64,000 bases of DNA from Neptunicoccus cionae. Lineage in GTDB: Bacteria; Pseudomonadota; Alphaproteobacteria; Rhodobacterales; Rhodobacteraceae. Location: NCBI RefSeq assembly GCF_014643735.1, contig NZ_BMKA01000002.1, positions 248,001-312,000 of the forward strand, written 5' to 3'. Below, in pieces: positions 1-64,000 of the stretch. The position numbers and the translations under genes are program-made. The notes beneath the pieces were generated by a model, which had not been told where the DNA came from, did no database searches, and worked only from the letters and a program-made list of their open reading frames with translations. The number at the start of each line of letters is the position of its first letter. The first letter of the stretch is position 1.

Positions 1-178
1 ATCCGATGCAACAGGCGCCGACTGGCCCGAACTGGCCGTAACCTCAGAGCTCGCCGCAGCCGGACAAGGCGTCACGCAAACGGCTAAGGACAATCAGGCC
101 GCAACCGAAAGGCTCGCCGTACGCGCGCGCGCGCTGCGTGCGCGCGCTGCCCGCCTGCAACGGGACGTTGCCAATTGA
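1..178 (+). CDS. C-terminal end of an unknown protein (partial)
   Basis: One reading frame is open from the left edge (first full codon at 2) to a TGA at 176-178. It encodes about 58 residues. The tail is rich in Ala, Arg and Gln, and its last 25 residues are likely an alpha-helical, possibly coiled-coil segment rich in RAR repeats. The DNA here has a run of alternating CGCG. I do not recognise the family, and the body of the gene lies outside the window. The frame has no internal stops and its codon use resembles the neighbours, so it is probably a real gene end. It precedes hom by 97 bases on the same strand. Confidence 0.5.
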   Translation, partial: SDATGADWPELAVTSELAAAGQGVTQTAKDNQAATERLAVRARALRARAARLQRDVAN

Positions 179-201
179 CCCCCGTCGGGGACCGGATCAG
201 A

Positions 202-230
202 TTGCACCCTATGCGCCCTTGGGCTAACAG
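202..230 (+). promoter_or_regulatory. Candidate sigma70 promoter for hom
   Basis: TTGCAC at 202-207 and TAACAG at 225-230 are separated by 17 bases and lie about 45 bases upstream of the hom start codon. The -10 element is a weak match, so this is a guess from spacing and position only. Confidence 0.3.
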
Positions 231-275
231 GGGTCGAAACCCGCAGTATTCACCCGTTTTTCAAAGGTAGATCCC

Positions 276-1562
276 ATGTCCACCACACTCCGTCTCGGCA
301 TTGCCGGACTTGGAACCGTCGGTTCCGGCGTCATCAAGATTGTTCAGCAGAATGCAGCCCTTCTAACGGCGCGCAGCGGCTGCACGATTGAAGTGGCAGC
401 GGTCAGCGCCCGCTCCCGCGGGAAAGACCGTGGCGTGGATCTCTCTGCCTACGACTGGGAAGATGATCCGACCAAGCTGGCACAGCGGGATGATGTGGAT
501 GTCTACGTCGAACTGATGGGCGGCGAAGACGGTCCGGCCAAAGCCTCGGTTGAGGCGGCACTGGCGGCGGGTAAACACGTTGTCACCGCCAACAAGGCGC
601 TGCTGGCCCACCACGGCCACGCGCTGGCGACTGCGGCAGAGGAAAACAACCTGAACCTGCGGTTTGAAGCCGCTGTTGCCGGTGGCATTCCGGTGATCAA
701 AGCCCTGACCGAAGGTCTGGCAGGCAACAACATCACCCGCATCATGGGCGTGATGAACGGCACCTGTAACTACATCCTGACGCGGATGGAAAACGCCGGC
801 CTGCCCTACGACGAGGTCTTTGAAGAAGCCAATCAGCTCGGCTTTCTTGAGGCGGACCCGAACCTTGATGTGGGCGGCATTGATGCGGCCCATAAACTGG
901 TACTGCTGTCTTCCATAGCCTATGGCACGCAGGTCGACTTTCCCGCTGCGGAATTGCAAGGGATCGGTGAGATCTCTATCGACGATATCCGCGCTGCCAG
1001 TGATATGGGCTACCGGATCAAACTGCTCGGTCTCAGCCAAATGACGGAAAACGGGCTGGAACAAACCATGCAACCCTGTCTGGTGCCGTATAACTCGCCG
1101 CTGGGCCAGCTTGAGGGTGGCACCAACATGATCGTGATCGAAGGCGATAGCGTCGGCCAGATCGTCCTGCGCGGCGCAGGTGCGGGTGAAGGCCCGACAG
1201 CCAGTGCCGTGATGGGCGATGTGATGGACATTGCGCGGGGGATCACCCTGCCGGTCTTTGGCACCCCTGCCGCGCAACTGGTGGACACGCCTGCTGCCCG
1301 CTCCCAAGCGCCTTCGGCCTATTACATTCGCACCAGCCTGCGGGATGCCCCCGGTGTGCTGGCCAATATTGCCCGCGCTCTGGGCGACGCGAACGTATCC
1401 ATAGATCGCCTGCGCCAGCAGAACCACGACGGGGACAGCGCCCCTGTGCTGATCGTCACCCACCCCTGCAAACCATCGGATGTGGAAGCGGCAATCGAGG
1501 GCATCAAAGCCACAGGCGACGCCACTAGCGAGCCGATTGCCCTGAAGATCGTCGAAGTCTAG
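276..1562 (+). CDS. hom: Homoserine dehydrogenase
   Basis: This cytoplasmic NAD(P)-dependent enzyme reduces aspartate-4-semialdehyde to homoserine, the branch point towards threonine, methionine and isoleucine. The 428-residue protein has the family's usual three parts. The N-terminal Rossmann domain carries the GLGTVGSGV motif at about residues 10-18. The catalytic domain contains VTANKALLA (about 103-111), GVMNGTCNYIL (about 156-166) and the FLEADPxxDVGGxDAAHK signature (about 190-208). The C-terminal ACT domain (about 345-428, starting near YYIRTSL) is the usual site of threonine feedback inhibition. An AAAGG ribosome site precedes the ATG. The gene ends at a strong bidirectional terminator shared with the convergent ATP synthase operon. 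Confidence 0.97.
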   Translation: MSTTLRLGIAGLGTVGSGVIKIVQQNAALLTARSGCTIEVAAVSARSRGKDRGVDLSAYDWEDDPTKLAQRDDVDVYVELMGGEDGPAKASVEAALAAGKHVVTANKALLAHHGHALATAAEENNLNLRFEAAVAGGIPVIKALTEGLAGNNITRIMGVMNGTCNYILTRMENAGLPYDEVFEEANQLGFLEADPNLDVGGIDAAHKLVLLSSIAYGTQVDFPAAELQGIGEISIDDIRAASDMGYRIKLLGLSQMTENGLEQTMQPCLVPYNSPLGQLEGGTNMIVIEGDSVGQIVLRGAGAGEGPTASAVMGDVMDIARGITLPVFGTPAAQLVDTPAARSQAPSAYYIRTSLRDAPGVLANIARALGDANVSIDRLRQQNHDGDSAPVLIVTHPCKPSDVEAAIEGIKATGDATSEPIALKIVEV

Positions 1563-1624
1563 GCAAACAGGCCTGCCGGAACGCAACACGGGTTCCGGCT
1601 TCCATTTTCTTAAAATGTCCAAAG

Positions 1625-1657
1625 AAAAACCCCGCAGCTTTCACTGCGGGGTTTTTT
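1625..1657. terminator. Bidirectional rho-independent terminator between hom and atpF
   Basis: A perfect stem pairs 1625-1637 (AAAAACCCCGCAG) with 1644-1656, around a 6-base loop, and is followed by T-rich sequence. The A-run on the left arm supplies the U-tract for the opposite strand, so it can stop both hom (+) and the F0 operon (-). Confidence 0.85.
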
Positions 1658-1709
1658 GTATCTTTGTGCCAGAGTCAGACCCCGTATCGAGGCCTATCCG
1701 ACAGTCAGG

Positions 1710-2270
1710 TCAGTGCAGCTTTTCGCCCACGTCCTTGATAGAAGCGTCGATCAGCGCGCCTGCGTCTTTTGCAGACATGCCTTTCGCGATTACATCGCTG
1801 GCCGCAGCAACCGCAACTGCGATTGCACGATCCCGCACGTCCTTGATCGCGGCAGCTTGCGCCGATGCGATCTGGTCCTCGGCACCTTGCAGACGACGGG
1901 CGATAGAGACTTTGATGTCTTCTTTCGCCTGTTCGGCAGCGCGGCTGGCCTCGGCTTTGGCGGTTTCAACAATGTGGTCGGCCTGTTCGGACACTTCCTG
2001 TTGCTTGCGCTCGTAAGTGGCCAGAATGCTCTGGGCTTCTTCGCGCAGCGCACGGGCTTCATCCAGTTCGGACTGGATTTCAGTCGCACGATTGTCCAGC
2101 AGACCGGCAACCTTACCAGGCACCTTCAGATAGATCAGCACGCCGATGAAGATCACAAATGCGATTGTGACAACAAAGTTGGTGTTGGCCAGGCTGAAGA
2201 ATGGGCCGCTGGCGGCATAAGCAGGTGCAGTTGTCAGTGCAAGAGCTGCGAGAGTGTTGAGAATTTTCAT
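1710..2270 (-). CDS. atpF: ATP synthase F0 subunit b
   Basis: Subunit b forms one half of the peripheral stator stalk of F0F1 ATP synthase and links the a subunit to F1. The 186-residue protein begins with a hydrophobic, signal-peptide-like segment ending AYA (common in roseobacter AtpF). A membrane helix follows (FVVTIAFVIFIGVLIYL, about residues 32-48), then a long charged coiled coil rich in E, A, Q and R. I chose the ATG at 2270, which has AAAGGG eight bases upstream. A GTG at 2279 that overlaps the atpF' stop codon (GTGA) would add three residues. It is the last gene of the F0 operon and runs into the terminator at 1625-1657. Confidence 0.93.
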   Translation of the reverse strand: MKILNTLAALALTTAPAYAASGPFFSLANTNFVVTIAFVIFIGVLIYLKVPGKVAGLLDNRATEIQSELDEARALREEAQSILATYERKQQEVSEQADHIVETAKAEASRAAEQAKEDIKVSIARRLQGAEDQIASAQAAAIKDVRDRAIAVAVAAASDVIAKGMSAKDAGALIDASIKDVGEKLH

Positions 2271-2275
2271 AGTCG

Positions 2276-2806
2276 TCACCCTTTCAACCGTGCAGAAACA
2301 GCCGCTTTGACCGCAGTTTTATCCGCTGCTGTCGGCATAACCTTGGCAACGATGGCTTCGGCCGTGTCATTAGCAACTTCTTCGATCGCGCCCAAAGCGG
2401 AGTCGCGAATCTCTTTGATTGCAGTTTCGGATTCCGCTGATTTCGCAGCGATTTCCGCGTCTGCTTTCGCCATTGCCACATCCACATCTTTCTGGATTTC
2501 GGCACGGGTCGCTTCGACGATAGCCTGCGCTTCGGCACGGGCATCAACCAGTGCTTTGTTATACGCAGCCTCTGCCTCGACAGCTTTGGCTTTCATTTGC
2601 TCGGCTTTGTCCAGATCGCTCTGGATGGCGCCATGCCGTTCCGCAAGAACCGAAGCGATACGCGGAAGCGCAACGCGGCTCATAACGAAATAGATGACCA
2701 CCAAAGTAACCAACAACCAGAAAATCTGGTTCGGGAAAGTCGAGAAGTCCAGCTGCGGCATACCTTGGGCATGCTCGGTTGCAGCTCCGTTTGTTTCAGT
2801 TGCCAT
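2276..2806 (-). CDS. atpF': ATP synthase F0 subunit b' (second stator subunit)
   Basis: This is the b' (AtpG/AtpX) subunit found in photosynthetic bacteria and alphaproteobacteria, which pairs with b as a heterodimeric stator. The 176-residue protein has a polar N-terminus, a membrane helix (about 29-47, [19 protein letters not shown]) and a long alpha-helical arm full of A, E, K and D. GGAGG lies six bases before the ATG. It follows atpE in the operon, and its stop codon touches the start region of atpF. Confidence 0.93.
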
Positions 2807-2881
2807 GGCAACCTCCGTTCAGCTTAAGAACCAAAGGGCGGGCCGAATGGCCCAACCCTTACGTACTTCGGTTCGGTTGGC

Positions 2882-3124
2882 TTAAACGGCAAACATCAGC
2901 AGCAGCGCAACGAGGAACGAAAAGATCCCCAGAGCTTCGGCAAACGCGATACCAATGAACATGGTCGCTGTTTGGCCAGCAGCCGCAGCAGGGTTACGCA
3001 GAGCGCCGGACAGGTAGTTGCCAACAACGTTCCCCACACCGATGGCTGCGCCACCCATGCCAACACTTGCCAAGCCTGCGCCAAGGAATGCACCCATTTG
3101 TGCCAGATCGCCTTCGATTGCCAT
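2882..3124 (-). CDS. atpE: ATP synthase F0 subunit c
   Basis: This 80-residue proteolipid builds the rotating c-ring. It consists of two membrane helices (about 10-33 and 55-79) joined by a polar loop. The first helix is Gly/Ala-rich, with alternating glycines for tight helix packing. The proton-binding acidic residue is the Glu of FAEALGIF in the second helix. A strong AAGGAG ribosome site precedes the ATG. The intergenic space to atpF' has a small hairpin, which fits the high c-subunit dosage usually needed. Confidence 0.96.
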
Positions 3125-3170
3125 TTTTTTTCTCCTTAAGATTCTAATGACGTAGATAGTTTACTCGGAC

Positions 3171-3932
3171 TTAGTGCGACGGATGCAGAGCATCTTTGAG
3201 GTATACACAAGTCAGAATGGTGAACACGTAAGCCTGAATACAGACCACGAGCGTTTCCAGCGCATAGATCGCAACGATCGCGCCGATTGCAGCAGGGGAG
3301 ATGAAGGTCACAACAGCGAACCCTGCGAAAACTTTGATAACAGCGTGTCCCGCCATCATGTTCCCCGCCAGACGAATGGAGTGGCTGACCGGACGCACGA
3401 AATAAGAAATCACTTCGATCAGTGCGAGGATCGGACGCAGCGCCAGAGGGGCGGCAGAAACCCAGAACAGGGACAGGAAGGCAGTGCCGTTTTTAACGAA
3501 GCCCAGAACTGTAACAGCTACGAACACGATCATGGCGAGCGTTGCGGTTACTGCGATGTGGCTCGTTGTGGTGAAAGACGCCGGCAGCAAGCCGACAACG
3601 TTTGCCACAAGGATAAAGATGAACAGCGAGAAGATGTACGGGAAGTACTTCAGGCCGTCTTTACCGGTGATGTCTTCAACCATCTTATAGATGAACACAT
3701 AGATAACTTCGGCAATGGACTGGCTGCGGCTTGGCACAATTGCGCGGCCCCGTGTGCCGAGAACCATCAGCGCGATGGCGCACAAGACGGTGATCCCCAG
3801 CCACAAGGTGGCGTTGGTGATTGTGAACATGCCGATGTCGCCACCGCCAAACAGCGGCTTAACCACAAACTGATCCATTGGATGGATGGCGAGCTCAAGC
3901 TCCTGTTCGACTGCATCACTTTCAATTGCCAC
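3171..3932 (-). CDS. atpB: ATP synthase F0 subunit a
   Basis: Subunit a is a polytopic inner-membrane protein that forms the two proton half-channels against the c-ring. The 253-residue protein has the family hallmark [12 protein letters not shown] (about 185-196), which holds the essential arginine, and a C-terminal pair of helices. The start appears to be GTG at 3932, because the next Met would remove the conserved N-terminal [10 protein letters not shown] segment. AGAGGA lies about 12 bases upstream. The gene sits between atpI and atpE. Confidence 0.96.
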
Positions 3933-3975
3933 GGTCTCGTGTCCTCTTATCGGGCGGAACCCTTATGGTCCCGAA

Positions 3976-4290
3976 TTAACTGTCGTGCGTTTCCGCGTTC
4001 TTTTTAGTGATCTCTTCGGCGGATCGCATCATTGCGCGTACCCCACCGGCGAAACCCAGCATCGTAAATATGACCAGAAAAACCGGCATCGTATCGAAGG
4101 CACGATCCAATCCGTATCCCAGCCCGAAACCCAGCAGCAAACCCACCACCAGTTCCGTAACCATCCGCCATCCGGCTTGCGCCTGACTGAGGTGATGCTC
4201 TTGCACCGGTGCAGGCTCCGTCGCCTTTCTCCGTGCTTTCAGCTTCTCCTCAAGGGCGTTCAACCTGTCGGGGTCAGGGCCATCTGACAT
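3976..4290 (-). CDS. atpI: AtpI/AtpQ-type ATP synthase assembly protein
   Basis: AtpI is the small membrane protein that heads F0 operons and helps c-ring assembly and cation handling. The 104-residue product has a charged N-terminal half (about 1-40) followed by two membrane helices. The first is ELVVGLLLGFGLGYGLD, the Gly-rich pattern of AtpI, and the second is FLVIFTMLGFAGGVRAMM. I chose the ATG at 4290 because GGAGG lies ten bases upstream. The longer open frame to 4443 has no convincing start. Homology is to the short AtpI form, so identity rests partly on operon position. Confidence 0.88.
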   Translation of the reverse strand: MSDGPDPDRLNALEEKLKARRKATEPAPVQEHHLSQAQAGWRMVTELVVGLLLGFGLGYGLDRAFDTMPVFLVIFTMLGFAGGVRAMMRSAEEITKKNAETHDS

Positions 4291-4343
4291 GTGCCGAGCC
4301 TCCTTCATCCTTGGTAAAAACGCCGCTTTGGACAGTTGCGCGG

Positions 4344-4371
4344 AAAATAGCAGGGGTTCAAACAGAGTCAA
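4344..4371 (-). promoter_or_regulatory. Candidate promoter of the F0 operon
   Basis: Read on the minus strand, TTGACT (4371-4366) and TATTTT (4349-4344) are separated by 16 bases and lie about 55 bases upstream of the atpI start. The -35 element is near consensus. The remaining stretch up to the LysR gene at 4503 is AT-richer and shows no other gene. Confidence 0.45.
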
Positions 4372-4502
4372 CGGGAATAACATTTGCCAAGCTATTGAAA
4401 AAGCTTGTTTTTCACGGATGTCGCAGCGGGCCAATAAACGCAAAACACGGATTCAGCGCCTTTTCGCTTATTCAACGTTTTGGTTGAATAACGAAATATG
4501 GC

Positions 4503-5393
4503 TCAACGGGTGCGCCAGGCTTCGCTCTCGGACAGCATCCAGTCCCGAAACACTTTCACTGCTCTACGCCGCGCGGCGGTGGCGTTTGTCAGCAGGTAAT
4601 ATCCCCCCGACTGCACCCCCACATCAGAGAGTTTGATCAACCGTCCGGCCTCTACCTCGACCGAAGTTAGCTCTGCCGACATCAAAATCGCTCCCAACCC
4701 CGATATCGCCGCTTCAATCCCAAGCACCGCATCAAGGGGCGTGGACAGGTTCAGCGGTCTGTCCGGAACAACGCCTGCTGTACGGAACCACATCGGCCAG
4801 AGCAATCCGGTATGTTCCTGTATCAAATGCTGACGCGCCAGCACTGCCAGATCAAGACTATCCGGGTCCAGATCAGCAAATCCGGGTTTGGCATAGGGAT
4901 AGACCGGTGCACGGCTGATTTCGTCATAGGCTGATACGTCCACCCCTTCGCTGACATAGCGCAGCGCCATGTCGCAATCGTGGTTCGCCACATTGGCCAG
5001 CCGGTCCGTGACGGTCAGGGTAATCCGCACCTCCGGATGCAGCGCGGCGAACCGGCCCATGCGGGGGATCAGCCATTTTTGCGCAATAGAAGGTTCGCAG
5101 CTCAGGATCACCTGCCCTGCCGGAATATCGGTCAACCCGTCTGTTGCCTCTGCGATGGCATCAAACGCCGGAGCGATCCGTTCGAGATACCACTGCCCGT
5201 TCGGCGTCAGCTCTACCCCGCGTGCAACCGTGCGGAACAGCGCCACGTCCAAGCGTTTCTCCAATCCCCGCACATGGCGACTGATGGCAGAATGGGACAC
5301 GTTCAGCTCTTGTGCTGCGCGGGTGAAACTGTTCAGCCGCGCAGCGGATTCAAACGCGCGCAGGGCATTCAGGGGAGGAAGAGTTCGAGCCAT
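4503..5393 (-). CDS. LysR-family regulator, GcvA-like
   Basis: A 296-residue transcription factor. Residues 1-65 form the LysR winged helix-turn-helix (LPPLNALRAFESAARLNSFT...AAQELNVSHSAISRHVRGLEKRL), of the subtype seen in GcvA and AmpR-like regulators. About residues 90-290 form the effector-binding periplasmic-binding-protein fold. The start is the ATG at 5393, which matches the family N-terminus. A longer open frame upstream reads through the intergenic region. The gene is divergent from a DUF1127 gene at 5507, with an 18-base inverted repeat between them. The effector is unknown. Regulating its divergent neighbour is typical of LysR proteins but is inference here. Confidence 0.9.
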   Translation of the reverse strand: MARTLPPLNALRAFESAARLNSFTRAAQELNVSHSAISRHVRGLEKRLDVALFRTVARGVELTPNGQWYLERIAPAFDAIAEATDGLTDIPAGQVILSCEPSIAQKWLIPRMGRFAALHPEVRITLTVTDRLANVANHDCDMALRYVSEGVDVSAYDEISRAPVYPYAKPGFADLDPDSLDLAVLARQHLIQEHTGLLWPMWFRTAGVVPDRPLNLSTPLDAVLGIEAAISGLGAILMSAELTSVEVEAGRLIKLSDVGVQSGGYYLLTNATAARRRAVKVFRDWMLSESEAWRTR

Positions 5394-5434
5394 AGCGGAC
5401 ACGTGACTTTTTTGCACAGTACCTGTCAAGTAAA

Positions 5435-5452
5435 GCCGTTTGTCCGAACGGC
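5435..5452. promoter_or_regulatory. Inverted repeat in the LysR/DUF1127 divergent promoter
   Basis: GCCGTT (5435-5440) and AACGGC (5447-5452) form a perfect 6-base inverted repeat around TGTCCG, midway between two divergent starts. It could be an operator for the LysR protein. Canonical LysR sites have a T-N11-A core, which is not obvious here. Confidence 0.3.
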
Positions 5453-5506
5453 GTAAAGCCCCCAGATTAGACCCAACGCAACTGATCCACCCGAAAGGGG
5501 ATGAAA

Positions 5507-5782
5507 ATGGCCCTGATTGAAACACACCCGTCCCGCAAACTACGCGCAGCCCTGCACAGCACGCCGGATGCCCTGCGCGGCAGTTCAAATTTCCTTAACG
5601 CCCTGCCCCTGATCGGACGGCTCCGCGCCGTCGCAACTGAGGCACGCCGGTTGAACCATCTGCGCCAAATGCCAGAGCATTTGCTGCGGGATATCGGAAT
5701 GGACGACGGGGATATCGCGCAACTCCGTCCAACGGCGTTCACCTCTGATATGGACGATTCCGACAGCCTGCGCTTACGGTAA
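5507..5782 (+). CDS. DUF1127-family small protein
   Basis: A 91-residue protein. Its C-terminal half carries the YjiS-like DUF1127 core: NHLRQMPEHLLRDIGMDDGDI, at about residues 49-69. Some alphaproteobacterial DUF1127 proteins are small RNA-binding or phosphate/carbon-stress proteins, but this one has an unusually long N-terminal extension. AAAGGGG directly abuts an ATG at 5501, which is too close for initiation, so the ATG at 5507 (six-base spacing) is preferred. The gene runs divergently from the LysR gene, and its stop codon overlaps the end of the convergent MFS gene by 9 bases. Confidence 0.75.
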   Translation: MALIETHPSRKLRAALHSTPDALRGSSNFLNALPLIGRLRAVATEARRLNHLRQMPEHLLRDIGMDDGDIAQLRPTAFTSDMDDSDSLRLR

Positions 5783-6982
5783 CACCGCATCCTTAGCGGG
5801 CGGTGCAGCGAGACCCCGTTGCATCGCCCCGCACACCGCACCGATCGCAAGGATCACCGCTGCGGCGACCAGCCCGTAGCCAATGTTATCGAACGCATCC
5901 CCGATCAGCCCCGCCGCATAAGGGCCGATACACTGCCCCACCGCGAACATCACTGTATAAAGGCTCATCAATCGCCCCCAGGTTTCGGGTGGATTGTTCT
6001 GGCGAATGAAGCTTGTCACCGAAGTGGGTGGCATAAACACGGTCAGACCAAACAGGGCCGAGGACACCAGCAAGCCAGCCAGTGTCGGAAACACCACCGG
6101 CAAAATGATCGCCACTGCGACACAGCCGTTGGTCAACGCCAATGGCACGCCGGACTGGAACCGCCCGATTACGCCGCGCCATAAGAATGAAGACAGCAGC
6201 GTTCCGATCCCCACAATCGACCAGACCGCCGAGACCATCCAAGGCCCAGCCCCAAGGCTGCGCATCCACGCGCTTAGAAACGTCAGATAGACGATATATC
6301 CAACGGCAAACATAAAGTAGCCCGCGATTTCAAACCCCATACTGCGCAAAGGCGGTGCCGGTGCATCCGCCGCCCCGCGCATCGGCGTATTCAATTGCCG
6401 CGCCGCCCAAAGCGATAAGGGCGTCATCACAACGCTGGCCACACCCATGGACAACCACGCGACCGGCCATGACCCTGCACCATGATAGGCAAACAACGGC
6501 GGAAAGGTCACCGCAGCAAGCACCATACCAAGCCCACCGCCCCCAAAGGTCAGCGCGATGGCCATCGCATTGCGGCGCTGGTCCGCGCCAAACAGGTTGG
6601 ACGCCAGCGCACCGGCAGAAATGAACACGGGCGCTGCAAACACGCCGCTGGCAAAACGCCAGAAGGACAGCATCCAGAAATCCCGCGTTAGCCCACTCGC
6701 CACTAAAGTAAGTGTCGTCAGCACCACGCCCCAAGCGAACAAACGTTCCTGCGCAAAACGGCGGAACAGGACAACCGACACGACCGCGCTAAGAAGATAG
6801 CCCAGCGCATTTGCCGTGTTAATCCACCCCGCCTGCGCAAATCCCCACCCGAGATCATCCTGCATGGACGGCAGGATCAACCCGTAAGCAAACCGCGCAA
6901 AACCACTGGTGATGCAGCAACCAAAGGCCAGCCCCGCCAAAATCCACAGCGCCTGCGCCCTACTGTATTCCTGCTGCTGCAT
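5774..6982 (-). CDS. YbfB/YjiJ-type major facilitator transporter
   Basis: A 402-residue inner-membrane transporter with about 12 predicted helices. The first loop and helix carry ITSGFARFAYGLILP (about 26-40), typical of the YbfB/YjiJ branch of MFS, whose substrates are mostly unknown. A long cytoplasmic loop follows helix 6 (about 185-205). The ATG at 6982 has AAGGA upstream. The longer frame to 7066 overlaps non-coding sequence. It may be co-transcribed with the upstream TIGR03084-like gene, whose stop lies 25 bases away. Confidence 0.88.
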   Translation of the reverse strand: MQQQEYSRAQALWILAGLAFGCCITSGFARFAYGLILPSMQDDLGWGFAQAGWINTANALGYLLSAVVSVVLFRRFAQERLFAWGVVLTTLTLVASGLTRDFWMLSFWRFASGVFAAPVFISAGALASNLFGADQRRNAMAIALTFGGGGLGMVLAAVTFPPLFAYHGAGSWPVAWLSMGVASVVMTPLSLWAARQLNTPMRGAADAPAPPLRSMGFEIAGYFMFAVGYIVYLTFLSAWMRSLGAGPWMVSAVWSIVGIGTLLSSFLWRGVIGRFQSGVPLALTNGCVAVAIILPVVFPTLAGLLVSSALFGLTVFMPPTSVTSFIRQNNPPETWGRLMSLYTVMFAVGQCIGPYAAGLIGDAFDNIGYGLVAAAVILAIGAVCGAMQRGLAAPPAKDAVLP

Positions 6983-7007
6983 CTGCGTCCTTCTTGACAC
7001 CGCGTTG

Positions 7008-7808
7008 TTACCGCTCCTGGCGGAAACGGGTGCCTCTACGGGGCGGCTTTGACACACCACCGGCAAAACACTGCGCTGTGATCATCCATTCAGCTGCAAC
7101 ATCACCGTGGGCGTGCAGATCCGTGTCTTTCCAATGGCGCGTCTGCGTCACCGTTTGCGCAAAGCCGAGCGCCGATCCCGTGATAACATTGTCCGAAACA
7201 TCTTCGCCAAAGGTCCAGACCTCCCCGCTTGGCGCGGTGAGTTTCAGGCAAGGCATCGTGATCGGCACCGGTTTTCCCCGCACGGTAAAGCTCCACCCGA
7301 AGGTATTCACCCCAAGCACGACAATATTGCGGATGCGGTCCGTTTCCTGACGTTTGACGCCCAAAAGATCGAAAACTTCGTGCCCATGGGCCCAAGTCTC
7401 CATCTGCCGCGCGGTGATGCTGGACCGCGCGCTCATGCTGGGCCCCGCCCAGCGCACACGGGTTTTGGGATCGGCCGCGGCATAGGCATTCGCCAGCACG
7501 TCACAACCCTGCCGCCACGCCTGAAACAGCGCCTCGCCCTTCAGCCCGTCCAGCCAAGGATACTGCGCCTCGACCATCGTAGCACCTTTGGCCATCCGCG
7601 CCGCGATCTCTCCAAAAAACGCATCAAACCCATCGCCGTCCCGTAAGGACAGCTCAGCTGCGTGGTTGAACATGTGCAAATGGCCAAGCACATCGTCAAT
7701 CGTCCAGCCCTTGAACTGGGTTGGCGTAAAAAACGCATCTTCGCTGAGCGGGGTTAACACCTTTGCGAGAGCCACGCATTCCGCGCGGAAATCTTCTGCC
7801 TGTTGCAT
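7008..7808 (-). CDS. TIGR03084-type protein (DinB/MDMPI fold)
   Basis: The 266-residue protein resembles the maleylpyruvate-isomerase N-terminal (MDMPI/DinB) fold and the TIGR03084 family. The N-terminal four-helix part has WTIDDVLGHLHMFNHAA (about 34-50), where histidines would bind a metal. The second conserved block is RQMETWAHGHEVFD (about 138-151), with two more histidines. Its reaction is unknown. The start at 7808 matches family length and has AAGGAG. However, an ATG at 7913 overlaps the stop of the upstream thioesterase gene (ATGA) and would add 35 residues, so coupled translation from there is possible. Confidence 0.8.
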   Translation of the reverse strand: MQQAEDFRAECVALAKVLTPLSEDAFFTPTQFKGWTIDDVLGHLHMFNHAAELSLRDGDGFDAFFGEIAARMAKGATMVEAQYPWLDGLKGEALFQAWRQGCDVLANAYAAADPKTRVRWAGPSMSARSSITARQMETWAHGHEVFDLLGVKRQETDRIRNIVVLGVNTFGWSFTVRGKPVPITMPCLKLTAPSGEVWTFGEDVSDNVITGSALGFAQTVTQTRHWKDTDLHAHGDVAAEWMITAQCFAGGVSKPPRRGTRFRQER

Positions 7809-7909
7809 GGGGACTTGCTCCTTGGGATCGCCGGTAAATTGCGCCGCGTTATGCGAACTGTCCAGACCGGTTGCGCGTCTTTCCTGCGAGATCGAGAAAT
7901 CGTGAGCAG

Positions 7910-8347
7910 TCATCTCGCCATAACCAGCGGTAACAGCTTTTCACGCTGATCGTCCCCTATCGGTGTCGGCTTGTGACCCTCGGATGTCACGTGCACATGC
8001 ACAAACCGCCCGTCCGCCGCTGACTCTTGTGCGTCTTCGCGGAACAGGCCGATCTGCCAGACCACGGAAGACCCGCCCAGCCGTTCGATCCGCAGCCCCG
8101 CCTGTATCATCTCAGGAAACATCAGATCCCCGTGATAGCGACAACCGGTTTCGGCCACGATAAAAGCTGTTTCCGCGCCAAAGGTCAGCAACCCCTGTTC
8201 GATAAGCCACCCGTTCACCGCTGTGTCAAACAACTGATAATGCACCGCGTTGTTCATGTGGCCGTAAAGATCATTATCATTCCAACGGGTCTGAACCGGA
8301 CGGAACAGGGAATATTCGGATCGCAAACTCGGGGGGATACGTGCCAT
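7910..8347 (-). CDS. Acyl-CoA thioesterase, 4HBT hot-dog fold
   Basis: A 145-residue single hot-dog domain. The N-terminal RWNDNDLYGHMNNAVHYQLFD (about 21-41) is the 4-hydroxybenzoyl-CoA thioesterase signature, with the catalytic Asp followed by GHMNN. The enzyme should hydrolyse an acyl-CoA in the cytoplasm, but the acyl specificity cannot be read from the sequence. It heads a minus-strand run with the TIGR03084-like gene, overlapping its possible upstream start by 4 bases. Confidence 0.88.
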   Translation of the reverse strand: MARIPPSLRSEYSLFRPVQTRWNDNDLYGHMNNAVHYQLFDTAVNGWLIEQGLLTFGAETAFIVAETGCRYHGDLMFPEMIQAGLRIERLGGSSVVWQIGLFREDAQESAADGRFVHVHVTSEGHKPTPIGDDQREKLLPLVMAR

Positions 8348-8564
8348 CTGACGAACCTCTGCTCAATACCAATCTACCGCGCTGCTCTGCATGGGATTTC
8401 TCCGCCAGAACAGGCGCGCATTCGGGATCAGTGTCCCCTCTATCGCCCGCCCGTGCAAGCCTACAAACCCGCCGGAACACTACGTCACGGCGGCTTTACA
8501 ACGCCAGATAAAGCGGGTTCACTTCATACGAAATTAATGGGAGCGGGCCTCGCCCGGAGGAAAC

Positions 8565-9029
8565 ATGATCGAAAAAGCACTTGAACTTCAGTCGTCGAAA
8601 ATTGGCACAGAAACCGGTCTGTCCGACTGGGTTACGATTGATCAGGACCGGATTGATACCTTTGCCGAAGTGACGGAAGACCCCCAATGGATTCACACCG
8701 ATCCCGAACGCGCGGCGAAGGAAACGCCATTTGGCGGCTCTATCGCGCACGGGTTTCTAACCCTGTCGATGGCCTCGAAATTTGCGATCGACACAGACGA
8801 CGATCTGCCGGGACAAGTGATGGGCATCAACTACGGCCTGAACAAGGTGCGTTTTTTGAACCCTGTCTGCGCCGGAGACCAGATTCGCGGACGGTTCGTG
8901 CTGAAATCCGTCACACAAAAATCCCCGACGCAACTGCTGTCGGAAAACACACTGACCATTGAAATCAAGGGCAAGGACACCCCCGCCCTGATCGCCCAAT
9001 GGCTGGGCATGGCTGTCTTCGAAGCCTGA
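8565..9029 (+). CDS. MaoC-family enoyl-CoA hydratase
   Basis: A 154-residue hot-dog hydratase. The R-hydratase motif spans about residues 42-65: DPQWIHTDPERA followed by PFGGSIAHGFLTLSM, which supplies the catalytic Asp and His. Members hydrate trans-2-enoyl-CoA or related dehydratase substrates. The fold and motif support the class but not the exact substrate. CGGAGG lies six bases before the ATG. The gene is divergent from the thioesterase at 8347, and a hairpin follows its stop codon. Confidence 0.9.
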   Translation: MIEKALELQSSKIGTETGLSDWVTIDQDRIDTFAEVTEDPQWIHTDPERAAKETPFGGSIAHGFLTLSMASKFAIDTDDDLPGQVMGINYGLNKVRFLNPVCAGDQIRGRFVLKSVTQKSPTQLLSENTLTIEIKGKDTPALIAQWLGMAVFEA

Positions 9030-9047
9030 ACACCGCAACCAACAGCG

Positions 9048-9071
9048 CCACCGGCCAATCCCCGCCGGTGG
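9048..9071 (+). terminator. Hairpin after the MaoC gene
   Basis: CCACCGGC (9048-9055) pairs perfectly with GCCGGTGG (9064-9071) across an 8-base loop, 19 bases after the stop codon. There is no long T-run, so it may be a weak terminator or an mRNA-stabilising stem. Confidence 0.5.
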
Positions 9072-9144
9072 TACACCCGTATTATTTGCCTTTCGATGCG
9101 ATCTTACCTACCCTGCGGCAAGCGTTTTCAGACAGGCCGCGCCG

Positions 9145-9579
9145 ATGCCCCCGATTGATCCAACACAGCAAGACAGTCTTGACCGTTTCCTGACCGCACA
9201 AGCGCCGGTCTATGATACGGTGCTGTCCGAACTGCGCGCAGGTCGCAAGGAAACCCACTGGATGTGGTTTATTTTCCCCCAACTGCGGGGCTTGGGACAT
9301 AGCACCACCGCAGATTACTTCGGCCTGAAGGACATTGCCGAAGCCCGTGCCTATCTCGCCCATGAAACGCTTGGTGCGCGGTTGCGTCAGTGCAGCGGTG
9401 TGCTGCTGACAACGGGTGACAAAACGGCCTATCAGGTGTTCGGCTCCCCCGATGACCTTAAACTCTGCTCGTGCATGACCCTGTTTGCCTCACTCGCTGA
9501 AACCAACTCCCCTTTTGACGAAGTCCTGCGCAAGTACTTCCCGAACCGCAGTCCAGCCCCCGTTACAACGGGCGGATAA
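9145..9579 (+). CDS. DUF1810-family protein
   Basis: A 144-residue protein of the DUF1810 family. It shows the family's features: DSLDRFLTAQ near the N-terminus, HWMWFIFPQLRGLG (about 38-51) and KLCSCMTLFA (about 110-119). The family is helical and cytosolic, with no established function. The ATG at 9145 gives the normal family length. It stands alone between maoC and rimO. Confidence 0.88.
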   Translation: MPPIDPTQQDSLDRFLTAQAPVYDTVLSELRAGRKETHWMWFIFPQLRGLGHSTTADYFGLKDIAEARAYLAHETLGARLRQCSGVLLTTGDKTAYQVFGSPDDLKLCSCMTLFASLAETNSPFDEVLRKYFPNRSPAPVTTGG

Positions 9580-9681
9580 GCGCCGGAAATCCCGCTGCTC
9601 GGCTCTTTTTGGGTCAAATATCCAATACTGCCGCATCCAAAACCCTTTTCTTTGCGGATAAAAACCCCCTATACCGCCGGA

Positions 9682-11070
9682 ATGAGCCAGAACCCTCCCA
9701 GCCTCCGCCCCGATCTTGCCCCGCAAGCCCGTTTCTCCGATGCCCCACGCGACGGCCAGCCGAAAATCGGCATGGTCTCTCTGGGCTGTCCGAAAGCGCT
9801 GGTGGATTCCGAACGCATCCTGACCAGACTGCGGGCCGAGGGCTATGCCATTTCGCCGGATTACTCCGGTGCGGAAGCGGTGATCGTAAACACCTGCGGG
9901 TTTCTGGATTCCGCCAAAGCCGAGAGCCTTGAGGCCATTGGTGAAGCGTTGAACGAGAACGGCAAGGTAATCGTAACGGGCTGTCTTGGTGCTGAAGAAG
10001 ACTACATCCGCGGCACCCACCCGAGCGTTCTGGCGGTGACAGGCCCACACCAATACGAACAAGTGCTGGATGCGGTTCACACCGCCGTGCCGCCCAGCCC
10101 CGATCCGTTTATTGATCTGCTGCCGGCGCAAAACGTGTCCCTGACCCCGCGCCATTACAGTTACCTCAAAATTTCCGAGGGCTGTAACCACAAATGCAAA
10201 TTCTGCATCATTCCTGATATGCGCGGGCGTCTGGCGTCCCGCCCCGCCCATGCCATCCTGCGCGAAGCGGAAAAGCTGGTGGATGCGGGGGTGAAGGAAC
10301 TGCTGGTGATTTCGCAGGATACCTCCGCCTACGGGCTGGACCGCCGCCACGATATGAACCCGTGGAAAGATGGTGAGGTGCGCTCTCATATTACTGACCT
10401 GACCCGTGAACTCGGCCAGCTTGGCGCTTGGGTGCGGCTGCATTATGTCTATCCCTACCCGTTTGTGCGCGACCTGATCCCGATCATGGCGGACCCGAGC
10501 AATGGCGTGCTGCCCTATCTTGATATTCCGTTCCAACACTCCCACCCTGATGTGCTCAAACGCATGGCGCGCCCTGCGGCCAGTGCGAAAACGCTGGACG
10601 AGATCGCGGCGTGGCGGGCCACCTGCCCCGACATCACCCTGCGCTCCACGTTTATTGTCGGCTACCCCGGTGAAACCGAGGCCGAGTTTCAGCACCTGCT
10701 GGATTGGCTGGACGAGGCGCAACTGGATCGGGTCGGCTGTTTCCAGTACGAAAACGTAGACGGCGCACGTTCAAACGCGCTGCCCGATCATGTGCCGGAC
10801 GAGGTAAAGCAAGATCGCTGGAACCGCTTCATGGAGAAATCCCAAGCGATTTCCGAAGCGAAACTGGAAGCCAAAGTCGGCAAAACGATGCAAGTCATTG
10901 TGGACAGCGTAGAAGAAGACGGCGCCACCTGCCGCACCATGTCCGACGCACCCGAGATCGACGGCAACCTGTTCATCGACGAAGGCTTTGAGGGGCTGAG
11001 TGCGGGTGATCTGGTGACAGTCGAGGTGGACGAGGCGTCAGAGTATGACTTGTGGGGGAAGGTTTTGTGA
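9682..11070 (+). CDS. rimO: Ribosomal protein S12 methylthiotransferase RimO
   Basis: RimO is a radical-SAM enzyme that adds a methylthio group to an Asp of ribosomal protein S12. In this 462-residue protein, the N-terminal UPF0004 domain has cluster cysteines C36, C72 and C101. The radical-SAM domain has the CNHKCKFC motif (C168, C172, C175). A TRAM domain closes the C-terminus (about 395-462). I chose ATG 9682. A TTG at 9652 would add ten residues without a better ribosome site. The last codons carry GGGGGAAGG, which serves as ribosome site for the downstream GIY-YIG gene that overlaps the stop codon by 4 bases (GTGA). Confidence 0.95.
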
Positions 11071-11930
11071 AGTCTGGTTGGGTTTATGCACTGTACTCAA
11101 ATCAGTCTCCTTTAATCAAAATAGGCTTGACAACAACATCACCTGCAAAGCGAATAAGAGAGATCAACTGCAGTAAAAACTACGGCCCGTTGGGACCGTG
11201 GTTACAACTGGATGTGCGTCAGGTCAAAGATACACGCGGTATAGAAAAAACACTGCACAGGCAACTAAATCATTACGCTCACAAAGATGTGCCTACCGCA
11301 TCCGAGCTTTTTGAGATTTCGCCTAATCAAGCAAGAGAGGCACTATTGCAGATTCCTGCCTCTGAGCTCCTCGCACCTTTGCCTATTACAAATCTAAATC
11401 TTGAACCCGATTTCGTTGCATACCTAATTGCACTTTTCAGGAATTCGGGCATTGAAAATTTTCGGGATATTCAAGAGAGTTGGACTTTCTCACTCTTTCC
11501 TAAGACCGATGGCGGCAGGTTCTTCACCTTAAACATAGATAAACACGAGGTAGCATTTAGTCGTCCCATCGCAAGCGAACCGCCTCTCGTTCATCATGAA
11601 ATTGTTGTAGATCACATGGTCCTGAAAGACCGTGATCTAAAGAACTGGGTTAGAGAAAACGGCGGTTTAATAAAAAAAACTCAATATAAATCTAGCTGGG
11701 GCAATGCCAGTACATTGGTGTTCCAATCCACATTTGATCAAGCGCGCACCTTATTTCAATTTCCAGGTTTTCGGCGGGCGTTGATTGCGTATTGGTATGA
11801 AGCCTTATTACGGATGCAAGATAGGGGAACTCGGAGCTTTTTTGCGAAAAACCACAACTACGATGCTGTTAGCGAAATTTTCCGACATATGTCCGAAGCG
11901 CACTCCTTTCGAGCAAGGCTAGAAAATTAG
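11067..11930 (+). CDS. GIY-YIG (T5orf172-like) nuclease-domain protein
   Basis: A 287-residue protein. Residues 1-85 look like a GIY-YIG/T5orf172 domain: GWVYALYS at the start, KIGLT at about 19-23, an Arg in AKRIREIN, then KTLHRQL with a His and a terminal Glu-containing segment. The remaining 200 residues match nothing I know. The start is GTG 11067, overlapping the rimO stop and preceded by GGGGGAAGG. The gene is visibly AT-richer than its surroundings and uses codons such as AAA, ATA and TTA freely, which suggests recent transfer. GIY-YIG proteins include homing and restriction endonucleases, but no partner methylase is nearby, so the function is open. Confidence 0.8.
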
Positions 11931-11936
11931 AAACAA

Positions 11937-12033
11937 GCCCCGCGCCCGACCTCGGGTGGGCGCGTCTCACAACGCTCACCTCAAGAACCACCGTTGCAAA
12001 GCGCCCTCCCGTGGGGGAGGTCGGGCGCGGGGC
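11937..12033. repeat. 17-bp inverted repeat bounding a GC-rich intergenic element
   Basis: A perfect 17-base inverted repeat (GCCCCGCGCCCGACCTC at 11937-11953, complement at 12017-12033) encloses 63 bases. Inside is a further CCTCCC/GGGAGG pairing. The right end runs into another hairpin at 12029-12050. The block begins six bases after the AT-rich GIY-YIG gene and is far more GC-rich than it. It resembles a REP/BIME-type or miniature element. Copy number elsewhere in the genome is unknown. Confidence 0.6.
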
Positions 12034-12050
12034 GTCCTTCCGGACGCCCC
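12029..12050. repeat. GC-rich hairpin
   Basis: GGGGCGTCC (12029-12037) pairs with GGACGCCCC (12042-12050) around TTCC. It has no T-run, and it overlaps the right end of the long inverted repeat. Confidence 0.6.
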
Positions 12051-12080
12051 TATCACTGTGGATTACGTAACCCAAACAGC

Positions 12081-12104
12081 AAAAGGGGCGCCAGTTGACG
12101 CCCC
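12081..12104 (-). terminator. Terminator for the csbD-like gene
   Basis: On the minus strand GGGGCGTC pairs with GGCGCCCC (one wobble) around AACT and is followed by TTTT. It lies about 45 bases past the stop of the CsbD gene. Confidence 0.65.
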
Positions 12105-12145
12105 TCCCCTACACTTTGTGCACTTAACCTAAATCTGAACGCGCC

Positions 12146-12343
12146 TTAGTGGCGGCTCAGGAAATCATCTACTTCGCGCTCGGCTTCTTCTTTGGACTTG
12201 CCGTATTTGGACTGGATTTTACCTTCCAGCGCACGGCGGTCGCCGTTTACTTCTGCGACTTCATCATCAGTCAGATCGCCCCACTCGGATTGAATCTTAC
12301 CGGAATATTCTTTCCACTTACCTTTAACTTGGTCCCAATTCAT
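12146..12343 (-). CDS. CsbD-family stress protein
   Basis: A 65-residue, highly charged cytosolic protein. It begins MNWDQVKGKWKEYSGKIQ and has the second repeat-like block DRRALEGKIQSKYGKSKEEAE, both typical of the CsbD/YjbJ family. Members are abundant general-stress proteins of unknown biochemical role. The ATG at 12343 follows AAAGGA. About 65 bases upstream lies a GGAAC-N17-CGTT arrangement like a general-stress ECF promoter. Confidence 0.92.
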   Translation of the reverse strand: MNWDQVKGKWKEYSGKIQSEWGDLTDDEVAEVNGDRRALEGKIQSKYGKSKEEAEREVDDFLSRH

Positions 12344-12407
12344 ACCGTATCCTTTCTTCTTTCTGTGCCGCCAGCCTATCTGACCGCACCGGTTGCTCTG
12401 GCAAAGG

Positions 12408-12433
12408 AACGCATGGATGCGCAAAAGGGTTCC
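12408..12433 (-). promoter_or_regulatory. EcfG/ECF-like promoter upstream of csbD
   Basis: On the minus strand GGAAC (12433-12429) is followed after 17 bases by CGTT (12411-12408). This matches the published EcfG pattern GGAAC-N16/17-CGTT, and CsbD genes are common general-stress targets. Whether this organism has an EcfG sigma factor cannot be seen from the window. Confidence 0.4.
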
Positions 12434-12535
12434 GGCAGGTCGCGCAAATTGTGAAATAGGTCGAATAAATTGCATCACGCCCCCGTTTCCCGTAGCACAA
12501 CTGCAAAGAAACTTGAAAACCGACAGGACGCTGCT

Positions 12536-12931
12536 TTGACCGACACATCCACCGCCCCTTCCGAGACCTTTGAATCCACCGCCGCCAGTTTTGGCGGACG
12601 ACTACAAGCCGCGCGCGAAGCCAAAGGGCTGACCGTTCAGGGCCTGAGCGAGAAACTCGGCGTGCAACCCGAGTCGATCGAGATGTGGGAAAGCGAAGAA
12701 GATTCGCCCCGCTCCAACCGTATCCAAATGCTGGCCGGTCTGCTGAATGTATCTATTGTCTGGCTGATCAACGGCGAAAGCAACGGCACCAGTCACATCG
12801 AAGACACCTTTGACCGGCCCGTTGCAATCAACGACGCACTGGGCGAGATTTCGCAGTTAAAGGACACATTATCCGGGGCGCTTGAGAAACTGGAACAGCT
12901 TGAAACCCGCCTGCAAGAGGCAGATCACTAA
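12536..12931 (+). CDS. XRE-family helix-turn-helix protein
   Basis: A 131-residue protein. The XRE/Cro helix-turn-helix spans about residues 18-78 (RLQAAREAKGLTVQGLSEKLGVQPESIEMWE...LAGLLNVSIVWLING). A C-terminal helix with heptad leucines (about 100-128) probably dimerises. No ATG fits. TTG at 12536 has AGGA seven bases upstream and precedes a typical TDTS N-terminus, while another TTG at 12470 would give a longer, less plausible start. The targets are unknown. It lies upstream of an L,D-transpeptidase gene, 115 bases away. Confidence 0.8.
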   Translation: MTDTSTAPSETFESTAASFGGRLQAAREAKGLTVQGLSEKLGVQPESIEMWESEEDSPRSNRIQMLAGLLNVSIVWLINGESNGTSHIEDTFDRPVAINDALGEISQLKDTLSGALEKLEQLETRLQEADH

Positions 12932-13046
12932 GTCAGCCCCCCTGATGACGGCAATTTTCGGCTCACACACACGTGAATTGCTCGAATCTTCCTTGGGCGC
13001 GTCCTATCTGTTAGGACAGCGTAAACCAAACAATAGAGTTCGAGCC

Positions 13047-13613
13047 ATGACACATCAAAATCGCCGCACTTTCATCACAGCCGCCCTAGCCACGTTGAGC
13101 GCGCCATCCTTGCTGCGTGCGCAAGATGCCAGCGCCCTGAACCCTTTGGTGCAGCGCAATGTCTCTGGCTTCGTCGCACAAGATTGGCGTGATCATTTCA
13201 GCGCGTTGGACCGGGTGTCGATTGTATGTGACACCAACTCGCGCTCGTTGCACTATTGGAACCCAGTTGGAAACGATTATCGGATTTATCCAACATCAGT
13301 GCCGCAAACGAACGAGCTGACGAAGCGCGGCTACACCAAAGTTGTTCGCAAGAAAGTCGGCCCGACATGGACCCCGACCGTCAACATGCGCAAACGGGAC
13401 CCGAGCCTGCCTGCGTTCATGCCAGCGGGTGAAGGCAATCCCCTTGGCACACACGCCATGTATCTAAGCTGGCCTGCCTATCTGATCCACGGCACCCATG
13501 ACACCCGCAAGATCGGGCGTCAGTCCTCATCGGGCTGCATCGGGTTGTTCAACTACATGATTGAAGAGCTGTTCACGATCACACCTGTAGGTGCGCAAGT
13601 CCGCGTCATCTAA
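13047..13613 (+). CDS. Exported L,D-transpeptidase (YkuD domain)
   Basis: A 188-residue periplasmic enzyme. The N-terminus NRRTFITAALATLSAPSLL is a signal peptide with a twin arginine, so export may be by Tat. The YkuD catalytic motif is present as HGTHDTRKIGRQSSSGCIGL, with His148 and nucleophile Cys164. Such enzymes make 3-3 peptidoglycan cross-links or attach proteins to peptide stems. Length and domain placement match the short alphaproteobacterial ErfK/YbiS-like group. The ribosome site is weak. Confidence 0.9.
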   Translation: MTHQNRRTFITAALATLSAPSLLRAQDASALNPLVQRNVSGFVAQDWRDHFSALDRVSIVCDTNSRSLHYWNPVGNDYRIYPTSVPQTNELTKRGYTKVVRKKVGPTWTPTVNMRKRDPSLPAFMPAGEGNPLGTHAMYLSWPAYLIHGTHDTRKIGRQSSSGCIGLFNYMIEELFTITPVGAQVRVI

Positions 13614-13675
13614 TCTGGCACCCGCCAGTGGAAATCGTCATTGCCCGGCCAGCCCACTGTGGCTAGGCTGGGCTT

Positions 13676-14302
13676 ATGATGTTGTACCGCCTTATCGTAT
13701 TCCTGCTGGCCGCCTTCTACTGGCTGGAGCTGTTCCGGCATCTGGACCCTACTGCCTTCGGTTGGCAGTTCCGTTACCTCACCATATGGACGCTGACCGC
13801 CAATCTGTTGGTCTCGGCCCAGATGCTGCGGCTTAGTCTTGGCCGGACTACGGCGCGGTGGGAAAGCTTTGTATCGCTTGTGGTGGTGATGAATATGGCC
13901 GTGGTGGTGCAATACTGGCGGCTGTATTTCATGGACCCCGCCAATGTAACCAGCGGTGACGGTCCGATCTGGTGGAAAGAGTATTACCTGCATCTGACAG
14001 GTCCGATCCTGATGTGGATCGATGCGTTCTTTCTGCTTGGCGTATTTTCACGGCTAAAGCCTGTGTTTGTCGCGGTTCTGGCGCTGGGATTTGCCTATCC
14101 TTTGTGGGCAGAACTGCTGGTGCATCCTTTGAATGATGCCCCTGTCGGCAGTGTTACGGCAGGATTGCCTTACCCGTTCCTCAACAACATGGAATTCAGC
14201 GGACGACTGGTGTTTTACATAGGCGTCACTGCGGTGAATTTTGTTTTCGTCCTTGTCGGCTGGACTATCGCACGGGCGGTTGCTGCGGTCAGCGCGCGGT
14301 AG
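13676..14302 (+). CDS. AIG1/ADTRP (FAR-17a)-like membrane protein
   Basis: A 208-residue polytopic protein with about six membrane helices. Three segments resemble the eukaryotic AIG1/ADTRP family. RYLTIWTL (33-40) contains Thr36. YYLHLTGPILMWID (103-116) contains His106. PYPFLNNMEFSGRLVFYIG (165-183) is like the C-terminal YPFL block. In human AIG1 and ADTRP a membrane Thr and a His are the catalytic pair for hydrolysing fatty-acid esters of hydroxy fatty acids. The assignment is from recalled family sequences and needs a profile search. Two adjacent ATGs (13676, 13679) are possible starts. The gene end overlaps the convergent yigZ-like gene by 14 bases. Confidence 0.6.
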   Translation: MMLYRLIVFLLAAFYWLELFRHLDPTAFGWQFRYLTIWTLTANLLVSAQMLRLSLGRTTARWESFVSLVVVMNMAVVVQYWRLYFMDPANVTSGDGPIWWKEYYLHLTGPILMWIDAFFLLGVFSRLKPVFVAVLALGFAYPLWAELLVHPLNDAPVGSVTAGLPYPFLNNMEFSGRLVFYIGVTAVNFVFVLVGWTIARAVAAVSAR

Positions 14303-14657
14303 CACCGGCGCGGGCATCCATGTAAGCGCGCACGCAGCTTTGTACGTGGCGGAAGCGATCGCCGCCCAGATGCACACCGCCGTACCAGCGGGTCACGACG
14401 ACAACCTCTCCGATGATTTTGTCCCGTTCCAGCATGCGCAGAATGACCATGCCAGCACCGCTCTCGCCATCGTCATTCTTGACCTGTGTGCCGTCGGGCA
14501 GGATCACCGCCCAGGTGTTGTGGGTGGCTTTCGCGAACTTCTTTTTCCGGCAAAGCGCTTTGACAAAAGCCGTGGCGCTGGCACGGTCCTGCACGGTCCC
14601 CCCGCTCACCGCGTATTTGGAGCCGCGATCTGTCAGCACATTTTCGATTTGTATCAT
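14289..14657 (-). CDS. YigZ/IMPACT-family protein (UPF0029 domain)
   Basis: A 122-residue protein equal to the N-terminal IMPACT domain alone: KKFAKATHNTWAVIL (about 39-53), DDGESGAGMVILRML (about 62-76) and VVVTRWYGGVHLGGDRF (about 85-101) are the family signature. YigZ usually has an extra C-terminal domain, missing here, so this is the short form. The function is unknown. It is divergent from the 78-residue gene at 14692. Confidence 0.88.
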   Translation of the reverse strand: MIQIENVLTDRGSKYAVSGGTVQDRASATAFVKALCRKKKFAKATHNTWAVILPDGTQVKNDDGESGAGMVILRMLERDKIIGEVVVVTRWYGGVHLGGDRFRHVQSCVRAYMDARAGATAR

Positions 14658-14691
14658 TGCCGCTGTGGCCCCTGAAGGTTACGCTAAACTT

Positions 14692-14928
14692 ATGTTTACC
14701 ATTGAACACGATTTCGACGCCACCATCGTTACCCTGATCGACGACGGCGGACGCCCGTTGCAGGATGACATCACCATTGCCGCTTTCGCAAGTGTGGTGA
14801 CTGTGGAGCAGTATAATCCGGATACCGACCGGACCGATAAAATCACTTTGTCGATGGCGCAGCTGCGCGATCTTCAGGCCGCGCTGGATTTACCTGAAGG
14901 CAGCTACCGCTTCGCCGAAAAAGAGTGA
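14692..14928 (+). CDS. Conserved hypothetical small protein
   Basis: A 78-residue acidic protein starting MFTIEHDFDATIVTLIDDGG. It has predicted beta strands in the first half and a helix near DLQAALDLPEG. No signal peptide or membrane helix is visible. I do not recognise a named family. The frame is well defined, its codon use fits the neighbours, and it is divergent from yigZ with 34 bases between the starts. Confidence 0.6.
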   Translation: MFTIEHDFDATIVTLIDDGGRPLQDDITIAAFASVVTVEQYNPDTDRTDKITLSMAQLRDLQAALDLPEGSYRFAEKE

Positions 14929-15337
14929 TGCGCTGGTGGGGCCGCAGTCCGGCACAAGCTTTACCGAGTAATGGATAAGCACCGCTGCCCGTGCCTATTG
15001 GGGGTGGGGCGAGTACTGGATCAGTAAGTATTTCCACTTAAAAATCAGGATGACCCTGCATTTAAGAAGCTTCATTTATGAAGCGTCTTGTAACACGCGT
15101 CTTATATGAAGCTTCATATAAGACGCTTCATATAAGACGCTTCATATTTGCAGGGTGAAAACCGGCTTTATCCTTTAAATTCAAGGCATGCGTCCCCTCG
15201 CGTTTTCAACCGGGACGTATTTCCATTATCCCCTCAGATCGGCTCGATAACGTTAACCCCACCCACAAATTTGGCCGCTTCTTGCATAACGCCGCGACGC
15301 AGCGTAAACACGTTTCAATTGCAACGAGGAGTCCCCA
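14929..15337. other. Intergenic region with palindromic repeat cluster
   Basis: About 400 bases without a convincing gene. The first 120 bases show nothing clear. 15053-15156 holds the dense palindromic cluster described separately. The last 180 bases lead to the CoA-transferase operon, whose start has GAGGAG upstream. Confidence 0.7.
15053..15156. repeat. Palindromic and tandem repeat cluster (GCTTCATATAAGAC units)
   Basis: The ends are an 8-base inverted repeat (ACCCTGCA 15053-15060, TGCAGGGT 15149-15156). The centre is a 30-base perfect palindrome at 15097-15126, with half-site CTTCATATAAGACGC. The 14-base unit GCTTCATATAAGAC is then repeated in tandem at 15111-15124 and 15125-15138, with a third partial copy. 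A degenerate inverted copy (ATGAAGCGTCTT) lies on the left arm. The sequence is AT-rich between GC-normal genes. Confidence 0.85.
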
Positions 15338-16042
15338 ATGGGTAAGATATACAACTCCGCAGCAGAGGCACTCGACGGCCTACTGTTTGACGGAATGCTC
15401 ATCGCGGCAGGTGGCTTTGGCCTCTGCGGTATCCCTGAAAACCTGATTAGCGCAATTAAGGATGCTGGCACCAAAGACCTGACCGTCGCCTCCAACAATG
15501 CAGGCGTAGACGATTTCGGTCTTGGCGTGCTTTTGCAAACCCGTCAGGTGAAAAAGATGATTTCATCCTATGTGGGCGAAAACGACGAGTTTATGCGCCA
15601 GTATTTGTCCGGCGAGTTGGAACTGGAGTTCAACCCTCAAGGCACATTGGCCGAGCGCATGCGCGCGGCAGGCTGCGGCATCCCCGGCTTTTACACAAAA
15701 ACCGGCGTGGGCACCGTGATTGCCGAGGGCAAGGAAGTTAAAAACTTCAACGGTCAGGATTACATTCTCGAAGAAGGCATCTTTGCCGATCTGGCGATTG
15801 TCAAAGCTTGGAAAGCGGATGATACCGGCAATCTGGTGTTCCGCAAAACGGCCCGTAACTTTAACCCGCCAGCGGCCATGTGCGGCAAGACCTGTGTGGT
15901 CGAGGTTGAGGAAATCGTTCCGCGCGGATCTATTGATCCTGACCACATTCACCTGCCCGGCATATATGTGCATCGCATCGTTCAGGGCGATCACGAAAAA
16001 CGTATCGAACAGCGCACTGTGCGCCAGCGCGAGGAGGCTTGA
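15338..16042 (+). CDS. scoA: 3-oxoacid CoA-transferase subunit A
   Basis: The 234-residue alpha subunit of a succinyl-CoA:3-ketoacid CoA-transferase (SCOT/AtoD type), which activates acetoacetate with CoA from succinyl-CoA. It has [13 protein letters not shown] (about 25-37), the family's glycine motif, and the [12 protein letters not shown] block. GAGGAG precedes the ATG. The B subunit follows three bases after the stop codon, so the two form a translationally linked operon. It probably serves ketone-body, PHB or leucine catabolism. No dedicated regulator is adjacent. Confidence 0.95.
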
Positions 16043-16045
16043 ACC

Positions 16046-16672
16046 ATGGCTTGGGACAGAAACCAAATGGCCGAACGGGCCGCAGATGAACTGCAAGACG
16101 GCTGGTATGTGAACCTTGGCATCGGCATCCCGACTCTGGTGGCGAACTACGTGGGCGACAAAGACATCACCCTGCAATCGGAAAACGGAATGCTGGGCAT
16201 GGGTCCCTTCCCGTTTGACGGCGACGAAGACCCTGATCTGATCAACGCAGGCAAGCAGACAATCACCGAATTGTCCCGCACCGCCTATTTTGACAGCGCC
16301 ACGTCCTTTGGCATGATCCGTGGCGGCAAAATCGCAGCCGCGATCCTTGGCGCGATGGAAGTGGCCGAAAACGGCGATCTGGCCAACTGGATGATTCCGG
16401 GCAAGCTGGTTAAAGGCATGGGCGGCGCGATGGATCTGGTGGCCGGTGTTGGCAAAGTGATTGTGATTATGGATCACGCCAACAAGAAAGGCGAAAGCAA
16501 GCTGCTGAAAGAATGCACCCTGCCACTGACAGGCAAGGGCGTTGTGGACCGCATCATCACCAATCTGGGTGTGTTTGACGTGGTCGAAGGCGGTCTGAAG
16601 CTGGTTGAAATGGCCGACGGTGTCACCCGCGAGGAAATCGACTCTCTGACAGAGGCAACGTTGGTCAACTGA
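16046..16672 (+). CDS. scoB: 3-oxoacid CoA-transferase subunit B
   Basis: The 208-residue beta subunit carries the active-site glutamate in SENGMLGMGP (Glu46), which forms the enzyme-CoA thioester. NLGIGIPTLVANY (about 23-35) is the other family mark. GAGGAGG lies at the end of scoA as its ribosome site. A strong terminator follows, so scoA-scoB is a complete two-gene unit. Confidence 0.95.
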   Translation: MAWDRNQMAERAADELQDGWYVNLGIGIPTLVANYVGDKDITLQSENGMLGMGPFPFDGDEDPDLINAGKQTITELSRTAYFDSATSFGMIRGGKIAAAILGAMEVAENGDLANWMIPGKLVKGMGGAMDLVAGVGKVIVIMDHANKKGESKLLKECTLPLTGKGVVDRIITNLGVFDVVEGGLKLVEMADGVTREEIDSLTEATLVN

Positions 16673-16695
16673 TCCGCCAGTCTGAAAGTTACCTC

Positions 16696-16724
16696 AAAGG
16701 CCCCGACCTCGCTCGGGGCCTTTT
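16696..16724 (+). terminator. Terminator of the scoAB operon
   Basis: An 11-base perfect stem (AAAGGCCCCGA at 16696-16706, complement at 16713-16723) encloses a 6-base loop and is followed by TTTTCTTTT. Confidence 0.9.
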
Positions 16725-16848
16725 CTTTTGCCCGCGCAAGCACCACAAATATGCAACAGTCATGACCCTTGCGCGCCACACTCTGGCCCGAATCCGGCGC
16801 TATCTGATAGCCAACGCGGCATAAGACAGACCGCCCGAGGCAGAGACA

Positions 16849-17826
16849 ATGACACCCGCAATGAACGGCGCGCATCCATATCGCTCCACCCTGATCGTTC
16901 TGGCGATTTTCTTGGGTTGCGGTGTGCTGGCCTTCGCGACCGCATCGGGTGAGGACATCTGGCACCAGATCACCCTGCTCTCCCTGACACAGATTGGCAT
17001 CCTTCTGGCTTTGTCGCTGGTCAATTACACGTTCCGCGCACTTCGCTGGTTCCTTTACGGTCGCGCCCTTGGGCTGGACCTTGGTGTGCTGCAAGTGCTG
17101 CGGCATTATCTCGGTGGCTTTGCCCTGACCATGACGCCAGGGCGTCTGGGAGAATTGGTGCGCGTGCGCTGGATCAACCGCGAAACCGGCGCCAGTGTGG
17201 AACGCACGGCACCTTTGGTGCTTGTGGATCGTGCGGCTGATCTCGCCTCCTCCGGCCTGTTGCTGGCGGCTGCGATGCTGGTTATGGCGGGTGGGATTAG
17301 CGGGGGCATTCCCGTTGCCATCATCGCCATCCTCGCAGCAATCGTCGCGACCCGCCCTACCCTGTTCCGCTGGTGCGTTACCATGCTGTTCAAGCTGATC
17401 GGACGCAAGCCGCGCCTGTTTGCCCGCGCCCGCCGCGCGGCGCAATCGCTGAAACCTTTCTCCCAACCGGCCATCGCGCTGCCCGCCTTTGCGCTGGGGT
17501 TTCTCGGCTGGTTTGCAGAAGGTTACGCCTTTTATCTGCTCTTGGACTGGATGGGCGCCAGCCTGCCTGTCTGGACCTGTGTCGGCATCTTTGTTTTTGC
17601 CATGATGACCGGCGGCGCCACCGGATTGCCCGGCGGCGTAGGCGGTGCCGAAGCCGCAATGCTTGCGCTTCTCTCATTGCAAGGCGTGCCGTTGGAAATC
17701 GCGCTGCCTGCCACTGCTATCATCCGCATTACAACGCTCTGGTTCGCGATCGGACTGGGTGTTCTGATCTTCCCGATCGCCGAAACCGCTGCCGCACGGA
17801 GGCCACATGCGCTGGAAAACCGCTGA
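16849..17826 (+). CDS. Flippase-like membrane protein (YbhN/LPG-synthase TM family)
   Basis: A 325-residue inner-membrane protein with about eight helices, of the UPF0104/YbhN family (lysylphosphatidylglycerol-synthase transmembrane region). Characteristic parts are NYTFRALRWFLYGRALG (about 59-75), FALTMTPGRLGELVRVRW (about 91-108) and TGGATGLPGGVGGAEAAML (about 252-270). Family members are thought to move or modify lipid-linked substrates. The next gene starts 20 bases before its stop, and with the DprE-like pair downstream it plausibly handles a polyprenyl-phosphate sugar. That role is inference. Confidence 0.85.
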   Translation: MTPAMNGAHPYRSTLIVLAIFLGCGVLAFATASGEDIWHQITLLSLTQIGILLALSLVNYTFRALRWFLYGRALGLDLGVLQVLRHYLGGFALTMTPGRLGELVRVRWINRETGASVERTAPLVLVDRAADLASSGLLLAAAMLVMAGGISGGIPVAIIAILAAIVATRPTLFRWCVTMLFKLIGRKPRLFARARRAAQSLKPFSQPAIALPAFALGFLGWFAEGYAFYLLLDWMGASLPVWTCVGIFVFAMMTGGATGLPGGVGGAEAAMLALLSLQGVPLEIALPATAIIRITTLWFAIGLGVLIFPIAETAAARRPHALENR

Positions 17827-19129
17827 ACTGACCGGCTGGGGCCGTGTATTAACCGGAAAGGCCGAACTGGCCCGTCCGGAGAAACCGGCTGCCCTGTCGC
17901 AAATCCTAAAGAAGAGCCCCGCGCCTGCCATCGGCGCGCAGCGCTCTTACGGGGATGCGGCGGTAAACGGCAACGGTCGCGCCATCGACATGACCCGACT
18001 GGACCGATTTATCAGCTTTGATCCTGAAACAGGTATTCTTCACGCCGAAGCGGGCTGTTCCATCACCGATATGCTGGACACATTCGCCCCCCAAGGCTGG
18101 ATGCCTGCGGTCATGCCGGGCACAGGATTTGCCACGCTCGGCGGGTGTATTGCCCACGATGTTCACGGCAAGAACCACCATAAGGCAGGAACCTTCGGTC
18201 AGCATGTCGTAGCGGTTGACCTTATGGGGGCGGATGGCAGCACCAAAACCATCACCCCTGAAAGCGATCCGGCCCTGTTCAAAGCCACAATCGGCGGCTT
18301 GGGCCAGACCGGCGCCATCGTGTCAGCTAAAATCAAAATGATCCCCTGTTCCTCCCGCTTGATACAAGTGGACGAACGCCGCGCTGCCAATCTGGTAGAG
18401 TTCATGGAGATGCTAAAGGCTTCAAACGCGACGTATTGTGTCGGCTGGATCGACGGCACGGCCAACGGCCAAAGCCTCGGGCGTGGCATTCTGGAAGAGG
18501 CAGAGCTGACCAGCTCAAACATGGCCCCGAAACGGCGCAAGCCGCGCAAAGTGCCGTTCAACGCGCCGAAATTCGCACTCTCGCCGCCCACAGTGCGCCT
18601 GTTCAACCGGATGTATTTCAACCGCATCCCGAAACAGGGGCGTGGCGTGTTGCGCAGCCTGAAGGATTTCTTTTTCCCGCTCGACAAAATCCACGACTGG
18701 AACAAACTCTACGGCAAACGCGGCTTTCACCAGTTCCAATGCGTCCTGCCCGATGAAACAGCCGAGCGCACCCTGCGCGACATGTTGCGCCTGATTGCCG
18801 ATGCGGGACTTGCCTCGCCACTTGCCGTACTGAAACGCACGGGCGCGGGACGGGCGGGGCTCCTCTCCTTCCCGATGGAAGGTTTCACGCTGGCGCTGGA
18901 TTTTCCCAACAGCGAAAAATCCCGTGCGCTGGTGGCCCAACTAAACGCACTGGCCGCCGAAGCCGGAGGCCGCATTTATTTCGCCAAAGACAGTCTGGCC
19001 ACCGCGGCGCAGGCCCGTCAGATGTATCCCGAACTGGCGGAATGGCAGAAAACCGTTGAGGCAGCCGATCCGGAAGGCGCCTTCAAAACCGATCTTATCC
19101 GCCGCCTGAAACTGAGGACTCCCGCATGA
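17807..19129 (+). CDS. DprE1-like FAD-dependent decaprenylphosphoryl-ribose 2-oxidase
   Basis: A 440-residue flavoenzyme closely resembling mycobacterial DprE1, which oxidises polyprenylphosphoryl-ribose at C2. The FAD-binding PCMH-type domain has AQRSYGDAAVNG (about 44-55), GTGFATLGGCIAHDVHGKNHH (105-125, with the His120-Gly-Lys122 core) and GGLGQTGAIV. The substrate domain has GFHQFQCVLP, LSFPMEGFTLALDFP and YFAKDS (Lys394). Where M. tuberculosis has the benzothiazinone-target Cys387 (ICVDFP), this protein has Ala363. It overlaps the flippase-like gene by 20 bases and the DprE2-like gene by 4. Confidence 0.88.
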   Translation: MRWKTAELTGWGRVLTGKAELARPEKPAALSQILKKSPAPAIGAQRSYGDAAVNGNGRAIDMTRLDRFISFDPETGILHAEAGCSITDMLDTFAPQGWMPAVMPGTGFATLGGCIAHDVHGKNHHKAGTFGQHVVAVDLMGADGSTKTITPESDPALFKATIGGLGQTGAIVSAKIKMIPCSSRLIQVDERRAANLVEFMEMLKASNATYCVGWIDGTANGQSLGRGILEEAELTSSNMAPKRRKPRKVPFNAPKFALSPPTVRLFNRMYFNRIPKQGRGVLRSLKDFFFPLDKIHDWNKLYGKRGFHQFQCVLPDETAERTLRDMLRLIADAGLASPLAVLKRTGAGRAGLLSFPMEGFTLALDFPNSEKSRALVAQLNALAAEAGGRIYFAKDSLATAAQARQMYPELAEWQKTVEAADPEGAFKTDLIRRLKLRTPA

Positions 19130-19863
19130 GCCAGACTTGGATAATACTTGGCGCTGGTTCGGCTATGGGCCGCGCGTTCGCCCGCAAAGCGGCCACACAA
19201 GGGGCGCATCTGGTGCTTGCCGCACGGGATCAGGATGATCTTGACCGGACCGCTGCGGATTGTCTTGCACGGGGCGCAGCTTCGGCGGCGGCTGTGCTGT
19301 TTGACGTGCGCAAACCAGAAAGCTTCGCGCCGATCTATGACGCCGCCAAAGCCAATGACGGTATCATCAACACCGCCGTTTTCGTTGGTTCCATGGCGCC
19401 GCAAGATGATGTTGATGCAGACCCGAATGTGGGTGATCTGACGATACAGGACAGCTTTACCGGACCTGTCAATTTCCTTCACGGGCTCGCCCCAATTATG
19501 GAAGCGCGCAAAGGCGGCACAGTTCTGGGGATCGGATCGGTTGCAGGGGATCGCGGCCGGATCGGGAATTACATTTACGGTGCAGCAAAGGCCGGTTTCC
19601 ACACCTATCTGTCTGGCCTGCGCAACCGTCTGAACCGCAGCGGCGGACATGTTGTCACCGTGAAACCGGGGTTTGTGGACACGGCGATGACTTGGGGGAT
19701 TGAAGGCATGTTCCTTGTCGCCAGCCCCGAACAGATCGCTCAGGACTTATGGACCGCCCATGAAAAGCGTAAAAACACGCTCTATACGCCGTTCTTCTGG
19801 CGCTACATCATGGCGATTATCAAATCCATCCCCGAGCCGATCTTCAAGAAACTGTCGGTTTGA
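19126..19863 (+). CDS. DprE2-like short-chain dehydrogenase
   Basis: A 245-residue SDR with the cofactor motif GAGSAMGRAFARKAA (about 9-23), catalytic Ser138, and Tyr151-x3-Lys155 (YGAAK). The closest functional idea is DprE2, which reduces the 2-keto intermediate from DprE1 to polyprenylphosphoryl-arabinose. Support comes from its ATGA overlap with the DprE1-like gene and from a hydrophobic C-terminus (WRYIMAIIKSIPEPIF) like membrane-associated DprE2 proteins. SDR specificity is hard to read from sequence alone. Confidence 0.82.
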   Translation: MSQTWIILGAGSAMGRAFARKAATQGAHLVLAARDQDDLDRTAADCLARGAASAAAVLFDVRKPESFAPIYDAAKANDGIINTAVFVGSMAPQDDVDADPNVGDLTIQDSFTGPVNFLHGLAPIMEARKGGTVLGIGSVAGDRGRIGNYIYGAAKAGFHTYLSGLRNRLNRSGGHVVTVKPGFVDTAMTWGIEGMFLVASPEQIAQDLWTAHEKRKNTLYTPFFWRYIMAIIKSIPEPIFKKLSV

Positions 19864-19876
19864 AACGGTTCACGTC

Positions 19877-21298
19877 TCAGACAATTTTCCCTGCGGCGTA
19901 GAACATGATCAGGACCGTGACAGCGATGATTGCGACACCGGATTTATCGCGCATGGCAAAAACAATCGGGTCGTAATCCTGCTTCCCCTGCCAACCCAGC
20001 AGCACCATACGGATCTGCCACAGCGCAAGCGGGATAATCGCTAGGCGCAGCATCCAGATATCCTGATAGAGCGTCGCCGCCGTGCCGCTGAACGTATACA
20101 TCAGGAACACCAGCAGCGAAAAGAACACGCCAAGGCCTGCGACATTCACCAGATCCTCCCGGTCCGATTTGCGATAGCCGCGTCCGGGCACTTTGCCGTC
20201 CGATTTCGCAAGGGTCAGTTCGGTCAACCGCTTCACACAACCAAGCGCAAGGAAGGTTGGAAAGATAAGGCCCACCAGCCAGCCCGACGCAGTAACCTGC
20301 GCGGCAAGCCCGCCCGCGATCACCCGCAGAGTATAAAGCGCAGCAAGGGTCGCAATATCGACCCAGCGCATTTTCTTAAGCTTCAGTGAATAAGACAGCG
20401 ACAGCAGCATATAGAGCGCGATCACCCCCAACAGCGCCCAGCCGATGATATACCCGACCCCAAGCGCAAACACCCCAAGCGCAAAGCTCATCAGCATGGC
20501 ATCCGGAATCCGTGCGTTGCCAGACGCGAGCGGTCTGAATTGTTTTTTCGGATGCTGGCGATCCGCTTCCAGATCCAGCAGGTCATTCACGATATAAATG
20601 GACGAAGCCGCTGCCGAAAAAGCGGCAATCGCCAAAATCACACGCATGATCGACAAGGGATCAACGGAATGGGCGGCAATCAGGGGCAGGAACAACAGCG
20701 CGTTCTTGACCCACTGGTGGGGCCGCAACCCCATCGCCAGAGAGCGGCGAGACCATGACTTCTTGACCTGAACAACCTCGACACCGTCCGCTTTCAACTG
20801 GCGGACGACCGAAGGGTGACGTCCGACAACAATCGCCTCGCCCGCCGAACGCCATACCTTGGAATCCAGTTTCTGATCCCCGGCATAGGCATATTGCCCT
20901 TCCCCGAAACGTGCATTCAAGGCAGCTGCCTTGGCTTCCCCTTTCAGGTTTACCGCGCCGTCCGATCCGATGTGATCCCCTTCCACCCCGTGGTAATCGG
21001 CCAACCGCTGCACCAATGTCGTGTCGCTGGCAGAGGCAAAGATCACCTCGCGTCCCTCGGCACGGGCTTCTTCCATATAGGCCTGAATATCCGGATTAAC
21101 CGGAAGCAGTTCCACATTTACATCCGCCAGCTCGGTAATCTCCCGTTTCAGGCGAGCGCGGTCGTTGAAATGGCTGAACACGGTTTTGATGGTTTTCAGG
21201 GGTTGTTTGCCCAAGGCAAGCCAGAATCCCTCAAACAGCATATCGGTCTTTAGAAACGTCCCGTCGATATCTACGGCAAGCGGTCTTTTATTGGTCAT
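19877..21298 (-). CDS. HAD-UbiA fusion: polyprenyl-phosphate phosphoribosyltransferase-like
   Basis: A 473-residue two-domain protein. Residues 1-180 are a HAD hydrolase: DIDGTFLKTD at 10-19 gives the nucleophile Asp, SASD (89-92) is motif II, and GDQKLDSKVW (140-149) is the acidic motif. Residues 185-473 are a UbiA-type membrane transferase with NDLLDLEADRQHP at 238-250 and KKQFRPLASG, matching the pattern of mycobacterial DPPR synthase Rv3806c. This suggests transfer of 5-phosphoribose to polyprenyl phosphate and removal of the 5-phosphate by the HAD part. It converges on the DprE pair and overlaps the transglycosylase stop by 4 bases. Confidence 0.82.
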   Translation of the reverse strand: MTNKRPLAVDIDGTFLKTDMLFEGFWLALGKQPLKTIKTVFSHFNDRARLKREITELADVNVELLPVNPDIQAYMEEARAEGREVIFASASDTTLVQRLADYHGVEGDHIGSDGAVNLKGEAKAAALNARFGEGQYAYAGDQKLDSKVWRSAGEAIVVGRHPSVVRQLKADGVEVVQVKKSWSRRSLAMGLRPHQWVKNALLFLPLIAAHSVDPLSIMRVILAIAAFSAAASSIYIVNDLLDLEADRQHPKKQFRPLASGNARIPDAMLMSFALGVFALGVGYIIGWALLGVIALYMLLSLSYSLKLKKMRWVDIATLAALYTLRVIAGGLAAQVTASGWLVGLIFPTFLALGCVKRLTELTLAKSDGKVPGRGYRKSDREDLVNVAGLGVFFSLLVFLMYTFSGTAATLYQDIWMLRLAIIPLALWQIRMVLLGWQGKQDYDPIVFAMRDKSGVAIIAVTVLIMFYAAGKIV

Positions 21299-22155
21299 TT
21301 ACTGGCTCTTGTTTTAAAGACGCATCCGTCTGTCACGTATTTTGGCGGCGTCATACACAGGCTGCGGGCGACTTGCCATGCCGCGACCACTTTGGGCACA
21401 TAGGCGCGGGTTTCGGGATAGGGTGGCACGCCGAGGTGTTTCTTAACCGCGTTCTCTCCGGCGTTGTAACCGGCAAGGGCGAGCAACGGATCCCGGTCAA
21501 ATTCGTTCAGCAACCAGTCCAGATAAGCCGAACCGCCTTTAATATTCTGCGCAGGATCGGTGCTGTCGGTCACATTAAACCGCGCAGCCGTATCAGGGAT
21601 CAGCTGCATCAACCCCACAGCCCCTGCCCCGCTGATGGCATCGGCACGCCCGGCCGACTCTACGCCAATCACTGCCAGCACAAACGCAGGCGAGACATTC
21701 TTACCCAAAGTGGCCAGCAAGATATTACCGCCGTATTTATCCGCCAGCGACTGCATATGCCCGATATTGGGAGACAGGCGCGCGGAGTGGCCGGGATTTT
21801 TGCTCAGGCTATGCAGCGCTTTTTCCAGCCGCCCCGAAGCCGCTGCTGTCATTAGAGGCGAGTTATCGTCCCAGAACCAGTCTTGCAGATCCGTAGGCTT
21901 TACCGTGGCAATCGCAATTTCGGCTGTTTCTTCGGTCGCTTTGGCTTTCTGGTTTTCCATCTTTTCGCGGTGGAGACGTTTATAATAGTCTTCTTCAGGG
22001 GAGATCTGCACATTGATGCGCTTGCCCGAGGACTTTCCGGGTACGCCCACCTTCTTGAATGTGATGCCCTGCGCGCCTGCTGGCGGGGCGTGTGCTCCGG
22101 CTATAAGGACTGCTCCGGCCAAACACACCGCTTTGAATGCGGAATTACCTGTCAC
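21295..22155 (-). CDS. Lytic transglycosylase, SLT domain
   Basis: A 286-residue periplasmic muramidase-like protein. A signal peptide (AFKAVCLAGAVLIAGAHA) is followed by a charged linker. The SLT/goose-lysozyme domain has the catalytic Glu in VIGVESAGRADAISGAGAVGLMQLIPDTA, then ALAGYNAGENAV. The start chosen is GTG 22155, which puts the signal peptide at the N-terminus. Another GTG at 22299 would add 48 residues lacking signal features. Its stop overlaps the HAD-UbiA start (ATGA). It could open peptidoglycan for the Tad pilus that begins 350 bases away on the other strand, but that link is positional only. Confidence 0.85.
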   Translation of the reverse strand: MTGNSAFKAVCLAGAVLIAGAHAPPAGAQGITFKKVGVPGKSSGKRINVQISPEEDYYKRLHREKMENQKAKATEETAEIAIATVKPTDLQDWFWDDNSPLMTAAASGRLEKALHSLSKNPGHSARLSPNIGHMQSLADKYGGNILLATLGKNVSPAFVLAVIGVESAGRADAISGAGAVGLMQLIPDTAARFNVTDSTDPAQNIKGGSAYLDWLLNEFDRDPLLALAGYNAGENAVKKHLGVPPYPETRAYVPKVVAAWQVARSLCMTPPKYVTDGCVFKTRASK

Positions 22156-22507
22156 TGCTCTGCTCTTTTGGTTTTGTTTTCCTAGGAATCGCAAAAAAGC
22201 GGCAGCAAAGCTAGGAGATTGTGTGTTTGAACTGTGGCTTTTTTGCCGAAAACCCCCTGAAGCCGCGCAGAAATCCGCCGATCTCAAAATTAATTTCACA
22301 AGTAAAGTATCAGAAAATAAGGGAATTTCACGCTTCGTTGATAAAATGTTAAAATCTTAGAAATTCCAAGTTTATGCGCCAAACTGTGGTCACATTTCCC
22401 AGTATAAATAGCTTCATAGACACGACGGGCCGAGCATTGACGAGAACGCTCCCCCAGTTAACCGGGTCTAAGAGAAAAACTTAAATGTGACCTTGGAGGG
22501 TTCAAAA
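22156..22507. other. AT-rich divergent intergenic region before the Tad locus
   Basis: About 350 bases between the transglycosylase and flp. AT content is visibly higher than in the flanks. TATAAA at 22403-22408 is a possible -10 for flp, leaving a leader of about 95 bases. AACTGTGG occurs twice (22230-22237 and 22382-22389). No gene is seen. Confidence 0.5.
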
Positions 22508-22681
22508 ATGAAACTGTTTAAATTTGCTAAAGACGAAGACGGCGCTGTAACTGTAGACTGGGTTGTTCTGACAGCCGCACTGGTACTGGTTGGTGGCGTT
22601 GTTGTAACAGCGATCCGCGGCGGCATGGAAGACCTGGCCTCCGACATCAACACCCAGCTGTCCGCGACTTCCGTATCGTAA
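22508..22681 (+). CDS. flp: Flp-type pilin
   Basis: A 57-residue prepilin of the Tad/Flp type IVb system. A short basic leader (MKLFKFAKDEDG) precedes the presumed prepilin-peptidase site after Gly12, then a hydrophobic helix AVTVDWVVLTAALVLVGGVVV forms the fibre core. The usual +5/+6 Glu-Tyr pair is Asp-Trp here, as in some other roseobacter Flp proteins I recall. GGAGG lies seven bases before the ATG. Two hairpins follow, the second a strong terminator, so flp can be expressed well above the rest of the locus. Confidence 0.92.
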   Translation: MKLFKFAKDEDGAVTVDWVVLTAALVLVGGVVVTAIRGGMEDLASDINTQLSATSVS

Positions 22682-22697
22682 GCTGACTGATGCTGTA

Positions 22698-22720
22698 GCG
22701 AAGGGCCATCGGCCCTTCGC
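22698..22720 (+). terminator. Hairpin directly after flp
   Basis: GCGAAGGGCC (22698-22707) pairs perfectly with GGCCCTTCGC (22711-22720) around a 3-base loop. There is no T-run, so it may protect the flp mRNA 3' end rather than terminate. Confidence 0.6.
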
Positions 22721-22764
22721 TCTCCACCGCGCCAAGCGGCAGCAAAACAAAAAGATTTGTATGC

Positions 22765-22799
22765 CGCGAACGATCATTGATCGGGTCGCGCTTTTTTTT
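22765..22799 (+). terminator. Rho-independent terminator between flp and cpaB
   Basis: Outer stem CGCGA/TCGCG (22765-22769, 22786-22790) and inner stem CGATC/GATCG (22771-22775, 22779-22783) are followed by eight Ts (22792-22799). Confidence 0.8.
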
Positions 22800-22898
22800 G
22801 GTGGAACAGTTCAGATGGTCACGGGGTGCGCCAAACGATACTCCTGAACAATAGCTTAAGCGGCTGCCTGCACGTCAACGCGCGCTGCCACGGGACGC

Positions 22899-22920
22899 AA
22901 CTCAACCGAATAAATGAGTT
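22899..22920. promoter_or_regulatory. Inverted repeat upstream of cpaB
   Basis: AACTCA (22899-22904) and TGAGTT (22915-22920) form a perfect inverted repeat with a 10-base spacer, 40 bases before cpaB and after the flp terminator. It may be an operator for a separate cpaB promoter. Confidence 0.35.
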
Positions 22921-22959
22921 CAATCGAGTAATCAGATACAAGAAGAGCGGGTGAAGAAC

Positions 22960-23790
22960 ATGCGTATGGTTTTTGCATTAGTGCTAATTATGGGGGTCGC
23001 TATCGCTGGTGGCGCCGTTTACATGGCGATGGAGCGTTTCAATCAGTATGAAGCAGCTCTCGCACAGAAAAACACGCCAAAAGTCCAGAAGATCGACCTG
23101 AAGACTGTCTATGTCGCAGCGAACGAACTGGAATACGGCAAACCGCTGACAGAAGAAGACGTGAAAGCAGTAGAATTTCCGTTGGCAGCCGTTCCGGAAA
23201 ATTCATTTTCCGAACTGGAAGCCCTGATCGGCAACGAAGAAGACGACGAGTTCCGCACAGTGCTGCGTACAATGGAACCGGGCGAGGCAATTCTCGCCTC
23301 TAAAGTGACTCGCCTTGGCGAAGATGCCGGCGTGTCTTCCCGCCTGAAGAAAGGGATGCGCGCCTTTGCGATCCGCGTGGACGTGGCCTCCGGTGTATCC
23401 GGATTCCTGCGTCCTGGTGACAAAGTTGACGTTTACTGGACCGGTAAGACCGAAAAGGAAACCGTCACGAAGCTGATCCTGAACGGGCTGGAACTGATCG
23501 CGATTGACCAGCAAGCTGATGCAACCCGCAACCGCCCGACTGTTGCGCGGACTGTTACCGTTGCCGCCAATGTGAAAACCATTGCGGCACTGGTTCAAGC
23601 GCAGTCCACCGGTAAGTTGCTGTTGTCCCTGCGTGGCATCGACGATGAATCAACTTCCGAACAGATCGAGATCACCAAAGACGATCTGCTGGGCCGCGAA
23701 CAGATCAAACTGGTCGAAAAGGAAATCTGCACCATCAAAACCCGCCGTGGCGCAGAAGTGATCGAAATTCCGATCCCCTGCTCCAACTGA
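22960..23790 (+). CDS. cpaB: Flp pilus assembly protein CpaB/RcpC
   Basis: A 276-residue periplasmic protein anchored by an N-terminal helix (VFALVLIMGVAIAGGAVYMAM). A SAF domain follows (about 45-110: VYVAANELEYGKPLTEEDVKAVEFP and GEAILASKVT), then the RcpC domain (about 110-225). It probably contacts the secretin and the peptidoglycan. I take ATG 22960. GTG 22951 is an alternative adding three residues. It is the first gene of the pilus assembly operon after the flp terminator. Confidence 0.92.
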   Translation: MRMVFALVLIMGVAIAGGAVYMAMERFNQYEAALAQKNTPKVQKIDLKTVYVAANELEYGKPLTEEDVKAVEFPLAAVPENSFSELEALIGNEEDDEFRTVLRTMEPGEAILASKVTRLGEDAGVSSRLKKGMRAFAIRVDVASGVSGFLRPGDKVDVYWTGKTEKETVTKLILNGLELIAIDQQADATRNRPTVARTVTVAANVKTIAALVQAQSTGKLLLSLRGIDDESTSEQIEITKDDLLGREQIKLVEKEICTIKTRRGAEVIEIPIPCSN

Positions 23791-23818
23791 TCCTACAGAT
23801 TCTCGATTGCACCAGATT

Positions 23819-23840
23819 GACGGGCGCCACGGCGCCCGTC
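23819..23840 (+). terminator. GC-rich hairpin after cpaB
   Basis: GACGGGCGCC (23819-23828) is followed two bases later by its perfect complement (23831-23840) and TTG. It is a strong stem with little T-run, in the 220-base gap before the secretin gene. It may attenuate read-through. Confidence 0.5.
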
Positions 23841-24013
23841 TTGCTGTGAAATCAAGGGGCCGACTGTGACACTGTTGCCCTGTTTCAACATACACTGCCC
23901 CTTACAAAATATTGAATCTTGATAATAAATTCCATTTGGCGCAGTGTGCTCGGTAATAATCGGGCATCAAAGACCCAGATCAAAGCAGTAGTGGTTCAGA
24001 GAGGCAGGATCAC

Positions 24014-25423
24014 ATGAGTATCAAAAACCTGTTAACAGCAGGCCTGTTGGGCGTATGCGCAACCGGCTTTATCGCACCACCCGCAGCAGCGCAAAATGTG
24101 CTGAAAATCATGCGTGGCGCGACGACAAGCAGTATTAAAGTATCCGTAAACCGTGCCATTGTCATGGAATCCGACCAGCCCTTTGCAGAACTATCAGTGG
24201 CCAATCCGGGCATCGCGGACATCGCGACGCTGTCGGATAGGACCATTTATGTTCTGGGAAAATCGCCTGGTCGCACAACTTTGACCCTGTTGGCTGCGGA
24301 CGGAAAGCTGATCACTAACGTAGATGTGCATGTGTCCCCCGATCTGGCGGAATTCAAAGAGCGCCTGCGTGAGATCCTTCCGCGCGAACCCATCGAAGTG
24401 CGCACCGCCAATGACGGCATCGTGCTTTCGGGTCGTGTGTCAGGCAAACAGAAACTGGCCCGTGCGCTGGATCTGGCTGAACGCTATGCACCGGAACGTG
24501 TCACTAACCTGATGACAGTCGGTGGCTCGCAGCAAGTTATGCTGAAGGTACGCTTTGCAGAAATGCAACGCAGTGTTGCAAAAAACCTGTCCGCCAGTAT
24601 CGGCGTGGATATTACGGGCAACAGCCCGATTGCCCAGATTGGCACCGGATCTCTGCTTCAAACTCCGACTACGACGGGTGTCGGGGTCGCGACCACCGGT
24701 CAACAGGGTGCGTTCTCTCTGGGGTTCTCCTCGGGTGATCTTGCGATTAACCTGATGCTGGAGGCACTGGAAACCAAAGGTTTGGTCCGCACCCTTGCTG
24801 AACCGAACCTCGTTGCGATTTCGGGTAACGAGGCAAGCTTTCTTGCCGGTGGCGAGTTCCCCGTCCCCGTTGCGGACGGCGACGGCATCACAATTGAATA
24901 CAAACCCTTTGGTATTGAACTGAAATTCAAGCCCATCGTGGTAGACGGCGACCTGATCAACCTGACTATTGAAAGCGCGGTGTCCGAACTGGACCCGACC
25001 CAGTCTATCACGGTCAGCGGTTCGGTCATTCCAGCCTTCTCCAAGCGTGAGGCAACCACTGTTGTGGAAATGCGCGACGGGCAGAGCATGTCTATTGCAG
25101 GTCTGCTGCAGGACAACTTCTCTGATGCGGCATCCCAAGTGCCCTGGCTCGGGGATGTACCGATCCTTGGCGCCCTGTTTCGCAGCGCCAATTACTCCCG
25201 CGATCAAAGTGAGCTGGTTGTGATCGTTACGCCACACCTTGTTACTCCGGTGAATGGCGACAGCCTCAGCCTGCCAACGGACCGCGTGAAAATCCCCAAC
25301 GAAAGCGAATTGTTCCTCTTGGGCAATGTCACCGGCAATCGTAAAGGCAAAACCGTGAAACGAGCCACTGGAACCGTGTCCTCCCAGGACTTCACTGGTT
25401 CCTACGGCTATGTGATGGAGTAA
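24014..25423 (+). CDS. cpaC: Tad pilus secretin RcpA/CpaC
   Basis: A 469-residue outer-membrane secretin that forms the pilus exit pore. A signal peptide ends near PPAAAQ. The N-terminal BON/pilus-type domain (about 45-115) holds ADIATLSDRTIYVLGKSPGRTTL. The N1-like region follows, then the secretin beta-barrel domain (about 225-410) with ALETKGLVRTLAEPNLVAISGNEASFLAGGEFPVPV and the C-terminal VPWLGDVPILGALFRS, family hallmarks. GGCAGGA serves as ribosome site. The OmpA-like lipoprotein gene follows after five bases. Confidence 0.95.
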   Translation: MSIKNLLTAGLLGVCATGFIAPPAAAQNVLKIMRGATTSSIKVSVNRAIVMESDQPFAELSVANPGIADIATLSDRTIYVLGKSPGRTTLTLLAADGKLITNVDVHVSPDLAEFKERLREILPREPIEVRTANDGIVLSGRVSGKQKLARALDLAERYAPERVTNLMTVGGSQQVMLKVRFAEMQRSVAKNLSASIGVDITGNSPIAQIGTGSLLQTPTTTGVGVATTGQQGAFSLGFSSGDLAINLMLEALETKGLVRTLAEPNLVAISGNEASFLAGGEFPVPVADGDGITIEYKPFGIELKFKPIVVDGDLINLTIESAVSELDPTQSITVSGSVIPAFSKREATTVVEMRDGQSMSIAGLLQDNFSDAASQVPWLGDVPILGALFRSANYSRDQSELVVIVTPHLVTPVNGDSLSLPTDRVKIPNESELFLLGNVTGNRKGKTVKRATGTVSSQDFTGSYGYVME

Positions 25424-25428
25424 GGCAC

Positions 25429-26070
25429 ATGAAAACGGTATCAATCACATCCTCCGCTGTTGTGGCTCTCCTGCTCGCCGGTTGTTCGGTTACTGACAAT
25501 TCTTTCGCTTATATCGGGCCGGAAGCAGGGTCCGAGATCAACGACAGCAGTCTCGGAGTCTCAACCGCCCACAACGTCGCGGTTCTCTCGGGAGAGTTGG
25601 GCACATTGACGGCTAACCTGACGCGCAAATTCGCAGCAGAAGCACCGGCACAGATCAATTTCGCCTTTAATTCCGCAGCTTTGGACGCAACCGCCCAAAG
25701 CCAGCTGCGCCGTCAGGCACAGTGGATCAAGGCGCACCCCCAGATCGTGTTCCGCGTTTATGGGCACACAGATAAGGTTGGTTCGAACGCCTACAATCGT
25801 CGCCTTGGCAAACAACGGGCCGTTGCCGCTGTGAACTATCTGGTGAGCCAGGGCGTTGACCGGCACAAGGTCCAGGCCGTTGCCTCCTTTGGGGAAACCC
25901 GCCCTGTCGTGCTGACCGAAGCCCCGAACCGGGCAAACCGGCGCACAGTGACAGAAGTGTACGGTTTTGCGCGCAAAGGCAGGGCTTCGGATCTGGACGG
26001 AAAATACGCCAAATATGTCTACGATCAGTATATTTCGACAACTTACACGACCGAAGACACTAAAGAATAA
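25429..26070 (+). CDS. OmpA-family lipoprotein of the Tad locus
   Basis: A 213-residue lipoprotein. The signal peptide VVALLLAGC gives the lipobox cysteine at about residue 19. The C-terminal OmpA/Pal domain (about 78-180) has INFAFNSAALDATAQSQLRRQA and the peptidoglycan-binding YGHTDKVGSNAYNRRLGKQRA. It takes the place of CpaD/RcpB, the usual secretin partner, and may anchor the secretin to the wall. Only five bases separate it from the secretin gene. A 9-base hairpin follows. Confidence 0.88.
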   Translation: MKTVSITSSAVVALLLAGCSVTDNSFAYIGPEAGSEINDSSLGVSTAHNVAVLSGELGTLTANLTRKFAAEAPAQINFAFNSAALDATAQSQLRRQAQWIKAHPQIVFRVYGHTDKVGSNAYNRRLGKQRAVAAVNYLVSQGVDRHKVQAVASFGETRPVVLTEAPNRANRRTVTEVYGFARKGRASDLDGKYAKYVYDQYISTTYTTEDTKE

Positions 26071-26090
26071 CAGCTTACAGCTTCTCCGGT

Positions 26091-26120
26091 GCGGGCAATG
26101 GTTTCATTAAAATTGCCCGC
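26091..26120 (+). terminator. Hairpin between the OmpA-like gene and tadZ
   Basis: GCGGGCAAT (26091-26099) pairs perfectly with ATTGCCCGC (26112-26120) around a 12-base loop. No T-run follows, so it is likely a processing or stability stem. Confidence 0.5.
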
Positions 26121-26230
26121 ATCAAACAAATTATTACCACAATTTTAATATATTTCCGATGTGAAGAGTGGGCGCATTACGCGCGTGAAAAACAAGCGGG
26201 GAAAGTCCCGCATTTGGGTGGACCGAGGGT

Positions 26231-27463
26231 ATGAGCGCCGAGACAGAACTAAAGAACGCGGATAAGGTGATCGCCTGCGCTATCGCACGTGACATTGAAG
26301 CGTTCGATCTTCTTATCGAAGATATGGAGACCGAATTCGACGAGAATTGGGGCGCCCTGACGTTTGAAGCCGCCGAGGCTGCCTTAAATTCGGATATAGG
26401 AAAAGACCTGAAACTTGTCACCGTTGCGGTCGACAAGGAGGATGAACAGGATCTGACACCTGTCGCTAATGCAATCCGTGCGGCCAGCGACCGCGGCATT
26501 AAGGTGATCCTTGTCCCCAACGAGCTGAACACAGTTGCATTGCACCAGCTGATGCGCATGGGTTGCGATGATTTTGCACCCTACCCGCTGCCCGAAGGGG
26601 CGCTGCATGATGCGATTGATCGCATTTCGAACGTCCCAGTCCCCCCGCCCGCCGCACCTGCCGGCGTTGCCATGCCGCCCGCCGATACAACACGCAGCGG
26701 AATCGTGTTGCCGGTCTACGGGTTGGGTGGTGGTGTCGGTGCGACCACTTTCGCGGCCAATCTGGCTTGGGAGCTGCAGAAAATTAGTGAGAATGAGAAT
26801 AAAAAGGTTTGTATTCTCGATTTCGATTTCCAGTACGGCGCGGTATCCACTTATCTGGACGTTCCCCGCTCTGAAGCAGTGTTCGAGTTTCTATCCGATG
26901 CCGCAGCGACAGATGCCACTGGTTTGCAACAAGCTATGACCGCCTATAAAGACCGGCTCGACGTGCTCTCGTCCCCTATTGATGCACTGCCGCTAGAATT
27001 TGTTGAACCAGACGGCATACAAAACATTCTGACCTTGGCAAAATCAAGCTATGACTTTGTAATCGTTGATGTTCCCCAAGCACTCGTCAGCTGGTCCGAG
27101 GTCGTTCTGGAAGAAGCGCAACTTTACTTCGGTGTGCTCGAACTCGACATGCGCTGCGCTCAGAATGCACTGCGCTTCGTGCGGACGCTCAAGGCCGAAG
27201 ATCTGCCATTTGAGAAGGTGCAATTTGCGCTCAACCGTGCCCCGAAATTTACCGATATGTCTGGTAAACAGCGGGTGAAACGCATGGCCGAAAGTCTTGA
27301 AATCGAATTCCGTTACCACCTCCCTGACGGCGGTAAACCGGTGTCAAATGCCGGGGATGAAGGCATCCCGCTGGCAGAACTCGCCGCAAAAAATCCGCTC
27401 CGTAAGGAAATATTCAAGATCGCCAAGACAATATCCGAACTCGTAAAAGACGACGCCCAATAA
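26231..27463 (+). CDS. cpaE: Pilus localisation ATPase TadZ/CpaE
   Basis: A 410-residue protein with an N-terminal receiver-like domain (about 14-135) and a ParA/MinD ATPase domain (about 158-400). The Walker A is the atypical GGGVGATTFAANLAW (167-180), in which the usual Lys is replaced by Ala, as commonly seen in CpaE/TadZ proteins. VCILDFDFQYG gives the second nucleotide motif. TadZ proteins direct the pilus machine to a cell pole. GAGGG lies very close to the ATG. The gene leads the tadZ-A-B-C block. Confidence 0.9.
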   Translation: MSAETELKNADKVIACAIARDIEAFDLLIEDMETEFDENWGALTFEAAEAALNSDIGKDLKLVTVAVDKEDEQDLTPVANAIRAASDRGIKVILVPNELNTVALHQLMRMGCDDFAPYPLPEGALHDAIDRISNVPVPPPAAPAGVAMPPADTTRSGIVLPVYGLGGGVGATTFAANLAWELQKISENENKKVCILDFDFQYGAVSTYLDVPRSEAVFEFLSDAAATDATGLQQAMTAYKDRLDVLSSPIDALPLEFVEPDGIQNILTLAKSSYDFVIVDVPQALVSWSEVVLEEAQLYFGVLELDMRCAQNALRFVRTLKAEDLPFEKVQFALNRAPKFTDMSGKQRVKRMAESLEIEFRYHLPDGGKPVSNAGDEGIPLAELAAKNPLRKEIFKIAKTISELVKDDAQ

Positions 27464-27476
27464 CGGGGAGTAGAAG

Positions 27477-28937
27477 ATGTTCAAAAGATACAAAAAGCCG
27501 GACGCAAAGCCGGCACCGATGGACGCCAGTGAAGCACCGGAAACGGTTGAAGCACCATTGACGCCTACGCCCGAGCCGGTGGCCGCCAAAGCGCCGCCCA
27601 AAGCTGCGCCTGCTGCAAAAGCCAAGTCGGACAACCTCAGCCGTGAGGAGCGTCGCGCCCAGAAATTGATGGATGTGCGTCTGGATATGCACACGCGGTT
27701 GCTGGAAAACCTGAACCTCGGCGCGATCGAGAGCGCCTCTGAAGCAGATCTGCGCCGCGAAATCTCGGCTATTTGTTCGGACGGGCTCCAAGAAATGGGA
27801 TTGGTGCTGTCAAAAGAGGAACGCACCAATCTTAACAACGAAATGTACGACGAGGTCACGGGCCTCGGCCCGCTTGAGCCGCTTTTGAAGGACGAGGATA
27901 TCGCCGATATCCTGATCAACGGCCCCAAGCAGATATTCATCGAGAAAAACGGCAAACTGTCGCTGTCGCGGGTGGTTTTTCGGGATGACAAACATCTGCT
28001 GCGTGTGATCGATAAAATTGTATCCGCTGTGGGGCGCCGTGTCGATGAATCAAACCCCTATGTGGATGCCCGCTTGCTTGACGGCTCTCGCTTCAACGCG
28101 ATGGTGCCACCGATTGCGATCGACGGGGCGCTGGTCTCGATCCGGAAGTTTAAGAAAGACAAGCTCGGCATCGACGATCTGGTTAAATTTGGCGCATTCA
28201 CCGATGGAATGGCCGCCTATTTGCAAGCGGCCGTGGCCTGTCGCCTGAACATCATCGTCTCGGGCGGTACGGGGTCGGGTAAAACCACCACGCTGAACGC
28301 TTTGTCGAGCTTTATCGCCAATGACGAACGTGTCGCCACGATTGAGGATACGGCGGAACTTCAGCTGCAACAACAACACCTTGCACGGATGGAGACCCGC
28401 CCGCCGAATGTTGAAGGCAAAGGCGAAGTAGACGCCCGCGCCTGTCTGAAAAACGCCCTGCGGATGCGCCCGGACCGGATTATTGTGGGGGAAACCCGCG
28501 GCGATGAGGTGATCGACATGCTTCAGGCCATGAACACTGGCCACGATGGGTCCATGACGACGATCCACGCCAACTCCGCAAGAGATGCGGTTGCGCGTTT
28601 GGAGAACATGATCGCCATGACAGGGGTGGAAATGCCCCTGCGCGCAATGCGCTCGCAGATTGCTTCGGCGGTGAATCTGATCGTGCAGGCGAAACGTCTT
28701 CAGGACGGCTCGCGCCGGATGGTTTCCATCACGGAAGTGGCCGGCATGGAAGGGGATGTGATCTCCTTGCAGGAAATCTTCCGATACGAAATCGAAGGCA
28801 CCGGAAAAGACGGAAAACTTATCGGGGACTTTACCCCGACGGGACTGCGCTCTCTCTATTCGGACCGCTTTAAGCAGTGGGGCTATGATTTGCCCTCCAG
28901 CATCTATTCTCCGCGCCGCCAAACCGCCGCGCAATAA
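27477..28937 (+). CDS. cpaF: Tad pilus motor ATPase TadA/CpaF
   Basis: A 486-residue cytoplasmic secretion ATPase that drives pilus extension and retraction. A Pro/Ala-rich linker (about 10-50) precedes the all-helical N-terminal domain. The core holds Walker [10 protein letters not shown] (263-271), the Asp box IEDTAEL (289-295), Walker [12 protein letters not shown] (334-344) and the His box [11 protein letters not shown] (356-366). GGGGAG precedes the ATG. tadB follows after 12 bases. Confidence 0.96.
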
Positions 28938-28949
28938 GGAACCGTTATT

Positions 28950-29912
28950 ATGGGTACACAGGCAGTTATCTATCTTCTGATCTTCGTCGGCGTTGTTCTG
29001 ATCGTCGAGGGTATCTACCTTGTGACCTTTGGCAAATCCATCAAGCTGAACAGCCGCGTGAACCGCCGGTTGGCGATGATGGAAACCGGTAAGGCGCAGG
29101 AAGAGGTGTTTGAGGCACTGCGCAAAGAGCGGGACCAGCATCTGTCCGGCCTGAAACTGCCGATTATGTCCATTCTTAGCCATAAGGCACAGCAGGCGAA
29201 CATCGCGTTCTCGCCGTCCGCGCTGATTATGGTCATGATCCTTGTTGCCGCACTCAGCTTTGGCGGCCTGACCTATTTCACTGAAACCGGTCTGGTATTA
29301 CGCTGTATTCTGTCTGTTCTCATTGGCGGGGGCGGCGTCTATTTCTGGCTGAGCGGCAAAGCCAAAAAACGTATGGCCGCGTTTGAAGAACAACTTCCCG
29401 ATGCGGTGGACTTGATCGTGCGCTCCCTGCGTGTGGGCCACCCGTTTTCCAATGCTATCAACATTGTAGCCAATGAAATGCCCGATCCGATCGGCTCTGA
29501 ATTTGGCATGATCGTTGATGAAACCGCCTATGGTGCGGATATCGCCGCGGCGCTGAACAACATGGCGGAACGAATTGACGTGCCCGACCTGCGCTTTCTG
29601 ACTGTTGCTGTGGCCATTCAGGCCAAAGCCGGTGGTAATCTGGCAGAGGTTCTCGACGGGCTGTCCAAAGTGATCCGTTCCCGCTTTAAACTGTTCCGCC
29701 GTGTGAATGCCATCACCGCCGAGGCAAAATGGTCCGGTATGTTCCTGTCCGGCTTCCCGCTCGCCGCGCTTGGCGGGGTGAATGTCATGAATCCAACCTA
29801 TTATGATGCGGTGAAGCCTACCGAATACTATATGCCCGCCGCAATTGCCGTGTTTGTGATGCTTGCCATTAACGTTTTGGTCATGCGTCACATGGTAAAT
29901 ATTAAGGTATAG
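28950..29912 (+). CDS. tadB: Tad platform protein TadB
   Basis: A 320-residue inner-membrane platform protein with a T2SF (GspF) domain (about 130-285). The signature segment is FEEQLPDAVDLIVRSLRVGHPFSNAI, with later NLAEVLDGLSKVIRSRFKLFRRV. It has an N-terminal helix, a helix pair at about 90-130 and two C-terminal helices. With TadC it links the CpaF motor to the pilus. AAGGAA precedes the ATG, and tadC follows after ten bases. Confidence 0.94.
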   Translation: MGTQAVIYLLIFVGVVLIVEGIYLVTFGKSIKLNSRVNRRLAMMETGKAQEEVFEALRKERDQHLSGLKLPIMSILSHKAQQANIAFSPSALIMVMILVAALSFGGLTYFTETGLVLRCILSVLIGGGGVYFWLSGKAKKRMAAFEEQLPDAVDLIVRSLRVGHPFSNAINIVANEMPDPIGSEFGMIVDETAYGADIAAALNNMAERIDVPDLRFLTVAVAIQAKAGGNLAEVLDGLSKVIRSRFKLFRRVNAITAEAKWSGMFLSGFPLAALGGVNVMNPTYYDAVKPTEYYMPAAIAVFVMLAINVLVMRHMVNIKV

Positions 29913-29922
29913 GAGCCGTCAG

Positions 29923-30906
29923 ATGCTTGATCAGTTCAATACATACCTTGTAGAAATCCTCGGTCCCGCCGGTCCGTTCATCGCGATGGGCGTGCTTGGC
30001 ATTTTTTGCATTGTTATGACCCTGCCCTTCCTTCTGACCAAGAAAGAAGACCCGTTCGACCGCCTTGCCGGATCAGCGGTGCGCAACCCAACCCCGAAAC
30101 GGGGCTCTGGGGATCAGCCAAAACTGGAACTGCGGGAAAAGCAGAAAGGGCCGAATCTCGACAAGTTTGCTGCCTATCTGGAACCACAGGACCAACAGGA
30201 GTTTTCAGACCGGCGCCTGAAGCTTATCCAAGCCGGGTATCGAACGAAGGGCGCGGTGCGGACGTTCCACTTTCTGCAACTTGTTCTCGGGCTGGCGGGG
30301 CTTCTGCTTGGGACTGTCTACACCTTCCTTCTTACCGGCGGCACATCTGATCTGAAATGGCTTGCGATCCAGACACTTGGTCCGGGTTTTGTCGGTTACT
30401 ACGCACCGATCTATTGGGTCGAGAAACGCCGTGGAACCCGTCAGGAAGAAATCCTAAACGGATTTCCTGACTCGCTCGATCTGATGCTGGTCTGCATTGA
30501 GGCTGGCCAATCGCTTGATCAGGCTGTGCAGCGTGTAGCGAAGGAAATCGCACCGTCCGCCCCTGCCCTGTCAGAGGAATTTACCATCGTCGCAAATGAA
30601 ATGCGCGCCGGTAAGGAGCGCCCAGTGGTTCTGCGCGACATGGCTGAACGCTGTGATTGTCAGGATATTTCAGCATTTGTTACCGTGATGATTCAGTCTG
30701 CAACATTCGGGACATCCCTTGGTGAAGCCTTGCGGGTATATGCCTCTGAAATGCGGGACAAACGTGTGACCCGCGCCGAGGAAAAGGCGAACAAGCTGCC
30801 GACCAAAATGACACTCTGCACCATGATGTTCACGGTGCCTCCTCTTCTCGTAATTATGGTGGGACCTTCGGTCTTTGATATCTATGTTCACATGGTTCAA
30901 AAATAA
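29923..30906 (+). CDS. tadC: Tad platform protein TadC
   Basis: A 327-residue inner-membrane protein and partner of TadB. The T2SF domain lies at about 175-305, with EEILNGFPDSLDLMLVCIEAGQSLDQAV and SFGTSLGEAL-like TFGTSLGEALRVYASEMRDKR. Membrane helices flank it. AGGAG lies before the ATG. Its last 23 bases overlap the start of the following TPR lipoprotein gene in another frame. Confidence 0.94.
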   Translation: MLDQFNTYLVEILGPAGPFIAMGVLGIFCIVMTLPFLLTKKEDPFDRLAGSAVRNPTPKRGSGDQPKLELREKQKGPNLDKFAAYLEPQDQQEFSDRRLKLIQAGYRTKGAVRTFHFLQLVLGLAGLLLGTVYTFLLTGGTSDLKWLAIQTLGPGFVGYYAPIYWVEKRRGTRQEEILNGFPDSLDLMLVCIEAGQSLDQAVQRVAKEIAPSAPALSEEFTIVANEMRAGKERPVVLRDMAERCDCQDISAFVTVMIQSATFGTSLGEALRVYASEMRDKRVTRAEEKANKLPTKMTLCTMMFTVPPLLVIMVGPSVFDIYVHMVQK

Positions 30907-31495
30907 TCAGGCCACACTGGCAGCATTAAGCGCAACAGTCGCACTTGGCGCCTGTTCCAGTATGGGCACGGTCGAGTCCCGCTCCCTTGCAGTGGTCCAT
31001 GAAGGACTGAAAGCGCCCGCAGGAACAGAGATAGTTACCGAGGCTGTGGATGGACTAACCGTGGGGCATCGTCTGATGGCCTCAAAAGAGTATGAGCTGG
31101 CGTTGAAAGCCTACACTCGGGCGGCGTCTGAAACAGGTCTGAATGCGGATGTGCTTAGCGCACTTGGATCGGCCAATATGCACTTGGGACGTTTGCATCA
31201 CGCCAATGAACTGTTGCAACTTGCTGTGAATAAAGATCCCGAATTCGTGCCGGCCTGGAATAATCTGGGTGTCGTCCTAATGTCCCAGGGCGAATACGCT
31301 GAGGCAAAGCGTGTCTTTCAGCTCGCATATGGTCTAGATAACGGCAATTCTGAAGAAATTCGCAAAAATTTGACCAAAGTTATCGCAATTATGGATAACT
31401 CAGAGTATTCTTCTCCTAATATAAATAACGACTTCGAGTTGGTGAGGCGGGGCAACGGCAAATATCTGCTGCTATCCACATCAAACTCGGGCTAA
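30884..31495 (+). CDS. tadD: TPR lipoprotein of the Tad locus (TadD-like)
   Basis: A 203-residue protein with a lipoprotein signal (LSATVALGAC, Cys near residue 24). Tetratricopeptide repeats span about 65-170: MASKEYELALKAYTRA, AWNNLGVVLMSQGEYAEAKRVFQLAY. TadD-type lipoproteins are thought to help secretin assembly. ATG 30884 is preferred over TTG 30875. Either start lies inside tadC, implying translational coupling. Confidence 0.85.
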   Translation: MFTWFKNNQATLAALSATVALGACSSMGTVESRSLAVVHEGLKAPAGTEIVTEAVDGLTVGHRLMASKEYELALKAYTRAASETGLNADVLSALGSANMHLGRLHHANELLQLAVNKDPEFVPAWNNLGVVLMSQGEYAEAKRVFQLAYGLDNGNSEEIRKNLTKVIAIMDNSEYSSPNINNDFELVRRGNGKYLLLSTSNSG

Positions 31496-31519
31496 AACGA
31501 GCAGTACAGGAACAGACCC

Positions 31520-32377
31520 ATGGGCAATCCACTAATGGGCACACTCGCAATCGCCGGCTTGCTGGCACTTGGCGCATGTGCAGACAATGGCGACGCATCA
31601 AAAGCTGCGGATCTTGATCCTACAAGCGTCGTTGATGCAACCGATCTTAACGATATTATGCTGACGGTGGCAGATCCGAACGAAGCCGTTGAATATTTTC
31701 GCAGCTCCCTGACAAAAGCCCCTGACCGGATCGAATTCCGCCGCGGCCTGGCCCAGTCCCTGATCCGTGCCAAACGCGCGGCAGAGGCCGTTCCCGTTTT
31801 TGAAAAACTGGTGGACTCCAAGGAAGGTACAGATCAGGACCGGATCGATTTCGCTGACGCCCTGATCCGCACCAATGACTGGAAAGGCGCCGAAGCCCAG
31901 TTGAATCAGGTGCCCCCCACTGTCGAAACCTACAAGCGCTACCGTCTGGAAGCGATGATTGCGGACAGCCAGAAGAAATGGAAAAAAGCCGACAGTTTTT
32001 ACGAAATCGCAAGTGGGCTGACCACAAAACCGTCCAATGTGATGAACAACTGGGGTTATTCGAAAATGGCCCGCGGCGATTACAAAGGCGCGGAAAAGCT
32101 GTTTGTTCAGGCCATTACCTATGATCGCAAACTTTTCACCGCCAAGAACAATCTGATGCTCGCGCGGGCTGCGCAGAAGAACTACAGCCTGCCCGTCGTC
32201 CCGATGAGCGAAACGGAAAAGGCCCAAATGCTCTACACTGCCGGTTTGTCCGCAGTAAAACAGGGCGATACTGACATCGGGCGCGGCCTGCTTGAAGACG
32301 CAATTGACGCCCATCCACGCCACTTTGAAGAGGCCGTCCGCAGTCTGGAAGCGCTGACACGGACAATCAAAAGCTGA
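31520..32377 (+). CDS. Second TPR lipoprotein of the Tad locus
   Basis: A 285-residue lipoprotein (signal LAIAGLLALGAC, Cys at about 20). TPR repeats run over about 50-270: VEYFRSSLTKAPDRIEFRRGLAQSLI, NNWGYSKMARGDYKGAEKLF, GLLEDAIDAHPRHFEEAVRSLE. It is probably a periplasmic scaffold like TadD. The stop codon TGA overlaps the ATG of the peptidase gene by one base (TGATG). Confidence 0.86.
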   Translation: MGNPLMGTLAIAGLLALGACADNGDASKAADLDPTSVVDATDLNDIMLTVADPNEAVEYFRSSLTKAPDRIEFRRGLAQSLIRAKRAAEAVPVFEKLVDSKEGTDQDRIDFADALIRTNDWKGAEAQLNQVPPTVETYKRYRLEAMIADSQKKWKKADSFYEIASGLTTKPSNVMNNWGYSKMARGDYKGAEKLFVQAITYDRKLFTAKNNLMLARAAQKNYSLPVVPMSETEKAQMLYTAGLSAVKQGDTDIGRGLLEDAIDAHPRHFEEAVRSLEALTRTIKS

Positions 32378-32874
32378 TGGAAAACCCGTTGGACCCGACA
32401 GTGGTTCTTCTGCTGATCGCGCTGCCCTTTTGCATTTGGGCCGCGATAAGCGATCTGCGCTACATGAAGATTTACAACAAGACGACGCTGGGTCTGTTTC
32501 TTGCCTTCGCTGTGGTCGGTTTGTTGATATTCCCGCTTGATCTGTACGCTCTGCGCATCGCGCAAGCCGCGTTAATGCTGGCCGTTGGTTTTTTGTTAAC
32601 GGCTTTCGGCTACATGGGCGGGGGCGATAGCAAATTTATCGCGGCTATGGCGCCATTCATCGCGCTTGGGGATGCGACTATGTTCCTTATGCTGTTAGCA
32701 GCTCTGTCGCTGTTGACCGTTGCACTGCACCGTGGGATCGGCGCTATCGGGGTCTTCAAACCCTATCTGGCAGGGTGGAAATCCTGGCAGGTGGGCGGAA
32801 AATTCCCTTATGGCGTCACGCTCAGCACGTCGCTGGCCTGTTATCTGTTGCTACAGGCGGGTATCGGCTCCTGA
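32377..32874 (+). CDS. tadV: Prepilin peptidase TadV/CpaA (A24A family)
   Basis: A 165-residue integral-membrane aspartic peptidase that trims Flp prepilin. The two catalytic aspartates are visible: Asp26 in AISDLRYMKIYN and Asp84 in the GxGD-type motif GGGDSKF (81-87). Length equals the short CpaA form without the methyltransferase domain. It starts inside the stop codon of the TPR gene and ends three bases before the convergent GT-C-like gene. Confidence 0.94.
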   Translation: MENPLDPTVVLLLIALPFCIWAAISDLRYMKIYNKTTLGLFLAFAVVGLLIFPLDLYALRIAQAALMLAVGFLLTAFGYMGGGDSKFIAAMAPFIALGDATMFLMLLAALSLLTVALHRGIGAIGVFKPYLAGWKSWQVGGKFPYGVTLSTSLACYLLLQAGIGS

Positions 32875-32877
32875 TGG

Positions 32878-34482
32878 CTACTGTTTTTGAAGTAAGATAA
32901 ACAGATCGTTTCGCGCGATTTCGCGAAATGAAAGATCGGGGCTTTGCTCGATTGCGTTAAGGATCATGCGGCGCACCCCCTGCCCCATCGGACACAGGGG
33001 CACAACCAGAAAATCAGCCGCATCAAACCCTGCCGTCCCCCCGTAATACCACGGGGCACCGCCTTGCAGGGGTGCCGTACCCGAAAACAACCACAGTCCG
33101 TTAACCCAGTCCGCGTAAAGCACCTCTGCCCCATTGGTCTGGGGGAAGCGGTCCAGCCGCGCGCCGGTCTCGGCCAGATCATTCAGCAGGCCGGTAATTT
33201 TCTGACACGCAGGCAGGGTTTCCCCATTCAAAGTCGCCGATGCGGTTTCGCTTTTAGAAAAGCCGCTCAATGGACGCTCCCCCCTGACGTCCTGAGTGAC
33301 TGCACTTCGGAACCGCAAATCACTCGTGTCCGCATCGTGCAACACCGCAGCGAACCGGTCCGGCTTCAGGCTATTGTGGATCAGAAGAGATTGAAACTGC
33401 GTTATTAACAAGGGCGCACCCAATGCAAACAGCAAGACCGAAACGCTATGCAGCGCCTTTTGCAGCGGCCAACCGAAACGGTTGTAAAGTGTTACGTTCC
33501 GCGCGTACACCATCACGATCAACCCCGCGATCACCAGCCAATGTGGATCGTTCTGCCAATTCTGATGCGCGATCAACATCCACCCGACCGCCAGCACCAA
33601 CAGCACAAGCGCCTCGGGCGATTTCCGCGCCTGACGCAGAAAAAGGATGGCCACGAGAACGGCAAGATTACCGACAATCTGGGACGGAGCCAGCAGCATC
33701 AGTGGCAACGGCGCACCAGGTTGCCCCCGCGCCCCCGATTGCGCAACATAGAGCAGGTCGGCGACATATCCTTGCCAATAAGCCACAGCGCCGAACGGAA
33801 ATGTCACAGCAACCAGCACCACCAACGCCCACATCACCCCGAACCCGAGCATCCGTAGCTGTCCTCGCACCAAAAGGGCGACGATCAGCGCCGGAAGAAT
33901 AAACACGGCAAATGGCGCCTTGGTCAGCGTCAAAAACGCCACACCAATCCCAAGTATCAATGACTCCGCCCAAACCGCTTTCAAACCGAAATGGTGAGGC
34001 GGCAGAACCGCCATAACCACCAGCAATCCGGTCACAGCCCAGCACCAGTTGTTGTAATACATAGAGACGGTAACCGTCGGCTCCACCCCGCCATGCACCA
34101 GCGCCAGCAACTGCACCAGAAACACGCCTCCAAAAGCAAGCGCACCTGCAGGTGAGAATCGTGTGATCCCCACAAAATAGACCGCCGGAAGGCAGATTAA
34201 CCCAATGAACACCGGGGCATATGCAAATGCTGCGCCCAGACCGAAGCCGGCATTCATTAACCAAACAATCGGCTGAAACGCCAAAACTCCGAGCGGGGTG
34301 AGAAAATCGTGATGTGGCAGATCCCCTGCCTGCATGCGCAGTACGATTTGCGCCATATGGATCGCATCCCCATCAAAGCTGAGGATCAGAACCGCACCAT
34401 CATTCACCCGCATCAAAGCAAGCCACGCAAGCAGCCCGATCAGGAATAAGGCATACCAAACCCAGAATAAATTTCGCACCAT
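32878..34482 (-). CDS. GT-C-like integral membrane glycosyltransferase (putative)
   Basis: A 534-residue protein with about 11 membrane helices in the first 385 residues and a soluble C-terminal domain of about 150 residues, probably periplasmic. The first periplasmic loop has SFDGDAIHMAQIVLRMQAGDLPHHDF, resembling the acidic catalytic loop of GT-C polyprenyl-phosphate-sugar transferases. I recognise no specific family. The ATG at 34482 gives a normal first helix. TTG 34512 is an alternative adding ten residues. It lies directly behind tadV and could use a lipid-linked sugar from the 17-21 kb genes, which is inference. Confidence 0.6.
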   Translation of the reverse strand: MVRNLFWVWYALFLIGLLAWLALMRVNDGAVLILSFDGDAIHMAQIVLRMQAGDLPHHDFLTPLGVLAFQPIVWLMNAGFGLGAAFAYAPVFIGLICLPAVYFVGITRFSPAGALAFGGVFLVQLLALVHGGVEPTVTVSMYYNNWCWAVTGLLVVMAVLPPHHFGLKAVWAESLILGIGVAFLTLTKAPFAVFILPALIVALLVRGQLRMLGFGVMWALVVLVAVTFPFGAVAYWQGYVADLLYVAQSGARGQPGAPLPLMLLAPSQIVGNLAVLVAILFLRQARKSPEALVLLVLAVGWMLIAHQNWQNDPHWLVIAGLIVMVYARNVTLYNRFGWPLQKALHSVSVLLFALGAPLLITQFQSLLIHNSLKPDRFAAVLHDADTSDLRFRSAVTQDVRGERPLSGFSKSETASATLNGETLPACQKITGLLNDLAETGARLDRFPQTNGAEVLYADWVNGLWLFSGTAPLQGGAPWYYGGTAGFDAADFLVVPLCPMGQGVRRMILNAIEQSPDLSFREIARNDLFILLQKQ

Positions 34483-34621
34483 TGCCCCCGGGCTGTTGCC
34501 TGTTTCAGACAAGTTAAATCAAACCGTCCCGATCCGCAAAATCAAATACAGTTTTTGTTTACCCATTCAGGGTAGTCAGAGTAGGCTCGATCCATAAAAA
34601 ACATAAAGCAGTGGTGTTGAT

Positions 34622-35920
34622 ATGAACATGCAGGCGCGTACTTTGCATCCGCCCAAGATTCCAATGTCAGTGGCGGCAACGGGGCTTAATCCTGTCTTCG
34701 CGCGGGATATTTTAATTAAGACGATGTTTCGTAAAAACGTCTCGACCCCGGGTGAGGTGGAACAAACGCTGTGCTGCTCTACGCCTGTAGCGCTTGAGTT
34801 GATTGAGATGGCGCGCAGCCAGAACATGCTGGAAGTGACCGGAAAATCCGGCACGGAACTGCGCTATCAGATGTCCGAAAGTGGTAAATCCCGTGCGCTT
34901 GATGCCTTGGCACAATCCGAATACTTTGGTGCCCTGCCAATCCCGCTTGATGATTACCGTGAACAGGTCAAATTGCAATCTGTGGCGGACGTGGGGATTA
35001 CCCAAGAAGCGCTCGAAAATTCAATGGGCCACTTGATTATACCTGACGGGTTGCTCACCCAACTTGGCCCTGCGGTAAATTCCGGCAAGTCGATCCTGAT
35101 GTACGGCCCACCCGGAAATGGTAAATCTTCTATTTCCAACGGCATACGGGATGCTCTCGGGGATAAAATTTTTGTGCCCAAAGTACTGGAATATTCCGGT
35201 CAGGTGATTTCGGTCTACGATCCGATCGTGCACGGTCACGCACAAGAAAGCGCCGCGGACCCGAACTCTCTGCGGCGCACAGGGATGCAGTTCGACAACC
35301 GCTATGTCCTGTGCAACCGGCCTTCGGTTATCACCGGCGGCGAACTAACGCTTAGCATGCTGGAATTGAACTACAACGCCAACTCCAAAACCTATCAGGC
35401 GCCCCTGCAACTGAAGGCAACCGGCGGCGTTTTCATCGTGGATGACCTTGGCCGCCAATCCGAACCGCCACAGGCACTGATCAACCGATGGATTGTCCCG
35501 ATGGAAGGCGGGGAGGATATCTTGTCCCTGCAATCGGGGGAAAAATTCCTCGTCCCATTCGACACGCTGGTGATTTTTTCGACCAACTTCCACCCTGCCG
35601 AAATTTTTGACGGTGCCGCGCTGCGCCGAATTTACTACAAGGTGTTGGTGGACCGCCCGACCCGTGACCAAATGATCCAGATTTACGCGCTGGTGTCCAA
35701 GGCGATGAAAATGCCGCTGGACGAACAGGTTCTGATCCACCTGTTTTCCAAACTCTACCCACAGGTCGACAACACTTATGCGGCCTATCATGCGCCTTTC
35801 CTGTTCACCCAGATGAAATCCATCTGCGATTACGAAGGCCGCCCCCACAAAATGGCAATTGATCTTGTCGAACGGGCTTGGGCCAACTTGTTTGTGGCGG
35901 AATCTGTTGTCGAACACTGA
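34622..35920 (+). CDS. Uncharacterised AAA ATPase with winged-helix-like N-terminus
   Basis: A 432-residue cytoplasmic protein. Residues 28-95 look like a winged helix (VEQTLCCSTPVALELIEMARSQNMLEV). A AAA domain follows with Walker A YGPPGNGKSS (about 160-169), Walker B GVFIVDDLGRQ (about 265-275), sensor VIFSTNFHPAE (about 310-320) and an arginine-finger region ALRRIYYKVLVDRP. A C-terminal helical lid ends with DLVERAWANLFV, like MoxR/RavA-type remodellers. I know no function. It follows the Tad locus and is divergent from the GT-C-like gene. ATGs at 34622 and 34628 are both possible. Confidence 0.8.
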   Translation: MNMQARTLHPPKIPMSVAATGLNPVFARDILIKTMFRKNVSTPGEVEQTLCCSTPVALELIEMARSQNMLEVTGKSGTELRYQMSESGKSRALDALAQSEYFGALPIPLDDYREQVKLQSVADVGITQEALENSMGHLIIPDGLLTQLGPAVNSGKSILMYGPPGNGKSSISNGIRDALGDKIFVPKVLEYSGQVISVYDPIVHGHAQESAADPNSLRRTGMQFDNRYVLCNRPSVITGGELTLSMLELNYNANSKTYQAPLQLKATGGVFIVDDLGRQSEPPQALINRWIVPMEGGEDILSLQSGEKFLVPFDTLVIFSTNFHPAEIFDGAALRRIYYKVLVDRPTRDQMIQIYALVSKAMKMPLDEQVLIHLFSKLYPQVDNTYAAYHAPFLFTQMKSICDYEGRPHKMAIDLVERAWANLFVAESVVEH

Positions 35921-36740
35921 TCGAGCAGCCACGCGGCTGAAGACAGTTGTTGCAGGCTGTGGCCGCATGGGGGAACCCATGTTGGCCGCCCTATGTGCCG
36001 CCGGATTTGATGCAACCGGATTTGATATCCGTGACCCTTCGCACTACGAAACCCACAGCTACACCATCGCAAACGACCCGTCGAAGCTGCCTGCCGAAAC
36101 GGAAATTCTGATCAGCGTCGTGCGCGATATCGCCCAGACCGAGGCTCTCCTCTTCACCGACCAAGCCTTGCTAAACCGCCTGCCTGCGCTGACCCATGTG
36201 GTGATCTCCTCCACCCTGTCGCCGCGCTATATTACAGCCCTTAAAGATCGTATCCCCTGCACCTTGATTGACGCGCCCATGTCCGGCGCCGCAATCGCTG
36301 CACAAGAGGCGCGCCTTTCCTTCATGCTCGGCGGTGGTGATCTGGATATCGCACACCTCATGCCGCTGTTCTCGGCCATGGGCGCCCATTTCCATCATAT
36401 GGGCGGTACAGGTGCCGGTATGTCGGCCAAGGTTCTCAACAACCTGCTGGCTGCCACCAACACAGCAACAACGCGGTTGGTGTTGGATTGGGCGGATGCC
36501 GCACAAATAGACGAACGGAAACTTCTCGACCTGATCCATACCTCATCAGGCCAGAACTGGCTCGCCTCCGGCTTTGAAAACATCGAATTCGCCCGCGACG
36601 GCTTTGCCGACGACAACACCATCGGCATCCTGAAAAAAGACGTCGAAAGCGCGTTGGACGCCGCCCCAGACGGCGCCGATACCAGCCTGCCGGAAACCGT
36701 GATCCGCCACATCCGCGCCTTGAAACCCCGCCCAAGCTGA
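35907..36740 (+). CDS. 3-hydroxyisobutyrate dehydrogenase-like NAD(P) oxidoreductase
   Basis: A 277-residue enzyme of the beta-hydroxyacid dehydrogenase family. The Rossmann motif is VVAGCGRMGEPMLAAL (about 14-29). The substrate-site block IDAPMSGAAIAAQEARLSFMLGG (about 118-140) and catalytic Lys in GMSAKVLNNLL are in place. DHIKKD-like DNTIGILKKDVESAL closes it. No ATG precedes the conserved N-terminus. TTG 35907 is the best start and overlaps the AAA ATPase end by 14 bases. The substrate could be 3-hydroxyisobutyrate or another hydroxy acid. Confidence 0.82.
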   Translation: MSNTDRAATRLKTVVAGCGRMGEPMLAALCAAGFDATGFDIRDPSHYETHSYTIANDPSKLPAETEILISVVRDIAQTEALLFTDQALLNRLPALTHVVISSTLSPRYITALKDRIPCTLIDAPMSGAAIAAQEARLSFMLGGGDLDIAHLMPLFSAMGAHFHHMGGTGAGMSAKVLNNLLAATNTATTRLVLDWADAAQIDERKLLDLIHTSSGQNWLASGFENIEFARDGFADDNTIGILKKDVESALDAAPDGADTSLPETVIRHIRALKPRPS

Positions 36741-36777
36741 CAGCGCTTCTTCTGGCTCTAAATATCCGCGGGGGTCG

Positions 36778-36797
36778 GGGGGCAGCCAGCCCCCTTT
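36778..36797 (+). terminator. Terminator-like hairpin before the Lhr-type helicase gene
   Basis: GGGGGC (36778-36783) pairs with GCCCCC (36789-36794) around AGCCA and is followed by TTT. The upstream TCTAAATATCCGCGGGGG context resembles a dispersed roseobacter intergenic sequence. Confidence 0.5.
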
Positions 36798-36829
36798 GCA
36801 ACCCTGCAACCGCGCGCTACCTCTAGACA

Positions 36830-39229
36830 ATGAACACCCTTCCGCAAAATTTTCAGGACTGGTTTGCAACCCGTGGCTGGCAAATCCACCCCCACCAGCA
36901 GCAGCTTCTGGATCGCGCCGATGCGCCTGCAACCCTGCTGATTGCACCAACCGGGGGCGGCAAAACCCTCGCCGGGTTCCTGCCGACCTTGATTGCGCTG
37001 GCAGAGGACCCGAAGGATGGGCTGCATACGCTTTATGTTTCTCCGCTCAAGGCGCTGGCCGCAGACATCCGCCGCAATTTGCAAACCCCGATTGAAGCGC
37101 TCGACCTGCCCATACGGGTAGAGGATCGCACCGGCGACACCTCTCAAACCAAACGCAAAAGGCAGCGTGCCGATCCGCCCCATATCCTTCTGACCACACC
37201 GGAATCGCTCGCTATTTTGCTGTCTTATCCGGACGCACCCAAGATCTTTGCGGGATTACAAAGGGTTGTGGTGGATGAGATCCACGCGCTCGCCGAAAGC
37301 AAGCGGGGCGACCAATTGATGCTCTGCCTGTCCCGCCTGCAATCGCTCTGCCCTGATATGCGACGTGTCGGCCTGTCAGCAACCGTCGAAGATCCTCCCG
37401 CGCTCGGCCGGTTTCTGGTACCCAACCCGCTCCCTTGCGAGATCATAAAGGCCGATCCAGGCCCCGAACCCGACATAACGATCCTGCACAGCGAAACCCC
37501 GCCCCCTTGGGCTGGTGCGGGGGCGGCCTATGCGGTCAATGACGTGCTGAAGCTGGTGGAAGGAGCAAATACCACGTTGATCTTCATCAACACCCGCGCG
37601 CAGGCAGAAATCTTTTTCCGCGCGCTTTGGGCTGCCAACGATCAGTCCCTGCCCATTGCCCTACATCACGGATCGCTCGCTCGAGAAGCACGGGACAAGG
37701 TAGAGGCCGCGATGGTCGCGGGCAGTCTGCGCGGGGTGGTCTGTACCGGCACGCTTGATCTAGGGATTGACTGGGGCGATGTGGATCTGGTGATTCAAGT
37801 GGGCGCGCCCAAGAATATCAAACGGCTAGTGCAACGGATCGGGCGGTCCAACCACCGCTATAACGCCCCGTCCCGCGCGGTGATCGTGCCTGCCAACCGG
37901 TTTGAGGTGCTCGAAGCGCAAGCCGCACTAGAAGCCGTGCGCGAGAACACCCTCGACGGTGAACCCCGCGCCAAAGGACCGCGCGATGTGGTTTGCCAGC
38001 ACATTCTTCTACGCGCCTGCGCCGGTCCATTCGACGCCACTGCGCTGTATCATGAGGTGAGACAGGCCGGTCCCTACGGGGAACTTAGCCGACCCGATTT
38101 TGATGCTTGTCTGGAATTCTGCGCCACGGGGGGCTACGCGCTCAGGGCGTATGACCGGTGGCAGCGTTTGATGCTTAATCCGGACGGTCTGTGGCAATTG
38201 CGCGATGCTCGCAGCGCCCAAAGCATCCGGATGAATGTCGGTACGATTGTCGACACTGAAACACTGAACGTGAGGTGGCGCGGTCGAGGCGGCGCACCAT
38301 TGGGAGAGATCGAAGAAGGCTTTGCAGCAACCCTGACGGAAGGCGATACTTTTCTAATTGGCGGACAGGTGGTGCGGTACGAGGGCCTGCGCGAGATGAC
38401 GGTGCAGGTTACCAAAGGCCGCAAGGAGCCCCGCATCGCCACATTTGCCGGCACCAAATTTGCCACGTCCACCCTGCTTTCGACCCGTGTGATTGCACTG
38501 CTGAACAGCGGTGATTGGTCGGCCTTGCCTGAACACACGCGCAGATGGCTGGAGATACAGCAACAGGTGTCGATGCTGCCCAAACCGGGGCGAATGCTGG
38601 TGGAAAGCTACTGGCGGGACACGCGGGCCTACACCTGTTTCTATGGGTTTGCGGGCCGTAACGCCTTGCAAACACTAGGGCTTCTGGTGACAAAGCGGAT
38701 GGAACTTGCCGGATTGCATCCGATCGGATTTGTCGCAACCGATTACGCGTTGTTGATCTGGGGGCTGGATGCGGTGGAGGACCCTGCCGCCCTGCTGTCG
38801 CCCGAGGACTTGCGCGACGGATTGGAAGGCTGGCTTGCCAATAACGCCGTGATGAAACGCAGCTTTCGCAACGTGGCCACGATTGCAGGGCTGATCGTTA
38901 AAAACCTGCCAGGGAAACGCAAAACCGGTCGGCAGGCGACGTTTTCTTCAGATATTCTTTACGATACGCTGCTTAAATACGATCCAGACCATCTGTTGTT
39001 GCAGATCACCCGCGCCGAGGCGATGGGCGGGCTGGTTGATTTTGGCCGGATCGAAGAAATGCTGACCCGTGTGCAAGGACGGATTGATCATGTGAAGGCA
39101 CCCCATGTCACGCCGCTTAGCGCGCCGATGCTGCTGGAGGTGGGCAAGGTACCGATCTACGGCGCTGCAATTGATCGCGCGGCAGCGATTGAAGCCGCTG
39201 AACTGATGCGAGAGGCGGGGTTGGAGTGA
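36830..39229 (+). CDS. Ligase-associated DEXH-box helicase (Lhr type)
   Basis: A 799-residue SF2 helicase of the short bacterial Lhr group named ligase-associated DNA damage response helicase. Walker A is APTGGGKTLAGF (39-50) and the DEIH box VVDEIHAL (146-153). Motif III SATVEDP, motif V GTLDLGIDWGDVDLV and motif VI QRIGRSNHRY follow. A winged-helix and Lhr core domain extends to the C-terminus. The usual partners are an ATP-dependent DNA ligase, an exonuclease and PdeM. Only PdeM follows here, 41 bases downstream. Confidence 0.92.
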   Translation: MNTLPQNFQDWFATRGWQIHPHQQQLLDRADAPATLLIAPTGGGKTLAGFLPTLIALAEDPKDGLHTLYVSPLKALAADIRRNLQTPIEALDLPIRVEDRTGDTSQTKRKRQRADPPHILLTTPESLAILLSYPDAPKIFAGLQRVVVDEIHALAESKRGDQLMLCLSRLQSLCPDMRRVGLSATVEDPPALGRFLVPNPLPCEIIKADPGPEPDITILHSETPPPWAGAGAAYAVNDVLKLVEGANTTLIFINTRAQAEIFFRALWAANDQSLPIALHHGSLAREARDKVEAAMVAGSLRGVVCTGTLDLGIDWGDVDLVIQVGAPKNIKRLVQRIGRSNHRYNAPSRAVIVPANRFEVLEAQAALEAVRENTLDGEPRAKGPRDVVCQHILLRACAGPFDATALYHEVRQAGPYGELSRPDFDACLEFCATGGYALRAYDRWQRLMLNPDGLWQLRDARSAQSIRMNVGTIVDTETLNVRWRGRGGAPLGEIEEGFAATLTEGDTFLIGGQVVRYEGLREMTVQVTKGRKEPRIATFAGTKFATSTLLSTRVIALLNSGDWSALPEHTRRWLEIQQQVSMLPKPGRMLVESYWRDTRAYTCFYGFAGRNALQTLGLLVTKRMELAGLHPIGFVATDYALLIWGLDAVEDPAALLSPEDLRDGLEGWLANNAVMKRSFRNVATIAGLIVKNLPGKRKTGRQATFSSDILYDTLLKYDPDHLLLQITRAEAMGGLVDFGRIEEMLTRVQGRIDHVKAPHVTPLSAPMLLEVGKVPIYGAAIDRAAAIEAAELMREAGLE

Positions 39230-39270
39230 TTTGACTTGATTTCCCGCCCAAGGAATAGCATGACGCCGCG

Positions 39271-39936
39271 ATGCACGGCTATTCTTTCAATTTGGACCGG
39301 ATCACCCTGACAGCGCTCGCCTCTGGTTTGCTCTGGTGGCAGGAGCGACGCTTGCTTTGTGTGTCCGATCTTCACCTCGGAAAATCGGACCGCATGGCCC
39401 GACGGGGCGGGGCGTTGCTCCCCCCTTATGAAAACCGCGAGACGTTGGACCGGCTTGCACAGGCGATAGATGCGCTCGACCCGCTCAGCGTGATCTGCCT
39501 TGGGGACAGTTTTGACGACGACGCCGGACAGAACGCACTGGAACCCGAAGATCACGCGCAACTGACCATGATGATGGCCGGCCGGCGCTGGATCTGGCTG
39601 GAAGGCAATCACGATCCCGGACCTGTTAACCTTGGCGGCACACATATGTCGGAATATAAAACCGGACCGTTGGTGTTTCGACATATCGCGAAATCTGGCG
39701 CACGAGCCGAGATTTCTGGCCATTATCATCCCAAAGCAAGCCTGCGTATGAAAGCGGGCCGCATGTCACGCCCGTGTTTCCTGATTGACGACAGCCGCGT
39801 AATTCTGCCTGCTTTCGGGGCGTATACCGGCGGCTTGCGCTGCAATGATCCGGTGTTCGAACCGCTGATGTCCACCAAAGCTGTCGCGGTCCTAACGGGC
39901 ACGCAAGCGTTGCCTTTGCCAATGCCGCGAGCTTAA
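39271..39936 (+). CDS. pdeM: Ligase-associated phosphoesterase PdeM
   Basis: A 221-residue calcineurin-like metallophosphoesterase. Metal-binding motifs are visible: SDLHLGKSD (about 32-40), GDSFDDD (about 76-82), GNHDPG (about 111-116) and ISGHYHPKA (about 149-157). PdeM nucleases travel with Lhr-type helicase and DNA ligase in a DNA-damage cassette. It probably shares a transcript with the helicase. No strong ribosome site is seen before the ATG. Confidence 0.9.
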   Translation: MHGYSFNLDRITLTALASGLLWWQERRLLCVSDLHLGKSDRMARRGGALLPPYENRETLDRLAQAIDALDPLSVICLGDSFDDDAGQNALEPEDHAQLTMMMAGRRWIWLEGNHDPGPVNLGGTHMSEYKTGPLVFRHIAKSGARAEISGHYHPKASLRMKAGRMSRPCFLIDDSRVILPAFGAYTGGLRCNDPVFEPLMSTKAVAVLTGTQALPLPMPRA

Positions 39937-40079
39937 TCGCAGCATAAAAAACTTGATGGAAGTGTGAAGCGCCCTACATCTTCTATACCGGCGCAGTAAA
40001 ACCGGTCATGCAGCAGGATTGTAATCCGAGTATTCAAGCGCAACAGTACGCGTGGCCTGCTCTGAAAAGTGATTTGAGT

Positions 40080-40116
40080 AAAAACGCGGCGCCGGCCCAA
40101 AACCGGCGTCGCGTTT
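40080..40116. terminator. Terminator downstream of folD (both strands)
   Basis: AAACGCGGCGCCGG (40082-40095) pairs with CCGGCGTCGCGTTT (40103-40116) with one wobble. The A-run at 40080-40084 gives a U-tract on the minus strand for folD, and TTTCATTTT follows on the plus strand. Confidence 0.82.
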
Positions 40117-40129
40117 CATTTTCAAGCGT

Positions 40130-41029
40130 TCAAGCCGTCAGCCCGTCGGGTTCATCCAGCCCGTTGGCTCGACAACAGGCCGTTACAGTATTGGCCAACA
40201 GACAGGCAATAGTCATCGGACCCACACCACCCGGAACAGGGGTGATCGCCCCGGCTTTTTCAACAGCAGAGGCAAAATCCACATCGCCAACCAGTTTGGT
40301 TTTACCCTCTTTTTCCGGATGCGGTATGCGGTTTATGCCCACGTCAATCACGGTGGCACCATCTTTGATCCACTCCCCCGTCACCATTTCAGGCCGCCCG
40401 ACCGCCGCGACGACGATGTCCGCGGTCCGGCACAACGCCTCTATGTCCTTGGTGCGGGAATGGGCAATCGTGACGGTGCAACTGTCCTTTAGCAACAGAT
40501 TCGCCATCGGTTTGCCCACGATATTGGACCGTCCAACGACCACTGCGTTTAGCCCCGAAAGGCTGCCGTGATGATCGCGCAGCATCATCAAACAGCCAAG
40601 CGGCGTGCAAGGCACCATAGACTTTTGCCCCGTGCTCAGCCGTCCGACGTTAGAAATGTGAAACCCGTCAACGTCCTTTTCCGGCACGATAGAGTTGATC
40701 ACCAACTCCTCGTTGAGGTGATCCGGCAAGGGAAGCTGGCACAGGATACCATGCACTGCCGGATCCTCGTTCAACTGGTTGATCAGCGCGAGAAGATCCG
40801 CTTCGGATGTGTCCGCCGGCAGCTTATGCTCGTACGAATTCATCCCCACTTCCAATGTGGATTTACCTTTGTTGCGGACGTAAACTTCAGAAGCCGCATC
40901 TTGACCGACCAGCACCACAGCAAGGCCCGGCGTCACATCGTGATCTGCCTTCAACCGCGTCACATGCTCTGCCACCTTGGCCCGAACAGAGGCCGCAAAT
41001 TCTTTCCCGTCGATAATTTTCCCAGTCAC
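40130..41029 (-). CDS. folD: Methylene-THF dehydrogenase/cyclohydrolase FolD
   Basis: A bifunctional 299-residue cytosolic enzyme interconverting methylene-, methenyl- and 10-formyl-tetrahydrofolate. The active-site block [10 protein letters not shown] has Tyr50, Lys54 and Lys56. The NADP site is [16 protein letters not shown] (about 164-179), and [13 protein letters not shown] (about 270-282) is the C-terminal signature. The start is GTG 41029 with AAGGG upstream. It is 98 bases downstream of fhs, so the two form a C1-oxidation unit important for methyl-group catabolism in roseobacters. Confidence 0.96.
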
Positions 41030-41127
41030 CCTATGGCCCTTCTACGTCTTTAAAATACCCTGACCGGAGGCACCGCCCCCGGCCAGAACTGGTTCGCCTT
41101 CGCCGGAACATACTCCGGCGGGATCGA

Positions 41128-42804
41128 TTAGAACAAGCCCTCGATCTGGCCGGCCTCGTTCAGGTGGATGTTCTCGGCACTGGGCACCCGCGGCAGGCCT
41201 GGCATGGTCATGATCTCTCCGCAGACCACAACAACAAAGCCCGCACCCGCGCTCAGTCGCACCTCACGGACCGGCACCGAATGGCCTGTCGGCGCGCCGC
41301 GCAGGTTCGGATCAGTCGAAAAGGAATATTGGGTTTTAGCCATACAAACCGGCAGATTCCCATAGCCCTGCTCTTCCCAAAGGCGCAGTTGGTCGCGTAT
41401 TTTCTGGTCGGCGAGCACTTCATCTGCACGATAAATTCTCTTTGCGACGGTCTCGATCTTTTCAAACAGAGGCATCTCATCACCGTATAGCGGCGCGAAC
41501 TGGGAGGCACCGCTTTCGGCAATCTCTGCCACGCGGGTCGCCAGCGCCTCGGAGCCTTTGGAACCGAACTCCCAATGCTGTGAAACGATCGCTTCAGAAC
41601 CCTGCGCCGCCACATAGTCCTTCACCGCCTGCACTTCTGCATCCGTGTCCGTGACAAAGTGGTTAATAGCGACCACTACAGGCACACCAAAGCTTTTGAG
41701 GTTACTGATGTGGCGACCGAGGTTCGGGCAGCCAGCGTTCACCGCATCCACGTTTTCCGCGCCAAGATCGGCTTTGGCAATGCCACCGTTCATCTTCATC
41801 GCGCGCACCGTGGCGACCAGCACAACACAATCCGGTGCCAGACCCGCCTTGCGGCACTTGATGTTGAGAAACTTCTCGGCCCCGAGATCCGCACCAAATC
41901 CAGCTTCCGTCACAACAAAGTCAGCCAGCTTCAGGGCCGTTGTCGTCGCCATTACAGAGTTGCAACCGTGGGCGATATTGGCAAACGGGCCGCCGTGTAC
42001 GAAAGCCGGATTGTTTTCCAGCGTCTGCACCAGATTGGGTTGCATCGCATCCTTCAGCAGTACAGTCATCGCGCCGTCCGCTTTGATATCACGGCAGTAA
42101 ACCGGCGTACGGTCGCGGCGGTAGGCCACAATCATATTGCCCAAACGCTCCTGCAAATCCGACAGATTGCGCGCCAGACAGAGGATCGCCATCACTTCGG
42201 ACGCGACCGTAATGTCAAAACCCGCCTCACGCGGGAAACCGTTGGCAACACCGCCCAGAGAGGCCGTTATTTGACGCAAAGCGCGGTCATTCATATCCAC
42301 AACGCGGCGCCAGACAACGCGGCGCACGTCGATCTCAAGGTCGTTGCCCCAATAGATGTGGTTGTCGATCATCGCCGAAAGCAACGAGTGGGCAGAAGTA
42401 ATTGCGTGGAAATCCCCCGTAAAGTGCAGGTTCATATCTTCCATCGGCACGATCTGGGCATAGCCGCCGCCCGCAGCACCGCCCTTCATACCAAAGTTTG
42501 GACCAAGGGAGGCCTCGCGGATACAAACGCAGGCATTTTTGCCGATCCGGTTCAGACCGTCGCCCAGCCCAACGGTCGTGGTGGTTTTACCTTCGCCCGC
42601 AGGTGTTGGATTGATGGCAGTCACCAGCACCAGCTTGCCGTCTTTGCGATCCTGAACAGAATCGATGAAAGACTGGCTGACCTTGGCCTTGTCGTGACCG
42701 AACGGCAGCAAATCATCTGTGCCGATCCCCAATTTCGCGCCGATCTCCTGGATCGGTAGTTTCGACGCCTCCCGCGCGATTTCGATGTCGGTCTTGTAAG
42801 CCAT
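41128..42804 (-). CDS. fhs: Formate-tetrahydrofolate ligase
   Basis: A 558-residue ATP-dependent enzyme joining formate and THF to 10-formyl-THF. The P-loop is [17 protein letters not shown] (64-80). The family signatures [22 protein letters not shown] and [12 protein letters not shown] are present. ATG 42804 with GGAAGAG upstream fits the normal length, and the frame reads back to 42903 without another good start. It pairs with folD downstream. Confidence 0.96.
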
Positions 42805-42968
42805 TTTCACTCTTCCCTGTGGGTGTTGGTCTTTCTGTGTCACATCGATAATTAATGCCGAAAAATGCCCCCCCGAACCCAGAGCAAATACGACACAATC
42901 CAACCCGTAATCGCCGCCTGTACCGATTCACGCTGATCGTAGGGCAGATTCCGTGGGTCCGCGCGGTA

Positions 42969-43556
42969 TCAGGCTTCCAGCGACCAGTGCCGCTGATTGG
43001 GAATATGAAGCGTGAACCGGTCGCCGACCTTTAGCGGGCCTTCCCGTTCCACCCACGCTGTGACCCCGCGCCGATCGGTGGCGGCTGTCTTGAACATTTT
43101 TCCCTTTCCCGGATATCGGGGCTCCAATTCTTCTTTGCCGGGGAAGATGCAGGGGCGGTTTTCCATATCGACCACAAGGGTTGTGCCCGCTTCGTTTTGC
43201 AATCGGGATGAGGGCGGGATGAAAGTAAAGTCCGGTGAGCCTCGTACCATGATGCTCGCCCCGAGCCATGCGGGATCGATGCTATCCAGTCCAATTTCGG
43301 CGGCAATCAGCTCCAATTCCTCTGCGCTAACGATAGAGAGCTGGCGGGCGTTGCGGATTTCTGTCCCTCTGGCGTGTTGTGACAAGACGCGGGAACACGA
43401 CGGGCGCGTCAGCCCTGCATGGCATTCCCCATCGATACCTGCAAAACCTGCAAAAACTTCGACCTTCGGGTCCGAAACAAGGGCCGCTTCCCGATCCGGC
43501 ACCACCCCGAGGTAGACGATTTCGCAGCTATGTTTCGTGGGTTTCAAAGCGGGCAT
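42969..43556 (-). CDS. MOSC-domain protein
   Basis: A 195-residue single MOSC domain, the C-terminal domain type of molybdenum-cofactor sulfurases and mARC-like enzymes. The N-terminal GIDGECHAG (about 39-47) and RQLSIVSAEELELIAAEIG (about 70-88) are typical. Cys115-like positions in ENRPCIFPGKE (about 131-141) supply the conserved Cys that carries sulfur. It acts on Mo-enzymes or thiol adducts. The specific target is unknown. Confidence 0.87.
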   Translation of the reverse strand: MPALKPTKHSCEIVYLGVVPDREAALVSDPKVEVFAGFAGIDGECHAGLTRPSCSRVLSQHARGTEIRNARQLSIVSAEELELIAAEIGLDSIDPAWLGASIMVRGSPDFTFIPPSSRLQNEAGTTLVVDMENRPCIFPGKEELEPRYPGKGKMFKTAATDRRGVTAWVEREGPLKVGDRFTLHIPNQRHWSLEA

Positions 43557-43640
43557 TGGACGACTTCCTTAACAGTGTTCTTGCACACCCGCGCCATGCG
43601 GAACGGTTTAAGATGTTAGACCTCAGCCCCGCGCAAAAGA

Positions 43641-43667
43641 AAAGACCCGCGCACAGCACAGGTCTTT
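43641..43667 (-). terminator. Terminator after ftsH
   Basis: On the minus strand AAAGACC (43667-43661) pairs with GGTCTTT (43647-43641) and is followed by TTCTTTT. A second small hairpin CTTCCT/AGGAAG lies at 43688-43701, nearer the ftsH stop. Confidence 0.7.
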
Positions 43668-43708
43668 AAATATTTCTTCCAAGATCACTTCCTTTAGGAA
43701 GCCAGTCC

Positions 43709-45640
43709 TTAGACCGGATCAGGTTCCATGTCCCCTTTAGGAGGATTCTTCGGCTTCTTCGTTTTCGGAACAGCCGCGACACTGGGTGAATTTCCGCCAG
43801 TATCAGTATCATCGTCATCATCCGAACCACGGTTCAGTGGCTCCCCAGCAATGACTTTCTTAATCTCGGCACCGGTCAGGGTTTCGTATTCCAACAGGCC
43901 TTGCGCCATGTTTTCCAGCTGGTCCGCATGATCGGTCAGGATTTGCTTCGCCCGTTCATAGCCTTCATCCACCAGCTTGCGCACTTCGGCGTCAATGATT
44001 TCTTGCGTATCCGGACCGGCATTCACCCCACCACCCTGCGGGCCAAGGTAGGTGTCCTGACGATTTGCATAGTCGATGTTGCCAAGCTTCTCTGACATAC
44101 CGAACTGAGTCACCATCGCACGAGCAATCCGTGTGACCTGTTGAATGTCGGAAGACGCCCCAGAGGTTACATTTTCTTCCCCGAAGATCAGTTCTTCCGC
44201 AACCTTACCCCCCATCGCCATAGCGATCTGGGATTTGTACTTGGTTTTGGTGACGGACAGCTGATCCCGCTCTGGCAAAGACAGGACCAGACCCAATGCT
44301 CGGCCCCGTGGAATAATGGTCGCTTTGTGGATCGGATCATGCTGCGGCACGTTCAATCCAACAATGGCGTGACCCGCTTCGTGATAGGCGGTCAGCTTTT
44401 TCTCATCCTCGGACATTACCATAGAGCGGCGTTCTGCACCCATCATGACCTTGTCTTTGGCGTTTTCAAAATCTTCCATCGTCAGGTAACGTTTGCCACT
44501 GCGGGCTGCCATCAAAGCAGATTCGTTGACGAGGTTCGCCAGATCAGCACCGGAAAATCCCGGTGTTCCGCGGGCAATAATGCGCAGGTCCACATCCGGC
44601 CCCAGAGGAGTCTTGCGCGCGTGAACTTCAAGGATTTTTTTCCGTCCGTTGATATCCGGATTTGGCACCTGAACCTGACGGTCAAAACGGCCCGGACGCA
44701 GCAGCGCAGGGTCAAGAACGTCAGGACGGTTGGTCGCCGCTAGAAGGATCACACCTTCATTGGCCTCAAAGCCGTCCATTTCAACCAACAGCTGGTTCAA
44801 CGTCTGCTCGCGCTCGTCATTGCCGCCGCCGTAACCGGCACCACGGTGACGACCAACAGCGTCAATTTCATCAATAAACACAATACAAGGCGCGTTCTTC
44901 TTGGCTTGTTCAAACATGTCACGGACACGGGACGCACCCACCCCCACGAACATTTCGACAAAGTCCGAACCGGAGATCGTGAAGAACGGCACACCGGCCT
45001 CCCCCGCGATTGCGCGTGCCAGCAAGGTTTTACCAGTCCCGGGAGGGCCAACAAGCAGCGCGCCCTTCGGGATTTTACCGCCCAAGCGGCTGAATTTCTG
45101 CGGGTCGCGCAGGAACTCAACGATCTCTTCCAACTCGTCCTTGGCTTCATCGATACCGGCTACATCATCAAAAGTGATCCGCCCGTGGCGTTCGTTCAGC
45201 AGCTTGGCCTTGGATTTACCAAAGCCCATCGCGCCACCACGTCCGCCGCCCTGCATCCGGTTCATAAAGAAGATCCAGACGCCGATCAGCACCAAAAACG
45301 GCAGCCACAGAGACATAGCCGAGAGGAAACCCGATTGTTCCTGCGCCTTTACGTTCACATTGACGCCGGCATCAATCATCTGGTCGGTCAGCTTGTCGGA
45401 TTCCATCGCCGCGCGGGGCTGGATTGTCTGAAAGCGGGAGCCGTCCTTGTTCACAATGGTGATGAGTTCACCATCCATCTGCACTTCGGACACATTCCCT
45501 TTTTCAACGGACTGGATAAATTCGGAATAAGTGATCTGATTCTCATTGCCAGCGCTTTGCCCGTTGCTGAACATGTTGAACAAAGCAACGATCAGCAGAA
45601 ACAGCACGACCCAAAAAGCCAGATTTTTGGTATTTCCCAA
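43709..45640 (-). CDS. ftsH: ATP-dependent zinc metalloprotease FtsH
   Basis: A 643-residue inner-membrane AAA protease that degrades misfolded membrane proteins and regulators such as RpoH and LpxC. It has two N-terminal helices (about 8-23 and 104-126) enclosing a periplasmic domain. Walker A is GPPGTGKT (198-205) and Walker B VFIDEIDA (254-261). The pore FVGVGAS segment and zinc motif HEAGH (420-424) are present. The C-terminus is a disordered Asp/Lys/Pro tail. It is the last gene of the tilS-cpoB-pal-tol-ruv run. Confidence 0.98.
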
Positions 45641-45719
45641 GGCGGTTCTCCTTAAGGCACTTTACGTGCCGAGTATTTAATAAAGTGTTACGTGAAACAT
45701 ATGTTTCCGCGTGGCGTTT

Positions 45720-46946
45720 TCAATGCGTCACAATGGTTGCATAAAAACTTTCCGTTCCATTCCGCAGCCAACACTTGCAGTCAGGGTTTTTATCGACAAA
45801 GGGCGCCGACTTCAATTCGTTATTATACCATAAAGACGGCGAGGCGAGGATTGCATTCCTGCTTTCGGCAGTTTCACGCCACTCCGGACGCAGCAAAATG
45901 CCGTCTTTTCCCAATGGGCGCCAGTTTCCGGCCGCTTTATCGCAAGCAAACCGGCTGTCAAAAACCCCTGCCGCACCGTCACAATTCTGCATCGCGGCGA
46001 CCTCTCGGGTGATCTCCGCCCCTTCTGCTCTGTCAGGCGTCAACAGACACCCCGACAAGCTGTGCGCCTGCCCGCTGTGACAGGCCACGAGCGCCCGTTT
46101 CAATGCGTTTAGGCGGGGACGGTAGGGTGCGGCGGAGACCCAGCGCAAACAATGGGCAAAAAGGCGCAGGCGGATCTCTTCGGGCTCATTAAAAAGCGCC
46201 TTAACATCCAACCGGACAGAGCCAATCTCTCGGGGGGTCGCAATGCGGCGGAGAGCGGTCTCACTGACCTGTTCCAAAGCGGCCCTGGTAGATTGCAAGC
46301 GGGATGCCGTATCGGCCAAAACCTCAACACCCAGACCAATTTCGCCGAGCATCTCCAGCGCGTTACGCATTTTCACACGATCAAACCGGATGTCCCGATT
46401 GCTGGGATCTTCGGCCCAAGCGATTTGGCGATCCCGTAGTAGGTCCCGCAGGGATTCGCGGTGCATCTCCAGCACGGGCCTCAGCCACAACACGCCGTCT
46501 TTTCTGCGTTGGGGTAATATTCCGGCCAGCCCGTCCACGCCGCTGCCCCGCTTCAGCCGCAGCAGAAAGGTTTCGGCCTGATCTTCTCTGGTGTGACCTG
46601 TCGCCACTCCGGCCAACCCGTGGCACCGTGCCCAGCCTGCGATCAACTGCTGTCGCGCCTGCCGTGCGTTGTCTTGCAAGTTGCCACTTTTGGGATGGTT
46701 CTGCCACAACAGTGTCTTATGCGGGATGCACATTTTTTTACACAACAACGATACCGCCTGCGCCTCGGCTGCGGACTCTGCCCGTAATCCGTGATCAACT
46801 GTTACGCTATATAAAGGGCGCCCCAACGGTTTGGCCCACTCTGCCATCAAAACAAGCAGAGCAAGCGAATCGCCTCCACCGGACACCGCCACGCCAAGCG
46901 GCCCGTCCGGTACCGTATCCATGTATTGAAGGAACGTCTGCGTCAT
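45720..46946 (-). CDS. tilS: tRNA(Ile)-lysidine synthase TilS
   Basis: A 408-residue ATP-pyrophosphatase that converts C34 of the CAT-anticodon tRNA-Ile to lysidine, essential for AUA decoding. The PP-loop SGGGDS lies at 22-27, followed by HTREDQAETFLLRLKRGSGVDGLAG, the N-type pyrophosphatase signature. The C-terminal domain is shorter and less conserved than in E. coli, common in alphaproteobacteria. The start lies 16 bases after the cpoB stop codon. Confidence 0.93.
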   Translation of the reverse strand: MTQTFLQYMDTVPDGPLGVAVSGGGDSLALLVLMAEWAKPLGRPLYSVTVDHGLRAESAAEAQAVSLLCKKMCIPHKTLLWQNHPKSGNLQDNARQARQQLIAGWARCHGLAGVATGHTREDQAETFLLRLKRGSGVDGLAGILPQRRKDGVLWLRPVLEMHRESLRDLLRDRQIAWAEDPSNRDIRFDRVKMRNALEMLGEIGLGVEVLADTASRLQSTRAALEQVSETALRRIATPREIGSVRLDVKALFNEPEEIRLRLFAHCLRWVSAAPYRPRLNALKRALVACHSGQAHSLSGCLLTPDRAEGAEITREVAAMQNCDGAAGVFDSRFACDKAAGNWRPLGKDGILLRPEWRETAESRNAILASPSLWYNNELKSAPFVDKNPDCKCWLRNGTESFYATIVTH

Positions 46947-46962
46947 AGCAGGCGCCGCTGGT

Positions 46963-47793
46963 TCAGGAACACCCTATGGCACTGCGACTGGTCTGTGCTT
47001 CACCCACAATAGAGGCGGCGGGATAGCGGATCGGGACTTCTGCCAGCATCAGGCAGGCCTCTTCCTGTTGGCCCAATTCCTTCAGGCTCAGCCCTAAACG
47101 ATAAAGCGCTTCGGGTGCTTTGGTGCCTTCCGGTGCGCCGCTAAAGCTCTCAAGGAAACTGCGCGCCGCCCCGTCCCAGTTGCTTTGAGCGGCCAGTGCC
47201 GCGCCTTTCCAGTAATGGGCCTCACCTGTTAGCGGCCCCCCCGGAAAATTAGAGATCAACGTATCAAACTGCGCGGCTGCGCTGGCATAGTCCTGAGACT
47301 CGTAAGCTGCCATAGCTTGCTGAAACGTGTTCTGTTCGGTGCTGGTGGTCCCGCTTGTCTCACCGGTTTGGGTGCCACCGCCCGTGGAAACCGGTGTGCG
47401 CGGTCGGGTTGAAATCTTCCCCCCCAGCGGAGCGGTCCGGTCAAGCGCGCTTACATCACAGTTTGCTTCCAGCTCGCACAGGCGGAACTCCAGGTCGCCG
47501 ATCCGGTTCGTGCCGTCATTGACAATGCTTTCAATCCAGAACTGTTTTTCCTCAATCGCACCGGTCAGACGCCGCATTTCGGCTTCCAGTGCATCTATCC
47601 GCTGCAAGGCAGGGGCATTGCTACTGCTTTGAGTCGCCGCCCCAGTTGTGGACAACTCCCGTTTCATCGACACGACATCCGCATAGAGGAACTCCAGCTC
47701 CTGCCGGATATCTGCCAGCGTTTCACCGTCCTGCGCCTGCGCGCCCAGAGGTGTCAGAACCGCCGCTACCAAGATTGCCCGCAAAATCCGCAT
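46963..47793 (-). CDS. cpoB: Cell division coordinator CpoB (YbgF)
   Basis: A 276-residue periplasmic Tol-Pal partner. Signal peptide MRILRAILVAAVLTPLGAQAQ is followed by a coiled coil (about 22-85), then a Ser/Thr/Gly linker (about 120-150). C-terminal TPR repeats (about 155-270) have AMAAYESQDYASAAAQFDTLI and ALYRLGLSLKELGQQEEACLML. Start ATG 47793 sits directly behind the repeated GAGTATTTGGGGAACATTGA motif, whose GGGGAA serves as ribosome site. The ATG at 47817 inside the motif is a less likely start. Confidence 0.9.
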   Translation of the reverse strand: MRILRAILVAAVLTPLGAQAQDGETLADIRQELEFLYADVVSMKRELSTTGAATQSSSNAPALQRIDALEAEMRRLTGAIEEKQFWIESIVNDGTNRIGDLEFRLCELEANCDVSALDRTAPLGGKISTRPRTPVSTGGGTQTGETSGTTSTEQNTFQQAMAAYESQDYASAAAQFDTLISNFPGGPLTGEAHYWKGAALAAQSNWDGAARSFLESFSGAPEGTKAPEALYRLGLSLKELGQQEEACLMLAEVPIRYPAASIVGEAQTSRSAIGCS

Positions 47794-47815
47794 CTTCAAT
47801 GTTCCCCAAATACTC
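47794..47815 (-). repeat. Copy of the GAGTATTTGGGGAACATTGA intercistronic motif
   Basis: On the minus strand the motif lies directly before the cpoB ATG and after a hairpin (stem 47822-47832/47841-47851). Other copies are at 54575-54596 and 53489-53510, with a partial one at 52806-52817 before ybgC. Confidence 0.75.
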
Positions 47816-47866
47816 ATGAACGCGCCGTCTGCAAAGTTTCGCAAACGGCGCAAATTCCAGTCCGAT

Positions 47867-48379
47867 TTAGCTGGTCAGCCCAGTCGCCACCAAAGTGACG
47901 GCGCGACGGTTCTTGGACCAACATTCCTCATTCGAGCAAATCGCCAGCGGGCGTTCCTTGCCGTAAGTCACAGTGTCAATCCGGCTTTCCGCGACACCAC
48001 GACTAACGAGATAATCCCGCACAGAGTTGGCACGACGGGCCCCCAGCGCAAGGTTATATTCCCGCGTTCCGGTTTCGTCCGCATGACCTTCAATCGTGAT
48101 CGAATAGGTGCCGTTTTGTTGCAACCAGTTCGCCTGAGCATCCAGTGTTTGCGTCGCAACCCCTGTCAGCGTGTGTTGGTCTACCAGAAACAGCACCCGA
48201 TCCCCGATGGTCTGGTTGAAATAAGCCACAGACGCGGGGTCGTTCACTCCGGCACCTACGCCGTTTGCATTGGCATTCGCACCGCTGTAACCGGTATCAT
48301 CTCCGGTTTTAGGGCGCATGTCACAGGCCGCGAGAGCGGTCACACAGGCCAGCATCAGGCCGATTTTCGTCATTTTCAT
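47867..48379 (-). CDS. pal: Peptidoglycan-associated lipoprotein Pal
   Basis: A 170-residue outer-membrane lipoprotein that ties the outer membrane to peptidoglycan. The lipobox is LMLACVTALAAC, with the acylated Cys at about residue 19. After an Asn/Gly-rich linker the OmpA domain (about 60-165) has IEGHADETGTREYNLALGARRA (with Asp and Arg for diaminopimelate binding) and YGKERPL. AAGGA precedes ATG 48379. It lies between tolB and cpoB as in other Proteobacteria. Confidence 0.96.
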   Translation of the reverse strand: MKMTKIGLMLACVTALAACDMRPKTGDDTGYSGANANANGVGAGVNDPASVAYFNQTIGDRVLFLVDQHTLTGVATQTLDAQANWLQQNGTYSITIEGHADETGTREYNLALGARRANSVRDYLVSRGVAESRIDTVTYGKERPLAICSNEECWSKNRRAVTLVATGLTS

Positions 48380-48481
48380 CTGCTCATCCTTTCGTTCATC
48401 AGCGTCTCGGGCGCTTTGGAACCGCGTTAAATTCACTGCATCTATAGCAGTTCTTCTACCTTATGGGAAACACCCTGTCAC

Positions 48482-49807
48482 CTACTCCAACAGGCCCGAC
48501 CATGCCGGATCGGACGCAAACGTCGGAGTTGCGATCTTGCGCAGGTTCTGCCCTGTCACATCCATTGAAAACAGCGCCGGAGCACCGCTTTCCCCTTGGG
48601 TTTCACGGAAGAACATGATCACGCGCCCGTTGGGCGACCAAGTTGGACCCTCATCAAGGAACGATCCGGTCAACAGTTTTTCCTGACTGCCATCCGTGCG
48701 CATCACGCCAATGTGAAACCGCCCACCACTGATGTTGGTAAAGGCAATCAGGTCGCCGCGTGGAGACCAGACAGGCGTGCCGTAGCGACCCGGACCAAAG
48801 CTGATCCGCTTGGCCTCGCCGCCGGTGGCGGGCATGACGTAAATTTGCTGGCCACCCCCACGGTCGCTTTCAAAGACAATTTGGCTGCCGTCAGGGCTAA
48901 AGCTGGGCGCGGTTTCAATCGCGGGGGAGTTGGTCAGTTGGGTTTTCTGGCCAGTCGCAATATCAAAGGTATAAATGTCAGAATTACCCCCGTTGCTAAG
49001 CGACATGATCACTTTGCGACCATCAGGGCTGAAGCGCGGGGCGAAGGTCATGTCCTTGCCAGCCGCGTCAAGAGCGCGGCGCGACAGTGTGTCCACGTTC
49101 ATCAAGAACACCTGCGGCACCCCGGTTTCATAGGTGGTGTAAATGATTTCTCGCGCGTTGGGCGAAAATCGTGGCGCGAGAACAATATCTTCGCTCCCGG
49201 TCAAATAGCGCACATTCGCGCCGTCATAATCCATCACCGCCACCCGCTTCTTGCGGTCATTCTTTGGGCCTTCCTCGGCAATATAAGCGACGCGGCTGTC
49301 GAAATAGGGGTCTTCACCGGTCAGGCGGCTATAGATCACATCGGCGACCTTATGGCTCATCCGGCGCCAGCTTTGACTGCTGGCGGCGAATTGCACGCCT
49401 TCCAATTGTTCCTGACCAAACACGTCAAACAAGCGGAATTTCACAACCATTTGGTTGTTCTCGGTCAGGCTGACAGCCCCTGTTACCAAAGCCTGCGCAT
49501 TGATCGCCTTCCAGTCGGAGAACTGCGCCGGTGCATTGAAATTGGTGATGGTGCCGATATGGGCGCTGGCCGGAATGGCGCGGAACAATCCGGTGTTAAC
49601 CAGATCAGCGGTCACAACATCGGTCAACTGCTGGGCAAAAGACTGTGCGCCTGCGTTTTCAGCCACAAATGTGGGGATCGCGATTGGCATCGGCTCGATC
49701 ACACCTTCGGTAATCTCGATCCGCAGCGGGCCGTTGCCTTGGGCCTGACCCTGCAGCGGAGCCACAACCGTCATTGCCAGAATGCAAAGCTTCAAAAACT
49801 GTTTCAT
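48482..49807 (-). CDS. tolB: Tol-Pal system protein TolB
   Basis: A 441-residue periplasmic protein with an N-terminal signal peptide ([17 protein letters not shown]), a small alpha/beta domain (about 25-160) and a six-bladed beta-propeller of PD40 repeats. Examples are [15 protein letters not shown] and [15 protein letters not shown]. It connects Pal with the TolQRA complex. Its ATG overlaps the tolA stop by one base. Confidence 0.97.
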
Positions 49808-51075
49808 TATCTCACCGCCATGTTTTGGGGGTTAAAGACGACTTCGATTTGCCGCCACTGTTCGTATTTGTCTTGGGGCAGGTCATAAGGCGCACAGCGG
49901 ATCAATGCCCGCCGCCCTGCCTCATATGCCTGCTGAACCAAACCCTGCGGGGTGCCGGATGGTTCAATCAATTTCGGATTTCCGACCAGTTTACCATCCT
50001 GAGACAGCTCTACCGACAGGGTTACAACCAGATCAGCCGCGCCCTGCACGCCAACAGGCGGTGCCCAGCACTGTTGAACGGCAAGCACGAGCGCCCCTTT
50101 TTCCCGACCGGTCAGAGGCGGTCCGCTTGGCTTGGCGGCGGCCTCTGCTGCGGCTTCGGCGGCAGCGGCTTGAACCGCTTCTTCAATGGCACGGGCCTGC
50201 GCGTCTTTGGCTGCCTGATCTGATATCGCTTTATCCGCTTCGGCCTGTTTCGCCTGTTCCTGCTCCGCCGCTTTGCGCGCTGCATCCTTGGCAGCTTGCG
50301 CACGGGCAACAATATCGGAAGGGCGGCCCTTGGGGCGTGCGGATTTGATCGGCGCGGCAGAATTCGGGTCCTGCTCTGCCTCGGTCACGATCTCGGTCGT
50401 GCTTTTCTTCGGAGCGACTTCTTCTTTTGTCTCTTCGGGTTCTGCCACGTCTTCGCTTGGCGTGGTCGATTCCACTGCCTCTGCACCGGTTTCCGCATCT
50501 GTCGGTGGCTCCGGAGAGACCTTGTTATCAATGCGTGGTGCAGGCCGTGGTTTAGGCCGCAATAATGCCAAACGATCCGGCGAGACCTGACCGCTGGTGT
50601 CCGTATCAGAGACCTGCGCATCCGGTGTCACAACCGTATTGCCAGTTGCTTCCTGCGTCTGATCGGCTGTCTCTGTGCTTTCAACAGGCGGCTCTGGCGG
50701 GGTTTCGACCACAGGTTCTGGGGGCGTGTCCGGTTCTACCGCTTCGGCCAGATCAGGCGCTTCGGGCGGTGTGTCGGTTTCTGGCGGCGTTTGTGTTTCC
50801 TGAACCGGCGGCTCTTCAACCGGTTGTTCCACCTGTGGTGCATCAACTGACGCAGACGGTTCTTCCGAAAGGCTCGGCAGGGATTGCGAAGGTTCGTCCA
50901 GTTGCGGGGACGGCGCGCTCGACATCAGGCTGTCGAACTCTGTGCTGGTGATGATCGACACTTCGGAAATCTGGATTGCATTGCTTTCGTCGCTGTCAAA
51001 CAACGGGCCGCCAAACGCCGCCAGCCCCAACAAGACGCCGTGCAATCCGATTGATATTTTGGTGCCGGTCTCCAC
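49807..51075 (-). CDS. tolA: TolA-like energy-transducing protein
   Basis: A 422-residue protein with one N-terminal membrane helix ([17 protein letters not shown]). A very long acidic, Pro/Glu/Thr-rich region (about 50-215) replaces most of the alpha-helical arm. A shorter Ala/Lys/Gln helix follows (about 235-310), then a C-terminal TonB/TolA domain (about 320-422, with [22 protein letters not shown]). It spans the periplasm between TolQR and TolB/Pal. Position between tolR and tolB makes the call firm despite low sequence identity. Confidence 0.9.
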
Positions 51076-51084
51076 GGAACGCCC

Positions 51085-51573
51085 CTATTGCTCCGCCGGT
51101 GCGTCGGTCCCGTCCAGCCGCGGTCCACCCGCATCTGTGACAAGTCCGATATTGCGGAAACCGCCTGCATTTAGCGCGCCCATAATCTCCATTACGCTGG
51201 AATAGGGCACCGCCCCGTCCGCGCGTAGAAACACCTTGTCGTCCTGACGCTCTGCCGCAATAGCCCGCATCTTAGCCACCAGATCAGCGCGGTTGATTTC
51301 AGAGTTTTGCAACATCAACGTCCCGTCCGCAGCAATCGCCAGCGCCAGCGGCTCTTCTTCCTCGGTCGGTAGCGGCTGGGCTGCAGTCTTGGGCAGCTCA
51401 ATCGGTACGCCAACGGTCAACAGCGGTGCTGCCACCATAAAGATAATCAGCAGCACCAGCATCACATCCACAAAGGGTGTGACGTTGATTTCCGCCATCG
51501 GCTTGCTTTTCCCGTGGCTGCGACGGCCCTTGCGACCTCCTCCGCCACTTCTGTCTACGACACCGGCCCCCAT
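51085..51573 (-). CDS. tolR: Tol-Pal system protein TolR (ExbD family)
   Basis: A 162-residue inner-membrane protein. INVTPFVDVMLVLLIIFMVAAPLL (about 29-52) is the single helix with the proton-path Asp. The C-terminal periplasmic domain has VFLRADGAVPYSSVMEIMGAL. It works with TolQ as a proton-driven stator. The N-terminus is unusually basic and Gly-rich (GAGVVDRSGGGGRKGRRSHGK). It starts two bases after the tolQ stop. Confidence 0.96.
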   Translation of the reverse strand: MGAGVVDRSGGGGRKGRRSHGKSKPMAEINVTPFVDVMLVLLIIFMVAAPLLTVGVPIELPKTAAQPLPTEEEEPLALAIAADGTLMLQNSEINRADLVAKMRAIAAERQDDKVFLRADGAVPYSSVMEIMGALNAGGFRNIGLVTDAGGPRLDGTDAPAEQ

Positions 51574-51575
51574 GA

Positions 51576-52271
51576 TCAGCTATCCAACTGGCGGGACAGG
51601 ATCGTGGCAAATTCGTCGGCGAAACTGTCAAAGCCGCTGATAATCCGGTCGGAGTCCGTGCTCAACTTGTTGTAAAAGATAACGGCTGGAATAGCGGCCA
51701 GCAGGCCCAGCGCGGTCGCAACCAGCGCCTCGGCAATACCGGGGGCCACAACCGCCAGATTGGTATTCTGCTGGATGGCGATTTCTTCAAAGGCGTTCTT
51801 GATGCCCCAAACCGTGCCGAACAGCCCGACAAACGGCGCAATAGCCCCGACTGTCGCCAGAAAGGTCAACCCGTTGTTCAGTTTCTCGCTCTCGCGGTTG
51901 ATGGCCACATCCATGCTGCGGTCAATCCGCGCCTGCGCCCCTGCGATCAGATTACCGTCACTGCGATGGGAACGACGCCACTCTACCATACCAGCCGCGA
52001 AAATCCGTTCCGCCGCACCCGATGGCTCCGGTCCGAGCCGGTCAAACAACTCGTCCAGTGGATCACCGGACCAAAAAGCCCGATCAAACGTCTCAGAGTC
52101 ACGACGGGCAATCCGGTAGTTGATGAACTTCTGGATAATGATCCCCCAGCTCCAGATGCTGGCAAAGATCAGGATCAGCATCACAAGCTTCACCGTGAAT
52201 GTTGCGCGAAGGAACAGCGCAAGCATCGAGAAATCGACCTCTTGCACTGCGGCGAGTGTTTCAGTTTCCAT
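51576..52271 (-). CDS. tolQ: Tol-Pal system protein TolQ (MotA/ExbB family)
   Basis: A 231-residue inner-membrane protein with three helices (about 18-40, 135-155, 165-190). The conserved segment LATVGAIAPFVGLFGTVWGIKNAFEEI (about 133-159) is the MotA/TolQ/ExbB hallmark, followed by VAPGIAEALVATALGLLAAIPAVIFYN. It is the first gene of the tolQRAB-pal group. Confidence 0.96.
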   Translation of the reverse strand: METETLAAVQEVDFSMLALFLRATFTVKLVMLILIFASIWSWGIIIQKFINYRIARRDSETFDRAFWSGDPLDELFDRLGPEPSGAAERIFAAGMVEWRRSHRSDGNLIAGAQARIDRSMDVAINRESEKLNNGLTFLATVGAIAPFVGLFGTVWGIKNAFEEIAIQQNTNLAVVAPGIAEALVATALGLLAAIPAVIFYNKLSTDSDRIISGFDSFADEFATILSRQLDS

Positions 52272-52412
52272 GTGTCCGCCCGACTATGTTACGTCTTTAT
52301 ACCAAGACTGCCTGATGCCACTGTTTGCCAGTGGCGTGATTGTTGTAGCAAACATAATCAGGCGGCGCGGAAAAAACCATATTTCATTGCACGATCGGCA
52401 GTGAAATGTACG

Positions 52413-52805
52413 TCAGAGCCCCAGACTTGCGCGAATTTCTGCCGGAAGCCGAACAACGCGGCCCGCTGCATTCATGCAAATCACTGTAATTTTTGAGGAA
52501 AACAACATCTCTTCGCCCCGCATCACGTCTTGCTCAAACAGCAGCTTGGCACCGGACAATTGTTGCAGTTTTGTAGCAATGATCAGGGCATCATCCAGTT
52601 TGGCTGGCCGCAGGTAGGTGGCATCCACATGGCGCACCGCAAAGACCAGCCCTGCGCCCTCTTTCAGGGCCATCTGGTCCAGCCCCGCCTCGCGCACCAT
52701 AGTAGAGCGCGCGCGTTCAATGAACTTGAGGTAATTGGCGTAATAAACGATGCCCGCCAGATCCGTGTCTTCATAATAAACACGGACCGGAAACTCATGC
52801 ACCAT
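52413..52805 (-). CDS. ybgC: Tol-Pal-associated acyl-CoA thioesterase YbgC
   Basis: A 130-residue hot-dog thioesterase with RVYYEDTDLAGIVYYANYLKFIERAR (about 8-33). It includes the catalytic Asp and the Tyr-Ala-Asn-Tyr block of YbgC. The enzyme hydrolyses short acyl-CoAs and interacts with phospholipid synthesis. ATG 52805 follows CAGGACATTGAAG. The gene start overlaps the upstream unknown gene by 11 bases. tolQ follows after 140 bases. Confidence 0.93.
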   Translation of the reverse strand: MVHEFPVRVYYEDTDLAGIVYYANYLKFIERARSTMVREAGLDQMALKEGAGLVFAVRHVDATYLRPAKLDDALIIATKLQQLSGAKLLFEQDVMRGEEMLFSSKITVICMNAAGRVVRLPAEIRASLGL

Positions 52806-53451
52806 CTTCAATGTCCTGCACCAGTTTACTCGCACGGGCCGATAGACGCAGCGCATGGCTCGGGTCTTCGGTGGCGGCGGGCAACATCGGATCATAGGCC
52901 GCCCGCACAATGGCGGCGTACTCCGGCTTTACGATACACAGATTGTTGCTTTTGATGATCGCGATCGGGGATTCATCGGCAAACGCCCCTTCGCTCCATG
53001 TCAGCAGAGACTGGAAGGTCTCGCTCGTGCCAAGGGTCTGCAACGACATCTCCTCGGTCGCGGCATCCACGCGGATCAGCACGATGCACAGTTGCACAGC
53101 CCCTTCCTTGTCGAACCCGAAGGACCGGTAACGGCTTGCCCCCTGCTCCTCAAGCGAGGTCATCAGCCGGTTAAAATTCGGCAACAGCTTGTCGAGATTT
53201 GGCACCGCAGCCAGTTCGGACCAACTCCGGCAAAAGAACCACATGAAATTCGCACCAAGTTCGGGATCGGTTTCTGCCAACACCCCCCCTGTAATGCCAA
53301 CCGTCTGGGCAATCGCCTCTTTCAGATGGGGCAGGCTGTCATCGCCCACACCAAAGACTACCGGCGCCAGCGGCCGTCCCCAACGGGCAAAGCGATAAGT
53401 GGTATCCGAAGCGGTAAACAAAGGGGCGGGGTTCTGGGTGATCGTGCTCAT
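52795..53451 (-). CDS. Conserved hypothetical protein between ruvB and ybgC
   Basis: A 218-residue soluble protein, apparently cytoplasmic, with no signal peptide or membrane helix. Recognisable sections are DTTYRFARWGRPLAPVVFGVGDDSL near the N-terminus, NFMWFFCRSWSEL in the middle and SNNLCIVKPEYAAIVRAAYDPMLPAA near the end. I do not recognise the family. It overlaps ybgC by 11 bases, so it belongs to the tol operon in this organism. Its place suggests envelope or recombination-linked work, but nothing in the sequence shows which. Confidence 0.75.
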   Translation of the reverse strand: MSTITQNPAPLFTASDTTYRFARWGRPLAPVVFGVGDDSLPHLKEAIAQTVGITGGVLAETDPELGANFMWFFCRSWSELAAVPNLDKLLPNFNRLMTSLEEQGASRYRSFGFDKEGAVQLCIVLIRVDAATEEMSLQTLGTSETFQSLLTWSEGAFADESPIAIIKSNNLCIVKPEYAAIVRAAYDPMLPAATEDPSHALRLSARASKLVQDIEDGA

Positions 53452-53488
53452 GCCAGTCCTTCTAACGGATTCGAAATCCGGCTGCACC

Positions 53489-53510
53489 CTTCAATGTTCC
53501 AGAAATACTC
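53489..53510 (-). repeat. Variant copy of the GAGTATTTGGGGAACATTGA motif
   Basis: Minus-strand GAGTATTTCTGGAACATTGA lies just after the ruvB stop and about 40 bases before the next gene. It differs from the 47.8 and 54.6 kb copies at two positions. Confidence 0.7.
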
Positions 53511-53517
53511 TGAACGC

Positions 53518-54546
53518 CTAGCCGCCGAACAATTCCCCCTGCGGACCACGCTTTGGCGCATCAAGCCCCAGATGCGCCCAAGCCTTGGCCGCCAGCATCC
53601 GCCCGCGCGGGGTGCGCTGGATCAGACCCTGCTGCAACAGATAGGGCTCGATCACTTCTTCAATGGCATCTCGCGCCTCGCTCAGTGCGGCACACATGGT
53701 TTCCACGCCCACCGGCCCGCCGGCAAAATTCTCGGCAATCATACGCAAATAGCGCCGGTCCGCATTATCAAGCCCCAGATGATCCACCCCAAGCCGCGTC
53801 AACGACCGATCCGCCAGTTGTTGCGTCACCGTTCCGTCGCTTTCCACCACAGCAAAATCCACCACACGGCGCAGCAAACGTCCTGCAATCCGTGGCGTTC
53901 CACGGGCACGGCGCGCGATTTCCATCGCCCCATCGGGCGTTGCGTTGGCGCCCATCAGCCGTGCGCCCCGCTCGACAATAGAACACAACTCCGGCACGGT
54001 ATAAAACTCCAGCCGTGTCGGAATGCCAAACCGGTCCCGTAGCGGCGTCGTCAGCAAACCGAGCCGCGTTGTCGCCCCGACCAGCGTAAAGGGCTGCAAA
54101 TCAATCCGCACCGTGCGCGCCGCCGGACCTTCACCGATCACCAGATCCAGTTCGAAATCTTCCAACGCAGGATAGAGCACTTCTTCTACGACGGGGTTCA
54201 ACCTGTGAATCTCATCAATAAACAGTACATCCCGCGCGTCCAGATTGGTCAGGATTGCCGCCAGATCCCCCGCCTTGGCCAGAACCGGCCCGCTGGTCAT
54301 ACGGAAGTTCACCCCCAACTCGCGGCTGACAATCTGCGCAAGAGTCGTTTTGCCCAATCCCGGTGGCCCATAGAACAACGTGTGATCCATCGCCTGCCCA
54401 CGCATCTTGGCGCTTTCGATAAAGACCTTCAGGTTGGCACGCGCCTCCGCCTGCCCTGTGAACTCGTCCAAGGATTGGGGCCGCAACGCACGGTCCATAT
54501 CCTCGGGCCGCGCATCAGGGCGCAAAGTTGGGTCTGGCTCGTTCAC
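53518..54546 (-). CDS. ruvB: Holliday junction branch-migration ATPase RuvB
   Basis: A 342-residue AAA+ motor that drives Holliday-junction migration with RuvA. Walker A is [12 protein letters not shown] (about 60-71), Walker [10 protein letters not shown] (about 107-115), sensor [19 protein letters not shown] and the winged-helix C-terminal domain with [15 protein letters not shown] 54546 has GGAGA five bases upstream. A TTG at 54558 would add four residues. The gene follows ruvA with a repeat motif in the gap. Confidence 0.97.
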
Positions 54547-54574
54547 ACAGCTCTCCAATCGTACAAAGACATCA

Positions 54575-54596
54575 TTTCAATGTTCCCCAAATACTC
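54575..54596 (-). repeat. Copy of the GAGTATTTGGGGAACATTGA motif between ruvA and ruvB
   Basis: The minus-strand motif follows a small GC hairpin (54599-54609, CGCC/GGCG) after the ruvA stop. It is identical over 20 bases to the copy before cpoB. Confidence 0.75.
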
Positions 54597-54640
54597 CCGC
54601 CGGAGGCGCTCAGGCATTGTAAGCCAGCGCGCCACAGCAC

Positions 54641-55327
54641 CTACCCTTTCGGAGCAAGCAACCGCAAGGCCGCCTTGATCAGCGCACCGCTGTCCGCTTC
54701 GGGCAAATCCCCTGCCGCTTGCGCCACCGCTACGGCTGCATCGCCGTGTCCGTACCCAAGGTTCACCAGCGCAGACAGCGCATCCGCCTGCGCCCCCGCA
54801 GAGGCCGCTCCGGCAGACACCGCTGCCACAGGGGCAGCAGGCGCCGTTATGGCCACAGGCGCTTCAATCACTACGGAGTCATCCGCCTGCACCTGCTCTG
54901 ATCCTTGCGCCCCCATTGCAATCACGCTGGCTGCCTTGTCTTTCAGCTCTACCACGATGCGCTGCGCCAGTTTCGGCCCCACACCGGGCGCGGCTTTGAC
55001 GGCGGCTACATCACCAAGGGTGATGGCGCGGCTGACGCCTTCAACACCCAAGGTTCCGGCAATGGCCAGTCCCACTTTGGCACCCACGCCCTGCACACTG
55101 GTCAGCAACCGGTGCCATTCCTTTTCGGCCAGCGTCAGAAACCCGAAAAGTTGCAAGTTGTCCTCGCGCACCAGAAGATCCGTATAGAGCGCCACAACGC
55201 CGCCCTTGGGGGGAACCGCCGTTAAGGTACGTTCCGAACAGTAGACAAGATAGCCGACCCCCTGCACGTCCACCAGAACGTGATCTGTCGCCTTATAGTC
55301 TACCCGACCTGTTATCTTGCCGATCAT
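54641..55327 (-). CDS. ruvA: Holliday junction DNA helicase subunit RuvA
   Basis: A 228-residue DNA-binding subunit that forms tetramers at Holliday junctions. Domain I is an OB fold ([30 protein letters not shown]). Helix-hairpin-helix motifs [17 protein letters not shown] and [20 protein letters not shown] lie at about 74-135. The Ala/Val-rich linker (about 150-180) is longer than usual and low in complexity. Domain III at the C-terminus contacts RuvB. Its ATG overlaps the ruvC stop by 4 bases. Confidence 0.96.
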
Positions 55328-55848
55328 GCGGCCCCCTTTCGCGTTTCCGCCTTGGCGAGCGCTGCATCAAGCCGCCCCGAGAATTGTGCATGATGTGCGT
55401 GGCACAGGGCAATCGCCAGCGCATCCGCTGCATCCGGCCCAACCGGATCAACCCCGCCAAGCTGCATCTTCACCATATGAAGCACCTGCTTTTTATCTGC
55501 ATGGCCAACACCGACCACGACTTTCTTAACCGCGTTGGGCGCGTATTCCGCTACCTCAAGCCCGAATTGCGCTGGCACCAGCAGACAGATACCGCGCGCC
55601 TGCCCCAGCTTGAGCGTTCCAGCCCCGTCTTTATTCACAAACGTATTCTCAACTGCCGAGGTGGTCGGCTGGTGTCGCCGAATGACCTCTTCAAGCTGGC
55701 TGTGCAGGCTGAGCAACCGCTGTGCCAGTGGTCCGCCCGATGTGGATTTACAGATACCGTTGGCCACATGGGACACCCGCGTGCCAGCCACATCTACGAT
55801 TCCCCAACCCAGATTGCGTAAGCCCGGATCGATCCCGATAACGCGCAT
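55324..55848 (-). CDS. ruvC: Holliday junction resolvase RuvC
   Basis: A 174-residue endonuclease that cuts Holliday junctions. Acidic metal ligands are visible in [13 protein letters not shown] (Asp7), SAVENTFV (Glu), and near the C-terminus [20 protein letters not shown] (two Asp). It heads the ruvC-ruvA-ruvB-unknown-ybgC-tol series on the minus strand. Confidence 0.96.
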
Positions 55849-56319
55849 TGCTGCCCTGCCTTGTCATTGCTCTTGTTGTTCTTTTTTCAAGCCGTAGCAC
55901 GAAACAAGAACATCCGCCAAGCAGAATACGCAGGAGCGAGGCGGTGATGATTCGTAGAGTAAAAGCATCTAACGGGGCTGCGAGGCGTTTTTGAACGCCG
56001 TAAAGTCGGTATCAGACATCGGCCAAAGCAACCCCCTGTGACGAACAAGACACGAAATGCGCCGTTGCCTTGTCGGGACTGTACAACAGCAAAACTGTTG
56101 CAAATCGGAGCGCTTTTTCACTTGTTCTAAAAACGACATTTCACCCCGAAAACGGGCCTTTTTTAGCCCCTCATAACTCAAAAGCGACATCGCGTTTAAG
56201 CTATGCAAAACAGGCAGTTCAGCTATGCGATTTTGATATTTGAAAGCGCTGAAAACCCCGCCTATTTGGGGTTCAAACGAACCGACGCGCTGCGTCAAAC
56301 ACTTACAAGGAAAAGTATC
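55849..56319. other. Intergenic region between ruvC and the DUF1127 gene
   Basis: No convincing gene. A GGCGTT/AACGCC hairpin lies at 55984-55999. At 56239-56267 TTTGAAA is followed by CCTATTT, which resembles an RpoH-type promoter. An AACCCC/GGGGTT stem lies at 56254-56273. A minus-strand open frame here runs antisense through the DUF1127 gene and is not believed. Confidence 0.5.
56239..56267 (+). promoter_or_regulatory. Candidate heat-shock-sigma (RpoH-like) promoter for the DUF1127 gene
   Basis: TTTGAAA (56239-56245) and CCTATTT (56261-56267) are separated by 15 bases, about 55 bases before the DUF1127 start. The match to RpoHI/RpoHII patterns of Rhodobacter is judged by eye. It fits the stress control known for DUF1127-CcsR units. 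Confidence 0.35.
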
Positions 56320-56529
56320 ATGGCCCTGGCTTCCAACACTTACGTGGCTCCTTTCGGCGCCATTGCAACCCACACTGTAGTTGCTCGCATCGAAGCTGCA
56401 TTCTCCGCAGTTGTAGAGTGGAACACAAAGCGCAAGACAACAAAGATTTTGTCCCAACTGTCCGATCGTGAACTGAACGACATCGGCCTGATCCGTGGCG
56501 ATCTGGACAACATCCCGACACGCTTCTGA
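56320..56529 (+). CDS. DUF1127 protein, CcaF1-like
   Basis: A 69-residue protein. The DUF1127 core KTTKILSQLSDRELNDIGLIRGDLD spans about residues 38-62. In Rhodobacter sphaeroides a related DUF1127 protein (CcaF1) binds RNA and is encoded just upstream of the stress-induced CcsR small RNAs. Here two hairpins with CCTCCC in their loops follow directly, which strongly supports the same unit. AAGGAAAA precedes the ATG. The gene stands alone between ruvC and a hypothetical gene. Confidence 0.88.
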   Translation: MALASNTYVAPFGAIATHTVVARIEAAFSAVVEWNTKRKTTKILSQLSDRELNDIGLIRGDLDNIPTRF

Positions 56530-56539
56530 GCGTAGGAAT

Positions 56540-56576
56540 AAAGCGGCGCAATTTCCTCCCTGTTGTGCGCTGCTTT
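56540..56576 (+). ncRNA. CcsR/cuckoo-type sRNA hairpin 1
   Basis: An 11-base stem (AAAGCGGCGCA 56540-56550 with 56566-56576, one G-T wobble) presents CCTCCC (56555-56560) in a 15-base loop. It begins 11 bases after the DUF1127 stop. The CCUCCC anti-Shine-Dalgarno loop is the defining feature of the CcsR (cuckoo) RNA family of alphaproteobacteria. Confidence 0.7.
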
Positions 56577-56600
56577 CCAACGGCTTTTGTGCCGTAAATG

Positions 56601-56635
56601 AAAAAGACCGCTGCCCTCCCTCAGCGGTCTTTTTT
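56601..56635 (+). ncRNA. CcsR/cuckoo-type sRNA hairpin 2 and terminator
   Basis: A 13-base perfect stem (AAAAAGACCGCTG 56601-56613 with 56622-56634) shows CCCTCCCT in its 8-base loop and ends in a run of Ts. It can act as terminator of the DUF1127 transcript and as a second CCUCCC-loop sRNA. Confidence 0.7.
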
Positions 56636-56659
56636 GTGTCTGGTGGTCCGATTACCCAC

Positions 56660-56691
56660 AAAAAAGGGCGCACCCGCCACGGGCCGCCCTT
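56660..56691 (-). terminator. Terminator for the hypothetical gene at 56716
   Basis: On the minus strand AAGGGCG (56691-56685) pairs with CGCCCTT (56670-56664), followed by a run of Ts from 56665 down to 56660. Confidence 0.65.
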
Positions 56692-56715
56692 GCAACTGGT
56701 CATCGCTGGATCTGA

Positions 56716-57030
56716 TTACAGGAAGTTGCTTTCCACATAAGCCAACACCGGATCACGCCCGAGCAGCTTTGCCGCGATCTTGGAGCCATCGGTCCCTGAT
56801 GCAAGCTGCGCAACCTTGGCCTCGTATCCTTGGGGGCCGAGCTCCTGTATCATCACAACCTTAGTGACGGTCACAGTGCCGTAGAACATCGCCATGCACA
56901 GTGCCGTTCGCGCCAATGGAATATGGACCTTGCGCCGGGGACGCTGCAACCACTTGCGCCAGAGCGTCGGTTTAAAGTCCGGATCAACGCGGGCTACTCG
57001 TTTCTGAAAGGTTTTTCTGTCCTCGGTCAT
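56716..57030 (-). CDS. Conserved hypothetical protein with one membrane helix
   Basis: A 104-residue protein. The basic N-terminal half (RKTFQKRVARVDPDFKPTLWRKWLQRPRRK) is cytoplasmic. One helix follows (about 40-58, IPLARTALCMAMFYGTVTVTKVVM), then an acidic C-terminal part ending DPVLAYVESNFL. I do not recognise a family. ATG 57030 is chosen; another ATG at 57039 is possible. A terminator follows on its strand. The 57040-57246 gap upstream shows no other gene. Confidence 0.6.
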   Translation of the reverse strand: MTEDRKTFQKRVARVDPDFKPTLWRKWLQRPRRKVHIPLARTALCMAMFYGTVTVTKVVMIQELGPQGYEAKVAQLASGTDGSKIAAKLLGRDPVLAYVESNFL

Positions 57031-57246
57031 AACACACATATCCCAACTATAGGTTAGAGATTACCCAGTCCAGACACATGGAGGCTGAGTATCGTGCAGT
57101 TTGCATCCCGAGCCCTTACACGTTCGCAAATACACACGAACCCCCTAAGATAATCGACGGGAAACCTGAGACTGTTTTGCCTCAACCACGGCGATGCAAA
57201 CTGCTTAGGTAAAATTAGACGCGAATTGGGGCGAAATCTGGGCAGA

Positions 57247-58119
57247 TTAAGGCTTCTTCTGCAAACACAGCGTTGACCATTCGCCAACAATCAGATGGTC
57301 CACCAGATCAAAGCCCTGCGCGGTGTAGGCCGCTTTTACATCGTCTGCCTGCTCGTTCAGAAGGCCCGACAGGATCACATGACCGCCCGTTTCACAGCTT
57401 TTTCCCATATCAGGAGCCAGCGCAATGAGCGGGCCTTTCAATATGTTAGCAAAGATCAGATCGTATGGCGCCTTTTCCCGCAGCCGGTCGTGTTCAAAGC
57501 CGGCGCATGTGACAATTTCCACACGGCCATTCAGATCGTTGCAGGTCACATTGGCTGCTGCGGTGTCTGTGGCGACCTCGTCGATGTCGCTTGCCAGCAC
57601 AACGCCCTGCCATATTTTAGCAGCCGCCATTGCCAGAACAGCAGTGCCACAACCCACATCCACCACGTTCTTGCCACGGAATCCTTTGGTGTCGAGATCA
57701 TGGAGCGCCTGCAGGCATCCCTGTGTGGTTCCGTGGTGGCCAGTGCCAAAGGCCATCGCTGCCTCAATCAGCAGGGGCACGCAATCTTCTGGCACCTGAT
57801 CGGCGTCGTGGCTGCCGTACAAAAAGAACCGCCCCGCACGGATCGGGGCCAATTCGCGGCGCACATGGGCGACCCAATCGGTTTCCGGCAGTTCAGAGAT
57901 TGCAAAGGGTTTCGCATCATGGGCCGCAGCCAGCAGAGACAGGGCAATATCGTCAGGTTGCTCGATGAAATACGCACCCACTTCCCATGTGCCGGTGCCG
58001 TCTTCCACCTCGAACACACCAACGCCGGTGGGTTCGGGGATCAGATCCTCGCAGGCTTCTGCTAGGGCTTCGGCGCGGGATTTGTCTCTGAGTGTGGTCA
58101 GGGCGGTAAATGTCGGCAT
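57247..58119 (-). CDS. prmA: Ribosomal protein L11 methyltransferase PrmA
   Basis: A 290-residue SAM-dependent methyltransferase for ribosomal protein L11. The SAM motif VVDVGCGTAVLAMAAAKIW (about 149-167) and the NILKGPLIALAP block (with the NPxx-like catalytic loop) are present. AMAFGTGHHGTTQGCL (about 121-136) is the PrmA signature. ATG 58119 has GGAGCC upstream. msrA lies upstream on the same strand. Confidence 0.92.
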   Translation of the reverse strand: MPTFTALTTLRDKSRAEALAEACEDLIPEPTGVGVFEVEDGTGTWEVGAYFIEQPDDIALSLLAAAHDAKPFAISELPETDWVAHVRRELAPIRAGRFFLYGSHDADQVPEDCVPLLIEAAMAFGTGHHGTTQGCLQALHDLDTKGFRGKNVVDVGCGTAVLAMAAAKIWQGVVLASDIDEVATDTAAANVTCNDLNGRVEIVTCAGFEHDRLREKAPYDLIFANILKGPLIALAPDMGKSCETGGHVILSGLLNEQADDVKAAYTAQGFDLVDHLIVGEWSTLCLQKKP

Positions 58120-58227
58120 TTTGCAGGCTCCAATCGTTGTGTTCCGATTAGGTAAGTGCAGCCGCATCGTCAAGCGTCATGCCCGGATGCCCTGCAAATC
58201 ATGGGCAAAACTTGCCCCTGAAACGGA

Positions 58228-58259
58228 AAGGCCGGATGCAGTTCCCCGCGTCCGGCCTT
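58228..58259 (-). terminator. Terminator after msrA
   Basis: AAGGCCGGA (58228-58236) pairs perfectly with TCCGGCCTT (58251-58259). On the minus strand the stem is followed by TTTCCGTTT. A second small hairpin GGGCAA/TTGCCC lies at 58203-58217. Confidence 0.65.
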
Positions 58260-58286
58260 CTGAACATGTGGTCCGTCGAGCGCGCG

Positions 58287-58934
58287 TTAGGCACCCACGC
58301 CAATCGGACAAGTCACACCTGTGCCACCAATCCCGCAATAGCCCGACGGATTTTTTGCCAGATACTGCTGGTGGTAGTCCTCGGCATAGTAAAATTCGGG
58401 CGCGGGCAGGATTTCTGTCGTGATCATGCCAAAACCCTTTTCCCGCAACCGTGGCTGGAACGCCTCGCGGGAGGCTTCGGCCTGTGCCTGCTGTGCGTCC
58501 GAGAACGTATAAATGCCGCTGCGATACTGGGTGCCGCGATCATTGCCCTGCGCCATGCCTTGGGTCGGGTCATGGCCTTCCCAGAACACGGTAAGCAGTT
58601 GTTCATAGCTGATAACCGACGGGTCATAGATCACGCGCACGACTTCGTTATGGCCGGTCTGTCCGCTGCAAACTTCTTCATAAGTTGCGTTCGGGGTCGA
58701 TCCGCCCGCATAGCCTACCATTGTGGACCAGACGCCATCGAGCTTCCAGAATATGCGCTCCACGCCCCAGAAACAGCCCATGCCAAAGATTGCTTCTTCG
58801 AAACCTTCTGGGATCGGCCCTTTCAACGGACGCCCGTTCACAAAGTGCATCTCTGCGGTCGGCAGTTCGTTCGCACGACCCGGCAGACAGTCTGTGGCGG
58901 CGGGAATGGTGGTTGGCTTTGACGAAAACAGCAT
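58287..58934 (-). CDS. msrA: Peptide-methionine (S)-S-oxide reductase MsrA
   Basis: A 215-residue repair enzyme reducing methionine S-sulfoxide in proteins. The catalytic motif [10 protein letters not shown] has Cys54. [10 protein letters not shown] and [10 protein letters not shown] complete the fold. Two C-terminal cysteines (Cys199 in GYCG, Cys209) are placed for thioredoxin recycling. The N-terminal 45 residues, with another Cys (DCLPGR), extend beyond the E. coli core like other long MsrA forms. AGGAGA precedes the ATG. Confidence 0.95.
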
Positions 58935-59016
58935 GGCAAATCTCCTGATGTGTACCGTTCAAGATAGGGCCGCGCAGGGGGAGTTTCCAGCCTCCTGCAC
59001 AGCCCCGTGACAAGGT

Positions 59017-59892
59017 TTAGGCGTTTTCTGCCGGTTCCAGTTTGTCCTGCGTGCGGGTTTCAAAATCCGACGCATCGTGACGCTCGCGCAGTTGCTCTTC
59101 CAGCGGACCGAAGGCACGGTTGACCATGCGGCCCCGTTGCACGGCTGGGCGATCCGCAATGGCCTTTTGCCAGCGCTGGACGTTTTTATAGCTGTCTACT
59201 TGCAGGAATTCCCCCGCTTCGTAGATCTTGCCCTGCGCCAGTACACCGTACCACGCCCAGTTCGCCATATCCGCGATGGAATAATCCGCACCGCCGAGAT
59301 ATTCGGATTCGCCCAAACGACGATCCAGCACATCAAGCTGACGCTTCACTTCCATAGAGAAGCGGTTGATCGGGTATTCGAACTTTTCAGGTGCATAGGC
59401 GTAGAAATGGCCAAACCCGCCGCCAAGATAAGGCGCGGATCCCATTTGCCAGAACAACCACGACAGGGTTTCAGTCCGTGCCACTGGATCGGATGGCAGG
59501 AACGCCCCAAATTTTTCCGCCAGATACAGCAGGATCGCACCGCTTTCAAACACGCGGGTCGGTGTGTCGGTGGAGTGATCCATCAGCGCCGGAATTTTGG
59601 AGTTGGGGTTCACGTCGACAAAACCGCTGCCGAATTGGTCGCCTTCCCCGATGTTGATCAGCCAAGCATCGTATTCCGCACCGGTATGACCCGCAGCGAG
59701 CAGTTCTTCCAGCATGACAGTGACTTTGACGCCATTCGGTGTCGCCAGAGAGTAAAGCTGCAACGGGTGTTTGCCGACCTGCAATTCCTTATCGTGGGTC
59801 GGTCCTGCAATCGGACGATTGATGCTGGCAAACTTGCCGCCGCTTTCGGAATCCCATTCCCAGACTTTGGGTGGTACATATTCTTCAGACAT
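59017..59892 (-). CDS. YghU-type glutathione S-transferase/disulfide oxidoreductase
   Basis: A 291-residue Nu-class GST. The N-terminal extension (VPPKVWEWD...FASINRPIAGPTHDKELQVGKHPLQLYSLATPNGVKVTVMLEE) is typical of YghU, which binds two glutathiones and reduces disulfides. Thioredoxin-like domain about 45-130 (NPNSKIPALMDH), helical domain about 140-265 (DYSIADMANWAWYG). AAGGAA precedes the ATG. It is the second of three minus-strand metabolic genes (with msrA and the M20 enzyme). Confidence 0.9.
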   Translation of the reverse strand: MSEEYVPPKVWEWDSESGGKFASINRPIAGPTHDKELQVGKHPLQLYSLATPNGVKVTVMLEELLAAGHTGAEYDAWLINIGEGDQFGSGFVDVNPNSKIPALMDHSTDTPTRVFESGAILLYLAEKFGAFLPSDPVARTETLSWLFWQMGSAPYLGGGFGHFYAYAPEKFEYPINRFSMEVKRQLDVLDRRLGESEYLGGADYSIADMANWAWYGVLAQGKIYEAGEFLQVDSYKNVQRWQKAIADRPAVQRGRMVNRAFGPLEEQLRERHDASDFETRTQDKLEPAENA

Positions 59893-59988
59893 ATTCTATT
59901 CCTTCAATTTCGCGTTGGCGCTTAACCTAGTGTGGCGCTGCGTGAAGGGCAAAGCCCATTTCCGTGACGCAAGGTTTCGTGAACAGGA

Positions 59989-61158
<1,170 letters not shown>

Positions 61159-61202
61159 GGATTCTGGTCTCCTTTTGGGCGGACTATCAGGAACCCCGAA
61201 GC

Positions 61203-62045
61203 ATGAGTAAAGACCAATCCGCCTCTCAATCCCTTTGTCTTGATCCAAACGGCGGTCTGCCCCGCTTGTTGGAAATCATGGCCCGTCTTCGGGACCGTGA
61301 AACCGGCTGCCCTTGGGACATTGAGCAAACTTACGAATCAATTGTGCCGTACACGATTGAAGAAGCCTATGAGGTGGCCGATGCCATCGCGCTCGGGGAT
61401 ATGGCAGAGCTGGAGGGCGAACTGGGCGATCTGCTGTTGCAGGTGGTCTATTACACCCAGATGGGGGCGGAGGACGGGCATTTTACTTTTGAAACCGTCA
61501 CGAAAAAGATCGCTGACAAGATGATCCACCGCCACCCTCATGTGTTCGGAGAGGAAAGCCGCGATAAATCCGCAGCGCAGCAGACCGCCGATTGGGAAAA
61601 GATCAAAGCGGCAGAGCGTGCAGCGAAAGGGCAGACAAAGGCCCGCACGCTTGACGGGGTGGCAGGCAACCTGCCTGCGCTGACCCGCGCTGTGAAGTTG
61701 CAAAAACGTGCGGCCCGTGTGGGGTTTGACTGGCCGGAGACGACGCAGGTGCTCGACAAGATCACGGAAGAAGCTGGCGAACTGGTCGAAGCGGTGGACA
61801 CCTTGCCCCGTGACAAACAGGTAGAGGAATTTGGCGATCTGATGTTCGTGATGGCCAATCTTGCCCGACATCTGGACATCGACCCCGAAGAAGCCCTGCG
61901 CGCGGCCAACCGCAAATTTACCAGACGGTTCGAGTTTATAGAGGACGCGCTGGAAGACGCAGGCAAGACGCCGCACGATTCTGATCTGGCAGAAATGGAC
62001 GGACTGTGGAATGCGGCCAAGGTCGCGGAACGCGCAGCGGGGTAA
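61203..62045 (+). CDS. mazG: Nucleoside triphosphate pyrophosphohydrolase MazG
   Basis: A 280-residue enzyme cleaving NTPs to NMP and pyrophosphate, for nucleotide-pool cleaning. Two MazG domains are visible. The first (about 18-115) has CPWDIEQTYESIVPYTIEEAYEVADAI and ELEGELGDLLLQVVYY. The second (about 170-245) has ITEEAGELVEAVDTLP and EEFGDLMFVMANLARHL. This is the usual bacterial two-domain form. Divergent from the M20 gene, 44 bases between starts. Confidence 0.94.
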   Translation: MSKDQSASQSLCLDPNGGLPRLLEIMARLRDRETGCPWDIEQTYESIVPYTIEEAYEVADAIALGDMAELEGELGDLLLQVVYYTQMGAEDGHFTFETVTKKIADKMIHRHPHVFGEESRDKSAAQQTADWEKIKAAERAAKGQTKARTLDGVAGNLPALTRAVKLQKRAARVGFDWPETTQVLDKITEEAGELVEAVDTLPRDKQVEEFGDLMFVMANLARHLDIDPEEALRAANRKFTRRFEFIEDALEDAGKTPHDSDLAEMDGLWNAAKVAERAAG

Positions 62046-62057
62046 TCGCAGCGACTG

Positions 62058-62804
62058 TTAGAACAGGCGGGCGAAGAAAACGGCGCTCATGCTAAGGCCG
62101 ACGGCGATGACAATGGCACGCACGGCGGACTTGGGCAGGATGCGGGCCACCGGCGCACCAGCATAGCCGCCGATGGTTGCGGCCACCATCATCACGATGG
62201 CTTGGGGCCATTCCACCAAGCCACTGATCGCAAAGGCGGCAACGGAAATCGCCGACAATGCGAAGGACAGGCCGTTTTTCAGCCCGTTCATTTCATGGAT
62301 GTTGGTCATCCCCCAAAGCGAGAACAGCGCCAGCAACACGATCCCCAACCCGCCATTAAAATACCCGCCGTACACGCTGACCAGAAACAGCCCCGCTGCG
62401 CCAAACGGTGTCACCGCGCGGGCCTTGCGGGCTGCCCAATCGCGGATGGTATCGCCAAACCAGAACGCCAGCGTCGCGGCGAGCAGCAGGAATGGCACAA
62501 CCACGGCAAACGCCTCGTTTGAGGAAACCACCAGCAGCAGCGCCCCGACCAGACCGCCAGCCAGTGTTATCACAGTCAAACGAACCATCTGGCGCCGGTC
62601 GAACGCCTTCAGTTCGTCTTTGAACCCCACAGCCCCAGCCAGATACCCCGGAAACACCGCCACCGCAGAGGTTGCATTGGCCACAACAGGCGGCACGCCT
62701 GTAAAGGCCAGCGCAGGAAACGTCAGAAACGTGCCGCCACCGGCAATGGTGTTCAACACGCCAGCACCAAAGGCGGCTACGATCAGGAGAATATAGTCAG
62801 TCAT
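62058..62804 (-). CDS. TauE/SafE-family permease
   Basis: A 248-residue inner-membrane protein with about eight helices, often linked to sulfite or sulfonate export. The N-terminal GAGVLNTIAGGGTFLTFPALAFTGVPPVVANATSAVAV (about 14-51) is the family signature. YGGYFNGGLGIVLLALFS starts the second half. No sulfur genes are adjacent, so the substrate is open. It converges on mazG with 12 bases between stops. Confidence 0.9.
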   Translation of the reverse strand: MTDYILLIVAAFGAGVLNTIAGGGTFLTFPALAFTGVPPVVANATSAVAVFPGYLAGAVGFKDELKAFDRRQMVRLTVITLAGGLVGALLLVVSSNEAFAVVVPFLLLAATLAFWFGDTIRDWAARKARAVTPFGAAGLFLVSVYGGYFNGGLGIVLLALFSLWGMTNIHEMNGLKNGLSFALSAISVAAFAISGLVEWPQAIVMMVAATIGGYAGAPVARILPKSAVRAIVIAVGLSMSAVFFARLF

Positions 62805-62916
62805 GCCCCTTGCTTAGACCCAAACCCCCCGTCGTGCCAGTTGATTTATCCACACTGAACCGGACAGTCTCCGAGGGCGGTAAATAAATTCCGACAATTT
62901 CAGTCACCCATTGACC

Positions 62917-62931
62917 CGACTAATTTAGTCG
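62917..62931. promoter_or_regulatory. Palindromic operator before the ferric-iron binding protein gene
   Basis: CGACTAA and TTAGTCG form a perfect inverted repeat around a central T, 41 bases before the gene start. Position and shape suggest an iron-responsive site, perhaps the iron-Rhodo-box of Rhodobacterales. The consensus was not compared formally. Confidence 0.45.
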
Positions 62932-62972
62932 TATTAAGAGGAGCCACCGAAACTAAGACAGGATTCGAACCT

Positions 62973-63977
62973 ATGAGATTTATCAGCGCCCTTGCAGCCA
63001 CAGCTGCCACCCTCACCAGCGCCCCAGCCATTGCAGACGTTACCGTCTATTCTTATCGCCAACCTGAACTGGTTTCCCCTTTGCTGGAAGCCTTCACAAA
63101 AGAGACCGGCGTTGAAACAAACCTCGTGTTTCTAAACAAAGGCATGATCGAAAAACTTCAGGCCGAGGGCGACCGCTCCCCTGCTGATCTGGTGATGACC
63201 GTTGATATTTCCCGCCTGCAAGCCCTGGTGGACGCCGGTGTGACACAGCCGGTTCATTCCGAAACGCTGGATGCAAATATCCCTGCCGAATTCCGCCACG
63301 CAGACGGCGAGTGGTTCGGCCTGACATCGCGCGCACGGATCGTTTACGCGTCCAAAGATCGGGTGAAAGACGGCGAAGTTACCACATACGAAGATCTGGC
63401 ATCGGACAAATGGGAAGGCCGCATCTGTATCCGCTCTGGAACCAATGCCTATAACCTCGCACTGGTTTCCGCCATGATCGCCCATCACGGCGAAGAGGAT
63501 ACTAAAACATGGCTGGAAGGTGTTAAATCCAACCTCGCACGCAAACCTTCGGGCAATGACCGTGGGCAGGTAAAAGCGATCCACGCTGGCGAATGCGACA
63601 TTTCGCTCGGCAACACCTACTATATGAAGAAGATGCTGGAGGAACCTGACCAAAAAGCCTGGGCCGATTCCGTGCGCATCGTGTTTCCGAAATTCGAAGA
63701 CGGCGGCACCCACGTGAACCTGTCCGGTGTGGCCCTGACCAAAGCGGCCCCGAATAAGGAAGAAGCGATCCAACTGATGGAATGGCTGTCTTCTGAAACT
63801 GCGCAGGAAATCTATGCGCAGGTGAATGGGGAATACCCGTTGAAAGAAGGCTCCGAGGCGTCCGAACTGGTGCAAAGCTGGGGCGGCTTCACAGCGGACA
63901 ACAAACCGCTTGGCGAAATCGCAAAACTGCGCCCGACCTCGCTGAAGCTGGTTGAAACGGTTGATTTCGACGGCTAA
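62973..63977 (+). CDS. Ferric iron ABC transporter substrate-binding protein (FbpA type)
   Basis: A 334-residue periplasmic binding protein. Signal peptide MRFISALAATAATLTSAPAIA is followed by DVTVYSYRQPELVSPLLEAF, the mature N-terminus of FbpA/FutA proteins. Tyr216-Tyr217 in GNTYYMKK are the Fe(III)-binding tyrosine pair. Tyr26 in VYSYRQ may add a ligand. AGGA lies upstream. The permease and ATPase genes would follow beyond the right edge. The palindrome at 62917-62931 probably controls it by iron. Confidence 0.92.
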   Translation: MRFISALAATAATLTSAPAIADVTVYSYRQPELVSPLLEAFTKETGVETNLVFLNKGMIEKLQAEGDRSPADLVMTVDISRLQALVDAGVTQPVHSETLDANIPAEFRHADGEWFGLTSRARIVYASKDRVKDGEVTTYEDLASDKWEGRICIRSGTNAYNLALVSAMIAHHGEEDTKTWLEGVKSNLARKPSGNDRGQVKAIHAGECDISLGNTYYMKKMLEEPDQKAWADSVRIVFPKFEDGGTHVNLSGVALTKAAPNKEEAIQLMEWLSSETAQEIYAQVNGEYPLKEGSEASELVQSWGGFTADNKPLGEIAKLRPTSLKLVETVDFDG

Positions 63978-64000
63978 TAGCCCGCGACATCGCAATCCAC

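What the first reader, a model, noticed from the sequence alone, without database searches (positions are those of the whole stretch)
16849..21298. Polyprenyl-phosphate arabinofuranose-type pathway in a roseobacter
Seen: a DprE1-like flavoenzyme, a DprE2-like SDR overlapping it by 4 bases, a flippase-like YbhN protein overlapping DprE1 by 20 bases, and a convergent UbiA transferase with the Rv3806c-type NDxxDxxxDxxHP motif. Known: in mycobacteria these enzymes convert PRPP and polyprenyl phosphate to polyprenyl-phosphoryl-arabinofuranose, and homologues serve Nod-factor and pilin arabinosylation in a few Proteobacteria. Inference: this bacterium makes a lipid-linked D-arabinofuranose or ribofuranose donor. 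The acceptor is unknown.
Basis: partly seen in the sequence, partly recalled or inferred. Interest (0 to 1): 0.75.

Follow-up and report, generated by a model that had tools for sequence, protein, structure and literature searches.

The report
Arabinose-lipid genes flanking Tad pilus
A marine bacterium carries genes that look able to make a lipid-linked arabinose sugar of the kind used in the tuberculosis cell wall, plus an unrecognised sugar-transfer enzyme, on the two sides of its Tad pilus genes, suggesting that some bacterial pili are coated with arabinose.

Summary
In detail: window 16849-21298 encodes a YbhN/LPG_synthase_TM protein, DprE1-like, DprE2-like and a convergent UbiA. The UbiA protein begins with a HAD-phosphatase domain, so one chain may do the PRPP transfer and the 5-phosphatase step. 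And 11.6 kb away lies an unannotated 544-aa membrane protein (32878-34512) with a predicted GT-C fold (nearest: ArnT, Pmt, AftA, oligosaccharyltransferases). The two pieces flank a Tad/Flp pilus locus. Over 198 genomes of the family, 56 of 59 with the GT-C also have DprE1, against 17 of 139 without it. In the GT-C-less relatives fetched, both sites lack these genes in an otherwise similar neighbourhood. DprE1 with YbhN beside it forms one clade; the other type has GtrA there. Best reading: a polyprenyl-phosphoryl-D-arabinofuranose pathway whose sugar the GT-C transfers, most likely to a Tad pilus component. The donor pathway is well supported, the GT-C role good, the pilus acceptor inferred. 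A pilin C-terminal motif enriched in GT-C genomes failed a tree-based control. Precedents: TfpW in Pseudomonas paraeruginosa (type IVa pili) and Nod-factor noeCNHOP. The papers searched showed no Tad-linked version.

The parts
16849..17826 (+). YbhN-like protein, LPG_synthase_TM family, 325 aa; candidate flippase for polyprenyl-P-Araf (inferred)
   Evidence: PF03706 139.3 bits, TIGR00374 69.9; 50 DprE1 rows with YbhN within 2.5 kb form one clade, while the other DprE1 type has GtrA there
17807..19129 (+). DprE1-like FAD oxidase, 440 aa; Mtb His132 and Lys418 kept, Cys387 is Ala by alignment
   Evidence: PDB E 4e-76
19126..19863 (+). DprE2-like SDR, 245 aa
   Evidence: PDB DprE2 E 1.6e-24
19877..21298 (-). 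HAD phosphatase (about aa 1-180) fused to UbiA-type polyprenyl-P phosphoribosyltransferase (about aa 188-473)
   Evidence: NF006088 490.7 bits; HAD residues D10, D12, K123, D145 and PRTase residues N238, D239, D242, D246, H249 in 20 of 20 aligned; AF2 model matches 8j8j and SerB phosphatases
22508..22681 (+). Flp (type IVb) pilin, 57 aa, C-terminus ...DINTQLSATSVS; candidate acceptor (inferred; label by sequence motif, not by a family scan)
   Evidence: same sequence in L001-L003
22951..32874 (+). Tad pilus assembly locus: RcpC/CpaB, CpaC, OmpA-like, CpaE, CpaF, TadB, TadC, two TPR proteins, TadV
   Evidence: RcpC, OmpA, TadB_TadC_N, T2SSF (twice), TPR (twice), Peptidase_A24 by Pfam; CpaC, CpaE, CpaF labels are recalled from sequence, not scanned
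32878..34512 (-). GT-C fold glycosyltransferase, 544 aa (TTG start uncertain), no Pfam/NCBIfam/PDB sequence match; candidate D-arabinofuranosyltransferase
   Evidence: relative in 27 of 28 DprE1 genomes; AF2 pLDDT 89.2, pTM 0.90; fold matches

Best explanation
The window encodes a polyprenyl-phosphoryl-D-arabinofuranose system dedicated to a Tad pilus. The UbiA half joins PRPP to polyprenyl phosphate; its HAD half removes the 5-phosphate; DprE1-like and DprE2-like enzymes turn ribose into arabinose by oxidation and reduction at C2; the YbhN-like protein moves or helps move the lipid-sugar across the inner membrane (inferred); the GT-C enzyme then transfers arabinofuranose in the periplasm to an acceptor, most likely a protein of the Tad pilus such as the Flp pilin (inferred). 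Shown here: families, folds, conserved residues, joint presence/absence and synteny. Not shown: any chemistry, the flippase, the acceptor.
Confidence: 0.5

Rival explanations
1. The pathway and GT-C are real, but arabinose goes to LPS, capsule or another envelope glycan; the Tad locus is only an old neighbour.
For: Two other DprE1 operons in Rhodobacterales plasmids sit with exopolysaccharide genes or calcium-binding proteins, not Tad. A GT-C relative sits in an operon with no Tad gene annotated nearby. Flanking genes unrelated to pili are also conserved.
Against: GT-C stays beside Tad where the donor genes lie far away (G031, G175). GT-C is rare without Tad (2 of 35), and one of those two, G143, has lost the stretch from within DprE2 through HAD-UbiA and most of Tad.
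Confidence: 0.3
2. The acceptor is a Tad component other than Flp, for example the secretin, RcpC or minor pseudopilins.
For: The pilin motif failed the tree control. RcpC has been linked in preliminary work to Flp glycosylation (PMC12307814, passage), so Tad parts take part in such modification.
Against: Known glycosylation of Tad and type IVa systems is on the major pilin (PMC6182317, PMC12369383, passages).
Confidence: 0.12
3. The donor is used as ribofuranose or the enzymes make another 2-epimer; arabinose is not the product.
For: 13 of 81 genomes with HAD-UbiA have no DprE1 hit, so some lineages may use the lipid-linked ribose itself. DprE1-like and DprE2-like are under curated cut-offs.
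Against: This window has both epimerase halves, overlapping by 4 bases, closest to Mtb DprE1/DprE2 among solved structures.
Confidence: 0.06

Closest known systems
Pseudomonas paraeruginosa D-Araf pathway with TfpW pilin arabinosyltransferase (PSPA7_6245-6251; PMC12369383 and PMC11841053, passages read)
   Same: Donor pathway for D-arabinofuranose used to modify pili; GT-C class transferase; pilus acceptor
   Different: Type IVa pilin; the pathway island and the tfpW pilin cassette are separate loci; here Tad (type IVb) with both parts flanking the pilus locus. TfpW homology to this GT-C was not tested.
Rhizobial Nod-factor operon noeCNHOP (PMC5080398 passages; IRBG74 and S. alkalisoli loci)
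   Same: UbiA, DprE1-like, SDR; the S. alkalisoli UbiA belongs to the same NCBIfam family (392.1 bits)
   Different: GtrA in the YbhN slot; the UbiA match covers only the prenyltransferase half of the model (187-478 of 482); the NoeP-position protein is not similar to this GT-C (hhalign 0.3%); acceptor is a lipo-chitooligosaccharide
Mycobacterial DPA pathway (Rv3806c, DprE1, DprE2) with EmbA-C/Aft transferases (recalled, plus PDB matches)
   Same: Same chemistry expected; GT-C fold of the transferase
   Different: HAD fused to the PRTase; YbhN; Cys387 is Ala; no sequence match of the transferase to a PDB chain at E 1
HAD-UbiA-GtrA-DprE1-DprE2 operons of Rhodobacterales plasmids and genomes
   Same: Same four enzyme types, HAD-UbiA in most
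   Different: GtrA in place of YbhN; separate DprE1 branch; none of the loci shown is next to Tad

Membership tests
DprE1 (NCBIfam equivalog NF053785) | Score over curated cut-off of 500 bits | tested here: not met
   401.9 bits; 0 of 198 family genomes reach it. So called DprE1-like.
DprE1 (Mtb structures) | Full-length match with FAD-site and active-site residues kept | tested here: met
   E 4e-76 over 6-436; RSYGD, HGKNHH (His132) and AKDS (Lys418) kept; Cys387 is Ala (residue roles recalled)
DprE2 (NF053786) | Score over curated cut-off of 250 bits | tested here: not met
   152 bits; PRK07102 259.1 with cut-off 267
PRK08238 UbiA (NF006088) | Score over curated cut-off of 351 bits | tested here: met
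   490.7 bits over 3-469
Decaprenyl-P phosphoribosyltransferase PRK12324 | Score over curated cut-off | tested here: not met
   147.9 with cut-off 207, though fold and motif agree with 8j8j
HAD phosphatase | DxDGT motif, Lys, acidic motif IV, HAD fold | tested here: met
   D10, D12, T14, K123, D145 in 20 of 20; D141 is Asn or Ala in 8 of 20; SerB-type fold matches
HAD phosphatase | Profile score over a curated cut-off | tested here: not met
   No HAD family in Pfam at E 0.001; TIGR01490 20.6 of 98.3 and TIGR01488 19.6 of 45 bits
GT-C glycosyltransferase | GT-C fold with acidic residue in the first periplasmic loop | tested here: met
   D49 and D69 invariant in 24 of 24; topology and catalytic role inferred
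TfpW-type pilin arabinosyltransferase | Sequence homology to TfpW | not tested
   No TfpW sequence in hand; Harvey 2011 and Kus 2008 not held
TfpW-type pilin arabinosyltransferase | Arabinose on a pilin, lost in the mutant | not testable with these tools
   needs mass spectrometry
Tad pilus locus | RcpC, TadB, TadC, prepilin peptidase, Flp | tested here: met
   by Pfam; Flp by sequence motif
GtrA/YbhN flippase for polyprenyl-P-Araf | Transport of the lipid-sugar | not testable with these tools
   only slot replacement shown

The most novel reading that the evidence does not exclude
A GT-C family, found here almost only within one Rhodobacterales family, is the first candidate transferase for Tad pili, decorating Flp pilin with D-arabinofuranose made by a pathway whose flippase is a YbhN protein standing in for GtrA.
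Probability: 0.38. Interest if true: 0.8.

Novelty: new variant of a known kind. Interest (0 to 1): 0.64.

Why it matters
Tad pili are widespread adhesion organelles. Flp1 of Aggregatibacter is reported to be glycosylated (PMC6182317, passage), but I know of no transferase assigned to it (recalled; the listings showed none that I saw). This window gives a concrete gene to delete and a predicted mass shift of 132 Da per residue. It also offers a second candidate family (YbhN) for the flippase step of polyprenyl-P-arabinose, and an HAD-PRTase fusion that could fill the 5-phosphatase step.

Tried and rejected
Pilin C-terminal motif as a signature of the acceptor: chosen after seeing the data; 24 of 48 GT-C loci against 2 of 37, and Ser/Thr in the last 15 residues 0.312 against 0.222, but no support by independent pairs on the CpaF tree (4 supported pairs, means 0.4 same way, 0.1 opposite), so not used as evidence.

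Looking for the transferase on plasmids by tblastn gave no match; profile comparison found the Tateyamaria relative instead. The NoeP-position and Cereibacter proteins are not similar. Class-wide search: 2 of 289 genomes at E 1e-15, G002 itself and one weak hit (61 bits). Missing PRTase in some genomes: 0 of 8 has PRK12324 over cut-off, and no evident extra shared gene in the locus.

Papers searched on Tad glycosylation, DprE1 in Proteobacteria or Rhodobacter gave no such system in the listings (0 papers; 34: 0; 52: 9 of 9 listed; 53: 15 of 384; 83: 10 of 27; 84: 2 of 2; 114: 8 of 241; 115: 2 of 2); preprints and most subscription papers are not in the library. Counts dropped rows as follows: weak GT-C hits G139 and G150 left out of the 59 (61 with them; Tad test with them 58 of 163 and 3 of 35); 16 of 64 GT-C loci and 3 of 40 others had no Flp found; 40 of 50 and 40 of 82 eligible Tad loci were fetched at random; DprE1 rows under 300 aa were left out of the tree, which holds some genomes twice.
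Full report
Observation. Profile and PDB searches place them as LPG_synthase_TM/YbhN, DprE1-like, DprE2-like and UbiA of the PRK08238 family. The DprE1-like protein matches Mtb DprE1 at 4e-76 and the next other solved protein only at 7.7e-11. It keeps the HGKNHH and AKDS segments; the position of Cys387 is Ala. Scores are under NCBIfam's curated cut-offs for DprE1 (401.9 of 500), DprE2 (152 of 250) and PRK12324 (147.9 of 207), and over it for PRK08238 (490.7 of 351).

HAD-UbiA fusion. D10, D12, K123 and D145, and the PRTase residues N238, D239, D242, D246, H249, are the same in 20 of 20 aligned relatives; D141 of motif IV varies in 8 of 20. HAD profiles alone are weak (20.6 and 19.6 bits, under cut-off). 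An AF2 model (pLDDT 87.3, pTM 0.81, 13 rows) matches membrane PRTase 8j8j at E 1.5e-11, rmsd 2.8, and 8j8k at 1.7e-10, ahead of other UbiA structures (2.7e-5 and weaker), and SerB-type phosphatases at prob 1.00, best E 4.3e-4. So transfer of ribose-5-phosphate and dephosphorylation could sit on one chain (inferred).

The Tad locus between. Between HAD-UbiA and the GT-C lie a lytic transglycosylase, the Flp pilin (22508-22681) and a Tad assembly locus. YbhN-DprE1-DprE2 recur in 26 of 28 relatives, HAD-UbiA after them in 17, and CpaB within the fetched stretch in 16 (several contigs end early). In G031 and G175 the donor genes lie 1.6 Mb and about 150 kb away while the GT-C stays 4.5-4.6 kb from TadB. 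In G009-G012 and G016 DprE1 is not near Tad in the fetched stretch, while GT-C and HAD-UbiA are 14-15 kb apart on one contig; whether Tad lies between was not looked at there.

Joint presence and absence. In a sample of 198 genomes of the family I read 73 with DprE1 at 340 bits or more, the next being 82; 61 with GT-C, 59 of them strong; 163 with TadB, 162 over cut-off; 81 with HAD-UbiA at E 1e-60, 77 over cut-off. DprE1 is in 56 of 59 with GT-C and in 17 of 139 without; HAD-UbiA in 53 of 59 and 28 of 139. Fisher values do not correct for kinship, and completeness was not told. GT-C lies 3.9-9.2 kb (midpoints) from TadB in the 47 genomes where both are listed on one contig; of the other 12, four have them on different contigs, six TadB rows were not listed, two have no TadB. 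On a CpaF tree of 87 rows, GT-C changes 11 times (4 forced by supported branches). Over 4 supported independent pairs DprE1 goes the same way in a mean of 2.5, the opposite way in 0.0 and does not differ in 1.5; the number is too small for a test.

Empty sites. In 20 of 20 GT-C-less genomes fetched on that side, TadV is followed by the gene that lies beyond the GT-C in the window (34622), with no GT-C match between. On the other side none of 40 fetched stretches matches YbhN, DprE1 or DprE2 (7 of the 40 are cut by contig ends), and in 22 of 40 (my count) the transglycosylase has, within 1.3 kb, a CoA-transferase gene of the pair that lies before YbhN in the window; one (L198) has a 30% identical HAD-UbiA there. 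So two sites about 11.6 kb apart tend to be filled or empty together in a similar neighbourhood. This links GT-C to the donor pathway more firmly than to Tad.

Two DprE1 types. Of the 17 genomes with DprE1 but no strong GT-C, 15 have HAD-UbiA-GtrA-DprE1-DprE2 in one direction, one has no GtrA found, and one (L225, a 5.4-kb contig) is of the window's type. On a DprE1 tree of 88 rows (66 different; some genomes appear twice) the 50 rows with YbhN are one side of a branch with SH-aLRT 100. Two GT-C genomes, G138 and G215, have a GtrA-type DprE1 (L114, L095) as their listed DprE1, which suggests that the GT-C can draw on either donor set (inferred). GtrA stands in the same slot in the rhizobial Nod-factor loci, so YbhN may do GtrA's work (inferred).

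Independent link of GT-C and arabinose. In Tateyamaria omphalii plasmid pDOK1-4-1 the gene after UbiA-GtrA-DprE1-SDR encodes a distant relative of this GT-C (hhalign 98.9%, E 1.1e-17, 462 columns), with no Tad gene annotated in the 17 kb shown.

Acceptor. Tad linkage (57 of 163 with TadB, 2 of 35 without), the position beside Tad, and precedents favour a Tad component. P. paraeruginosa arabinosylates type IVa pilin, with TfpW as transferase, and this protects from phages (PMC12369383, PMC11841053, passages). Flp1 of Aggregatibacter is reported glycosylated (PMC6182317, passage), and RcpC was implicated in preliminary work (PMC12307814, passage). Against: G128 has GT-C without Tad or DprE1. G143 lacks Tad too, but there DprE2 runs in frame into a TPR gene, the interval with HAD-UbiA and most of Tad being absent, by deletion or misassembly. 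The pilin motif failed its control.

Open point. G013, G015, G181 and G183 have DprE1, GT-C and Tad but no HAD-UbiA hit, nor PRK12324 over cut-off; G019 lacks both too. Their source of polyprenyl-P-ribose is unexplained.

Verdict. Pathway: about 0.85. GT-C as the arabinofuranosyltransferase: about 0.7. Tad component as acceptor: about 0.5. A new variant of a known kind.

Noticed in passing
L207 4579-5001 (IRBG74 plasmid) and L203 5585-6007: By position NoeN of noeCNHOP is annotated as a GtrA-family protein (S. alkalisoli copy NF037976 155.9 bits); PMC5080398 proposed a phosphatase. A flippase helper would also fit reduced but not lost arabinosylation.
   Followed up: partly
L013, L015, L019, L154 (G013, G015, G019, G181): YbhN-DprE1-DprE2 directly followed by the transglycosylase, with no HAD-UbiA over cut-off in the genome: source of lipid-linked ribose unknown.
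   Followed up: partly
L233 10023-11237 (G143): DprE2 residues 1-162 run in frame into a TPR protein; HAD-UbiA and most of the Tad locus between are absent.
   Followed up: yes
window 34622-35920 (+): 432-aa protein next to the GT-C, conserved (57-62% identity) beside Tad with or without GT-C; no Pfam family at E 0.001, weak match to ATPase IteA and a proteasome ATPase.
   Followed up: partly
window 11052-11930 (+): T5orf172/MUG113 protein, found in L002 but not in L001 or L003.
   Followed up: no
L198 8279-9706 (G177): Diverged HAD-UbiA (30% identity) between transglycosylase and CoA-transferase at an otherwise empty site; possibly a remnant.
   Followed up: no
13 genomes, e.g. G032, G072, G094, G112: HAD-UbiA without a DprE1 hit: possible users of lipid-linked ribofuranose; two of the 13 (G047, G097) carry the GT-C and may only have assembly gaps.
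   Followed up: no
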